From Sinohyriopsis cumingii (lineage: Eukaryota; Mollusca; Bivalvia; Unionida; Unionidae): 64,000 nt of DNA. Shown here in pieces: positions 1-64,000 of the stretch. The position numbers and the translations under genes were made by a program. The notes beneath the pieces were generated by a model that saw nothing but the letters and a program-made list of their open reading frames with translations, made no database searches and had not been told where the DNA came from. Position 1 is the first letter of the stretch, and the number at the start of each line of letters is the position of its first letter. The stretch covers positions 111,365,214-111,429,213 of the forward strand of contig CM068830.1 in NCBI GenBank assembly GCA_028554795.2, written 5' to 3'.

Positions 1-477
1 AGGTAAGTTTGTTCGGATCTTACCTTTCGGTCAATGGTGAAATCCAGAGCAAAATCAAGACCCATTTATTGATGTGATAGAAATGTAAATAATAGTTTGG
101 GGTTAACAAAATAATTACTGACTATATACCATGATGAAAGGAGGGAGAAAAATTTTTTAATACTGTTTAGACTAACTGCATTTTAAGGAGCCGAGCAGTG
201 AGAACCATTAACTATGTCATCATGTCCAGTATGAATTGACTTGCAGTCACTCTACAATTAGTACTGGTGTGAGAAAATAATAAATAAAAGGAAAACAAAC
301 TGTCCAATATATGGAAATATTCTTAATTGGAACAGCTATCAAATTTATTACATCAAAGAAATGAAAAGATTTCTGACTCTCTACTAAGTTTTATATTGAC
401 TAATACCACAAATGTTGTGTCAGTTAACAATCATGAAAATAAATGAAAAGACATTAAGTGTATGTGTGTATGTGTTT
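1..477. other. No gene seen
   Basis: AT-rich sequence with no long reading frame, paired splice signals or recognisable repeat. It may be intron or intergenic DNA. Confidence 0.5.
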
Positions 478-780
478 TAGATTTTTAACACATCATTAAC
501 AATTTTTCAGTCACATCACTATATCTTCAGTGTGACAGTTTGCAGTGATGTCAATCACTGGGGCATCATGCTGAAGATATGTAGCATCATGCCCTACCTA
601 GTCACATTATTCTGTCACCAGGTCAATCAGTCCTAACACTAACCTCTTAATACTAAGTTCCAAGTGAGGCAGCTGCTATTACCATTTTAATAAGTCTCTG
701 ATATGACTCAGTCAAATGTCATTCATTCTTACCAGCATGTACAATACCAGTGCATTGTCTATTTACTGATCTGTATTGAT
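478..780 (-). mobile_element. Degenerate SINE, same family as the copy at 56715-57037
   Basis: Read on the minus strand, this stretch matches the body of the SINE at 56715-57037. Shared landmarks are GAGTCATA, then AAGAGGTTAGTGTTAGGACT, then GATAATGTGACT (here GAATAATGTGACT), then GACATCACT, then GTGACTGAAAAATTG. It ends in a CACATA-rich tail, comparable to the CACAT tail of the other copy. The tRNA-like head (about 725-780) is barely recognisable, so this is the older copy. No target duplication is evident. Confidence 0.7.
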
Positions 781-1067
781 TAGGGCTGAAAGCAGCCACA
801 AGTTTTGTAGATACAAACAATTGAAACAGACAGTGCTGTTTTACACAAGAACAAATTTCACTGACTGGAATATAGAGTTTCCACCAAGGAATCTGCTATT
901 TTGAACCATTCAATTGAGTCCTTGAAACCATTTTATGTGCGACTATGATAGCTTTTCCACAGAATGCATCTGGATGGATTGTTTTCTTATAAAGCATGTG
1001 CAAGATGAAGAAAAGTTGAATAAATTGCTACAATTAAAAGAAGCTTAAAACTAAACCGGAATATAGC

Positions 1068-1469
1068 ATGGAATATGATAAATTAAGAAATGGAACTTCA
1101 ACGATTTTTGGCTGCAGAAGTTTCTGTGGCACGATACCCACAAAGATCGAACAATTGCAGCTTGCAATGCATGTAAGAGATGGCCCTGATACCAACGAAA
1201 ACCAGCAGATTGTTTGCAGAACAGGTTATCACAAGGAAAGATGCACTATTAACAAACCAAAAAGTGCCAAGCACAATACATGTCAATTAAAATGTTTTAG
1301 TGAAAAGGTCAAATCTGATAAAGAAGATGAGGGTGATTTAGATAGAGTGATCAATAAATACAATGTAAGCCAAACTGAGCTTTACAAGAATCTGTTTAAC
1401 ACAGCATATACTATAGCAAGGCTGAGAAAATCTTTTGCAGATGATAAAATTCTGGTGAGGTACAAATAA
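1068..1469 (+). CDS. Unrecognised ORF, possibly a decayed transposase fragment
   Basis: A 133-codon frame begins at ATG 1068. Its first half is Cys-rich and the rest Lys-rich. The region around residues 105-130 (TAYTIARLRKSFADDKIL) recalls the block of hAT-derived and ZBED/GTF2I-repeat proteins in which an AKxGKPF-like motif precedes a conserved acidic stretch. That resemblance is weak and comes from memory of the family. Further open sequence in other frames continues to about 1730, so it may be a decayed longer coding region. No splice sites or promoter support it as a host gene. Confidence 0.2.
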   Translation: MEYDKLRNGTSTIFGCRSFCGTIPTKIEQLQLAMHVRDGPDTNENQQIVCRTGYHKERCTINKPKSAKHNTCQLKCFSEKVKSDKEDEGDLDRVINKYNVSQTELYKNLFNTAYTIARLRKSFADDKILVRYK

Positions 1470-2073
1470 AAAACCTGTAAATCTGATGACCTACTGACAA
1501 AAGTCGAGGATATATAAAGCAAAATTCTTATTTGTCCTTTCAGATGCTACTATCGATTCTGCATCAGTTAGAGACTGGGAATGCATTCTTGTTAAAGTTG
1601 TAGACCCTAATAATAAAAGTAGAAAACTAAGAGAAAATGAAATATCCGGTGTGTTTCAGCTGTCACAGATCTCAAGTGCATGCATTTATATGGTGCAGCT
1701 TAATAAAAGTAAACTTTTTAACAGTCCTGCCTTCCACTATTAAAACAAAGAAAAGATGGTCATTTATACAGACAAGTCAACTTTTTAATTTACTTGCCCA
1801 TAGTCAACGTGTTTTTGACAAAAGTTCTGCACCCCTGTTCTCTCTCTGTGCCATACTATTTTGCTACTGTATTTAGAAATACAATATAATACTATGTACT
1901 ATTGTTGAACTACTAGATTGTGGGATGGATCCCATAACTATGGCTACCTTTGTATGGAAAATAATAATAAAGAAAACAAATATTAATAAAACTATCAAAT
2001 GGGCATACAAGGAAATGTGATGTATTATAATTAAACAGTGACAAGAGTATTCTACTCTTCAATATGGCTAGAG

Positions 2074-3459
2074 CAGAGGTGGGCAAACATTCCAGTGCAA
2101 GTGCCACATACACAAATTTACACCCTGTCGCGGGCCGCATAGTTCATTAAGTAAAATAATTAATATTTGAAATACCAAAAACAAAAGGTTTTTCTAAATA
2201 ACATCATAATTAATGTGACGTTTGACGTATTGGGGTGGGGTTCTTCCAATATAATTTAATTAAATTATGATGAAAGTTCCACCCTGGCTCGTTAGGTTAG
2301 AAAGTTAAATTAGTGACAAGATAGTTTTACAGCTCTGAGCCCCCAGTCAGCAATGCCGACGGTTAAATTATAGAGAACACGAAGATGAAATTCAATCAAT
2401 AACAATTTAATAAATGTGATGATTTAAAAAAAACGATAACTACCAATCACTCGTCTTTCCCTCGACCAAGTGACAGCCTAATTCATCCCGTGATTTACAG
2501 TGTGAGTTCGATTTTCCCCGTCTTTGCATCTACTCATCTATTTCTTTCCCGCTGATTCCTTCCTTCTTTCCGTTCCTCTAACTCCTCCTTTGTCTCCGTT
2601 TCCCTCTCTACTATCTCCTCCTCCAATTTCACTCCCAGACTTCAAATTCTCCTTTCTTCTCCTTTCCCTCTCTATTATCTCCTCCTCCAATTTCGCTCCC
2701 AGACTTCAACTTCTTCTCCTTTCCTCCGTCTCTCTATCTGAGACTACGGGACCAAACTGAAACTGGTCCGTCCCTCAAAGCTTCCTTATTTGAAGCTTTC
2801 TGTACTTAGAATTTCCCGCTTTAAGATTTTCCCGCCAATAACGAATGGCTATTTGGAGTTACGCTAACCTCTTCTCTGGGTAATTTCTCTCAGGGAACTA
2901 ACTTTTGCCGGAAAACGTGGGGATATCATTCTACCCAAATCAAGGTCTCCCCCCATCTCGATTTTGATTGGGTGGCGCTGTGCCCCTGTCCAATCGTCTT
3001 AGCGGCCAGTTCAACCTGTCTGTCTGTTTGCAGGGAAAGAAGTTAAGACACTCCCACTTCTTCAGGCAATTTCTTTTGATCTTGGAAACATTTCGACACC
3101 TAGGTGACAATTGGCTGTCTGTGACTTCGCAACTCCGATGTCCGGTTCTTCACTTCTAGCCACAACAATCTTACGTAATGGATTAGTGCTAGCCTTCGGC
3201 AATGTTCGACATCAAACAATGGCCTGTCAGAATTACTTTGATTATACATGTTTCAACTGGGCTACTCTGGGTCGGGGTGAATATGACAATTAATTTTCAG
3301 TTGTTAATATGTTGTTAATATTTGAAAACTTAAACTTCAAAACAAGCACATTTTTTTCATAAACAGAGTAACACAAACAGAGTCAGTGCGAATGATGACT
3401 TGTTCCCAGGCCGCACGAAAACCCTTGGTGGGCCTCAGGCCGTAGTTTGCCCACCCCTG
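2074..3459. mobile_element. Non-autonomous hAT-type DNA transposon, 1386 bp
   Basis: The ends are inverted repeats: CAGAGGTGGGCAAAC at 2074-2088 and GTTTGCCCACCCCTG at 3445-3459, 14 of 15 complementary. They are flanked by an 8-bp duplication, GGCTAGAG (2066-2073) and GGCTACAG (3460-3467), with one mismatch. An 8-bp duplication and CAGGGGTGGGCAAAC-type ends are known hAT hallmarks. No transposase frame is visible inside. The interior holds a pyrimidine-rich tandem repeat and seemingly unrelated DNA, so it was presumably mobilised in trans. Confidence 0.85.
2602..2729. repeat. Pyrimidine-rich tandem duplication, 64 bp x 2
   Basis: Two adjacent 64-bp units share CTCCTCCTCCAATTTC and CTCCCAGACTTCAA blocks. 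Nearly all bases are C or T on the plus strand. It lies inside the hAT-type element. Confidence 0.75.
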
Positions 3460-3467
3460 GGCTACAG

Positions 3468-5394
3468 TGTTAAAACCAAAAAAACTTGTATACTATACAC
3501 ATAAGGAAGATATTATCACAATCACAAATAAATCTTATCTAAATCCAGAAATTTTTGGTTAACATAATAACTTTATCAAGGGATCCGTATATGTGCACAA
3601 ATACAATTTCAAAAATAGGATGATAAGAAGGTATTTAATGTACACTGTATACATGATTATCAAAGTTTAAAAATGTTGAAAAAACTAAAATTCCAAAAAA
3701 CAAAATTAGACGCATTTTCTTCAAATTCCAATTGTTATTTCATATATAATAAATAGGTACTTCACTGCTGTCCACTTCTATTTTAAGTAATGTAAATATG
3801 AAAAGTCCCCCTCTACACTAAACAATTTGGAAAAGTGAATACATTGATAGCAGCATCGTCAAACAGTTGAAGCTGCTTTTTTTTTTTGAATCCATGAAAT
3901 GGCACTCTATCAAGTGAGTGATCATGTCATGTTCAATGCAAATGGCTTTATGTGATTTTTCCAAATTGGCTGTAAACACAGTTTTTGCAATGGTAACTTC
4001 TGATAAATCACATTTTCTTTCACAATTGTATTGTTAACAACTGGTGGATGTAATGAGGTTTCCTGCAGTAAAGAATTGGACATGGGAGATATAACTTCTG
4101 TGTTGTCATCTTGTATCCAGTTTTCTCATAGAAGCTGTATCTTTGAAATAAATTCTGCAGTTTGCTACTCAAAATCCTGAGCACTGCATTTGTATAGCAT
4201 TCATAAGTAATGTATGGACACTGGTGGCATTTTGAAATTTCATCTCATAAATGCAAATACAGTTTGGATCACTATAGACAGAGAAATAATGTGAATTGTG
4301 TCTGTAACCAGCACATGTCTTATAACTTAATTTTAAAAATGTACAATGTGATGTAGTTATGTTCAAGGGGAAAAAAAGTAGAAGTTTTTCTCATTCAAAA
4401 GTGGTGATGACTGCCATAACCTAAGGACAAAAAAGAGCTAATATAGTACTCTAGGAAAAAACAATACCTGTGAACCTATACTGGAAAATGCAACCAATAC
4501 AACTTCATATCACATATTTCCAAGTTAAAAACACCAAATATATAATACATAAATTTTAATGCATTTATGTTGCCAATAAGAAAATTAACTGGGTTAAATT
4601 CTGAACAGGTATTTCAGAGTTTGGCATAAATGCTTAAGAAACATGCACATAATCTTCTCCATTTCCCTTATATGAGGAACATGTCTGCACAGGTAATGGT
4701 TCAAAAGAAGTCTTCCTTAGTGAATTTCACAGGACACTCAGAACAGCTGAATACCTACAATGAAAGAACAGTTTCAACAGTTATAATGTTACTGCAAAAG
4801 GAAAAGGACATAAATGATAACCAAGCTGCATTATTTTAAATAATAGTTTATTATTTACTATATTTCTAGAATAGTGACTGAAAAATTGATCACATCTAAA
4901 GATAAGAGTTTACTTTTACTGGTCAACTGTAAAAGAAGTAGTCACAAAACAATATAGGATATGGAAATACAGATCAAACTTTATATTTTCTATGTACCTT
5001 TGCAGGGGCAATTCTCTGGAATAATCTTTCATTTTTGGCTACTGGTTTGTAAAGGCAGCATGAATGTGTTTATCCTTAAAAAAAATTATATGATGGCAAG
5101 AAATGATGGCAACCGGTAACAACAAAAAATAATGTCAACATTAATATGGTCAGATGTAAAAGTTTAATACATCCAAATAATTTTTTTATTAACTACCATT
5201 TTAATTAGCACATTATCCTTAATTTCATTTTCGGAGCAGACATTACTTTCACAGTAGTTGCAACAATAAACTATAATACCCCAATTATAATCAAGTCTTT
5301 TCTTAAATTATTGGTTCAAAAAATAACTTTCTGACTGATACAATCATACACTGACATTGAACAATTCCCTTGTATATGTTATGAATAGCTGTTT
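3468..5394. other. No gene or named repeat seen
   Basis: AT-rich DNA with only short frames (such as 4630-4839, 69 codons) that lack splice context or family resemblance. It may be intron or intergenic DNA. Confidence 0.5.
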
Positions 5395-6180
5395 GTGATA
5401 TTACAGGAATAAACACCAATATTCACTATTATCTCATATTGATCGAATCAGCATAAAAAGGTATACATCAGTGCACACATTTAAAAAGATATCTTCCTTA
5501 CAAAAAAACCGAACAGAATGAAATTACTCAAAGTATCAGCAAACCTGATACAAAAGAAAAAGACACCTGTTAAAAAGAGACCATATAAACGTGTCTCTGG
5601 TGGAATTATAAATGTCAAAATGAACATGTCTTTCAAGAAAGAAAAAACAATTGAAAACTAAGAAAATGCTAACAATATGATAAGGATACACCCATGGGCT
5701 GTAATGGGTGGAATCTGGAGAATATTTATGTTGATCTATAAAAGAAATTAATTTTTAACAAATATGCATACAAATGTACTTTCCATTATTATAAACATTT
5801 TGCAAATATATATGCAGTTTATGAACAAACTATAATATACACTGATATTACTGGCACTTTGAGTTTTCTCCTAGCAGAAATGAATAAACCATTATCAATG
5901 TATGTTGGTATCTATATTCAGTATATAATCAATAAGCCTTAACGGTTCTCAATGACTTAGTAATCATGTTGTAACAAAGCAGCTTCACAGCCATTAGTAA
6001 ATTACTATCAGCCAACATTGGCATAAGTTTTCATTATTTTCCTACTCAAGTAAAATCACAGGGACTTTCGCTGGCCATGGCTTTGGACCAATTTTTTTTT
6101 TTAAAAATACATAAACTGAGTTAATGTTAGTATTGACAATATTAAAAACTTTTCCTAGGTACCAAGGCAATCATGTAATG
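5395..6180. repeat. Segmental duplication, copy 1
   Basis: Collinear with 7585-8345 in the same orientation. Shared landmarks in order are TATCTTCCT, CTCAAAGTATCAGCA, AAAAGACCAT-like, CATGGGCTG, GGTGGAATCTGG, TTTCCATTATTAT, AACATTTTGCAAATAT, CAGAAATGAATA, GACTTAGTAATCAT, CAGTAAATTACTAT and CCTAGGT. Identity looks like 70-80% with many small indels. It codes for nothing recognisable. Confidence 0.8.
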
Positions 6181-7584
6181 GTGGTGGAATTGAGGTTTTA
6201 ATACCAATGTTGACACTTAAATGGTCGTATATGGCAGACAGTCTTAATGGTGGGGAAGTAAAATGGATACATCGAGGAAGAAGACCTGCCAACCCTAACA
6301 AGGTGTCAGTATCATAGTTGATTTTTTCCATAAGTTTGGTCAGTTTTCAGTAAGATGTAATAAAAAATAATGTTCTGCTATTGTCAATCTGGAAAATATG
6401 CATTTTAAAAGTCCAGACGTGTGATTCAAGGCTGGTGTACCAATGGAAAATATCGTGTTTAATAAAGGTAAAACTAAATCACAGAAAAATAAGAAAATCA
6501 TAAGTTTAACTATACCATAAAATATGGATCATGGAAGTTAGGCCATAGATAGAACTATCAGTGAACCAAAAACATGTATCTGTTAATTTCAAGGTGCATT
6601 TCTAATGATAATTATTGTAATATCTCACCAATGGAACTGGACATAAAAATGCAGATCAGTAGTTATTTTTCATAACTGTCCTAGAGGTAAAGCTTGTTCC
6701 CATTCTTCAATAAAATGGAAAGAAAACTGTTCCTGCAAAAGTGATAAAATATAAAAAATTAAAATGTTTAAATAAGTAATTATTTTCATTGCTACCTTAA
6801 ATATCATGTATGTTCCAGAGAACAGTAAATAAAGAAGTGGAAAACAAAAAATATTCTGAACATTCAATTGTTCTCCACGAATTACTCATATGATAATCAA
6901 GATGGCCTTAAAAATGTGACAGTGAATACAGAAAACTGGGTATATAATAGAGGGGTTGGGTTATCATTCACCAATGGTCAGGTTTTCACAACTTAAACAT
7001 AAAGAAATTCATGGTAAGTAACCATTAACATGGTTAGGTTACCAGAAATAATTGTTTTTTATTTATGACTAATGCAGTAGGTGGTTTTGAGAGTTCTTCT
7101 TCCAGTTTCACATGCCACTGCTGAAATACATTTCTTCAATAGTGGTTAGCAACCAACAAACATAACTTGTTGTCACTGTTACTATGCACAAGATTACTTG
7201 AATATGTTACCCAGTGAATAATATATTTCAGCCAAATAAGTGCAACTGTAATAAGTACAATTGTAATAACGAATCAGTTATTATTGTCATTACAAAGTTA
7301 CTATAATCATGATTAAGGTCTTAAGGACCAAAATACTGTTATCTGCCACAGTAGATTTTTCTAGACAAAATATTTTCATAGCCTAACTTGTTTAATTTTT
7401 TTTTTGTGATTTCACCAATTTGTGCTGACAGTAGCATGTGATTCACATTTTCTAAAGTTTCAGTGCACTATTATTATGCTCAAAGATACATGAATGAGAA
7501 AAGAAATATCTGACAGTAATTGAGTCGCACTTTTCAATGTAGACAAATACAAAAACCTTAAAAATGCTTCTTAAAAATCAACAA
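6181..7584. other. Spacer between duplicated segments; no gene seen
   Basis: AT-rich, short frames only. I found no third copy of the duplicated segment here. Confidence 0.45.
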
Positions 7585-8341
7585 AATTACAGCAACATCC
7601 TCACTGACATTCACTAATATCTCATGCTGCTCTAACCTGCATAACAAAGTACATATCTGCAAAAACATTTAAATGGTTATCTTCCTGAGAATTATTTTTT
7701 AATAGAAATAAATTTCTCAAAGTATCAGCATTAACTCTTGACACATAAGAAAAGGAAACCTGCTACAGTTATATAAAAGACCATGTAAACGTGTCACTGG
7801 AATTATAACTGTAAAATTAAGTGCATGCCTTTCACGGGAAAGAAAAAATGTAGAATATGAGAACAATATTATAATGACGGCTGCACACATGGGCTGAAAG
7901 GGGTGGAATCTGGTGAAGAATATTCACTCTAATATCAAACAATTATTGTGAAATAAAGATGCATAAAAATGTAATTTCCATTATTATTAACATTTTGCAA
8001 ATATGCAGTTTATGTAAAAAGTGTAAGATAGATTCATATTGCTGGCAATGTCAGTTTTTCACATACAGAAATGAATAGGACATTTTCAGTCTATGTTCAG
8101 TAAATAATCGCTAACAGTTAACAATTCTCAGATGACTTAGTAATCATAACGTAGCAAAGTAGCTATACAGATGTCAGTAAATTACTATTTGCCAACAATA
8201 GAATCACTGATGATTATTTTTCCGCTCATGTAAAAATATCACATGGAAAAAGGGAAAAGACAAGAAAAATAACAATATTAAACAGTAACAGCTTTAAGTA
8301 TGCAAACTTAAGTTGCATTTACCTAGGTTCCAATAGTCTGT

Positions 8342-8345
<4 letters not shown>
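7585..8345. repeat. Segmental duplication, copy 2
   Basis: The direct, diverged partner of 5395-6180. Its right edge is close to an (AC)n microsatellite. The copies are separated by about 1.4 kb. The edges are approximate because divergence blurs them. Confidence 0.8.

Positions 8346-8373
<28 letters not shown>
8345..8373. repeat. (AC)n microsatellite
   Basis: About 14 uninterrupted AC units at the right edge of segmental duplication copy 2. Confidence 0.95.
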
Positions 8374-8376
<3 letters not shown>

Positions 8377-9385
8377 ATGTATGTATTAATGAACACATGC
8401 ACATTGGATAAATTTGAATCAAATACATAATCAGTGGGCACATTTTGTTTTTGTATGAGTGAACAGATTCAGTTTTGTCATCTACAGAATAAGTTAATAT
8501 ATGTTTTAACTAAGCTGCAAGATTGATTATATACTCTATAAATGGAAAATATAGCAGGCATGGCCTTGCATAATGGATTAGATGTACAGTACCAAACCTT
8601 AATTTCTAAGATGGCCAAATATTGTAATTTTTAGGTTTCATGTAAATTTTGGGCAAAATATAAATCAATTATTAGAGCAGTAAACAACATTGTTTGAATA
8701 TCATATGTACAAATGAAGCAAAAGTAAGTTAAGTACTCACAAAATTTTGAAACCCACTGGCTTTCATAAATACCCACAGGAACCCCAATACGATTTGTAT
8801 ACCTTAATTAGAAATAGAAAATTCCCATTGCATGAATGTTGTTTATATTCTTTTTAGTTGTTTTAGACTTTTGCAGGCCAGGCAAATGTTTTTTTAATTA
8901 CAAAAAATATTGTCAGTAGTAACAATATAACAAATTTCCTTTCTAACGTGTGTACATTCTTAAAATGAATTGAAATAAAAAAGAAACCAATCTGGTGCAT
9001 AATGAACACATTTTGTTATGACTGAATAATAAATAGTAATTTTAGAAATAATACCATTATAGAAGGTAGTGAACATACTGAGCTTTTGTACTGTGAATAA
9101 AGATATGCCACACTTAATGATTTTATTATATGCTGATGAAAGGATAGTTTAATGGTAAATTAAGATACACATTCTGACAAGTATAATTTTACTGTAAATT
9201 AACATGCACATTCTGAGATTACATTTACATTAAAAAGTGGCATGATTTATATCATCATTTGTATTGTAACTGATAGCAATTCGAGTCATCAGAGAAAGAT
9301 GTTTATTTGTTTTATTTGATTTTTAATGAAGCTTTACCAATGTATCAATTACATAACTATAAGGTTTCCTTGTCATAGTCTATAG

Positions 9386-9580
9386 CAGGGGTGCACAACC
9401 ATTTTTGGCCAAGGGCCAGATTGCATTTTCTAAGACCACTTGAGGGCCACAGACACATTTCTTTAATACTATTACTGTTCACAGGCCAGATTTCTGTGTT
9501 GTTTTAATTTGTCCTGAAGGCCGGACAGAACAAGTTTATGGGCCAGATTCGGCCATCTGGCCAGGGGTTGTGCACCCATG
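9386..9580. mobile_element. hAT-type MITE, 195 bp
   Basis: Inverted ends CAGGGGTGCACAACC (9386-9400) and GGTTGTGCACCCATG (9566-9580) differ at one position. A perfect 8-bp duplication, GTCTATAG, flanks it at 9378-9385 and 9581-9588. The interior has further GGCCAGAT/ATCTGGCC complementarity, so the whole unit can fold. There is no coding capacity. Confidence 0.93.
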
Positions 9581-10171
9581 GTCTATAGTGATGTCTAACA
9601 CATGCCAAAGACATATTATTTTAGTGCACAACTATTAGGCATTAGATAGCTATAGCAAAGAATGTTACTGCACAGATAAAGCTAGAGTATAATAATTTTG
9701 ATCTATGAACAAAAGATGTGTCAATGACTTTCACAATTTCTGGATGGGTGCAGATATGACATGATCATATAAATCATATTTCATATGAATAATTCCATGA
9801 AATCTTTGTGAAAACCCAGACATCATTCAAAAGTCGGAGCCTGGACAAGCCTGTGGTAGGCCTAACCTAACCTATGACTATCAACCATAAAGTGGAACAT
9901 GGATATCATAATTATAAAACATTATCAATATACGTAAACAAATTATCTGTACTTTGGTCAGTCCAATTACTCTTAAGTAAATAATAAGTACATTAATAAT
10001 TTTACCCGTCTCTTTAAAAAGACAAACATGAGTTTGGACTTTTTAAAAAACAAGTAGGGGCACAATATTATGATTTAACATGGACCTATTGCCGTAATGG
10101 AGATGCCATTCAAAGAAAAATTTAAAATGAAATAATTACCAAAGAACTTTAAAGAATATAGACTGATATGA

Positions 10172-10690
10172 CTATGTGACCTTATTCATGTTAAAAGCAA
10201 GTTTTAAGTAAAAACTATAATTTATGTTAATCACCTTATCCTTGTAATCCATCGAATTAAGTTTCTCTCTGGATGGAAACTGCTTTACTACATCTGCATA
10301 AGTCATACGGGTGGCACAGGTCCGAGGATAAAAAAATTCAGCGCTATTTATCTGCACCATAACAAATGACTCCAATACTGTTTTCAATACATATGCACCA
10401 TTTCTTTTTACATGGAGTCCATCAAGTGCCAAATGCACACTTCGATCAAACAATGGGTTATAGTCAATAAAATGGCACTTATCACATTCTCGGCTTAAAA
10501 ATGCCATCATTTAGTGCAGCACATCCTCTCTGTAAGTCTGGTAAAACAGTTGAGTTTCAATGCTATGATTTAAATTTAATGGTGGTTCGAGGCAGAATTC
10601 CAAACATTGACCAACAACATGGGATTCGTTTCCAGCAGCTGATGAATAAAGTCTCTCTAACAACTGAAAGAAATGCACCAAAAGAATTAA
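10172..10690 (-). pseudogene. SGNH/GDSL-hydrolase-like C-terminal region, broken
   Basis: Read on the minus strand, a candidate acceptor (TTTCTTTCAG, exon from 10663) leads into a frame with GILPRTTIKF, like the block that follows the oxyanion motif in SGNH hydrolases. A second frame, 10510 to 10172, holds FIDYNPLFDRSVHLALDGLH followed by VKRNGAYVL. This matches the C-terminal Asp-x-x-His block (D.LHL...G...L) of SGNH esterases, with Asp and His present. The two parts are in different frames, with a shift near 10590 and a TAA just before the 10510 ATG. The C-terminal tail is long. It may be a host pseudogene, a gene with sequence errors, or a retroelement ORF1 relic. The upstream partner exon is at 11706-11918. 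Confidence 0.45.
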
Positions 10691-11705
10691 CTAAACTAAA
10701 ATGTGACTAATAAATCTGTGAAAATTTCAGAAAATCACCATGGTAACTGCTGTTATTTGGAAATATAAACAAAATGATCCAAACAGAAACATCTGCTACC
10801 AGGGTTAATTTGTTCAACTCTCAAGCTCTAAGCATAAATAACTATCCCATTTTGACATCATATGGCAAGATTTAGGAACAATGCACTTAAATTTTGTTGC
10901 AGCAATGTAAAAATCATTTGCAATGGTGCAAATTTTCTCATAAAGTCATGTATATATTACCTAATTAATGTTACCCTCCTCGTGATGTTAAGCCTGTTTA
11001 TTTGTGGTATTTGGTGGGTTGTTAGTTAATAAACGTAGCTTGTTGGAAACCGAGAATACCAAAATTGGTTAAAATGATGACAAGAATCTTGAATGAAATA
11101 AAGCTATTGAAACACTTTCTTCTATATTTGTATGTTTTATTCATTTTGTTAAAGAAACATACTTCAACTTAATCCAATTACGTCGTTCCCGCCATAAATA
11201 ACATTCCAGGCAAATGAAATGTAGGCCAACATAACTTGAAAACAGGTCCACATGATTGTGGGAGAATTTGAATTTATTAGAAAAAGAGCATCAGAGTAAG
11301 AACAATCTCGCTAAAACATTATGACTTTAATTTGTAGAAAAGTGTTGATATGGGCTGTAAAAATGAGATATTTCTGAAATCTGACTTCTCATTATGATGC
11401 TAGGTGACATTAATTCGACAGTAAGACCTCGACCCCAAAACATAACAATTAGGGTCCATGTCTTAGACTGTAGGATGACTAGACAATATGGATGCTAAAC
11501 ATGCAAAAATATTCGTGAAAATTATGATGGTCTTATTCTAATTAGAGAGATTGTTTGGAATTCGTCACTAGCCGCTGCCAGTTCTACTCTGTAAGATCAA
11601 TATAATAAATTAAATATACAGTACAAATTTATAATAGTTCTGCTGCAAATATTGGGCACAAATAATTACAAATGTTTCAAAAGTAAAACTGACAATTAAA
11701 AATAC

Positions 11706-11918
11706 CTTGTAAATATGTTCACATCTTTTCCAACATCAGGATTTTGGGCACAGACAATGTCTAACACTTTGGATTTAAAACTGGTGATATCTACAACCAA
11801 TTTTGCACCAGGAATACACAACAGGAATAAGCTGGGATGATTCAGAATACCACAGAGTTGCTTCAACTTTGAATCACATGCAATGAAAATGATTGACACT
11901 CTGGCAAGTATGCAGCAG
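11706..11918 (-). CDS. Candidate exon: N-terminal part of an SGNH-hydrolase-like protein
   Basis: On the minus strand a pyrimidine-containing acceptor (TTTTACATAG) precedes a 213-bp open stretch that ends at a GTATTT donor after ACAAG; both junctions fall in phase 2. The product reads IIFIACDSKLKQLC, then CIPGAKLVVDI, then SKVLDIVCAQNPDVG. This fits block I of SGNH hydrolases (GDS with the nucleophilic Ser), the usual PGA block, and the run-up to the GxND block. The Gly before Asp-Ser is replaced by Cys. A GxND exon was not found between here and 10690, so the gene is incomplete or decayed. A SINE sits 54 bp upstream of the acceptor side. Confidence 0.4.
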
Positions 11919-11971
11919 CTATGTAAAATATACAATGAATATGAAATGAATATCAACTATTTAAAAGAAGT

Positions 11972-12211
11972 TGTTGTTGCTGTTGTGGCGTTTAACGCCA
12001 TATTTCAGCACATGACAGGCTATGCATGGCAGCCAGTATTAATAGTGCAGGAAAAAAACGGAAAATCCCTGGAAAAACCACCAACCCATGAGAAGCTACT
12101 GGCAAGCTTTCTCACATACCCACGTTAGCCGAATCCTAGTCTCAAAGCCACGCAGACAGAGGTGAGATGGCAGTGATCAGTAACAAAGAGCACTTTAGAC
12201 CACTCGGCCCC
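11972..12211 (-). mobile_element. tRNA-derived SINE with (AAC)n tail, copy 1
   Basis: Flanked by a perfect 12-bp duplication, TTTAAAAGAAGT (11960-11971 and 12212-12223). On the minus strand it begins with a tRNA-like segment (CCGAGTGGTCTAAAGTG), and carries GAGATGGCAGTG and GTGGGTTGGTGG blocks when both strands are considered. It ends GGCGTTAAACGCC followed by CAACAACAAC. It is the same family as 50035-50268, but more diverged, and its A-box region is shortened. Confidence 0.88.
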
Positions 12212-12442
12212 TTTAAAAGAAGTAACTGTCTTTTTAAAAAGAAAATAGCAATGACATAAACATGAAATTATATGAATTTTTCAACCTATATCAAGTGTAA
12301 TCAAAATGAAGTTAATCATAAACACTTCAGAAAACAAACTACTATCTTGGGGTAGAAACGCGTGAACACTTATCAAATTAATATAACTAATAAAATACTT
12401 TCTAGTATATTTTTAATGCTAGCAGTTCTAATAATACCTTAA

Positions 12443-13167
12443 CTATAGTCTGATAATACAAACCCATTTGTTTGTACCCCCAGACCGATTTAAATAATGG
12501 GAAACTTTTAATGTGATAAAAAATGCAAGGAACTTAGTCAATTCATTCATTGATTTATTGTTTCTAACCTGACTCGGAGTAGAGTGGAAATAACTTCGTC
12601 ATCATATGCACGTCTCATGCTGAACAGAAGTTTTCCGTGTAATAGACGGACATGCTCGGATCCATTTCCAGTTTCTGGACAAGTCCATTTTCAGCAAAGG
12701 GGTGTATCACGACTACAGATGTACATACATAAGTTGTCTGCTTCCAATATTTACAGTATCAAATGAAGCAAAGGAAAATAATGACAACTACAAATTTGCT
12801 TTTCATGTGGATTTAACAAGCAGTTTAATTTCTATGTTCAAATATGCAGAGGGATATAATTCCAAATTCTCAATGTTATGTAACTTACGCAATTATTCAG
12901 CAGTTACTGAACAGGATGAACTACGTCATTATGTTGTCTGATGGAAATAAACTAGCCTAGTGCCGTGTTAGTATGGGAAATCCGTTAAGCATGAAATGGT
13001 GCAGGGGATGCCAGTATTAGGGCCATTCTGGTCACAGTCAGGTTATAAATTATAAATCATTGATTCAATTGACTAAGTTCTATGCACTTTTTATCACATT
13101 AAACGTTCAAGTTTTTTAAATCGGTAGGGGGGTACAAACAAATAGGGATGCAGAGTCAAGACTATAG
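12443..13167. mobile_element. DNA element with 131-bp terminal inverted repeats
   Basis: The left arm 12443-12573 and right arm 13037-13167 are inverted copies, both 131 bp. Shared blocks are CTATAGTCT, ATTTGTTTGTACCCCC, ACCGATTTAAA, TTTAATGTGATAAAAA, GAACTTAGTCAATT and AACCTGAC. Arm identity is about 80% by eye. The roughly 460-bp interior has two short overlapping frames that I do not recognise. No clear flanking duplication is visible; a TA dinucleotide duplication is possible because the ends are CTATAG. The superfamily is unassigned. Confidence 0.8.
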
Positions 13168-14439
13168 TAGTATGTGAATAACTAAGCAAGCTAAACTTCT
13201 TACGAAGCAATCAAACGATAAGACATATAAATGAACAAAAAACTTAGCAATGTAAGTACAATATCAAATAAATTAAAACAATATTCACAAAAAGACAAAA
13301 TAAAGTCAAATTGATAAAAGAATGAAACGAAAATTCAAATTGGTCTAGCAGTTGGCAACGTGATTATGGTCAATACAAACTAGTTAAATTTGCGCACTAA
13401 CATAAACTGTCAAATAAATGAAAGCGTCAGCAGTTATAATTACCTGCATGTCTGATAATTTTTAAATATATATAAACGAAGAAAATTGTAGCTAAGATGC
13501 AGCAATTAATAATTGTTATTGCTCAAATCTGAATGGTATCCACACGAATTTTGGTTCAAGCGGAAGCAGGAAGTAGAATTGGTGGTTTATGGGATTGTTT
13601 CTGAGAGAATGTATTGTACAACCAATCAAAGCCATTGTTTTAGCGGTAGATTTGCATATCTCAATATATGAATATTTAATGACTAGTAGGATTTCTCCAT
13701 TATCCCCACTCCTGAAAAATGGCGTTAAACCCCACAACAACTGTACAAAACTAGTAAGATGGTAGCACTCGGCCCGACTGAAGCGACCACTAGTTACGTT
13801 GTTATCGCTTGATGATCTATTTGTGGACATATCGAAAGTAGTTAGGTTCAATTCCAAGAAAATGTGTCGGTGACGTAAAGAAGGAAATTCATTGCAAAAT
13901 ATGTTATTAGCAAATAATTGTAGTTTTGTATATGCTACAACAATACGAGCAAAATTCTGCAAAATAAATATAATGATCGTACATAGCCAAATACAAATTT
14001 TAGGACCTTGCAAAATAGATGTGCGACACATTACTGCGGAGTAACTGTTGCGAGGGAAAATGGGCCACCTTGTAAGAACGGTACATGTTTCAGGTAATTT
14101 GGTTTAATTTTAATGTAGCCCGATATATCAAGCCCAAATTAGCTACGATGTTAAAGTGTTGACGTAGTCCGTCTACGACGTACGAGTACTAATATTAGTA
14201 CTGGCTCAAAACCTGTGTTGTTATTGATGAGTGGTGTTGGGGTTGAATTGAATTTTTAGCTTGTTGATAAAAACATTGTTGACTTATGTCCGCATTACGC
14301 CAATTATCGAACAATTTTTGACACTTAATGTGATATTTTTGTGGCCTTTGTTTTACGATCAGTTTTAGGGGTATATTAACGATCCGTATATCCCACATCT
14401 TCACCAAATCCAATCTCTGCCAACCAGTAAATCCTAGGT

Positions 14440-14520
14440 GTGTATCAACACTTACCGAACTTTTGTCGCCAGTCCTGGCTGTCTTACTGACGTCATCTAG
14501 TCACGTGGTCCAATATAACT
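14440..14520 (-). promoter_or_regulatory. Promoter-like cluster with CRE, E-box and splice donor
   Basis: TGACGTCA (14488-14495) is a perfect cAMP-response element, and CACGTG (14502-14507) a perfect E-box with CCAAT next to it. On the minus strand, 30 bp downstream of the CRE, GTTCG is followed by GTAAGTG, a strong splice donor. This would suit a short non-coding first exon of a minus-strand gene, possibly the SGNH-like gene below. An ETS-like ACTTCCGG lies at about 14794. No TATA box is obvious. Motif meanings are established; their use here is inference. Confidence 0.35.
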
Positions 14521-14989
14521 AGTACGCCATATTTGCTTGGGGGACAGCATCAACTTTATTTGTTGTGTCCACGAGGTAGGAGGACATATAACACAATTAA
14601 TTTTACTACGTGTTCTCTACATTTGTATCTCAATACTGACCTTTCCACTGTGTGACAGTCAATACAAATCATGTGTTAATCTAAAATACCTTCAAAAATA
14701 AATTCACGGCGAAGTTCTTGTCAAAGGTTGACCTGCATTTTTGTTAGAGAATGGACTGTCAACAGAGCCGCATGTAAACAGAACACATATTTCACTTCCG
14801 GATCATCACAAAGGCCTTATTAGTCACTGTGCACTGTCGCCGAAATACACATGGAACACCACACCCTGAGCTCATATTCTCAAGAATAAACACTTACCTT
14901 TCAAAACCTACCAAAAATTCATAAATATAAATCTTCTATCACCACCAAATTCCGAGAGGAAAAAAAAATGTTATAAAAAATAGACTAGA

Positions 14990-16860
14990 ACTACATTTAT
15001 GGTACTGAACTGGAAGTACTTTTTGTTTCCAATCCACACTTACTTTGTTTTGGCAATGTTCAGTTTCAGTCCTGAAACCTTGCAAAGAAGTTCAATACTT
15101 TAAGGATTTAAAAGAGCCATTAAGAATTAACGTAGTCACCTACAAGCTGTGAAAGCAAATATTCTGTTTCCCTTAACTTGATGCATGTAATTTTTTTAAT
15201 TAATTTTTAATAGTATAGACAATATTTCTATACATGATAAGAAGAGATAAAGGGATATTGGATCACCATGCCAACAACCTCTGGAAACTTTGAAAAATTC
15301 GGAAAGAAAGCCATTTTGATGAAATTGTGCAATAATAAATTTTAGCCCAGTGCCTTATACTTTGGTCCAAGGTCCAAAATTAAAAAAGTAAGAACATTAC
15401 GAATAAATTTCCATGAAATAGAATCAAATGATTTTTTTAAAAAAAGTTAATAGTTGCAAATACACCCGGAATTTGTACCTATTCTGTAATGTGCGTTATC
15501 TCGTATACATTACTTGCATTTTCATCAATGTATCTTCCTTTTACAAAACCAGTTTTATCCTCAGATATTATTTTATTCAGTACTGACCTAATCCTTTTGG
15601 CAATACATCCTGATGCTAGTTTTGTATTCAACATTAAGAGAGGAATTGGATGCCATTTCCTCAGGTACTGCTTAGGTTTATCCTCATTGGGTATGCAGGT
15701 TTTAATACCTTGTGTAAAAACATTTGAAAATGATCCAGTTTCATGGGTTTCATTAATTGTTCTAACTATAAATACCCTAATGTTAATCCAGAAGATTTTT
15801 AAAAATTCAGCTGTGTAACCATCCGATCCCAGGCTTTTGCTAATTTTCATACTTTTTAAACAATCCATTACTTCTGTTTTGGTAGCTTTGCCTTCTAATC
15901 TTTGAGATTGCTCTTAGTTAAGTCTAGGAATTTAATAGTTTATTAGAAGGTCCTCTAAGTCTCTATTCCCTACCTCATTTTCCTCATTATACAGGTTATT
16001 ATAATAATCAAACTTCCCCATGAATATCAAATTGACCACTAATAATTTCATTGTCATCAGTAATTAATTTTGTGATTGTTTTATTTGCATAGTTTCTGTT
16101 TTCTAGGTGGCAGAAGTTACTTGGTTGGTTTCTCACCCTCTTCTATCCATTTTACTCTGGATCAAATAATACTTCCCAGAAGCTTTTCTGTTCTCAAATT
16201 TTCAAGCTCCTTCTTTTTAGACTTCAGTATTTCTGAATCATAAGATCCAATGGAACCAATCTGTATGGATTGTATTTGCCGAACAAGTTTTATTTCCTGT
16301 TTTAGTTTACATTTCTTTTTATATGAAGCATATGAATAGTTTTCCACGGATTTTCATCAGCACTGTATCTAGAAATAATGAATCTGATATAGTCGGTCTT
16401 ATTTGAATCAAATTCTGGATCTTGAACCAAGTTAAAGTCCCCACATACTATCACAGGCTTATTTTCGTATTCATATATAATATCATTTATATTATTGTAC
16501 AATTCTTTGCAATAATTCTTTGGCCCATATACATTAATTAAAGTGAAATTCCTTTCCCCAATTTGAATATCTAATGCAATCAAATTACTATCCCTTTTGC
16601 ATTCTTTTATACCATACTCAGAGTTGTTATTAAATAGAATACAAACTCCTCTCGAGTTGGATCTGTAACAATTTACCATAAATTCATAACCCCATTGTGC
16701 TCTGATACATGAAACTTTATCCTCTGTAAACTCTGTATCTTGTAAGCAATATATTACACAGATCTTTTTCTAAGATAATCAAAAACATCTTTACATGTTT
16801 CAAAGTCTCCAAGTCCCCAGATAGTATTTTTATGTTTGTGCTATCCATTTTCACTATAAA
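14990..16860 (-). pseudogene. Tx1/L1-like LINE remnant (endonuclease and RT)
   Basis: Minus-strand pieces run in the order expected of an L1/Tx1-group ORF2. The endonuclease N-terminus is near 16850 (MDSTNIKI). The endonuclease core at 16679-16302 has RGVCILFNNN, LINVYGP and VCGDFNLVQDPEFD. A linker follows at 16347-16162 (SEILKSKKKELENLRTEKL). RT fingers at 15868-15479 have MKISKSLGSDGYTAEFLK, KLASGCIAKRIRSVLNKII and DKTGFVKGRYIDEN. Decayed palm and downstream sequence continues to about 15000. There are several frameshifts and stops. The ends are not defined. It is an old, immobile copy. Confidence 0.75.
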
Positions 16861-17045
16861 AGTAAAAATCCATAATATTAGAAATGCACAATGTTCTGTG
16901 ATCGATAGGAAACTTGGTGTAAAATAATGCATATAGATTAAGAAACATTACATCTAAATTACAAACAAACATCAGTGATTTGTAGATGCCAGGAAAATGT
17001 CCACCTAGAACTCTCTCTAGACCGGTAATGACTACAATATTCAAT

Positions 17046-17074
17046 CACACACACACACACACACTCTCTCTCGC
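17046..17074. repeat. CA/CT microsatellite
   Basis: A CA run passing into CTCTCTCT, then a further CA run. Confidence 0.9.
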
Positions 17075-17547
17075 ACACACAAATACACCATAAAGTAAAC
17101 CTAAAGAAGTGTAACGATTTGCTATGATTGATTGAGAGGTGAGAATCTCAGTATGTATGATCATCAACTTATCATACACTTTAGTGTTGGATACAAACAT
17201 ATATACACATATAACAATAAAACAAGGTGAGTATGAGTTACAATAGAGACTTTTGTAACCTATACACATACAAAATAAATGTTGGGGAAATTATTTGCCT
17301 TAAAGCCAATCAATCTCTCTCTCTCTATATATATAATTATGACTAAATAGAGATGAACAATTTTATTAATATTTTTATTATGATAATTGATTGATTGATT
17401 ACTTGGATTTATGTTGCATGTGCGCAGAAGGGCATGAGCGACGGGTTTATTTCTGCACAGTAGGATGCTAAATGTTCCTGGGGGAAGGAATTAGTGCCAC
17501 ATCCCCCAAGCGTTTATGTGCTCAAGGAGCACTGCTAATTTAGCCAT

Positions 17548-17579
17548 TAGGTTGTAGGACTATATGCTCTTACAACCTA
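17548..17579. other. Short perfect hairpin
   Basis: TAGGTTGTA (17548-17556) and TACAACCTA (17571-17579) form a 9-bp stem with a 14-base loop. No poly-T or gene end supports a specific role. Confidence 0.5.
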
Positions 17580-17674
17580 AATAAAGGGCTTTCATCAGTG
17601 GGAATGGACACAACACATTCATGTTAACAAGGAGTTGATTTCAGTCCGTTATTGACTGTACTAGGTGTCGACCC

Positions 17675-17757
17675 AAGCAGTATGTAATGCCCGTTGTGAG
17701 TGGTCGCAACGATGAAAGCAGTATGTAACGCTTGTTGTGAGTGGTTGCAACGATGAC
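17675..17757. repeat. 41-bp tandem duplication ending at a CRE
   Basis: Two units begin at 17675 and 17716, sharing AAGCAGTATGTAA, TTGTGAGTGGT and GCAACGATGA with a few changes. The second unit runs into TGACGTCA at 17754-17761. Confidence 0.85.
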
Positions 17758-18249
17758 GTCACATCGGGACACTTAGCTTTAGGTGGATGGATGGAAATTG
17801 TTCCACATCTTCGCTGTTATATGATGTCCAAGAAAGGCAAGATGGCAAAGAACTTGGCAAGCTAGCCATGGATATCATGCACTCCCAAGAACGCCAGCCT
17901 GTACTTAGTCAAATTTAGTCTAGCTGTACTAATGGAAAAAAATGCCAATAATGTGTTAGCCACCTGTGCAGTTGGGTCAGTTCAAAACAAGTTGTAAAAT
18001 TTTCCTATGTCCTAACAATTGTAAAAATTCTAGTACATAGTGTATGTTGTAGATGCCCTACAAATTTTTAATAACTAATATGTTTGAGCGAAATATAAAA
18101 AGTTTGATCACTGTTAGGTCATAAAAGGTTTGAATTTTGAACCGGTGGATTGAAGGATCAAGTTAGTGTATGTAAAAGTTTTATCGAAATGGGATACCAA
18201 GCCAAAATGGTTTCCTAGATAAGAGGCAGTATTGGTAGCCCTTAGAAGG

Positions 18250-19037
18250 ATTTTTTAAGCAGTGGTCTCCCTTTTTTATTCTGCTTCTTTACATTTTTCT
18301 GCAGTCCTTTATCCTCTCCGGTAATTTCAGGGAAATGGTAGCTCTATAGCGTAAAAATGTAGTTAGCTGCTTCTACTAGCTGCTGGACTGGATAGTTCTT
18401 AGAGGCCTCTTGATAGAATTGTATAAGGATTCTGACACCGTAGTGACACTCGTTATTCATTTGTTTTTGCTTTTATTTATGTTAGATGTTTCATGCGTGT
18501 GTTGGACGCTTACTTGTGTCAGACTGAGGCATGGGAGGTAGTGACCAGGAAGGCAGGCGACCATCTGCAGGCAGGAGTCTGCTCATTCCAGGGTACTGGT
18601 CTAAATGGATGTACTTGCATGAATTTTGAGTTTTGGTTCTTGTGTCTGAAATTGTTCTAAAGATGAGCTAGGTTGCATTGGATGGAAAACTCTTTGCTGT
18701 TTTAGTGTTAGTATGATTTGTATCAAGAAGTAGGCCGCATTATTACCATGGCTGTCTTTCATGTTAGAGGTAAGAAGAGAGCAGAGAAGAAGATTTTTTT
18801 GAAATATTATTTTTGTAAATTTTTAAGGATATATTTGGGATTTAAGACGGGAACCTTTGCTGGTTTTAGAGAGTATTTGGGTGGGTTATGTATGTTTTAC
18901 AGGTTCTTTTTTTTAAGCTAGAGGGACACCCTTGCTGAGTCCTCATTTCCCCCATGACCTGTCAAGGGTGCCCGTCTGCTAATGGAAATTTATTTTTAAG
19001 TGAGGTTGGTTTGTTTATTTTATGCTTTTAGGGTGTT
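18250..19037 (-). other. Probable 3' flank or UTR of the interrupted I-like LINE
   Basis: Non-coding sequence follows the minus-strand stop of LINE-B at 19038. No tail or duplication was found, so the true 3' end of the element is unknown. A plus-strand 67-codon frame at 18718-18921 is not recognisable. Confidence 0.3.
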
Positions 19038-19287
19038 TTACATTGTTTCCTTTAGCTTGGATGTGTCTAGGAATTTAAATATGTTTTGGTAGGTCATATT
19101 TATGGTGGGTTTATTATTAAGGAGGAAATCTAGGTAAGTGGTAGGGGATCCAATTTGGGGCGGGGGGGGGGGCAGCTTTTTAAAATTCCATTCTAGCTTC
19201 CTGATATCTTGAGCAGCTATTGAATATATGTGGCAGGTCTTCAATGGTTTTGCAGTGATAGCAATTGATATTTACACTGGCTTGGCT
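19038..19287 (-). pseudogene. LINE-B ORF2 C-terminus with CCHC motif
   Basis: On the minus strand the sequence reads NCYHCKTIEDLPHIFNSCSR, a CxxC...HxxxxC zinc motif typical of the C-terminus of RNase H-bearing I-like LINEs, then a tail ending FLDTSKLKETM and a stop at 19038. There is one frame change after the zinc motif. It continues the reading of 24801-25040 (which ends in KTKLEGSFGKHL), so the two pieces were contiguous before LINE-A inserted. Confidence 0.75.
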
Positions 19288-19507
19288 TCATTATCAAAAA
19301 ATGGCCGCCATGGTATGAGACTCTTAACCAGCTCCTGAAACATTCGGAAATACAGCTGTACAGAAGAAAATATACTAGTTATAAGTGCTACCAGCAACTA
19401 ATTTAGGCAGTGCAAAAAGTGTCAGGGTAACTTAGTAAACTCAGTCTGTGGATATAAGTACAGATTTGCATTTTTGCATATTCAGACAAAAGAACAGTAA
19501 AACAAAT

Positions 19508-21382
19508 ATGGCCACTTCTTCACTGTCTCAGTGGATCTACTCATATTTCAAATCAGATTCATCAGATTCATTTTCAGGATTTACCCAAGATGATCTCTTA
19601 AATGATACAAAGGATATAGACACACTCAATACTGCAGAGAAATATTCACTTGAAATAGATTCAACCTACCAAGATTGTGTAACACCAAAATCCAACATGG
19701 CTGACTCCTCTGACTCCTCTTCAGTTCCAAGCTTTCTTAAAATCCAACATAATATGCAGAGTATAACAATCACAGCTGACTCCAACAATATTCCAACAAT
19801 CAAGAAATTCTTGGATGAGAATCTACACTTCCAGCAGGGACACTCACACAATGGACTGATCTATAAATCCATGGATACAGATTCTGCCACAGTAACTCTA
19901 TACATAACAACTGGTAAAATTCATGTACAAGGGCCAGGCTATACAGAATGGGTAAATTATTTTATCAGCACTTGGCAGCAAATGGTAGACATCACCAGAT
20001 TGAAATCAATTACCTCTCAGCCAAGGGCTTCAACACCCATCCCTGAAGCCCACAGATTTCCAAATCCAGTCAACAGTAACACAGCTTTACATGAAATAAG
20101 CCAGATTGCTATCAATGTGGAGGAAACTCCAGGACCCCAGTTTATGACAGGTACAACAAATTCCTCTGAGTTCCATGGAACCCATAACCAGCCTTGTACC
20201 TCCATACAGTGCTTAGTAGTGATAGGTATTCTCCAGGCCCAATTAGAAAGGTTAGAACAGGAACTCTCTGCACTAAAATCAAAGAGTCTACACAGTGTTC
20301 AAATGGATAAACCAGGTGCCAAAAAAGTGTGCCAGAAAACCCAGACAACACAATACACAAACATGTCAAAGGACCAGAAAGCATGTCAGGGCACTCAGAC
20401 CATACCAAAACCAGCTATTAGAAAAAACTCATTATGCACACAAACAGATGCAACCACACCAATTAAACAAGATGAGTCTCTTCTACAGGTATTAGATGGG
20501 CAGAGCCAAAAGTTAGCTAAAGCACATGCTGTAAACACTGACCATCATGTGTCTCATTCGACATCAAATCCAGGTACTGAAGAAACTGTTCTAAAGACAA
20601 CCTCCAATTACCCACAGCAAGGAGCTAAATTAAATACAAATGCTAAATACAGCAGTCACCAAACTTTCATTCAGTCTAGTCATGGAAATCAAGAAGTTCG
20701 AACAATGCATCTGAACCCCCCACTGGTCAAAATCAACAACATAGTTAAAGACAGATCTCTTCTCATAGGATCATCAATAATCAAAGGAGTAAGAACAAGA
20801 GGGTTATATAAAACTGATGTAAAAACTCATAGAGGTGCTACTATTAACACTATTACAGTAAAAATATTGGAAATGGATATGTCACCATATCATATTGTAA
20901 TTCTTCTCATTGGTGGCAATAATTACAGTAATGGCCAATCTTTGAAGGGCATTGAGGATGATTATGAAAGTTTGTTGTATGCCATCAGGTCCAAAAACGC
21001 AGAGTGTAAAATAATCATCTCAGGTCTACCGCCAAGAAGGGATGCACTTATGACTCAACTAAATGACACCCTAAGTATGTTGTGTGAAAATTTCCAAATA
21101 CTCTTTGTTCCGCAATACTGGACCTTCTTCAAAGACAATCGAGTGAACCAACAATTGTACCAGCGAGACCAAATCCACTTGACCAACAGAGGTACTGCCA
21201 TGCTCCTTAGGAATATAGACCAGTACATAAGACTTATAAAAGGGGTTAGGCATGAGTCAGACAACTGCTTGTATTGTGGAGAGCACGGTCATGTAACACA
21301 GCGGTGTCTGCATGGAAAACAGATTCGCTGCCATCTTTGTAACGAACTAGGACATAAGCAAAAGTTGTGCACATACCAATAG
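19508..21382 (+). CDS. LINE-A ORF1 protein: SGNH esterase domain plus two CCHC knuckles
   Basis: 624 codons from ATG 19508 (context AAATATGG); the frame opens earlier, but only at a GTG. Residues about 75-145 form an N-terminal domain (SITITAD, NGLIYKS, ATVTLYITTGKIHVQG) that recurs in LINE-C and LINE-D. It is followed by a Gln/Thr-rich linker. The SGNH-like domain starts RSLLIGSSIIKG (Ser block), then VILLIGGNNYS (GxND-like, with Asn-Asn), IIISGLPPR, and DQIHLTNRGTAML (Asp-His block). The C-terminus carries CLYCGEHGHVTQRC and CHLCNELGHKQKLC, two perfect CX2CX4HX4C knuckles. The known role of such ORF1 proteins is RNA binding and chaperoning; the esterase function is unproven. The terminal TAG (21380-21382) is followed in frame by the ORF2 N-terminal extension. 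Confidence 0.9.
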   Translation: MATSSLSQWIYSYFKSDSSDSFSGFTQDDLLNDTKDIDTLNTAEKYSLEIDSTYQDCVTPKSNMADSSDSSSVPSFLKIQHNMQSITITADSNNIPTIKKFLDENLHFQQGHSHNGLIYKSMDTDSATVTLYITTGKIHVQGPGYTEWVNYFISTWQQMVDITRLKSITSQPRASTPIPEAHRFPNPVNSNTALHEISQIAINVEETPGPQFMTGTTNSSEFHGTHNQPCTSIQCLVVIGILQAQLERLEQELSALKSKSLHSVQMDKPGAKKVCQKTQTTQYTNMSKDQKACQGTQTIPKPAIRKNSLCTQTDATTPIKQDESLLQVLDGQSQKLAKAHAVNTDHHVSHSTSNPGTEETVLKTTSNYPQQGAKLNTNAKYSSHQTFIQSSHGNQEVRTMHLNPPLVKINNIVKDRSLLIGSSIIKGVRTRGLYKTDVKTHRGATINTITVKILEMDMSPYHIVILLIGGNNYSNGQSLKGIEDDYESLLYAIRSKNAECKIIISGLPPRRDALMTQLNDTLSMLCENFQILFVPQYWTFFKDNRVNQQLYQRDQIHLTNRGTAMLLRNIDQYIRLIKGVRHESDNCLYCGEHGHVTQRCLHGKQIRCHLCNELGHKQKLCTYQ

Positions 21383-21595
21383 GTAGAAGGCTATGATGTA
21401 CAGGCCTATGCAACACATATCCAGCAACAAAATGCATTAGAATATGTGTATACTTTTCAATGCAATAATTATAATTCTATAAACAGGTTTCAGGCACTAT
21501 CTGATTTGTGTACAAAGTGCAACTTGTTAACATGTAAACAACTGTGTGATACTGTTCAAGTTACTTCTCCCTCTGAGGCCCCCCAAGTGTCTAAT

Positions 21596-24500
21596 ATGTC
21601 AATGTCTTCTTGTATGTATGTAAATCAGTCTCATATTGAACATTCTCAAATATCCACTACATGTGGTCATGGTACAACAGATGGATCTTGTATGTTATCT
21701 TCTTCATATGTTTATGTAAATAATCAAGGCAATGTAAAGAAATCTGTCAAGTCTAAAAACAATACATTGCCTAGTGCCTTGTCTGAAGATCAATCCTCTG
21801 ATCAAAATTGTCATGTATATTCAACACATCATCCCTAAACTGAATGAGATAAAGTCAATATTACAGCAAACTAGATCAGTCAATATTCTAGGTCTATGTG
21901 AAACCTTTCTTTCCGACGATACTGATGATTTGGCTCTCCAAATACAGGGGTTCAGCTTTGAAAGAAAAGATAGGGAATCCATGGGGGGTGGGGGTATTCT
22001 TCTCTATGTAGACAGTTCCATTAGTTATAACAGACGTGTTGATCTAGAGACTATTGGGGTAGAGAGTATCTGGATCGAAGTAACCCTTGCCCAATCAAAG
22101 CCAATACTCTTATGTTCGGTTTACAGGCCACCTAGTTCCACAGCTGATTGGATTGATAGATTTGAGGTTCAAATTCAAAAAGCATTACTTAAGGAAGATT
22201 TAGAAATTATCGTATTAGGTAATTTTAACATTGACTATATGAAAACTCCACCATTAACATGGATAAGTAGCTTTGAAACTTACAACTTTACTCAATTAAT
22301 TAACACCCCAACTAGAGTAACGGATAAAAGTGCTACTATCATTGATCATGTCTATACTAATAAACCTGAAAACGTAAGTGAAATTAAGGTACCAGTGTAT
22401 GCACTGAGTGACCACTTCCCAGTCTGTATAACTAGACATGTTCCGAAATCATCTAAAAATGGCCAACACATTGAAATTCAATACAGGGACTTCAAACAGT
22501 TTGATGAGGAAATGTTCTTAAATGATTTAGTTTGCAAACCTTTCCAATCAGTCTGCACTATAGCTGATGTCAACACTGCCTTGGACAAATGGTATCAGAT
22601 GTTCAATGCAGCCTTAGACAAGCATGCCCCAATTAAAACAAAAAGGGTTAAACACCAAATTACACCCAAGTGGATTACCCCTGAGATCAGTGAGGCTAGG
22701 CACCTAAGAGATAATTTCCACAAGAAAAAAGACATGAAAAGCTATAGAAAGTGGAAAAATAAAACTAAGCACCTGATAGATAAGGCAAAAGAGAACTACT
22801 ATAAACAGGCTATTAATGAAAGTAAGAGTACCAAAACATTGTGGAAGCATCTAAAAGAGCTGAACCCACGCAAGAACAGTTGTCTTCCCCCTAGACTTAA
22901 GCAAAATGATGATATAGCAACATCTGTACAAGACATTGTGGAAATGTTCAACAATTTCTTCATAAGCATCTCCAGTAAGATTATTCAGAACCAGACTAAT
23001 ATCCCAATTGAACTTGATGCTCTTCTATTATTTATAAAAGCTAAAATTCCTGATGATAATTATTTTTCAGTAGCTAATGTTAGTGAAGCTGATGTTTTTG
23101 ATATGCTAATTAAGGTTAATATTAATAAATCCTCTGGATTGGATGGTATTGGTCCACGAATTCTTAAAATTGCTGCACCAGTAATAACAAAGTCACTAAC
23201 GCATATTATAAATTTAAGTATAATGAGTGGTAATTTTCCAGAAACACTGAAATGTGCAAAGGTTACACCTATCTTTAAGAAAGGAGAAAAGGAGGATCCA
23301 GGAAATTACAGACCAATATCAATTCTACCTGTATTGTCAAAACTATTTGAAAAGCATGTAGCCATTCAGGTCTATACATTTTTCGAAACATACTCTCTAT
23401 TTGATAAAGCTCAGTCAGGATTTAGAAAGTACCACTCGTGCCAAACAGAACTTACCAAATTAATTGATCTTTGGCTGAAGGAAATGGATAATGGACATAT
23501 GACTGGGATTGTTTTCCTTGACTTCAAGAAAGCCTTTGATCTTGTTGATCATGAAATTCTGCTGCAAAAGTTGAACTGTTACAGATTTGACAATCCTTCT
23601 TTAAACTGGTTTAGATCATACCTAAACCAAAGGTCTCAACAAGTAAGCATTGGCAATATTAGCTCTCAGACTCACACTATTCATTCAGGAGTCCCTCAAG
23701 GCTCAGTTTTGGGCCCTCTCCTCTTCCTTATCTATATCAATGATCTACCATTAAATAATGAATCCACAAACACAGATTTGTTTGCAGATGATGCAACTTT
23801 GTATACATCTAGTTCTGATACTGAATTTATCCAAATGAAATTAAACTCAGACCTTATCAGAGTCCAAAACTGGGCACAACAAAATAGGATGGTAATTAAT
23901 GAAGGTAAAACAAAATGTATGATTTTGGGGACATCACAAAAACTACCAAGTCAGGGAACCCAAAACTGTCTCTTGCAATAAATAATCATCCATTAGAAAA
24001 TGTCAAACATGAAAGGCTTGTAGGTGTGTCTGTAGATAATAATTTATTATGGAATGACCATATTGATAAGCTTTGTAAAACACTGTCATCCAAAATTGCC
24101 CTTCTCAGCAGAATCAAGAAATATTTACCTATGGAAACTCGCAGTCTATACTACAAGTCATATATTCTTCCAACAATGGATTATTGTTCTAATGTATGGG
24201 GAAACCGTGCCAAATCTGAGCTTGACAGGATTTATAAACTTCAGAAACGAGCAGCACATGTAATTTTAGATGCATCTGTTGATCATCCCTCAAAAACATT
24301 ATTTACAGAACTCAAATAGTTCACAATATATGACAGGATAGATTTTCACAAGGCAGTTCTTTTATATAAATGTCTACATGGAACTGCGCCAGAGTATCTT
24401 CAAGACTTATTCAGGCCTTTTTCAGCACAATACCAGTTGAGATCAATATCACATGGAAACCTTCTAATACCAAAACCAAGAACAGAGCAATTTAAAAAGA

Positions 24501-24619
24501 GTTTTCAATACTCTGGTACAGTTCTGTGGAATAAGCTTCCACTACATGTAAAATCTGCTGAAAATATTAGAGTATTTAAGAAAAGATATCATGAGCATGC
24601 ATGTGTTTCTAACAGATAA
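21596..24619 (+). pseudogene. LINE-A ORF2: APE endonuclease and reverse transcriptase, lightly broken
   Basis: The frame is open from just after the ORF1 stop. Its first in-frame ATG is 21596. A frameshift near 21805-21825 leads into the endonuclease: IIPKLNEIKSIL, ILGLCETFLSDD (catalytic Glu), LLCSVYRPPSS, VLGNFNIDY and ALSDHFPV. The usual GDFN Asp is Asn here. RT follows: GLDGIGPRILK, NYRPISILPVLSKLFEKH, FLDFKKAFDLVDH, SGVPQGSVLGPLLFLIYIND and LFADDATLYT (catalytic FADD about 23780). A second frameshift near 23945 leads to LVGVSVDNNLLWNDHID and the C-terminal thumb. A TAG at 24317-24319 replaces a likely Trp. The frame ends at 24619. The host role is none; in the element it performs target-primed reverse transcription. 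Confidence 0.88.
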
Positions 24620-24764
24620 TGGAATTTAGTATTTTAATACTAAACATGTTAAAATAAACAGTAATTATTGCCATCTTCATATAATGTGCATTGTTATACT
24701 CTCCTTAAGAGGGCCTCAAGGGAGAATAGTCCTTGACTAATGAGTCACCCTCTATAAATAAAGC

Positions 24765-24800
24765 ATTATTATATTATTATTATTATTATTATTATTATTA
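24765..24800. repeat. (ATT)n tail of LINE-A
   Basis: A trinucleotide run at the 3' end of LINE-A; the fragment at 42514 ends in a similar run. Confidence 0.9.
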
Positions 24801-25700
24801 GATGTTTGCCAAAACTTCCTTCTAATTTTGTTTTTCCGGTTACGATGCGATTGATAATTTTGTGGTCCAGGCTGTTCACTTTGGGTGGTTTGATGGGCAT
24901 TTTGGTTTCCTTTATAATGGAGTAGAGTATCCTGCCTTTGGTAGTGGGATTCCAGTGCTCCTGCCAGTTCTGGTTAATGTAGTTTCTTGTTATGCTTTGG
25001 GCTTATGTTATGCTATATCTGAGTGGTGCAGGGTTAGGGTTCCCTAACATGTTTTTGCGACTTTGTTGGCTAGCTTATTACCAGGGATTCCTATATGCGA
25101 GGGTATCCACATGAATTCAACTATCTGATCCGCTGTGGATAATTCCCTAAGCATATAAAAAGCTCTAGCCAAGAATTGTTCTCTTGGTTTGGTGCTGTGA
25201 GATTTGATGGATTCTATTACACTAAGTGAGTCACTGATGATAACTGCTTTTGGAACTTTTTGGTCTTTAATCCATTTTAATGATTCTTTTATTGCCCAGA
25301 ACTCTATGGTAAAAGTAGAGCAGTGGGCTGGTAATCTGGGTCCCATTTGTATGTTGAATTCGGGAATAACCACTGCAGCTGCTGTTCTGGAAGGTTCGGT
25401 TGTTTTGGATCCATCAGTGAATATTTTTACGAAGCCAGAGTAGGTGTCTTTTATTTCCATTCCTACGATGGTTTTGAGTTTAGATTCTTGTTCCAATTTG
25501 CTTCCATAATTCGTGACTCTAGTGTTAATCCTAGGGATAGGGTTTGTCCAAGGGGCGGGGTCAATAGAGTGAGTGTACTCTTTTTGTCGAGCAAGTGTTG
25601 GCATATTTTCCTTGAGTTTTAGGATTTGTTTGCCACCTGGTAGGTTAGGAACTAGTTTGCGGCTAAACGGTTTGTTGCATTTGCTAATTGTTAGTAGCAT
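24801..25700 (-). pseudogene. LINE-B ORF2: RNase H domain and downstream linker
   Basis: Minus strand 25700-25044 encodes an RNase H domain: VKIFTDGSKT (first Asp), CSTFTIEFWAIKESLKWI (Glu), AVIISDSLSVIESI (second Asp) and WIPSHIGIPGNKLANKVAK (His; the fourth acidic position is Asn). Sequence to 24801 continues as NQNWQEHW, GRILYSII and KTKLEGSFGKHL, after a frame change. RNase H after RT marks I-like LINEs (I, Nimb, Ingi, R1/LOA relatives). It is cut at 24801 by LINE-A and resumes at 19287. Confidence 0.85.
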
Positions 25701-27420
25701 GTGAGTCGGGGTGATTTGTTAATTGATTGGAGTATTGGAGGAGCATTTCATATCTTTTTTTTTAATGGCAGTTCACCAGTGAGGACTTGAAGTTCGTCCA
25801 AGGATGTCAATTATAGAGTGCACGTGCAAACAGATAATGCTTGCCTTTGGATGCTATCCAGTTTGTTAAGTAATGTTTGTTTTGCTGAGTTGTAAACTAT
25901 GGCATCCATAATCTAGTTTCGACCTTATAAGTGATCTATAGATGGTTAATAAGGTTTCTTGATTGAATACCCATGCAGTCCCTTTAAGATTTCTTAAGAG
26001 AATAATATCTTTATTGCAATTTTGAATTAGTTGCACAGTCTGGTGTTTCCAGGTTAGATGGTTATTGAAGAACATACCTAGGAAATTTACTACTTCAGCA
26101 TATTTGATTAACTGGTTTTGAATATAGACGTTGGGGTAAATTATCTGGTTATTGCGTTTAGGGGAGAAGATTATTGCTATCATTTTTTCATGTGAGATCT
26201 TAAAACCCCATTTATCTGCCCATCTTACTATGTTATCTAGGCTTTTCAGGATTTATTTGACTACTTGATTGCTAGCAGGGTTTTCTGCCCTTCAGATACC
26301 GCTGTCATCAACGAATTGGGAAATGTTAACCTGTTTTGTCGCTAGGTTGAGGTCAAGGTCGTTAATCATGATCATGAATAGCGTAGGACTGAGTACACTC
26401 CCTTGTGAGGTAACGTTTTCGGGGGGGTGGGTATTCTTTTGAGGTGGTGTTACCTACTCTAGTGATTATTCTGCGATCGGTTAGGAAGTTTTCGATCCAG
26501 TTCAACATGCATCCAGTAATTCCAAAGTTGTTGAGTTTTGCAATCAATCCTTTGGTCCATACAAGATCAAACGCTTTTTTCAAGGTCAAGGAAGACTGGT
26601 ATAAATTGTCTGTCTGATTTTCTTTTGGAGTTGAAAGCTAGTTTGATATCTGCTTCTAGTCTTAAAAGTTGATCTGTGGTGGAGTGCCTGTTACTGAAGC
26701 CACATTATTTTTCTGATAGGAGTTTGTTACTTTCTTAGTGGTGTTTTAATCTGTTGGCTTTGATTGTTTCCATCATTTTACATATGTTATTAGTGAGGGA
26801 GTAAGTTGGGCTAGTTTGGGTGCACATATAGTAGATCAATTGCTGAGAGGGAGCCATCCTTAGGATTAAGTCGATTTTTAGATCCATCTTTGAGTATGGT
26901 TAGGTTTGATTCAGCAATGCATTCGTCAATCAGTTTGCCTCTTTTATCCCTTCTACTTTATCTCCATAGTTCATTGTGAGCATTGAAGTTGCCACAAATG
27001 ATTTGGTTTCCAGACTGGTTATTGGAGCTTTGTCGTTAAGATTCTAAGTTGATTGGGTTGACATTGCCCCCGGGTCATATATATTAGTTATTATTATATT
27101 ATTTGATCGAATGTTGACTAATACAGTTTGAATGTCAATTTTGTTATTTATGTCTATTGGCATTGGGATCGTTAATGTTTCAGAGTAGGGCAGTTCTTTA
27201 GAAATATTGCAAGTCCTCCTCCCTTTTTCCCATTGCTACGACTTTTGAATATGCCTGGTGAGTATTCGGAGATTTTGGGTATATGTTTCAGATTCTCCGG
27301 TAAGTGTGTTTCCTGGAGGCAGATTATGTCATGTTGATTGATTGCATTAATGATTTTGTGTATTAGTTAAGGTAGGTTTCTGGATAGGGCCCTGCAATTC
27401 CTTTGCCAGATAGTATAATG
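25700..27420 (-). pseudogene. LINE-B ORF2: endonuclease and reverse transcriptase, decayed
   Basis: Minus strand from 27420: the endonuclease N-terminus reads NCRALSRNLP, then DIICLQETHLPENL, KKGGGLAIFLKN and, near 27000, ICGNFNAHNELW. RT fragments follow: KKAFDLVWTKGLIAKL (about 26580), GSVLSPTLFMIMINDLDL (about 26400), SQFVDDSGI (catalytic FVDD about 26300), and a thumb at 26183-25866 with VVNFLGMFFNNHLTWKHQ and YRSLIRSKLDYGC. There are many frameshifts and stops. The 5' end is truncated at about the first strand of the endonuclease. Host role: none, an old copy. Confidence 0.82.
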
Positions 27421-27779
27421 AACACTTATTAAAAATATAGAAAATAAATAAATAAATAATAATAATAATAATGTATTATATCTTGATATATTATTGACGA
27501 ATGTTCAATAGTTCATCAGAACTCAATTTATATAATACATAATTATGGTATGCATAGTACTTACTATCAAGTATTTTATAAATAATCATAATATATATGG
27601 AATTAATTTGAAAATGCACTTTCGTTTTTAAAGAAGTAGTAAACTTATTTTTATGATATTAAGTGTATACTTTCACAAATTAAATTATTCTGCTGAGTAG
27701 AATATAAAAATATTCTTAACTAATTGGAAACAGGGGACATAATTAAAAAAAACAAAAAACAAAAACAAGAACAGGATTA

Positions 27780-27934
27780 ATGAATGCCATATAGTGTTTT
27801 TGAATTTAGACCATTTGGATATACCTTATTAAGACAGTGAATCCAATAGGTTTCCTTTAGCAAACGTTCCATCTCATAATCAGGTTTAACAATAGGTTGG
27901 AAGGAGAAATCTTGCAAAGTATGGAAATTTTAGT
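27780..27934 (-). mobile_element. Penelope-like element fragment: GIY-YIG C-terminus
   Basis: Minus strand reads LQDFSFQPIV, then MERLLKETYWIHCLNKVYPN, then GLNSKTLYGI. This closely parallels the C-terminus of the larger Penelope-like element at 36012-39321. Only this end fragment is recognisable. Old and incomplete. Confidence 0.75.
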
Positions 27935-27968
27935 GACAGTCGGATAGAGATGAAAACGGGGACTTCAG
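27935..27968. repeat. 34-bp direct repeat, left copy
   Basis: Matches 28347-28380 at 32 of 34 positions (GACAGTCGGATAGAGAT..., ending GGGGACTTCAG). The pair brackets 378 bp that include the microsatellite cluster. Confidence 0.9.
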
Positions 27969-28000
27969 AGTATGGGAAATTCTCTATGTGTTGTTTATTT

Positions 28001-28002
<2 letters not shown>

Positions 28003-28047
<45 letters not shown>

Positions 28048-28204
28048 TACATACATACATGCACGCATATACATATATACCCATATATATACACACAGAT
28101 ATATACATACACACACACACATACATATGCATGTATGTACACATGCATATATATACGTGCATACATATATATGTGATTTGATACACACATACATACATAC
28201 ATAC
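28003..28204. repeat. (TA)n and (ATAC)n compound microsatellite
   Basis: About 20 TA units, then mixed ATAC/ATGC/ACAC tetranucleotide runs. All reading frames here are low-complexity artefacts. Confidence 0.97.
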
Positions 28205-28346
28205 ACTCACATATACATTTAATTTGTTCATGTTTTCATTTCCCTATCAAAAGCCTCATCCCCTGGGTAGCCTTGGCAAGATTAACAGGCCAGTTTAACA
28301 TGTAAACAAGTACAGCCACATGCTATTTGCAACAGTTCTGTTTAGG

Positions 28347-28380
28347 GACAGTCGGATAGAGATAAAAATGGGGACTTCAG
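28347..28380. repeat. 34-bp direct repeat, right copy
   Basis: Partner of 27935-27968, with two transitions between them. Confidence 0.9.
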
Positions 28381-29235
28381 ATTGTTTTTAGATATGCATT
28401 ATTGGTGTTTTCTTATGGGATTTTGAGTCGTACATGAATTTTATAATGTGATCTATACTCAGATGAATGTAGTTCTTATATACACATACAGTAATCAACG
28501 GAATATGGATAACACTACACAAATGTCAGTTGTTTTGAATATGCAAGTGTTTTTTCAGTCCAGTTTATCTTCATTTAATCAAAACCTCTTACTTTTGCAC
28601 CCACTTTTATTACCCCAGGCCTATATTTAAGGTAATTGCATGATTTTCAGCAAGTGGACTTGGTTGGTTATAATATGGTTGGTTATAATATGGTTTGGTC
28701 TAAAATACAGCCGGGTTCTATGGACCCTAACCACACTGTTACAGCCAGGACTATACGATGCAGGGAACCAGACTAGAAAGAATTAAGGTGACCTATATTT
28801 ACATAATTATATGCTATAAATTGTGTACACCAAAGTTGATGACAGAGAAAACAACCATGCTAACAAAGCGTGCAACATCTCAACAACGATGTTTTTGATC
28901 CCTTTCATATCTACATTCTATTTTGAGAGGAAGCATTTGAAATTTATTTATAACTACTTTCATAGTTGATATTTAAGGCATTTTCCTTGTATAAGAATGA
29001 TTTAAATTGATCTGTTTTATAAAGCATTACAACAAATCCACTGATTACATGATTTCTTAAACTATAAGTTGTAGACTTAGAAAGTGATATTTCAGCTACA
29101 TTAAGTGAATTTATACATTTTGTTAAAAAATTCAGAACAGGTTGCTTTTTACCGACTAATGAAGAGTAAGATGGAGATATCCATGCACCAGTGATTTTAC
29201 AGCTATGGCGACTTTAATTTAAAACGGGTTATATA
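28381..29235. other. No gene seen; short 15-bp tandem repeat
   Basis: AT-rich. TTGGTTATAATATGG is repeated about 2.3 times around 28660-28700. Nothing else is recognisable. Confidence 0.45.
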
Positions 29236-29243
29236 TATACACA

Positions 29244-29438
29244 CAGGGCCAGCGCCAGACCCGGCCAGACTATCTGGCGCCCTAGGCAAGGTTAGATTCT
29301 GGCCCCCCCCCCCCGAAAATATCAATTTCAAAATTTCTAAAAAATACTTTTAATACTTTTTTTTTAAAAAAAAGGCACTCCCTGAAATCAGCGCCCTAGG
29401 CGGCTGCCTAGTGTGCCTATATGGTAGCGCCGGCCCTG
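29244..29438. mobile_element. hAT-type MITE with GC-rich ends, 195 bp
   Basis: Ends CAGGGCCAGCGCCAGAC and GGTAGCGCCGGCCCTG are near-inverted repeats, and CAGGGCCGGCGC-type ends are typical of hAT elements. GCGCCCTAGGC occurs near both ends in inverted context. The interior holds poly-C and poly-T/A runs. The flanking 8 bp (TATACACA and TAAATATA) match at only five of eight places, so the duplication is degraded or masked by the TA-rich site. Confidence 0.75.
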
Positions 29439-29446
29439 TAAATATA

Positions 29447-31931
29447 TATGTGCAGTTGAGTTATTAAAATTTGTGACAGGAGTAGGGAATAATAATTAAA
29501 CGTGCAAAATTTCCATCATATCACAACCTCAGGCATGTTAATTTGAGACTGTCCATCAACACTTTATTCATGAAAGTTTGAAAGTACTCATGAATATGCC
29601 AATTATACTTTTATGAAATACTTTGAAATTGAAAATTCATTACTGAGATAACTGGCCCACATTAGGAATTATAATATGTAATATAGAGGAAACACACCCT
29701 ATATTAAACTCAGATATAGAAACTTTGTTACATGTGCTACCCAGACTGAAGAAATCAGCATGATTTCAAGCTAAAGTCCAGAGTGACCGTTAAGAGGGAG
29801 TGGAAGGACCCAGTTATGGAGAAAGAACCAGAGGGGGTATGAAGTGTCGAATTTTGAATTACAGAATTTTTTTTAAGTTTAATGCATTGAGCATTACAAA
29901 TTTATCGCATTTAAACCAGAATAGACTTTGTGAAGGGTCACTTCCACCTCTCTTCGTTCATCTCCCTCCATGTGAGTGTAAACTTTGAAGGGACAGAATT
30001 CCGGCTCAGTGAAATTTACCAGGGTATCTTAACACGGTCCTTAGAAAGTAAACATTTGTGCTACCAACCCTAACCGCTTGGTAGGAACCTATGTCCACTT
30101 ATCATTTTTTCAAAGGGAAATTGTCATGCACTGTCGTTCACAGATTCTGAGCTGTCTAAACCTGTTGAAAGGAATTATTTCTTTGGTACAAATTAGGGAC
30201 CATTGCCTACGATTGGGCAGAATAAATTAGGGTGTGCACTTCAGAGCCATCAGACTTCAAAGATACGTCCTGAGTCAAAATTCTTTAGTCTGAAAATTTC
30301 CTAGAAGAGGAAACTTAGTCTCGACTCCGTGGGAAGCATAAAGAGATTAGTGTTTTCCTCGCGAAATAAGGAAGGGACCAGGTGGTCGGCTTGTAAAAAG
30401 AAAGACATGTTTAGTGCTAGGACACACCACTTCTGAAAGATAACAGAAATAAGGTATGCAATTTTACTTTCACGTAATATTCTATTATTTGATTGTTTGT
30501 TTTATGCAAACGCATTTACTATGACTAGGTTTCCATATTTTGTATTGTTAATTCATGGAAATATATTGATGCTAGAGTTATTATGCAATTTATTTTATTC
30601 AGTTTCATGGAAATGTGTTGATGAGAGTCTTTTTATGCAATTTTTTCATTCAATTTCATGGAAAGTGTTGATGCTAGAATTGTTATGCCATTTACCTTTT
30701 TAATTTTACAGTTATTAGCTCAATGGTAGAATTGATTGCATGCAATCCAAATGTTCATATGTGTAGGATTTTATAGGGTTATATGAAATAACTTCCTTTG
30801 TTTGTTAGGACAATACAGATATCATGAGTTAATGATGCTTGACTAATTATAGCCGATTTTGTAATGCTTGGACAATCTTGAAGGTTAATGACTGCCATGA
30901 GTTACATTTGTGAATTTCATGCAATAGTAATCAAACATGATGTAGCATATGTAAAATAATACAGTACTTTAAGACTTGTCACTGGAAGCGAGATCAATAT
31001 CCTACTGTACTAGTCAGAATTTATGCGGTGTGTGGATAGCAACATGCTTTGAATAATGTAAGTGATTCTTATGTACCTCTATATATACATGCCATCATCT
31101 ATTTTTCTTCATCATGAAAGGATACTCTTTTATAAGGTACAAAAATGGTTTTCTTTTCAGCTGGGAACTGATGTATATAATGATGTAGGGATATTGGTTT
31201 AGCAAGCCAAGCAACCATATTTATCAAATTATATACAATGATGTAAGTAAATTCTTGCACTGGAATTATAATTAATGTGACCATCTAAATATAAACTTGC
31301 TAAACATATGTAGGAAAGAAGTGTTTTACACAAGTACCCTTTTGTAATTTAAGTAAATAATTTATAATATTTATAAAAAAATATATTCAGTGGTAACAAA
31401 TAAAGCTGTACATTGGAGTCAAGAGATTAGACAATGCTATGTAGACTGCATTCAGAATAAGAACAAAATTTACACCTGTGCAAAGTTTGTATATCTGTTG
31501 AAGTCTTGCAAAGTAATTACACTTTTATTCTTCTGTATTAAACTTGATGCATGCCGTATGGAGTATTGTGAACAATATTTACAACCGCTTGGGCATCTAT
31601 TTCCAAGGTGGAGTTGCAAAGTTGATACCTGGTGTATCTACACGATGTTTTAAATGTTGAAATTTCCATGATAGTATAGTTTTAGCATTAGGTCTTTTTG
31701 TACCACATACATACGGGAATTTTGTATGTTTAATATCTAAAACAAATTCTAGATCATAAAAAAATGTGGAGACACTCAGAGATCTTTTCCTACACATTTT
31801 GTAATTACACCCCAGCCGTGTATGTCTTAAAATGAATTCACAGTAATTCCAAAATAGTTATTTAGTCCTAAAGTGTATGACCACCTTGTAATTCCAATGA
31901 AAACTTGAAATAAATAAATCTTTTCACTTGA
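29447..31931. other. No gene seen apart from a 52-bp tandem repeat
   Basis: Short frames only (such as 31390-31653, 87 codons), with no family resemblance or paired splice sites. Confidence 0.4.
30552..30706. repeat. 52-bp tandem repeat, three units
   Basis: Units start at 30552, 30604 and 30655, each with TTCATGGAAA, TTGATG, then TTATGC and an AT-rich end. The units have diverged. Confidence 0.85.
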
Positions 31932-31939
31932 ACACAATA

Positions 31940-32262
31940 CTCAGCCTGATTAAAATCAGATCTCCACTGTCCTATGTGAAGATCTGATTGCGACCACATA
32001 GGGGTCATGTTCTGATGACCATGTTATTACCAGGCTCGCGAATCTTATCAGCCAATCATATGAAGCCTTATATCTTCGCATTTGTGAGACTGCTCAGTTT
32101 AGCTGAATAGCATCAGTGTTTGCCTATCGATTTGATTCACTTTCATATATTTTGATAGCTGTATTTCCATTTGGTAACTCGAAGGTCACCGGAACATCAC
32201 GCTTAAGCAGTTGGTATCAGATCTTGAACCAGGACAGTGGAGATCTGATTTTAATCAGACTG
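31940..32262. mobile_element. MITE with 31-bp inverted ends and 8-bp duplication
   Basis: Left end CAGCCTGATTAAAATCAGAT then CTCCACTGTCC; the right end is its inverse with one change (CAGTCTG...). A perfect 8-bp ACACAATA flanks at 31932-31939 and 32263-32270. GATTAAAATC within each end is itself palindromic, and AGATCTGAT recurs further in. The 8-bp duplication suggests hAT mobilisation. No coding capacity. Confidence 0.9.
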
Positions 32263-32270
32263 ACACAATA

Positions 32271-34110
32271 ATTGAACACAGCTAAGAGACTTTCTCCATT
32301 ACAGATAGTAAAAATACTTCCTTTATTCACTGCCTTATTTAAAAGACTAATGCACAACAACTTCAAAATGAGGATGAAGGTGAAATATTCATTTCGGGAA
32401 CATTCCACTTGTCACTAAGTTCGGGTTCATTAATGGCCAGCTAATCAGAAATCTGGTGAGCCAAAATTTCCTAAGAGAAAACCCATGACCTGAACTCAGA
32501 TCCCAACAAAGTCATGAACAAGATTAAATTTTCAGTTGAAAGGCCACAAAAACATGCTTACTCCAATGAAATTATCTCATGACAAAGTTTATTTCACCAT
32601 TAGACAGAATTAGCTGTTGTCTACTCAATGACCCCTACAATCTGTATTCATAAAAAATAATGCATAATATGGGCATACATAACAGTACTTGGAGCTGGTC
32701 ATTTGAAATCAACCATACTTAATTTTATTTCATTTTGACGGAACTCTCATTGTTCATATCAAAATATAAACTTTTGCAATTTGAATCCCATATTGATGCA
32801 TGTTTATTTTAAAGCGTAAGCTGGTGACTAAAAATGTATAAAATTTAAATAAGTGTATATTTCTCTTTTTGTTTTTATTTATATTGTTTTACATTTTAGG
32901 AATAGTGTATGAATACTTTTTTCAGGTTCTAATCTTGGATTGGGGTTGTCCTTGCCATAGCCATTGTGTATAGATGGGATATTCCAGTCCTTGTTGATGC
33001 GCTTGATCTGATGAGTGCCAATAGACATGCTTCCTGTAGACGTCTCATAGTATGGTAGGATGGGTTCTCAGCAGAGACTTGTAATTCCTTCACGCTGTAC
33101 CTGGCAGATTTGTGATTTTTTGTACACTGGCTTCTTCCTCTGTAGCTCAAATGAACATCGACACTTTCTTGTGTTAAAGAATTTGTATATAAATGAATAC
33201 ATTTGACATTTGCTTGTTTTGTTGTAACTGCACATTATGTTACGTCTTTATTGCATCATACCATAATGCTTTCATTCATATTTTCCAAAACAGTAGTCTA
33301 TTCTGTCCTGTAAACAATGTGGGCAGCAAAGTAAAACATATATAAAGTTATAATATATAAAGTTTTCAGTGAATACAGATACTGTTGTACTTTAACTGTT
33401 GTTATTTACAGAATATTATGTAAAGTATAACCTGCCACAGAGGAGACAATTTCATACTGGATGTAGCTAATGTCAGAATCAAAAGCTCTTCACAAAAGAT
33501 GGCAGTTCTTGAGGTTTCTACTAATTCAACTAGGATCCTCCTGCTTGAGTTTTCTTGTCCATCTCATAAAAGTAGAAAGATAAGGCCTTTCTGTACAAAT
33601 TTCTTCATGTGGGTGTGTGTTATTCTACTTGCAAAGAAAGACAAACCCTCTGCCACTTTTCTTGTTATGGCATCGATGATACCTGTGTGAAAGAGAATAT
33701 TATTTTCTTTAATTGTGTGACAAATATCGTCATTCGAACCCATAATCACTTTTCATTCAGTATTAGAGAAATGTTATTTCAGTATTCCACATTACTCTTA
33801 CATTTCAGGTAGATTATTTCTCATTGACCAACAAGATTAGGTAATGTATAAACATGAATAAAATATATACGAACAGAAATCAGAATATAAGGATTATGAA
33901 ATGTAACTTGTTTTTCATTAAGAAAATAATATATCATTATGCAAGGGCAAATTCATACATTTATCTTTTCAAAAACTAGGACAGAAATCTTACCAAAAAT
34001 TGTCCATATCTACTGGCAGATTTTGCATGAAAAACAAAAAAATTGTTGATGTCTTTGGATCATTGTAACAAAACCACTTTTACCTTTTGTTGGCAACCAT
34101 GAAAAAAATG
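32271..34110. other. No supported gene
   Basis: Contains small frames (32929-33150 minus, 73 codons; 33499-33690 plus) that I cannot tie to any family. No strong paired splice sites were seen. Confidence 0.4.
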
Positions 34111-34116
34111 CAGATA

Positions 34117-34504
34117 AAGTTACGAGCTCCGAAACGTGCGATTTTTGCGAAGTTTTTCATTGTGGACACTTCTGTGCTTCTATGATAATAAGTATAACCT
34201 TTTGAGCCAATCAAATTTCAGCATTGACCTATTTTGAATATAGAGTCGGATGTATACAATGTATGTACAGTGAAGAAGACAATGTCTAGTAATTGTATGG
34301 AACAGGATTCCTAAAGTCGAATCGAGCTAAAGGTAAGTAAAAAACTTACTTTTGCATCTACCGCTGTTCTGTAATTCAAGAAGGGATGCACCTTAGAGTT
34401 GAAAACATTGTCCATATTGCTCTTGTCACCGGTTTTCCCATGAGCACGGAAGTGTCCACAATATAAAACGTCGCAAAGATTGCACGTTTCGGAGCTAGTA
34501 ACTT
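34117..34504. repeat. Inverted repeat with 62-bp arms
   Basis: Left arm 34117-34178 and right arm 34443-34504 are complementary at about 55 of 62 positions (AGCTCCGAAACGTGC and GTGGACACTTC are shared). They are separated by 264 bp. This may be a fragment of a foldback MITE; no flanking duplication was identified. Confidence 0.85.
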
Positions 34505-35960
34505 CAGTTTGGTACAATACAGAAAAGTTAATGATGGCTTGATGGATAGAAAAATATCTCAGAAGTAAAACAAGCCATATAGTATGGTCATGTGCCTTTA
34601 AAGGTGGAAATATCAGAAGGAAATCGAGGGTCATGGGTGGAGCGAAGTATTTGGATGTTCCGTACCTTATCTCATATATATTATGATAGAGAGGGTCCTA
34701 TGTCAGAACGGGTCATGGGGGTAATCTAAGGTATTTTTGTCACTCAGTATGATTTTTTCCTTTAGATGATGTTTTTTTTTCTTAACATCAAGCTCGCATC
34801 GAGCACCTGTGGACAAAAGAGGAAAGGGACAATAACTTCGTTAATTGCATTTTATTTTCCATTTATTCGTGGGGTTGAAATGTTTATTTTATTCCTATTT
34901 GATACCCCTATCATTGCTCCATCGTCAAGACTTCTCTTGGTTAACTAAAACCATTTCTGTTGGGTATGTGTTGCTTTAAAACATATGAAAACAGAAAACC
35001 GCAGCCTTATTTGTCCATATACTCTTACTTATGTGTGTTTCAAGAAATAATTATTGGTGAGCAGTAACCCTCAGTTTAATTTAATTTATTCTTTTTTCAT
35101 TTACACTGGTCGTCGAGTATTTGTACAATTGACTTATTCAGAACACATAATGTGTACTGTCATATTTCTTTCTAAACGTCAGTACAATGATGAAATGGAA
35201 TACGAATGTTGATTTGCCTTGATAATGAAATTAGCATCTGACAATTATGAGAATGGTGTTTCGGCAAAAAAGTAATTAATTAAAAAAAAAATGTTCTTTA
35301 CATTATGCAGAGAGAAAGAAATGATACTTTAAGTTTCATGGTTTTAAATTTTACGATATTAATTTTCTAATTATCATATATTGTGTGAACCATAAGGACA
35401 TTTATTATTGTTATTTTATTAATATTAATTGTATTATTAATATTATTATTGTTATTTTCATCACAAATTTGAAAGTTTGAGAGTAAAATGACCATTTGCA
35501 TTTGTTTTAGATTCTCTCAAAATGAAACTACCAAGGGAACCAGGACAGATGAAATGGAAACAGACCCAAAACATATTACCTATGATAAAGAAGAATCCTA
35601 GCCTTTAGTTGCATATTATTTGAAATAGAGTATAGTTTGAAAAATAAATGATGTTGAGCCGAAGTTACGTATTTTTTCTCTTTTTTATTGGTTACTGTGT
35701 GACATCCTTTCACACATGAAGTGCCCTGATTTTCAAACATTGTCTGACTGCACTCAGAGTGCCCTGGTCACCACCCGTCATTTGAAATCCTAGCTGGAGC
35801 ACGTGCTCTATGCTTAATGAATCTGGTTTTCTTCAAGTTGCTGCAACATTTACAGATTTCTGGTCAACATCAACGCTGTAGTTTCACCTCGTCTGTCAGT
35901 GGATTAAAGATATAGCGAGTGCTATGCTCATAATTTCTGAGTAAATCATATGCATATTAA
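34505..35960. other. No gene seen
   Basis: AT-rich, with interspersed TTATTATT runs near 35405-35460. No frame with family resemblance. Confidence 0.45.
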
Positions 35961-38900
35961 TTTCATGCAGGTATGTCCACAGGGGCTTGTATCGTTGCTT
36001 AAAGTTTACCTAGTAAAATGATGAAATAAACTAGAGACAAACAGTCATACATATAATTATATTGTTATAAAGGATATACAACATATCAGTGTAAATTATA
36101 CAATTTTATATAGTGCATTAGCATTAAGTCCATTAGGATACAGAGTATCTAACTTATGAATCCAATAAGTTTCTTTTATGAGTCTATTCATGTCACCATG
36201 CACAATATCTATCGGCATGAAAGAAAAATCAAGTAGAAAGTGATTATTGGTGTTAAAGTGTGTTGAAACATTAGAGGAAAACTGAGGATCTCTATAATTT
36301 TTTATATGAAAGCGATGATTATTCATTCTATTAGAAACTTGTAGTGTTTGTCCAACATATTGCATGCTACATTTTTTACAGGTTATTAAATAAATAACAT
36401 CAGTTGATATGCAGTTAGTGTTATCGCTTAGAGAAAATACCTCTTTTGTATTAGCACTACTGAAAGAAGTACTTTATCTTATGTTTGAACATTGAGAACA
36501 CCGGTGTCTGTTACATTTAGATGACAGAAAGTGTATTTTTTTTTATTTTCTGTCTGTTTAGTTCTGATTAAAAAATCTTGCAAATTCTTGGGTCTTCTAT
36601 AAGCGAGACTGGTTTAATTTTGAAAAGTGACGCTAGTTTTATTGGATAAATTTAGGAGACTATAATAATTATTAATTATATGACCTATATTAGGTAATGA
36701 AGGATTATATTGTATTGTGAAAGGAATTACATCTCTCTCTATTTTACATTCTACTGTGTTTAAAGCCTCATGTTGAGTAAGATTAAGGACTTTGTTCAGT
36801 GCAGAATCAATTATGTATGTAGGATAATTTCTATTTTGGAAATAAGTTCGTAATTTATTCAAAGAATTTTGTAATTGACAATCATCTGAAATAATGCATC
36901 AGTATCTTTTGGCCTGGCTATATGGTATACCGTTTTTACATGACATGGGATGACATGAAGAATATTCTACATATTGGTGGATATTAGTTTCTTTGATATG
37001 AATATTTGTAGAGATAGTGTTATCAATCTTTTTTATTACATTTACATCTAAAAATGAATTGTGTACTTGATACAGTATAAGTAAATTTAATTGTCGGATG
37101 AAAATGATTCAGGCGATCAATACATTTTTTTCAGTTCTTCAGTTGAATGGTTCCAGATCATAAATATGTCATCTAAAAATCTAAACCAAACAGATGGATT
37201 ACACTTTTCGTTTTGAAGAAAATCTTTTTTCTAATTTACCCATGAAAAGGGAAGCCTATGAAGGAGCCATGGGACTACCCATTGCTGTACCCATTATTTG
37301 TATGTAATTCATATTATTGAATTGAAAATAATTGTTTTCCAAGATAAGTTTTATTATTTTACATATATCTTCACTAGATAGTGTGCTATTATTAAGATTG
37401 TTATCAATAAAATATTAACATGCTAAAATACCATCTGCATGCGGAATGTTGGTATATAGTGATGTTACGTCTAATGTTATTAGGATTGAATTATCAGATA
37501 GCTGTGGAATAGACTCCAACTTTTTAATGAAATCAGTGGTATCTTTAATGAATGAAGGAAGGGATTTCATTAAAGGTTGTAAAACACTATCAATAAATTT
37601 GGATAGGTTTTCAGTATATGAATTATAACCTGATATAATTGGTCGTCCTGGATAATGTAAAGGTAAATTATGGTCAGGATTTTTATGAGTTTTGGGTATT
37701 ATGTAGAATTGAGGTGTACGTATGTTAAGAGGGAAAGTATCAAATTCCTCAATTACGGAATTATTATTTTTAGCAATCTCATTAATGCATGTTGAAATAT
37801 TTGATTTAATTTCTATTGATGGTTTTTTTCAATATGTTTGTAGTATTTTTCATCATTTAATTGATGTTCAACTTCTTTAACATAATCATCTTGATTCATA
37901 ATAATAACTGTTTGATTTATCAGCCTTTTTAATAACTATACTGTCGTCATTCATTAGATTACATAAAGACTTAAATTCATTCTTAGAAATATTACTATGA
38001 TATTGCTTTTTATAATTATCAGTTAATATCTCTTTTGTGATCGCATCAATATAAAAATTTAAATATGAATCACGTCCACTAGCTGGTGTAAAAGATGATT
38101 TAATTGTGTTAAAATAACCCATTTTTTTTTTAGAATGAAAAGAAAACGATTTACTCTCTGAATTCTTGCATGCTTTATCATAAATTTTTTTTTTTAATTT
38201 TAAGCGTCTAGAGAAATTAAAAATTTCTTCTGCTAATTTAATTTTATTGTGACATTTTGGTTTAGGACAAAATATTAGCCCTTTGCCTAACAATATGTAG
38301 TCATTATCAGTTAATATTCTATGTGAGAGGTTTAAGACTGTTTCTTTACCTCTCTTGATTTGTTTTCTTTGCTTTGTTTCTTTTTTCCACTCTTTTCTAC
38401 TTTTGAATCTGTGGAACCTCCTATTATTTTGTCTTGTGATGTCGTCTCTATTAGACCTTGTAAAATCTTTACCAGGTTTGTCAGTGTCTTTCTCATGGTC
38501 ACTGTTTCTGATTCCCCCCGTTTTACGGCTTCTGCGTATGTCTTCTTTGTTGTGCCCTGGGGAGTCAAGTTTTTTCGCTGTTGTTCATCCTGTTGGTTCT
38601 TATTTGAATTTTCAAAATTTCTACTTATATTGACTCTTTCGGTTACTGAAGTTTTGGGAGGTGCTATAGGAGTATTACTCTTCCTTGCAGTAGTTTCTAT
38701 GGGTTTAGAATACTTCTCTTCTTGCTGTTTATTACTCTGTTGGTGTGTTAATGTGTTGCTTTTATGCTGCTGTTTATTTTTCTGTCATGATACTTTGTTG
38801 TTTTCTGCTGCTGTTTTTTCGGTTGTTGATGGATTATATGCTTTTCTCCATTTTTTTTTACTTGTTTATATTTCTCTTCTCTAGTCTTTCGTAAATTGTT

Positions 38901-40001
38901 CAGTTTTTCATTTTGCTTCAGAAGTATATAATTTTTCAATGATTCTATTTTTTGATATATTTCTTGGTCGAAACTGAAAAGTCTTTGCCCATCTATTTTC
39001 TTCGTCAGTTCATTCCTAACATTTTCCATCTGTTTTCCGACGTTTTGTGATATTTTTTGTTGTTCTTCTGCTAATCTCTCAACTATATTTAGCAAGACTT
39101 TATGTAACAGTCTGTCGATAGAATCTTGGAAATCTTCATTTCCGCTTCCTATGTATATCTTCAGTTTCAGTCGTAAACCTGATGGAACGATCCCCTCAAC
39201 ACATTTGTTCAAGACACTGCTGTGGAGGCTGCTTTTCATTTGTTTTTCAGATAGTTTCAATATTTGATATTTCAAAGACGTCATTACTCTAGGGCGTTTG
39301 TGTTGTTTTTATGTCACAATTCTTAAAGTTTACCTGTCATACATACACTATACAATATCTACAAGGGAGGACACTTCTCTCCTTTCTCGCACGGCCTATT
39401 TGAGAATAAATGTTGATATTTCAAGCAACATTTCATGTTAAAGCAATAAATTTGGTACCGATGTTTAGGTCATGCATTTCACTTTGTATGCGCATCTGAA
39501 GTTTGGCTTATTATCATACCATTAAGGAATGCCAGACCATTTTTGCTACTACTTGACATGGCCATGCTTGTCCTGCTTAATATGCAAGCAAAATCCCGCT
39601 GAATGGAATACTGGTTAAAAGAAAATGATGTCCTGCATTTCTTTATAACTTAATTTTGGTTGGCCAATGAGGAGGCAGCATTCCATTCAGAGCATTGTTC
39701 TTGCATATTAAGCGGTCATAATCATGGCCATGTTGAGCAGTAGTGTCGAAAAATGGCCCGGCATTCCTTAAAGGTATGATAGTTAGCCAAACTTTCGATA
39801 CGCATACAAAGTCGAATGCCTGACCGAAACACCAGTACCATCATCATTTTGCTATGCGAAATATAGCATGAAATGTGTTTATTTTTAAATAGGTCACATA
39901 AGAAATGAGAGAAGTGTCATCCCTTGTAGTTATTATATAGTACATGTATGACAGGTAAATTGTAAGCAGTGATACGAGCCCCTGTGGGCATGTATAGATG
40001 A
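35961..40001. repeat. Long palindromic (foldback) element, split by a Penelope-like insertion
   Basis: Without the insertion at 36012-39321, the left arm is 35961-36011 joined to 39336-39613. The right arm is 39676-40001. The arms are inverted copies, about 80% identical, around a 62-bp loop. Landmarks in the arms are CCACAGGGGCT, TTTACCTGTCATACAT, GACACTTCTCTC, GTATGCG, AAGTTTGGCT, ATCATACC, AAGGAATGCC, CTTAATATGCAAG and GAATGGAAT. Weaker complementarity may extend another 60-70 bp outward. No coding capacity. Confidence 0.85.
36012..39321 (-). mobile_element. Penelope-like element, about 3.3 kb, broken in several places
   Basis: Flanked by a perfect 14-bp direct repeat, CTTAAAGTTTACCT, at 35998-36011 and 39322-39335. 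On the minus strand the parts are in order. First is an N-terminal coiled-coil-like region (39284-38748; FLNKCxE-like NKCVEGIVPSGLRL, then long Lys/Glu/Gln stretches). Next is the pre-RT region (38293-37886; LGKGLIFCPKP, FSRRLKLKKKIYD, IVIKKADKS). RT follows with MGSPMAPS and WFRFLDDIFMIW (catalytic FLDD). The GIY-YIG endonuclease C-terminus is at 36365-36096 (MQYVGQTLQVSNRM, KETYWIHKLDTLYPNGLN). This matches the family order RT then GIY-YIG. Moderately old. Confidence 0.88.
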
Positions 40002-41030
40002 AAGGTCTTTCAAATTTGCTTGGCTGGCTGATAAGTGGCTACCTTATCCCAACAGCAAATGGTGTCAGTGAATTTCAACTTTTCCTTAGTCAATGGACTC
40101 TGACCCTACACCCCAAACATAAATGTCAGAATATCGAAAATACGTTGTCAAGAGTCAGAGGAAACTCGGATTAACATTACTGGTAGCGGAAACCAAACGG
40201 GTCAGGCCATATTTAATACTGAAGTTTTCACCTTCTGATAATTTCGGACTATTGGACGTTCACTAGTAATTAATAAATTATTTCGACTGACCTTGGTATA
40301 CGGATAGTAAGTAAAATCCCTCTTCTTGTGACCTATGGCATTAAATCCTTTAGAACATTCACTTTTTTTTACAGAACAACTATGTATACATCCATTACTT
40401 TTTTTTTTTAAATTGTTGTTGCATGCATGCAAAGCAACATCACCTTAAGGCAAGAACAAAGTCTGTAAACCTTCTAATGAGGACTATATTAATAGGAACT
40501 GACTAATACTTGAGGCAGACCCGCAGTTAGCTCGAACCGTCATGGCCGAATTTTGAGAGAGAGAGAGAGAGGTCATGCTGGAAATTTCGAAATGGAGAAG
40601 ATGACAAATACAATTTTACAAATCAAAACTTATGAGCTGTGAAAATATGCTAAATAATAATAATGATAATAAGAATATATTATTGTTATCAAAAGCAGTA
40701 TTTTCAGTGATATTTAATAATATCTACATTTGGTATTATTGAATAACAGACATACGTATAAGCATACATACATGCATAATTAATACATGTTAGTACTTAA
40801 CACAACCTCTCGATCATTTTTAGTCTGAACATTATCAGATATTGTTTAGGGGAAAGGTACTGTAGGGCAGAAGGGTTTATAAGGTCAAATGATAACCATT
40901 ACAATTGACTGACCTCAGTAGGCGTGACATAGTAACAGGATTCGAATTGATCTCAATGGACACCACTAATGGCAAGTATGGGAAATCCTGCTTTAAATGG
41001 GTCCATAGGTTTAACAAGGGAATGGGTTAA
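40002..41030. other. No gene seen
   Basis: AT-rich, with a short GA run near 40557-40571. No recognisable frame. Confidence 0.45.
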
Positions 41031-41115
41031 TGGAGCAGAAAGGTTTGTGGGGCAGAAGGATTGATGGAGCAAAACGGTGTATGGGGCAAAAGAATGTATA
41101 GAGACAAGGGAAAAT
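41031..41115. repeat. 17-bp minisatellite, about five units
   Basis: Four exact-length units (TGGAGCAGAAAGGTTTG and variants) at 41031, 41048, 41065 and 41082, with a decayed fifth. A similar GGGCAGAAGGGTTTA occurs near 40865. Confidence 0.9.
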
Positions 41116-41209
41116 GTATTAGTAACTCTCTAATTATTGTAGGCCATTTTTATATTCTATGGAAACTTACTGAAAACAGTACATTAAAATGATTAAATAC
41201 AATTCAGAC

Positions 41210-42030
41210 ACTTGTATACTATCCAGTACCTCCTTTTAATTACAATTCAACACATCACTTTTACCATGTAACATCCCAAACAGACAATTCAAAAATGCCT
41301 TGTGTAGTATCTTAAATCCCACATCTAATAGAAGAAGAAATGCAGTGTATAAACCAAGGGACAAAATCTCACAAATATACTATCCAGATATACCTATACC
41401 ATCCAAAGCCCAATACATACACTCCAAAAACATCTTTTATAGTGTCTAAATTCCCACAGCAACTATCAGAAGAAATGCATATGTGTAAACAAAGGGACTA
41501 ACTCTCAAAAACATTATCCATCACATCACTTCAGCCATTCAGTACCGCATACACTGTCCAAAACGCCCAGTATGATGCCCCCCCCACTTGCTATCAAAAG
41601 AAAGGGGTAGGGTTTAAAAGAAAGAAAATGAAATCTCATAAAATACTCTCCAGAACATCATATCTTCCATCCAACACCCCATACACACTATAATAATAAT
41701 AATAACAATGAGGACTTTGTATAGCACCTAATCTTTAGAAGCTCTAAGCGCTCTACAACATTGGACAACACATAAGGACATAATTACAGAAAACAAACAC
41801 CATGAAATTAGAAAACAGAGAACATGCTGAAAATATTTAAGGTAAGGAAACATTATTAGGTCTGTTCTTGCAATTGAACACTATCCAAAATGCCTTATTT
41901 CAGCATAGGGTATAAAAGAAGAGATGAAATGTCACAAACATACTATCAATCACATCACCTCTACCATCTAGCACTCATATGGACTATCCAAAATGCATTG
42001 TGTAGGGTCTGAAAACCCCACACCTATATG
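41210..42030. repeat. Degenerate tandem repeat with about 130-bp unit
   Basis: At least four units. Each carries CAAAAATGCCTTGTGTAG-like, CCCACA, AGAAGAAATG, ACAAAATCTCACAAA-like, TACTATCCA and CATACAC blocks in that order. The array is interrupted at 41692-41877 by a short element. Confidence 0.75.
41692..41877. mobile_element. Short interspersed element with AAT-rich edge, 186 bp
   Basis: Begins (AAT)n, then GGACTTTGTATAGCACCTAA and AGCTCTAAGCGCTCTACAA, a motif pair often seen in marine invertebrate repeats. It is flanked by a perfect 7-bp ACACTAT (41685-41691 and 41878-41884). It interrupts the 130-bp tandem array. The class (SINE or MITE) is undetermined. Confidence 0.7.
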
Positions 42031-42032
42031 TT

Positions 42033-45000
42033 ATAGTTTTATGAGTTTTGAATTTTACAGCTGTTTTCAAGCCAGATTAGGAAAATAGGGTAGTGATCGC
42101 TAAGACCTGCCCTTGGGATATGTATTTTTATCACATTCTCTTTCATATTTGTAATGATATGATCTAAAAGTCAGTTTTTCATGTTTGTCCACTAACTGGG
42201 TTAGACCAATTGTTTCTGTGAAATTCGGCCAGTTTGTTAATCTGATATTCATAAGATCTCTGTTGAAGTCACCTATAATTCATTTTGGTCATCAGTCACT
42301 TTAGTTGCCTACCGAAATGCTTATTCCATTTAACCTTCGCTGAAGGGAGTCTATAGACAAAGCTCAATATTAATGGCTTTGTATTTTATTGATTTACCTG
42401 GATCCATATTTCTTCAGTATCATCTGATTCTAGATCATTTGGCCTTTCAACTGATAATCCATTACCAAAATAAACAACACTTTCACCCCTTGAACCTCTG
42501 TCACGCCTGATTGATCTTCAGGACTTATTCAGGTCTTTTTCAACACAATACAGTTGAGATTAATATCACATGGAAACATTCTAATACCAAAACCAAGAAC
42601 AGAGCAATTTAAAAAGAGTTTTCAATACTCTGGTACAGTTCTGTGGAATAAGCTTCCACTGCATGTAAAATCTGCTGAAAGTATTAGAGTATTTAAGAAG
42701 AGATATCATGAGCATGTGTATGTTTCTAATAGATAATGGAATTTAGTATTTTAATACTAAACATGTTAAAATAAACAGTAATTATTGCTATCTTCATGTA
42801 ATGTGCAGTGTTTTACTCTCCTTTAAAGGGCCTCAAGGGAGAATAGTCCTTGACTAATGAGTCACCCTCTATAAATAAAGCATTTTTATTATTATTAGTA
42901 TTATTATTGGTGTGCCATAACATCAATAAACAAGTCATTTGCATGATTATCATTTAACTTTGTTTCTGTTAAACCTCGAATATAGACATTATTAACCTTA
43001 GATGATAATAAATTCATTTGGCCTAATTTGTTATTCGTACCTTGTATATTTATATGCACGATGTGTAGACCTCTTTATTTAATTATTAGATCTTAAATGT
43101 CCTTAAAATAAATATTACTAGAGTTTCAGACAAGGAGTTTTCCGCCATGACATTTTTGCTTTTTTTTGTAGGATGCAAGTATTTGTTAAAACATTTACAA
43201 ACATAATATACTTCCACTTTCAAAACATCCATTACAGTTGTCAGTTTGAGAGATAACATGTTCAGCTGAGTTCCCCAAAGGAAACCACATGGGCATCATG
43301 ACCCAGTAAAGTTCCCAATGTTTGTCATGAAGCAGTTGAGAAGATATATCTCATCAACAGGTCACTATATTCATAGCCATAAGCCTAACAATTTCTGCTG
43401 AAGGAAACATTTCTCAGTGTTTGGCCTTAAGTCCATATTTCAAACAGTCCTGTCATTGAATTTTCGTGGCATGTCTGCATGCATCAAAGCCATGCCCACT
43501 GGTTCAAGCAATTATAACACATCATTAGTTTCTCTGGTTTTCTGAAAGTGCTGTTTTTGCCCCATCATATATTAGATTACTGGATTGCCTTTGAGTACTG
43601 GAACATGTTCATTTATTGCCTGCAGAAAGTGTGAAAGCCCCTTTTTAAATGGGTTCTCTTCATAGCCATGACGTGTTCAGGCACCAAGCCACACTTTGTA
43701 ACAGGGGCATTTTCAGTGTCAGTCAGATTGTGGTCCCATTCATTGTATAGATACTCTATTAAAGCATTCACATTTTGAAGATCAGTGCCAATTTTCTTGG
43801 AGAAACCGGGCATTGAATACCTTCCAATCTGGGTTGTCCAAGTAGTTGTTATCAAATTCAGAAAGGCCCGTGAAGTATATGACAAGTTCCCACCCCAGGT
43901 AATGCAAGACTTTGACCCAAGGTTTAAGACCTCTTTCAATGACATATTTAATTAATCAGCAGTGTTTGTTTCATGGAAACTTTCTGATGTTTTGGGATGC
44001 ATGATCTTCTTTGATGAGAAGATTCCCAGGTACTGGTATTGGAAAAGTCACGAGTTTCATTGTTAATATTACAACAGTGATGCTGACATTTTAATTACAT
44101 CTTTTGGGGACCTGAGCTTATCTTCATAGAATCATTTTTATGATCTTGATTGACAGAATGCTGTGAGAGTGAAGTTTTTATTTTCAGAACACTTGGAGAG
44201 TGAGGACATGATTGTATGTCCTGTAGTAGAGTTCAGTTTTCAGCATGATTCCATTCTTCACAGAATCACTTGTATGATCTTCATTTATAGAACACTTTGA
44301 GAGTAAGTTTTATTTGCTATGGTTGAGTTAATAGCTTTCAACATGGTGTTGTTCTTCACAATTTTGTCCATAGTACTACTGATCTTTTCATTTTCTGCTA
44401 TGATAAACTTAAGTAGGTCATCAACAGCTGTGACTGTTTCATTGGTTTTCATTACCTTGGTGATATTATCCCTGTACTTTTCAGGTTCTTCTTTTACCAC
44501 ACTTACAATTTAAGTTTTCAAGTTTCTAATGTCTTCCATTATTGGCTAGAGAATTTCAGGATCCATAGCAGTAGAACCATATTTTATTTTGGTTATTTCA
44601 GACAGTGGATTATCTTTGTCTTCATTAAAAAAAGATTCATTTTACTCTTAAGCTCACTGTTTTCCTCTTTAAGGATAAGACAGCGACTCATTGATAGACT
44701 AAGGTGACATTTTACTGTGGTTTTTTTTCAGCGATTCAGCTTTCACCTTCATATTTGAAAATAGTTCAGCAAGCTTGTCATGTCTGTTTTTTGCTGACTG
44801 GTATTTCATTTTCAAACATTCATGTTTGTTTGATACTTTAGTTTGTTGGACCTTCAGTTTTGCAACTTCCTGATGCAATGATTTATTTTCCCTCATTAAG
44901 GCAATTACCTTCTTATCACTTCGGCAGCAATCCCTGTCAGCAGAGAAGTGATTATCGATGGAGCTTCCAGCTGAGTGTTAACATTATCCTTTGTTAGGGC

Positions 45001-45480
45001 TGTCATCTCCTGACGCTGCCTGATTGAGATTGCAGATAATGAAGGGGGCCTGAACTCAATGGACTGCCTGGTTGGATTTCTGAATAATTTTCCCAGGTTG
45101 GTTTGTGCAGGACCACTTGAACTTCCATATCTGAATTCCCAATCAGGAAAAAAATTATTTGATCTCTAGTTACATGTATCTGCATATCTTCACTTGATCA
45201 TGTGGGAGACATGTTTGGGGTGCTACAGGCCTGAAGTATACTTTGATTGCTGTCATGGCTATCACTACTTTTATCACTGGTTTTAAAATAAATTTCTTGA
45301 GCAAAGAGCTGAAATCAATTTTAAGTCCAGTCTTTATAATTGGTGTCCTTCAGTAAATACAGTGTCTGTGGAATTGTAAAGGGTCATAGTAACTTTGTAG
45401 GTCTGTATACTATTTGATGTATGTAACGTTAAAGATGATACCATTATACTTATGATCAATTGTCTGTATCTAAGGTTCAA
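42033..45480 (-). pseudogene. LINE-D: CR1/L2-like LINE, ORF1 and endonuclease only, decayed
   Basis: Minus strand in order. At about 45470-45330 is the N-terminal ORF1 domain (VTMTLYNST). At 45120-44700 is a coiled coil (LHQEVAKLK, KYQSAKNRHDKLAELF). At about 43950-43560 is a poorly preserved SGNH-like region ending INEHVPVLKGNPVI. At about 43510-43420 are CCHC knuckle remnants (CYNC, GHGFDAC, DCLKYG). The endonuclease runs 43080-42910 (HIVHINIQGTNNKLGQ, GLTETKLNDNHANDLF) and resumes at 42510-42033 (RRDRGSRGESVVYFGNG, LILSFVYRLPSAK, GLSDHYPIF), counting frame changes. RT is missing: the copy ends at the tandem array. Its order matches LINE-A and LINE-C. Confidence 0.6.
42514..42908 (+). mobile_element. 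5'-truncated LINE-A copy (ORF2 C-terminus and 3' UTR)
   Basis: Over 90% identical by eye to 24391-24800. It has the C-terminal ORF2 codons (FKKSFQYSGTVLWNKLPLHV), the 3' UTR with GGGCCTCAAGGGAGAATAGT, and an interrupted (ATT)n tail. It is inserted in the endonuclease region of LINE-D in opposite orientation. Its close match to LINE-A shows that the family moved more than once in the recent past. Confidence 0.93.
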
Positions 45481-45505
45481 TTTGTCATTCAGATTTTTTT
45501 AATAT

Positions 45506-45511
<6 letters not shown>

Positions 45512-45540
<29 letters not shown>
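45512..45540. repeat. (TC)n microsatellite
   Basis: About 13 TC units. Confidence 0.97.
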
Positions 45541-45543
<3 letters not shown>

Positions 45544-45956
45544 AGCTGGTTGTTACTGTAGAAGTGGAACACATTCCTGTTGTCGAGTGTATTGATTTCC
45601 TCTCCTCCGAGACAGATGTTTCATTATGTGAACTCAATAAAGAAAGTTATGATGAAGCACTGCCAGAAAATTTGTTGGACGTTTTTAGGGAATATAGTTT
45701 ATATTGCAAATTTTTGACCCAGTATTATTTCCTTTTTTAATAGTTTTACCCATATCTTTTATTTTTTTTTACTCTTTACATAGTTCAATCATCTTCGTCC
45801 GTTATATATTATCTGGTATTAATTCATTGGTTTTTGTATTTATATTTACAGTTTAGAACTTTACTTTTAATTGGCAGCATATAGTCCCATTGGTGTTGAT
45901 GTGTTGCTAAAGCACAAGAAAAACACGCATGTATACATACAGGAGTTGCATGCTTG

Positions 45957-46021
<65 letters not shown>

Positions 46022-46810
46022 TTTAGCCTACATATGTTCTGTTATTCTTAATGTTGTAACAAAATATAAGGGCCCTGGGTGGTCTAGGGTGCTTCCGTTG
46101 TTTGAGAATTTTTTTTAGTTGCTTATCATGAGTTGTTGGTTCATCACATGCACTTCCTTCAAAAAATACATTGACTGCTGTATATAACCAACCTATCACG
46201 TGGTGAACATTGTGTTAATCTCACAAAAGTAAAAAAACAAACCTGATTGTATCCTAATTTGATTTGTAATATTTGTATCCTCATGGAACAGCAAAGATGG
46301 AGATCTTGTAATACGTATCATTTTTCTGCTGTCCATCCACACAACTTCCCATTCTACTGGTAAGCTGCAAGGCGGAAACCGTTTCACAAAACTGTGAAGC
46401 AATGTTGCCCATGTAATATTCTGTGAGAGGGTTGTTATTCTTGGCTCCACACCAAAGAGTTCCAAGAAATGGGATAAATGGTTAAATATACATGAATTAT
46501 TTTCAAATAATTTTGTTTTTACCTCATGTCATATTTGAATAACAGCAGGAATGTGCATCATATTTGTGAAGTAGTGTCTGTGTGTGTGTGTGTATTATTA
46601 AAGTAGAGAGAGAGAGTGGGTTGAAATATACAGAAAAACATTGGAATTTGGAATGGCAAGCCACCAGAAGATCCTTTAGTTTAAATTAATAATCATTACA
46701 AAACAGTATCGGTATTAAAAATAAAAATGTAGACTTTCAAAAATTCAGACACATGGTCATGAAGATGCATAAAGCCGTCATTATTTGTAATTGCTGTTTT
46801 CTTATTTCAG
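45541..46810. other. No supported gene; includes a (TA)n run
   Basis: (TA)n occupies about 45958-46016. The frames at 45540-45740 (+) and 46196-46465 (-) have no recognised family. Confidence 0.45.
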
Positions 46811-46885
46811 ATTACTTTCTTAAGAGGGTTGCTAGAAAACACTGTTTGGTCATGATAATATATATGTGTCATGCAATGAAATCGG
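46811..46885 (+). CDS. Possible short exon, 75 bp, phase 1-1
   Basis: CTTATTTCAG acceptor and GTAAG donor (ATCGG/GTAAG) bound an open 75-bp stretch that starts and ends in phase 1, the same phase as the Ig exon downstream. The product (YFLKRVARKHCLVMIIYMCH) is mildly hydrophobic. If joined to the Ig exon it would form a Gly-to-Asp codon junction. No homology is recognised; this is inference from splice signals only. Confidence 0.2.
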
Positions 46886-49425
46886 GTAAGTTCAAGTCAG
46901 TTTTAAAATGTTACACTTATAAAATCAATGAACTCTTGCCCTGTACAACATCATAACTGCATGTATGAAATGTTTGTTTAGTTACATTCTACAACATTCT
47001 TTTATCATTATTCACTTACGGCAGTGAACATAGAATGCTTCTTATCATGTCTGTAATGTATTCTGCATGAAACGTGTACCCTTTTCCTTCCCTTGGACCC
47101 CATAAGATGATGTCGGCAAAGTCTTATATGTTAATCTTGTCCACTTGTCTATCTACCAACAAATGTTTTTGGTAAAATATCGTAACAAGAAATTGATGTA
47201 TTTTAACCAAAGTTGTTATTTACAGCATAGTTTGTGAAAATATTTTTCATGTGGTTTTCATTGGGCAAGTAAATTGCAGCACGCTGATCACATTCAAGAG
47301 GGCTGTCTTCACTTCACTCAATACAGAACACATATCCATTGATCTTTACTTAACTAAAGTCCCCATATACCCAGCAATGATAATATGATGTTTAGAGTAA
47401 AGACCGTGATTATAAAACCCTTCTAATACATGGCCATTTAGATGAATATATAATGCAAGTCAAGGTTAGTAGCTCAAGAAATTGCAGTCTCACACATATT
47501 CCTCAATTTCTTGGCCATTTTAGCATTTACAGTGACACTTCAGTAATCAGTGAACTGTTTTTGTGTGTAGAGGTTTTCCTTTTGAATGAGCTACAGCACA
47601 TTATAATGAATTGTGTATGTAGGAGTTAGAGTCAGTAAGTTTAACGATTTTGTCACTTTTCATCTTGTCTCACATCGGGTCAATAGTATTTTCAAGTCTT
47701 GGCAGCTTTATTGATACATTTTGACATTTCAAATATGTCTGTAATTTATGCAATTACTTTTCACATGAAAAATGTCTCCAGTTTACATCTGAAAGAAGAA
47801 TATCTGGTGTCTTCACAATTTTCTCCAGCTTTTATGGCATGTAATTTTAAAATGGCATATCTTTTTATATTAGCTGACAACAGGAGTAGTTTACTTCCAT
47901 GTTTTCCAAAAAATTTCTTAACATGAAATACACAGTTTTCATTTACTATCTTGAGACAGACGATGGCCACGAAAGCTAAATCGACATTCTATCAAACACA
48001 ACGTTGCTGGCTTTAACTGAGTCTAAGTTTCAGCCAAAAAAAATCTTTAATAAGTAGGAGATTAACAAGTCTGAGTCGGTGAAATGTGAAAAGTGAAAGT
48101 CAGTTTGTAATGTAGACATCAGTGATTGATTCATGGAGCACATAGTCTTTGAGTTGTATCTGAAACTGATGTATTAGTTTGATGGTAAAACATCACATGA
48201 AACAGCTTAAAATTAGCCATGTGCCAGTAATTTCAAAGAACTGATTCAAAAGCACAGCTTGAATGGAGAAATCTCCTTTTATATTAATTAGTTACTTTGA
48301 TATATTATTGCAAAAATCTGGTTGATTCTCACAATAATTTGAAGGAGTTTATTGAAAGGTCTCAAAAAATGACAATAATTTACCAAATGATTGGAATATA
48401 AAGCATAGGGCAGAACAGCTTGAATCTCTGTGCCATACAGATTTATTTGAGAAGTGCTGGGATATTATTCATTTTCAGGGACATGTTCAGAACACATTGA
48501 TAAATTGATTAACTTAGCAGTGACCTTTGAAATATAATGGAAAAAACGAGGCCTATGAATAAAACAAGATACAAAATTTACACAGTATTGTGCAAGAAAA
48601 AATGAAGTCTCTGATGATGACTAAATCACTCAAAGCATCTGAAACAGTGTCTGAATAATGTGATTATTTAAGCAAATGTTCTAGCTGTATGGGTGAAAAT
48701 ATCCAAGAGCAAATCAATTAAGCAGATGTTTTGGGGGTATAATATAAGAATGGAATCCTAGCTCACCAGCCTTCAGTATAGCTATTAAATATCTTATAAC
48801 GATGCAGAAGAGGAGCAATGTAAGCAGTGAAAACAATTTTGGAAGGTTATTAATAAAAGCAACGAGGCAAAAGCTATTGAGGAAATTTACCAATGCTCCA
48901 AGACAGTTGATGTTATTGCATATAAACATACAAAGTCTGGTTATACTTGAGTTTGCACAATACTAAGTGATGGATCATTTGAGTTACTTTGTGGTAATAG
49001 TAGCATGGAATTTAACTTAGTCCGGCTTGCAGATAAATTCATATCTATGTTTGCAGCATTTGCAGTTGATACCAAAAAAGAACAATCCCATTTATTTGAG
49101 AATTCCTGATTAAAATTTTGAGTTGCCAAAAAGTCTAATAGACTCTGTAAAGTTCTCTATCCACCTCGCCATGAAATAAGTGTACCATTATTTAATACAG
49201 AATTATTGTTATTATTGAACATTATTCTCCTCCTTTCCAGTACTTTTGACAGATAGAGCATTATCCTTTATATATTGAATGTATTGTATCCTATATACAA
49301 TACCAATATAGTTCATTTTCTGTCAGATTGATAGGTCTTTACAGCTTGCTACATGAAGGTATTATAATGATATCCTGCAACATATCTCATCCTGGTTATC
49401 ATTATTTTATTTTGTTTGTTTACAG
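46886..49425. other. No supported gene; possible intron
   Basis: If 46811-46885 and 49426-49731 belong to one transcript, this is an intron. Short frames are not recognisable. Confidence 0.35.
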
Positions 49426-49731
49426 ATGCAGAGCTTACAATACAAGCAGCTCCACCTTCACCTTCATGTGAACAGAATGTAACAATAACTTGCAGCATAC
49501 CATCGTTCGATGGTGTAGCATCTTTTATAAGAGATGACTCAACTGTACTTCTTACAAACTGCATATCAAAGACTGAAAGTTGTGCACCAAAGAAAGTTGA
49601 CAGGTATACCTTTGGTGCCACATCAACTTCAATTTTTGTGGTCATATCTGGTGTGGACAAATTGAGTGATTCTTTCCCATGGAAATGCCAGTATTACTCC
49701 CAGACAGTTAATTTAACTCTGAAATGTGACA
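49426..49731 (+). CDS. Exon coding one immunoglobulin-like domain
   Basis: A TTTGTTTACAG acceptor precedes 306 bp of open frame ending at a strong donor (GTGACA/GTAAGTATT). Both junctions are phase 1, the classic arrangement for Ig-domain exons. The product starts AELTIQAAPPSPSCEQNVTI and contains ITCSIPSF (first Cys, B strand) and SDSFPWKCQYYSQ (second Cys, F strand, with the usual spacing). An additional Cys pair (NCISKTESC) lies between, plus N-glycosylation sequons (NVT, NLT). It is likely part of a cell-surface or secreted Ig-superfamily protein. Other exons of the gene were not identified with confidence. No gene name can be given. Confidence 0.7.
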
Positions 49732-50034
49732 GTAAGTATTTCTTATATAACCCTCCTAGTTCATATTCCATCGGGTGCAGTACCTGATAGTGTTGCAACT
49801 CTAGGCCTTAAAATATCTAACAGAAAGAATGGGAAACCCAGCAATTTAACAAAAATCAACAAGCAGTTTATTTACCAACAATACAGACTGAAAATACAAG
49901 TGACACTTACAATATTGTGAATTAAATTTAAAATAATCATAAATGTCCTGTCACAAGTCAAGAAATATAGAATGATCCAAATGAATTGCAATGTCTTTAA
50001 TGTCCTGATATAACACAGTGATGCTGTTGTTGTT

Positions 50035-50268
50035 GTTGTTGTTGTAGCGTTTAACGCCATTTTTCAGCACAAGATAGGCTATACATGGCGGCCAGTATAA
50101 ATGGTGCAGGAAGAACCCTGGAAAACTCGGGGAAGAATCACCGACCCACGAGAAGCTACTGGCAGGCTTTCCCATGTACCCACGCTAGCCGAGCCGCAGA
50201 CAGAGGTGAGATGGCAGTGATCTGGAATGGTGAGCGCTTTAGACCACTTGGCCACTCGGGGCCCCTGC
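50035..50268 (-). mobile_element. tRNA-derived SINE with (AAC)n tail, copy 2
   Basis: Perfect 12-bp duplication ACACAGTGATGC at 50023-50034 and 50269-50280. On the minus strand the head reads CCGAGTGGCCAAGTGGTCTA then AAGCGCTC, an A-box like tRNA-Leu/Ser. A B-box-like GGTCGGTGATTC follows. The body ends GGCGTTAAACGC, then (CAA)n. Better preserved than 11972-12211, so probably younger. Confidence 0.92.
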
Positions 50269-50280
50269 ACACAGTGATGC

Positions 50281-51784
50281 AATCCAGAAAATCTTTAAAT
50301 GGGTTCACCAGAATCCAAAGTAAGATATTAATCTAAAAGTGGATGTGCACTTTTAATTAGTAATTCCAAGTAAATAATTCCTCTCAAATTATATTTCTTT
50401 TGAACAACACAGCTGTAAACTCTGATCACAAATACATACATACCAACGATTATGCTTTTGGATTTAATCATGCTTGCTTCTACATAATTACATGTTATGC
50501 CTACTTGTATATTGATTGCGCTTTTGGGGTACATTAAAAAATAAATTAAAAATAAAGCAATAAAAAGATGGGTTTTCATTTTATATTATGGTCTCTTTAA
50601 TCGCACTCATTATATAAAATTTGATAATATTCACAAAAGAAGACTGCTGCTTAAGACTATCAGACAAGTATATTTGCCCATCCTTGACCTGCATGTGCTT
50701 CCCTAATTTTCTATTTATAGCAGTGCATATGACTATGACACAGTTTAAAGAAAACAGTTTGGAAATAGCACATGGAGATTGTCTATATTCCTGTTGATAT
50801 AGTCCTTGCTAGACAGTCTCCATGCATTACTGTTACCTTGGGGTAATGCCGTTTCCACACATGCATCAGCAATTTAAGATTTGAGGTAATTAACTGATGG
50901 ATACACAGGTGTTCTGTTCTGAGAGTAGTTAAAACTAAAAGAGCGAGTGTTTTCAAGGATTTGATGCCATGGGTCAAAAGAAAAGGGATTTTACTTACCA
51001 TCCACATACAAATGTCATTAATACATTTTTTAGTTACTAGCGAGGGACTGATAGTTTGACTGAGCAGGATTCTAAAATGTACATAACAATTACTTCAAAA
51101 CTCCATTAGTCTCTGCCACTGGTAATGTAAAAAAAAAACAATGGTGTAGAACTACTTGCTGGTCTAGCACATCGTTCTTTTCATTGCAGAATTTGTGGAC
51201 TTGACTTTATGATAATTTAGTGAAAGTTTAGACATGTAGACTAGGTAAAGCAAGTGAAAGAATTTGACAGCATGTTTTGTGTTTGTATTCTGATACTAAC
51301 CCACATGGATTTTGCCCATTTTTGCCAAGAATTTTAACCAACTGCAAATCTAGGTTTGTAGCAAGACTAAACATACAGTTTTCATACTGTTTATTTAATT
51401 GTGGCATGTAATATATACATTGCACTTTTTATGCCCAGATTTCACCCTTTTGCCACTTAACTTAGTGATAATTATGCCTTTACCTCATTCAGCATTTATT
51501 TGTTTATCTAATCCCTATATATTCACATTTTCACTTGACCTATATCATAGTAGGATGTGAAGCAATCCAAGAGAAAAAACCAGGCTGATTGTAAATAAGC
51601 CTGGCTTTGAACTCAAATGCTGAGTAAACATTTTGTTTACAGGTGACCATAATCTGAAGTACAACAAATAATTTTGGACAAATATTAAGCACATGATATA
51701 GATTAAATAAACATAATAACTTTCCTGAGTTGTAGGTCTGTGACAAGTATATGTGAATATGGTGTTCCATGTATTATACATACA
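50281..51784. other. No gene seen
   Basis: AT-rich, with only short frames that are not recognisable. It may be intron of the Ig-domain gene. Confidence 0.4.
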
Positions 51785-51975
51785 CGTATAGGATTGACAC
51801 ACCTCTCAGGTACACCAACAGCAGCACAGATATATGGTACCAAAATATTGGGAGCAAAATGACTTTCACGGAGACATCAGCAGCTGACCTATATGCAAGA
51901 TTTGAAACCACAACCTTTGGGATGCATGTCCAACATGCAAGATGCTAACCACTGTGCCACAATAGCTCCCATTTT
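51785..51975 (-). mobile_element. tRNA-derived SINE, a different family
   Basis: Minus strand reads TGGCACAGTGGTTAGCATC (A-box), then GGTTGTGGTTTCAAATC (B-box with one extra change), then GTCAGCTGCTGATGTCTCCG. Head order and spacing fit a tRNA-derived SINE. The 3' end and duplication are not clear. Confidence 0.7.
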
Positions 51976-54299
51976 CAAATAAATGCTGTAAGGGCTAATA
52001 TTGACCCAATATGTTGCTGAAAATGAGCCATAATCCATTTTGGGGCTTTCTGGGTCCAGTGACCAACAACATGTGGCAACGCATTTTGTCATGAATCAAT
52101 CACTGTTATATAAGACGCTACATTTTGGTTTTTAAACGTAAAACACTTTGACAATCTATGCTTTAAATTAATGTTGAATGCAGATTGGTGTAAAATTAAG
52201 GGAGCTTTCTACTCATTAAAACAACCAATATTCCAAGCAGAAAGTTTATCTTGCTTTATTAAATAGAGGATATTTGCTTGAAACGAGTGAATAATGGATA
52301 CATTTCATCGAGTGGATAAAAAACTTAATATTTTCACGAGTGGCGAATATTCTTTTTATTTTATGCTCACAAACGTTGGCTACCTAAAGTTTGTGACAGT
52401 GAATTGGCAGATTTCTTGCGGTAATATCAGCTGTTTGCCATACATGTTTTGCTGTGCTATGTGTACCTGCGCACAAAATGAGTTCTACATCAGATTGATA
52501 AAAATTAACTGAAATTTCCAGAATAACAAACTACAAGTTTCAAGGATAACAGACAGGGATTATTAATAAGACAATGCCATGTACATAAGGAAAAAGTAGT
52601 TCACCAACAGAAAATCAAAGGGAGGTAAGTATGTTCTGACCCCAAAAAGTAGTTCCTGTAGTGAAAAAATATTGTTATTTTTTCACTACAGTGAAATATC
52701 AATATTATTTTAATTAGAAAATCAAGTAATTCACTGCTTAACATAAAATAAATTGAAATATACAAAATTGAAATGTAATAAACAAATAAAATAAATTTAA
52801 AATTGCTTTTGCCAGATTTTTTTAAATTCCTTTTTTAAATAGCTTTATTAGGCATAGATCAAAAGAGCTTTTGGAATGGCCTGTTCTCCGTCATCTTTCC
52901 ATAAGCACTAAAGCTGTAAAAATTATGAAACATCTACCTGGTACCTTTCGATCCTAACAATTGGTTACCTTGCTACCCGATGAAAGGGAAATTGTATTAA
53001 ATGTGAACCTGAACTGCTTTGATGAAGGTTAATACAAGCCTACTCCCAAGATAAGTATAAGCATAATTATTACCAATATAAGTGACAAAAAAGCATAATC
53101 TGAGCATGAAAGAGTTGTCTATATATTACATGCCATGGTTACAGAAAACTGTATGATAAACACATTTATTTTTGCTACTTACCTGGATCTGCAGTTAAAA
53201 TTCTTGACACAAATTGGTTAAATCCATGTGGATTAGCAGTTAGTGTGAGAGCATAGAGACAAAATAAATTGATCAATTATTTATGCATAACACTCACTTT
53301 AACTATTCGAAACATCTGACTTTCGCTGAATGACTGTGAAGTCCACAAATGATGAATGTTGTATTACATCACTAAAATTCTTCTTTCAAATTGATTTTTC
53401 CTTTTCCTGATGCAAAGTGTTTTTAAGTTTAACAAAATCCCTCTCCTCTGGCATTTTTTCAGTCATATAACATCCATGAGTCACATCGATAAAGCCTGTT
53501 TTTCTTAATATCTAGCGTCTTTTTTCAGTTTAGACTGGTCTGCTACGTATGTGTGTATCAAAATATGAGTTTGTGACACGTGGTTCCACATTCAAAAAAC
53601 CTGTTTATATTCTTGGAACTGTTACAAATAGGAAATAAGGAAATAAAAGGTCTAATGATGGATAAATACAAAGCCAATAGTCACATGACACAAGCCTTGA
53701 ACTGTAATTGGTATTCTGTGCCTTGCTCACTCCTGATGTCTTTGATCTGAACCTGGAAACAGCATAGTTATATGCAGACTTAAAAGTCTGAAAGATTAAT
53801 AAAGCAGAGATACTTGGAAAATGTAAGCATATTTTGCTGAAAAAGTCTTATACCCTTGGTTGTTATGAAACTGAGTGGTCCTTATATCAAAATCAATATT
53901 GGTCCATTCATCCACATCAGGTATGTTCATGTCACAAGTCTTGCTGGGACTGCCCCTGAATTCTTGACACTTACAAATTTTTTTTTAAATTTTGGGCACA
54001 CAACTCCTCTGTGCTTACCATGAGTTTTTCCCCAAACATCACTGCTGCATACAAGACAGTGTGTATATGTTTACAGTGGGCATGTGGTCCCATCTATTCT
54101 TCACATTCACACTGGGATTCTTTAATTCTTCACCCACCCACCCATACTGTTTAAAAGAATGTCTTTAGTGTATAGAACATCTTTGTTCATTTTGGCATTA
54201 CACTTCGACTTATATAAATCTTGTCACCAAGTGCAGAGATCCTAAAAAGAAACTGATGCGTGTGTGTGTGTGTGTGTATGATTTGGATTGTTGATGTAG
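51976..54299. other. No supported gene
   Basis: AT-rich. A (GT)n run lies at about 54257-54278. One frame at 52294-52512 (72 codons) has no family match. Confidence 0.4.
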
Positions 54300-54484
54300 C
54301 TTTAAGAAACTTTTCAGTCATATCTCTATAATGTCTGCAGCTGCTGGCAACAGGGCTAAATCTAGTTATTTAAGGTGCTATGATATTTATATAAGTGTTA
54401 GAAGAGAAGATAAATTTGTATAAAAAATTTCTAAATTCTCTCTAAAAATGTAATAATTGTCTGTCTGACATTTATCCAGAATTC

Positions 54485-56070
54485 TTGAGGGTCAAACTTA
54501 ATAAATGCAGTATCACTGTGAATATAGATCCACAAAAATTTGAGTTTGTAAAACAGATATTGGATTCAGAACCTTGCATGACTTCATGCAGTTCAAGTGT
54601 ACAAAATGGTATTATCTACAGAACACAAGAGAAAAACACTGTGACAGCTACATTTTATAAAACAACATGTGTCATACATATACAGGGGCTGAACAGTCTC
54701 ACATGGTAAGATCATATTATCTGTAAATGTAGACAGGATGAGAATACCCATGCTAAAGGCAGTTATACGCTGACATCTACACCAATAACTAGATGACATG
54801 AAACAGCTCCTAAAGTCTTTGACCTAAATGACTCGGGCAATAAAATTAACACCCCTCCAGAGTGTCAGGCAATTACACGCTCCATAAATCATGACTACAG
54901 CAGTGATTGCTTAAGCCTTAATGATTTATTCATGTGTGTACATAAAAAAACAATTAGGAAATTGGAGACCCAAATCAAGAATTAAAACTACAGTTACATG
55001 ATATTAAGTCAGCACAGGGAAGGGTTAATGAGCAAGTAACCTCATGTGAAACAGCAATTCAGACAGACTCCCAAATATCAACAGTATCAGATGCTCAGAC
55101 ACAGACAATTCCAATACCAGCCAAAAGAAAATGTAAAATAACCATGCAAATAAAAACTGATGCCCAAAGTAATCCTGCATTGCAAACAACAGTATCCCCC
55201 TCTCAGTCATGTGTCACACCTGCAACAGCAATAAGTGTACATCCCTGGCCCGCAGTTCAGACAAGTCTGTTACCTTCACCAACAACTGCATTTCCCAGTG
55301 CTCAGACAAATGTGTCAAAATCAACACGAGTAATTCACACAACTGAAACACCAATTTCAGCACCCCTTCCTCCAAGATATGTGTTTGAAATACAATCCAG
55401 AGTCCAACACACGACATCACAAGCCAGAAAAGATAGGACTCTAATAATAATTGGCTCCTCAATTTTGAAAAGTATAATACCAAGGAGACTTTTTAAAACA
55501 GATGTACAGACTTTAAGAGGTACAAAAATCAACAACATCACAGACAGAATAATGAACAGTGACCTAACCAAATACAAACAAATTATTATTTTAGTAGGTG
55601 GAAATGATGCCTGTGTGGGAAGGTCACTAAATCAACACGAAAGAGATTTTGAAAGTTTATTGTATGCTGCTAGGTATTGCAGCCCAAATACATGTAAATT
55701 AATGATATCGGGACTACCTCCTCATGTGGACACCAAGGCTAAAGAAATAAATGATCTGATAATTGACTTATGTGAAGATTTCAACCTACAAGTACATTCC
55801 ATAATACAAATCTTTCTTTCTTCAGAATCAGGATGTCAACCTTAGGCTCTACCACAGAGACAAAATTCATATAAGCAGAAAAGGAACCTCTCAGCTACTG
55901 AGAAATATTAACACGTATGCCCCCATTTTCAAGCACTTTAATGAAGAGTGTGTCTCAACTGTGGAGAAACTGGGCACATGACACAGGTATGCCATCATGG
56001 CAAACAGATCGAGTGTTTTAGGTGCCATAAATATGGACACAAACAAAGACTTTGTCCGTCAATGTATACA
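54485..56070 (+). pseudogene. LINE-C ORF1 remnant: N-terminal domain, SGNH domain, two CCHC knuckles
   Basis: 54485-54709 encodes ITVNIDPQKFEFVKQILD, NGIIYRTQEKNTVTATFYKT and TCVIHIQG, aligned with the ORF1 N-terminal domain of LINE-A. 55144-55845 encodes a Thr/Ser/Pro-rich linker and the SGNH domain (RTLIIIGSSILKSII, IIILVGGNDACVG with intact GGND, LMISGLPPHVD). The Asp-His block lies in another frame near 55860 (RDKIHISRKGTSQLL). About 55950-56065 encodes CLNCGETGHMTQVC and CFRCHKYGHKQRLC. Several frame changes separate the parts. As in LINE-A, the CCHC frame ends at a TAG. Confidence 0.82.
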
Positions 56071-56714
56071 TATTAGGAAGCTGGCAAAGAGGAGAATGCC
56101 AACGCTTCATTTACAAAAAACTCTAAATGTACCCAGTGGGACTCTTGACTCTAACTATTCAATGGACACTATTGTAGATGCAAATGTAAATGGATTTTCA
56201 GGGTTTGTATGTGACTTTGAAGATGCTAATGTATATGAACATTTAAATATAGAAATAGGATGTCACAATGATAAAAGTAGTATGGAGACAATCTCAGTGA
56301 GTACCCCATTGCATGATGACATACATGTAATTGATATGAAACTAAATACAAAAGGTTTTAACATAGGTCACTTAAATGTACAAGGTATAGTCGGAAAGAG
56401 AGACCAGATTAAGTTAATGTTGTCTTCCAATGAAAATAATATACATGTTTTAGGACTCACTAAAACCAAATTAAATGCTAACCACAATGATGATCTATTT
56501 CACTGTCAAGGCTACAGTAAACCATTGCGTAGGGACAGAGAGACAGCGGGGGGGGGGGGTGATCTTGTTGTATACATTAGGGAAGATGTAAATGTAAAAA
56601 GGCGACTTGACTTGGGAGTCACATGAAATTGAGAGTATCTGGGTGGAAATTTTTCAAAATAATGCAAAATCTTTCCTAGCTGGTTTCATTTATAGACCAC
56701 CTTCCTCCAAAGCA

Positions 56715-57037
56715 ACCGCTCTGGTGGCCTAGTGGTTAGAGCATCTGCATCGGATGCAGGAGGTTGTGGGTTCAATCCTTTGCCGAGTCATACCAAAGAC
56801 TTACAAAAACGGTACTTACAGCTACCTCGCTTGGCGCTCAGCATTAAGAGGTTAGTGTTAGGACTGGTTGGCCCGGTGTCAGGATAATGTGACTGGGTGG
56901 GACATCATGCTACATGTCTGCGGCATGATGCCTCAGAGATAGACATCACTATAAACTGCCACATTGCAGACATCGTAACAATATGACTGAAAAATTGCTA
57001 AAGCTACGTTAAAAATCCAAATCACATCACATCACAT
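56715..57037 (+). mobile_element. tRNA-derived SINE, 323 bp, inside LINE-C
   Basis: Flanked by CCTCCAAAGCA (56704-56714) and CCTCCAAGGCA (57038-57048), an 11-bp duplication with one change. The head has A-box TGGCCTAGTGG and B-box GGTTCAATCC. The body contains AAGAGGTTAGTGTTAGGACT and GATAATGTGACT. The tail is (ATCAC)n. It splits the endonuclease reading frame of LINE-C, so it is younger. An older copy is at 478-780. Confidence 0.95.
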
Positions 57038-57417
57038 CCTCCAAGGCATTTTGGAATGATAACTTTTTTAAACAAATGGAAAATGTTCTAGCACAGGAGA
57101 AAGAAACATATATACTCGGCGATATAAATAAGGACCTTCTCAATACTCAAATAAGGAACAACTGGATGGAATTTATTGAATCATTAGGCCTAGACCAGGT
57201 GGTAAATGAGCCTACAAGGGTAACATAAAAATTGAGCACTCTTATTGATCACATTTATACCAACCTACCAGACAGTGTTGCTTGTGTTAATGTACCGAAT
57301 GTTGGTCTTAGTGACCACTATCCTACTTTTTTGACAAGAAAGGTTAAATGCAAGAAAAATAAGAAAAATGCACATAAAACAATCACTTACAGATCGTTCA
57401 AAATTTTTGATGAAGAA

Positions 57418-57562
57418 CAATTTCTCAATGACCTATATAAAGTTCCATGGAGTATGATCCAAAATTTGGATGACATAGATGAAGCCATGAGGGTGTGGAT
57501 TGACTTATTTATGGATGTAGTATCTAAGCATGCACCACTGAAAGTACATTGAGTAAAGACTG
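57418..57562. repeat. 145-bp direct repeat, left copy (LINE-C ORF2 sequence)
   Basis: LINE-C ORF2 DNA present again at 59207-59351 with two differences in 145 bp. It directly abuts the 3' end of the minus-strand RTE-like insertion. Confidence 0.97.
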
Positions 57563-59206
57563 TCTTGGCATCCATCCATCTACGAGAGACGATGGCATAG
57601 CTCCAAAGTACGCTTTTGCTTATCCTTCTTTTTAGCTCTCTTTTCAGCTTGCTTTATTCTTCTCTTTTCCTCTGCGTTTTGAACTCCCTGCCTGACAGCT
57701 AGACGCCAGCTGGAACGGTTGTTTGCACAGCTCTCCCAGTCGTTGACATTGATGTTTGCTGTCTTCATATCCTTCTTGCAAACATCTTTGTAGCGCAGAT
57801 GTGGTCGTCCAGTTGGTCGTGCACCTTCTGCTAACTCCCCATATAACAGGTCCTTGGGAATGCGACCTGGGTCCATTCTCTTGACATGGCCGAGCCAGCG
57901 AAGGCGCCTCTCGCTGAGTATGGAGAACATGCTGTTCATGTTGGCGCGTTCTAGAACCTCTGTGTTGGGTACTTTGTCCTGCCACTGGATGTGCAGAATG
58001 CGCCGCAGACATCTCAGGTGGAAGCTGTTGAGTTTCCTCTCGTGTCTTGCATAGGTGGTCCATGTTTCGCTGCTGTAGAGAAGTGAGCTGAGCACGCACG
58101 CTTGGTAGACACGCAGTTTGGTCTTCTCTGTGAGGTTGGGGTTGTTCCAGACCCTCTGGTTAAGTCTGGCCATCACTGCTGCTGCCTTGGCAATCCTGCC
58201 GCCCACCTCAGAATCAATGGAGAGTGAGCTGGAGATGTTAGACCCGAGGTATGTGAAGTTCTCGACAACTTCCAAATTGTACCCATCGATGGAGACAGAG
58301 GGAGGGGAGTCTGTGTCCTGTGCCATGACATTTGTTTTCTTCAAACTGATGGTCAGTCCAAATTCCTTACATGCATGGGAGAGGCAGCATACCAGCTGCT
58401 GAAGTCCATCTTCCGTGTGTGATGTCAAGGCTGCATCGTCGGCAAAGAGCAATTCACGGATGAGTACCTCTGTGACTTTAGTCTTAGCATGGAGACGGGC
58501 GATGTTGAACAGCTTGCCGTCAGCCCTGGTATGGATGTACACTCCCTCGCTGCAGTCCTTGAATGCGTACTGGAGAAGCATGGAGAAGAAGATGGCAAAG
58601 AGCGTCGGTGCAAGGACACAGCCTTGTTTGACTCCGCTAACGACTGGGAATGCTTCAGATGTTGCGCCATTGAAGCACACTGTGCTGTGCATGTTCTCGT
58701 GGAACGACATAATGACAGCAAGCAGACGTGGGGGGCAGCCGATCTTCTGCAGGAGTCTGAAGAGTCCGCTCCGACTAACCATGTCAAACGCCTTCGTCAG
58801 GTCTATGAAGGCAATGTAGAGGGGCATCCGCTGCTCGCGACACTTCTCCTGCAGCTGACGTAGTGAGAAGATCATGTCTACAGTTGACCTGCCGGCTCGA
58901 AATCCACACTGGGATTCTGGGTAGACGCGGGAGGCTAGGATCTGCAAGCGTGCCAAGGCAACACGGGTGAAGGCCTTTCCGACGATGCTGAGGAGGGAGA
59001 TGCCCCGATAGTTGTTGCAGTCGCTACGGTCTCGTTTGTTTTTGTACAAAGTGACGATGTTGGCGTCATGCATGTCCTGTGGGATGTATCCCTGTTCCCA
59101 GCAAAGGCAGAGGAGTGTGTGTAGGGGCTGGAGCAGTGCTGGTTTTCCGCTCTTGAGGACTTCAGGCGGAATGCCGTCGCTTCCAGGAGCCTTCCCACAG
59201 GCTTGG
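57563..59206 (-). mobile_element. 5'-truncated RTE-like LINE insertion, 1644 bp
   Basis: Minus-strand ORF2 3' part with a short 3' end (CATCGTCTCTCGTAG, then GATGGATGGATGCC). GC content is clearly above the surrounding DNA, which by eye is around one third GC. It is flanked on both sides by the 145-bp repeat. The 5' end starts abruptly within the RT. It is open throughout, so the insertion is young. Confidence 0.9.
57580..59206 (-). CDS. RTE-like LINE ORF2 fragment: reverse transcriptase and C-terminus, open
   Basis: About 540 codons open without a stop. In order: GKAPGSDGIPPEVLK, ANIVTLYKNKRDRSDCNNYR, GISLLSIVGKAFTRVALARL, PESQCGFRAGRSTVDMIFSL, AFIDLTKAFDMVSR, SGVKQGCVLAPTLFAIFFSM, and ELLFADDAALTSH (catalytic FADD). 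Then comes the thumb (VVENFTYLGSNIS, RLRWLGHVKRMDPGRIPKDL) and a Lys-rich end. The family is widespread in animals and often mis-annotated as a host protein. The frame runs open upstream past 59206, but that part is antisense LINE-C and not coding. Endonuclease is absent, so this is a dead-on-arrival copy. Confidence 0.9.
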
Positions 59207-59351
59207 CAATTTCTCAATGACCTATATAAAGTTCCATGGAGTATGATCCTAAATTTGGATGACACAGATGAAGCCATGAGGGTGTGGATTGACTTATTTA
59301 TGGATGTAGTATCTAAGCATGCACCACTGAAAGTACATTGAGTAAAGACTG
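59207..59351. repeat. 145-bp direct repeat, right copy
   Basis: Partner of 57418-57562. LINE-C coding sequence continues from its right edge (DIKPNWLTTEILDAMK), so reading 57562 straight into 59352 restores collinearity with LINE-A. Confidence 0.97.
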
Positions 59352-61340
59352 ATATTAAACCTAATTGGCTTACTACTGAAATCCTAGATGCTATGAAAAC
59401 ACGAGACAAATTCAAGGCTATGGAAAACCATGCACAATATAAAGTATGGAGAAATAAAATAACAGGTATGATTAAAAAAGCATCAAAAATCTTATTATCA
59501 ATCATTGCTTGAAAACAAAAAGAGCAACACAAACTCCATTTGGAAAGTCTTCAATGAACTCACTGGAGGAACACACAAAAAACAGACAAATAAATTCACT
59601 CACTTCTGGTAAATGACACCATAGTCACTGATGAAACTGACATTGCAAATGTTTTCAATGATTTTATCATCAACATTACCACAAAGTTAAAAGAGCCAGT
59701 GATAGAAAACAACTTTAATGAACTGAAAAAGTTCTGCAGCAGCAAAATATTCAAGGAGGTATGTTTCTCTACCCTACCAGTGTCAAAAATCTTTGTTAAA
59801 AAATGTCTCAGTGTACTTGATACCGAGAAAGCTACAGGACTTGAACAGATTGGTCCATGACTCATTAAATCTTCTGCCTTTGCTATTGTAGATAGCATAA
59901 CATTCATAATTAATTTAAGTATTGCAACCTCATCTGTCCCCAAAATATGGAAAACTGCAGAAGTAACTCCTATTCACAAATCTGGTTCTAAGGATGATGC
60001 TGATAACTACCGACCAATCTCAATACTACCAAACTTGTCAAAATTGATTGAAAAACATGTCCATGACTCATTCATGTCATATTTAACCAAACACTTGCTG
60101 TTACACCCTAATCAATCAGGCTTTAGACAGAACCTTTCTTGTGAGACTGCCTTGATCTCCCTAACTGATAAATGGCTTCAAGCACTTGACCAAGGTAGAA
60201 TAATAGAACTGTATTTGTAGATTTCAGGAAAGCTTTTGACATGGTGGATCATGAAATCCTTTTGAAGAAACTGAAAATCTACCAGTGTGATGAAAGAACA
60301 ATTAGATGGTTTACTTCGTACTTAAATGAGAAAACACAGCATATTTACATAAATAATGTTCTGTCTGAACCTGGAACAATTAGATATGGAGTACCACAAG
60401 GCTTAATTCTAGGTCCACTACTATTCATTTTATTTATTAATGACCTACCACTTTTGCTAAGAGACTCAATATCATCTACAGATCTCTATGCAGATGACAC
60501 AATGTTGTCAGACATCCAAAACACAAAGCATGAACTCAGAATTTCTTTACAGAATGCACTTAACAAACTGGAAAACTGGTGTACATGCAATGGCATGGTG
60601 GTAAAACTAAAATATTACTTATCTCAACACGGCAAAGAAGGACAAATCTTGATAGTGATGAACTGTGTCTGACAAGGAAGGATAAAAATTTGCAAATGGT
60701 CTGTCACGATAGACTAATTGGTGTTCTGGTAGATAATAACCTATCATGGACTGAACATACCAAACATACCAGTAAAAAAGTCAATTCAAGTTTATGGCTT
60801 CTCAGTAGGATAAGACATTTTCTCCCTGAAAGGCACAGAAAACTATTTTATAACAGTTGCATACAACCCTATTTGGACTACTGTTGTACAGTATAGGGTA
60901 ATTCAAATGATAAAAACACAGCAAAGACTATTTGGGCTAATATCAATCCAGAAAGAAAGCAAGGAAAGTTTAGCTGGTAGGTTAAAAATATTACCTATTA
61001 AAGACCGAATCTGTTTGAGAAAAGCTAAATTAATGTACAGGATATCTCAGAATAGTGCTCCTGAATATTTGCAATCACCATTCCAGTATAGGCTACCTGG
61101 TAATTCTCCCCACCTGCGATCCATGTCTACCAAACAGTATAAAATTCCCAAACCAAATAAGGAGTTATTTAAAAAAAAAGCTTCCAATACTCTGGAACTC
61201 TACTGTGGAATAGTAATCCAGTTGAGATTAGAAATGCCCACTCTGTTTCTTTCTTCCAAACCCAATATATCCCGTTGTTTTCAGAGATGCAGCTTAAATA
61301 AATTAATTCCTTTGTATGAGGGTCTCAAGGTAGATTAGTT
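59352..61340 (+). pseudogene. LINE-C ORF2: RT and C-terminal region, decayed
   Basis: Pre-RT linker (KPNWLTTEILDAMKTRDKFK), RT fingers (NYRPISILPNLSKLIEKHV, NQSGFRQNLSCETALISL), palm (DFRKAFDMVDHEILLKKL after a frame change near 60210, YGVPQGLILGPLLFILFIND, LYADDTMLSD with catalytic YADD about 60490). The thumb follows (RLIGVLVDNNLSWTEHTKH, SCIQPYLDYCC) and the C-terminal YRLPGNSPHLRSM and KIPKPNKELFKK to about 61340. At least five frame changes or stops. Aligns with LINE-A block for block. Confidence 0.83.
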
Positions 61341-61385
61341 TTTAGCTAATTGTGTTACCCTCTTTAAATAAGGCCATTATGTCTA

Positions 61386-62404
61386 TGATAGAGGAGTACC
61401 TCTTTGGTCACTTAAATTTAGAGGTTGAGATTCTGGGTCAGTATCAGCAGCTATTCAAATGCAGTGGTGTCCAGTTACAGTGCTAGCTGAGAAATTGAAA
61501 CAAACAAGGGAGTATGACAGTTAAAGTATGTGTTTGTAAAGCTAATTAAAATCAATTATAGCAAGTTTGCCTTAATGCTTAAACATTAAAATTATTTACC
61601 AGTTGTGGGGAAATTTGAATCTCTCTTAGTAGATGTAAAATGCTTAAAATAGAGTTGGGTAGCTATAGTTTAATTTGGAATTAGTTTGCTCATAAGGATA
61701 AAGTTTACAATTAATTTCCTACTTAATATAATATATTTGGAAATTCCAACAGAATCAGTGGGAAAAGAGTATGTGTGGAGAGTAGATATATGACTTTATT
61801 TGGGATTATATCATTATATTTTGTGCAATTTGATATGCAGATTAGAGTTAGATAAAGGGTCTGCACCTAACACAATCAGTCAAGAAGTTTAGTTCTAGAA
61901 AAGGTCTTCAGGGAATGCTCTCTCTGAAGTCTACTAGAATTGTTTATAAGCCAAGTCAAACATAGTACAGGGAGAGCACATCAATAGTCAAGTTGAAACC
62001 AGGCAGAACAGCACATCATGATGGAATTAAATACTGCAGCACATAGCGTGGCACCAAGATGGCTGCCAGCCATGGCAGTTATTCTGGCACCAGCCCTAAG
62101 AGCCATTAAGGTACTTGGAGAAAAAAAAGGTTTCAAATTGTAGTCTGCGAGCTGGAGCCCAGAGAATAGCTATTATATTGACCTGGGACACTAATACTGA
62201 GGGTGAGGATCTGAATATTGAGGGATTGGGAAACTATGGTATAGCTAAAAAGAATAGCAATAGGAAACATATCAGAAGGAAACCTGCTTAAGACAAGGCG
62301 GCTACCCATTCCCATACACTGGCTAGGGATTTTGGCAATATACCTGGACACCTACACCAGATACAGGCTCCCAAATACTTAGTACAACAACATATTCCCA
62401 GACC
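61386..62404. other. No supported gene; YY1-like site
   Basis: AT-rich. AAGATGGCTGCC at 62056-62067, followed by CCATGG, recalls the 5' end of LINE-A but is isolated. It may mark the 5' end of another LINE, unproven. Confidence 0.3.
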
Positions 62405-62728
62405 ATGAATCAGCTGAATATACAGGACATGGATACTCAGACATACACTACCATTTCGGAAGTTACTACAAAAACTGAGACATCATTACAGCTTGACTTG
62501 GAAGAAGAGCAAACCTAAGAAATAGAGGAAGAAGAAGTGATCGGTGAGGATGTTGATGATGAAAACCAAAAAATTGTGCAATGCTATGAAAAACTAGGAA
62601 TGGAAGAAACTTTAACCAGTCATACAAAGGCTAAAAACTGTATTAGCTCAGTGCAGTATATAGCCTGGCGATCATTAAAGGAGACCAGAAACCAGTGGAA
62701 GTATAGAATAATAATAAAAGTACTATAG
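62405..62728 (+). CDS. Unrecognised acidic ORF with one internal stop
   Basis: From ATG 62405 the frame runs to 62728 with one TAA at 62516-62518. The composition is Gln/Thr-rich, then acidic (LDLEEEQ, EIEEEEVIGEDVDDENQ), then basic (RNQWKYRIIIK). It may be the N-terminal part of a retroelement ORF1 or a host relic. No family is recognised. It lies just upstream of the THAP gene promoter. Confidence 0.2.
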
Positions 62729-62819
62729 CAGAAAACCTTATTCTGAAGTATCATCTGCGACTGTAATGCCAATATTTAAATATTGGCCTTTCTTCTTGGA
62801 GCTGAATTTCCGTGACCTC

Positions 62820-62890
62820 GTATGCAAAATTTCCGCGCCTATTCGGTTACTTTCGGGATGTGACGTCATAGTAGCGACTCCAGCAGCCCA
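62820..62890 (+). promoter_or_regulatory. Promoter-like region of the THAP gene with CRE
   Basis: TGACGTCA at 62861-62868 is a perfect CRE, and TTTCCGCGCC at 62830-62839 resembles an E2F site. Local CpG density is higher than in neighbouring DNA. It lies 50-90 bp upstream of the THAP start codon. No TATA box is seen. Confidence 0.45.
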
Positions 62891-62916
62891 AGTTGGAGTT
62901 GCCAGAGTAAAAGACA

Positions 62917-63242
62917 ATGCCGTTTTGCGTTGCTTACGGGTGTAATAGAACATTAAGAAAAGCCTGTGGACAAATTTTTTTTCCCAAAGAAAAAGGCATC
63001 ATGAAAGAATGGGTACATTATTACAAACGAGTCGATTTCAAAGCAACACCATACAGCACTATGTGCTCGTTACATTTCTCAAAGGAATGTTACGAGAGGG
63101 ATCATGAAAAAATAGCAGCTCAAAGATACGCAAATGCTAGGCCTAGACTAAAAGTTGGCGCTGTTCCAGACATACCTTTGGACATTTTAAATCCTGGGAA
63201 AAGAGTTAAACGTGTGAGTTACGAAAATAGACAGAAGGACGA
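62917..63242 (+). CDS. THAP-domain protein, first coding exon
   Basis: ATG 62917 (context GACAATGCC) opens MPFCVAYGCNR. The C2CH zinc signature is complete: Cys4, Cys9, Cys50 and His53 (CSLH), spacing CX4C-X40-CX2H. The conserved Trp (EWVHYY), FxxE-type region after the CxxH (HFSKECYE), and an AVPxIP-like box (VGAVPDIPL) follow, so the whole DNA-binding domain of about 90 residues is present. The frame runs to a stop at 63246, but GTAAGT at 63243 is a strong donor (GACGA/GTAAGT). A second candidate donor, GTGAGT, is at about 63213. The product probably continues in exons beyond the window. THAP proteins are sequence-specific DNA-binding factors, many domesticated from P-element-like transposases. 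Which kind this is cannot be told from one exon. Confidence 0.8.
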
Positions 63243-63248
63243 GTAAGT

Positions 63249-64000
63249 GACCACAAAATGCAACAATCAATCCACATATCTTTTATCTAAAACAGCAGTG
63301 CTAAAAACAAATCAGATAGCCCTACACCCTGGGCCCCTTCTGGTTTTAGTTCCGGCCCATCCTGTATTCAAAGTGAGGTGCCCGTCAGGCTTGTCGAAAC
63401 AAAAATTGTTTGCCTGAGGAAACTTTGATCGCGCTGGTGAAATGAGTACATTTATTTTCAAGATGCCTTAACACGGCACAATCTAAATCAAATCACCACT
63501 GTCGTAGGTGAAATTTAGATTTAATTTTAATCAAATGGAAGCTTTGCTAAAAATAAGATTCTAAACCTGTCGTGTTTCGAGAAAACACAATTTTCAGTAA
63601 TCTTATAAAAATTAAATTTAAAAAAAAATGCATTGTATACATGTAGTATGCATAAACGGTAATCTGTATTAATTGAAACTGATATAAAACTATTCCTTGG
63701 ACAGTTTAAAAAGGAGCGATTTAAAAAAAAGTTCAAAGTTTCACATTAACTGTCTGACAATAGAACGGGGGAGGGACTATTGACCCCCCCCCCCCCTTGC
63801 CCCAATGTGCGACCTCCCATTTGACGTGCCTTTTCTCGCTGTGATACGCCTTATTATTCCCCCATGGCAAGCCCCTTTTGCATATTCTGGTCAGTTCTGG
63901 CTAAATTGCAAAATAGCTAAAGTTTTGATTTAAGTACGCAAACAATAAAGCCGGTGTGACTAATGAACAGAATCCTTATCCTTACATTGATCTTGTGAAA
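63249..64000. other. Probable intron; MITE-like fragment
   Basis: After the THAP exon. 63487-63535 has AATCTAAATCAAATC, CCACTGTCGTAGGTGAAAT and TTTTAATCAAATGG, which resembles the ends of the MITE at 31940-32262 and may be a decayed relative. A poly-C run lies at 63784-63797. No exon found. Confidence 0.35.

Follow-up and report, generated by a model that had tools for sequence, protein, structure and literature searches.

A 145-bp direct repeat flanking a truncated RTE-like retrotransposon in Sinohyriopsis cumingii is probably a long target-site duplication

Introduction

The duplications of target DNA that accompany retrotransposon insertion have been described with length peaks of 10-12 bp for RTE, 13-15 bp for L1 and 3-5 bp for L2 elements (PMC4245944). 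The same account gives only 10-20 bp for L1 in DT40 cells, one long truncation excepted, and a range of 8-18 nt has been indicated for human Alu (PMC12633430). Target repeats far above the usual 5-30 bp have been reported for human L1, with duplications of more than 100 bp never exceeding 10% of the events in HeLa cells and making up 57-91% of the L1 events in repair-deficient cells (4/7 in XPA-, 21/23 in XPC- and 22/28 in XPD-deficient cells, all NER-deficient; 3/9 in complemented cells) (PMC5223499). These long duplications have been attributed to a distant break of the second strand (PMC5223499) and, in HeLa cells, associated with 5' truncation (PMC2912911), extremely long duplications being mentioned among the target alterations at 5'-truncated L1 copies in those cells (PMC2912911, citing Gilbert et al.). 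Among 5'-truncated L1 elements of the human genome it is short, not long, duplications that were found enriched, in a survey limited to 5-30 bp (PMC2912911). How the second strand is cut during LINE insertion is debated, the distance between the two breaks being set either by the element, as a fixed offset, or by host repair (PMC4245944, PMC5223499).

As for RTE elements, HmRTE-e01 and HzRTE-1 of Lepidoptera have a reverse transcriptase (RT) followed by a stop codon, a very short simple-repeat tail and a flanking duplication, as in the insertion described here; in HmRTE-e01 the layout is the same down to the order of stop codon, 3'UTR (14 bp, with a simple repeat) and target duplication (PMC2887409). 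The likeness to SR3 of Schistosoma, two copies of which have been reported with 10-12 bp, covers the flanking duplications alone (PMC1291365). The duplications of these lepidopteran and schistosome elements measure 10-20 bp, versus 145 bp at the RTE-like insert of the present case. LINEs of molluscs are covered by PMC3175473 and PMC10294476; neither these nor the Alu lengths given above have a bearing on our verdict.

Here we analyze an insertion found in a 64-kb stretch of the genome of the bivalve Sinohyriopsis cumingii (64,000 nucleotides, hereafter the window).

Results and Discussion

Two copies of a 145-bp segment flank the insertion

Positions 57418-57562 and 59207-59351 of the window are direct repeats of 145 bp, of which 143 are identical. 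The two mismatches (A at 57461 versus T at 59250, and T at 57476 versus C at 59265) correspond to a divergence of 1.4%, with a 95% interval of 0.2-4.9%, and the sequence beyond either end of the repeat diverges immediately on both sides. When the whole window was compared with itself by megablast (95% identity or more, low-complexity filter on), no other pair was listed; an unfiltered blastn self-comparison adds short microsatellite matches to it. A chance origin is ruled out by this result together with the blastn E value of the pair (1.7e-67). The repeats consist of coding DNA of another element, LINE-C, in its plus-strand frame; the first copy adjoins the inserted LINE on its 3' side and the second meets its 5' truncation point. 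An identical in-frame TGA is present in both. That the repeats could be terminal repeats of the inserted element itself is ruled out by their being host LINE-C DNA in frame, and there is no need to postulate a shorter duplication of ordinary length next to the insert, since the repeat is maximal and adjoins it. The duplication would be slightly shorter than 145 bp if the inserted LINE supplied the last bases of the 5' junction through microhomology.

The insert is a truncated RTE-like element

The DNA between the repeats (57563-59206, minus strand, 1644 bp) is a 5'-truncated fragment of an RTE-like non-LTR retrotransposon. Its RT frame (57583-59205, minus strand) is open for 541 codons, contains one FADD box, and matches RVT_1 (PF00078) in Pfam with an E value of 6.6e-34 over residues 57-323. 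It ends in a TAG codon (57580-57582, minus strand), which is separated from the 145-bp repeat by a minus-strand tail of 17 nt, ATGGATGGATGCCAAGA (57563-57579), containing GATG repeats and comparable to the short RTE-type 3' end described in PMC2887409. Ten matches to solved structures were obtained, the top five being four L1 ORF2p and one protein named RNA-directed DNA polymerase, and the lower five R2 or reverse-transcriptase-like proteins. The insert thus encodes the LINE-type reverse transcriptase by which a non-LTR retrotransposon is recognized. It is truncated at the 5' side and keeps its 3' end, RVT_1 starting at residue 57 and the frame leading to the stop and the tail; it has no terminal repeats of its own, the sole long repeat flanking it being host LINE-C DNA. 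An endonuclease domain upstream of the RT is absent from the inserted fragment, which is ordinary for 5' truncation.

A very short 3'UTR after the stop, mostly made of simple repeats, is a feature of the RTE clade, and its presence here, at a putative 3' terminus represented by one copy only, supports an RTE-like identity. The label RTE-like had been proposed in an earlier note on this DNA; the short repeat-type tail agrees with it, and membership of the RTE clade itself is putative. In blastp comparisons with the insert, the two RT pieces of the host LINE-C showed identities of 33% (79 residues) and 24% (103 residues), so that insert and host are different elements. The open frame of 541 codons and the 1.4% difference between the repeats fit a fairly young insertion.

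We looked for relatives of the insert in several collections. Within the 64-kb window sensitive blastn found no second copy, the matches being of at most 31 bases. None was confirmed in viral contigs, where one protein pattern match, unrelated, was obtained and two DNA patterns were also used; none was found in genome contigs (five pattern matches, all unrelated) or in phages, and the viral, genome and phage contig collections may leave out the genome of the window or those very near to it. One distant match (29% identity over 89% of the query) came from a plasmid record that looks contaminated. This record, NZ_CP104070.1 (interval 17442-24803), bears the name of a plasmid of Alicyclobacillus fastidiosus. 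It codes for part of an RTE-like LINE, no more than two features are annotated over its 39.8 kb, and it has the look of contamination from a eukaryote, perhaps a plant. A search of viral contigs with the LINE-C RT piece gave five pattern matches and no relative.

Removal of the insert and one repeat copy restores the host LINE-C

The host element is split by the insertion into a left part (54958-57417, plus strand), with an ORF1 frame followed by a presumed endonuclease/linker region, and a right part (59352-61338, plus strand), in which the frame continues and is followed by the RT in pieces, with stops and frame changes. In Pfam the ORF1 frame (54958-55845) gave sub-threshold matches of GDSL/OSK-like type, and no family was matched by the pieces 55982-56626 and 57229-57552, in the region after ORF1 that we take to be endonuclease/linker. 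The RT pieces correspond to 59861-60220, with RVT_1 below the cut-off, and 60199-60672, with RVT_1 at 8.1e-19. We take LINE-C to be CR1/L2-like.

When the insert and one repeat copy are removed in the model, an empty site is obtained in which the LINE-C frame is unshifted, reading ...HAPLKVH*VKTDIKPNWLTTEILDAMKTRDKF, and continues into KPNWLTTEILDAMKTRDKF irrespective of which copy is kept. Together with the in-frame TGA common to both copies, this points to a single decayed locus as their source, as opposed to two separate LINE-C elements. The boundary at 57562/57563 adjoins the tail that comes right after the stop codon, and the other edge of the insert falls inside the RT-encoding frame, as in 5' truncation. 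The description in the earlier note of 145-bp, 98.6% identical direct repeats around a 1644-bp minus-strand fragment is accurate to the base, with two mismatches between the repeats and a minus-strand RT frame in the insert, and the restored LINE-C collinearity and the abutment of the repeats to the LINE 3' end and truncation point, also proposed there, hold as well.

Origin of the repeat

Our preferred explanation, to which we give a probability of around 70%, is that a 5'-truncated RTE-like LINE inserted by target-primed reverse transcription into an already decayed LINE-C, an element of another type, and generated a 145-bp target-site duplication. This had been suggested in the earlier note, and it best accounts for the LINE 3' end and the 5' truncation at the edges of the repeats, the collinearity of LINE-C and the stop shared by the two copies. 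The anatomy, the exact edges, the restored frame and the common stop are the part of the explanation that can be observed directly.

An error of assembly is the main alternative, unlikely without being negligible. A contig containing LINE-C, the 145-bp segment and part of the insert would have been fused gaplessly with a second contig, or with the other haplotype, starting with the 145-bp segment; the apparent 5' truncation and the point where the repeat begins on the left would then be contig ends and the two mismatches would be allelic. Such a join yields exactly the edges observed, including the end of the repeat at the LINE 3' end, and many invertebrates have a heterozygosity in which a 1.4% difference would fit. 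However, the window is free of N, the filtered megablast (95%) detected no further near-identical repeat across the 64 kb and hence no other sign of false duplication, and 5' truncation plus target duplication is the form expected of a LINE insertion. We regard as quite improbable a repair-made structure, in which a tandem duplication arising by template switching or by fill-in of a staggered double-strand break captured a fragment of LINE cDNA or DNA at its junction, in place of target-primed insertion. Repair synthesis can duplicate lengths such as this one, and insertion and duplication would arise together; but the fragment ends just past the stop with a repeat-type tail, as target-primed insertion predicts, and random capture would seldom produce this.

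The nature of the repeated DNA, which is LINE-C coding sequence and of a type usually present in many copies, could point to recombination of two distinct LINE-C elements, the insert being carried by one of them only. Both repeats nonetheless have the in-frame TGA, unexpected in a working LINE-C, and are 98.6% identical, a second LINE-C copy was not found in the window by blastn self-comparison (E 1e-5), and it would take a coincidence for the repeat to meet the LINE 3' end exactly, so that we hold this origin to be highly implausible. A tandem 145-bp duplication formed beforehand, with the LINE landing later at the boundary, would give the same final structure, but it requires the insertion to have hit one exact position without leaving another duplication beside it, and we find it scarcely credible.

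Returning to target-site duplication, a sequence of events can be proposed. The first nick would have been made in the genomic plus strand after ...GAGTAAAGACTG (position 59351), in the context GACTG^ATATT, and this strand would have primed cDNA synthesis from the 3' tail of the element RNA. Reverse transcription would have ended after about 1.6 kb, and the break in the opposite, minus strand would lie some 145 nt from the nick, at the boundary 57417/57418, following ...GAGAAATTG of that strand (AATTG^TTCTT in LINE sense). Fill-in of both long 3' overhangs would have produced the 145-bp duplications, which may have gained the two substitutions since. The wide stagger could be explained if a nearby second nick failed and a distant or repair-made break was used instead. 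The order of the nicks and the cause of the stagger are what we infer here, along with the correctness of the assembly.

The nick signature described for RTE elements consists of TA at the nick, preceded at a distance of about 10 nt by a stretch of T (PMC13295347). At this locus TTT is found 6-8 nt upstream of the duplication, a triplet present by chance in the -12 to -6 interval of about 15% of the window positions, and the nick falls within T|C where T|A would be expected; the signature is at best half present. Two other features of the junctions were noticed. The sequence AAGACTGTCTT around 57562 could form a hairpin allowing self-priming at the 3' junction, although it is short and may be due to chance. 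The contexts ACTG^ and ATTG^ of the two breaks are alike, AYTG occurring at about 1% of positions; this was observed post hoc and is not evidence.

Other insertions in the window

The flanks of 12 repeat-defined intervals of the window were inspected, and six of the intervals were searched for exact repeats of 7-30 bp lying no more than 60 bp from their edges. Clear duplications, of 8, 12 and 12 bp, were found at three of these six other insertions. The 8-bp one, TCCTCCAA (56703-56710/57037-57044), flanks a plus-strand SINE at 56711-57036 that lies in the same LINE-C and can serve as an internal control. The 12-bp ones (11960-11971/12212-12223 and 50013-50024/50269-50280) belong to two SINEs ending in (GTT)n. 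No clear duplication was detected at the remaining three, starting at 24387, 42504 and 462, the edges of the last one having been taken from a partial alignment. The 145-bp repeat is an outlier within the window, on a very small sample.

Some of these intervals are related to one another. The SINE at 56711-57036 has, by eye, a tRNA-like head, and a tail of ACATC type; no tRNA gene was called there by ARAGORN, and a relative 80% identical over the aligned part is present on the opposite strand at 462-709. The repeats at 11970-12212 and 50029-50256, with (GTT)n ends, are 79% identical and by eye are tRNA-type SINEs. Those at 24387-24793 and 42504-42908, of 0.4 kb and 93.6% identical, end in (ATT)n and may represent the 3' ends of a young LINE of CR1-like type. 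Elsewhere in the window there is a direct repeat of about 0.64 kb with 72% identity, its copies 2.2 kb apart (5421-6064 and 7609-8247), and an open frame with a THAP domain (62911-63246; PF05485, 1.5e-11) which is either a host gene or a piece of a transposase. Rfam and ARAGORN gave no matches anywhere in the window.

Significance of a long duplication at an RTE-like insertion

With 145 bp, the duplication has about ten times the usual length and is far outside the 10-12 bp peak of the RTE clade, a peak that is a statistical tendency and not a strict criterion (PMC4245944). In the parts of the open-licence literature covered by our search we found no report of a duplication above 100 bp for a LINE of this clade. 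Variable and in part long duplications may have been reported for the RTE-1 element of C. elegans. The comparison with human L1 involves another element and another host, as well as experimental de novo insertions with known empty sites, in contrast to the one natural event that is deduced here.

The earlier note had seen in the length of the repeat a hint of an unusual integration mechanism. This goes beyond what one event allows, given that duplications of more than 100 bp are a known minority outcome for L1 and that three of the six other insertions compared in the window have ordinary ones of 8-12 bp. The 145-bp duplication seems to be an uncommon result of a process already known, observed once. 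It seems very improbable that the RTE-like family lacks tightly coupled second-strand cleavage and regularly makes target duplications of at least 100 bp in this host; if that were true, insertion of the family would routinely duplicate short genomic segments. As a single event the duplication is an outlier and not a new mechanism, while a natural, well-bounded duplication of 145 bp at an RTE-like insertion would support, outside L1, a distance between the two breaks that is set by host repair.
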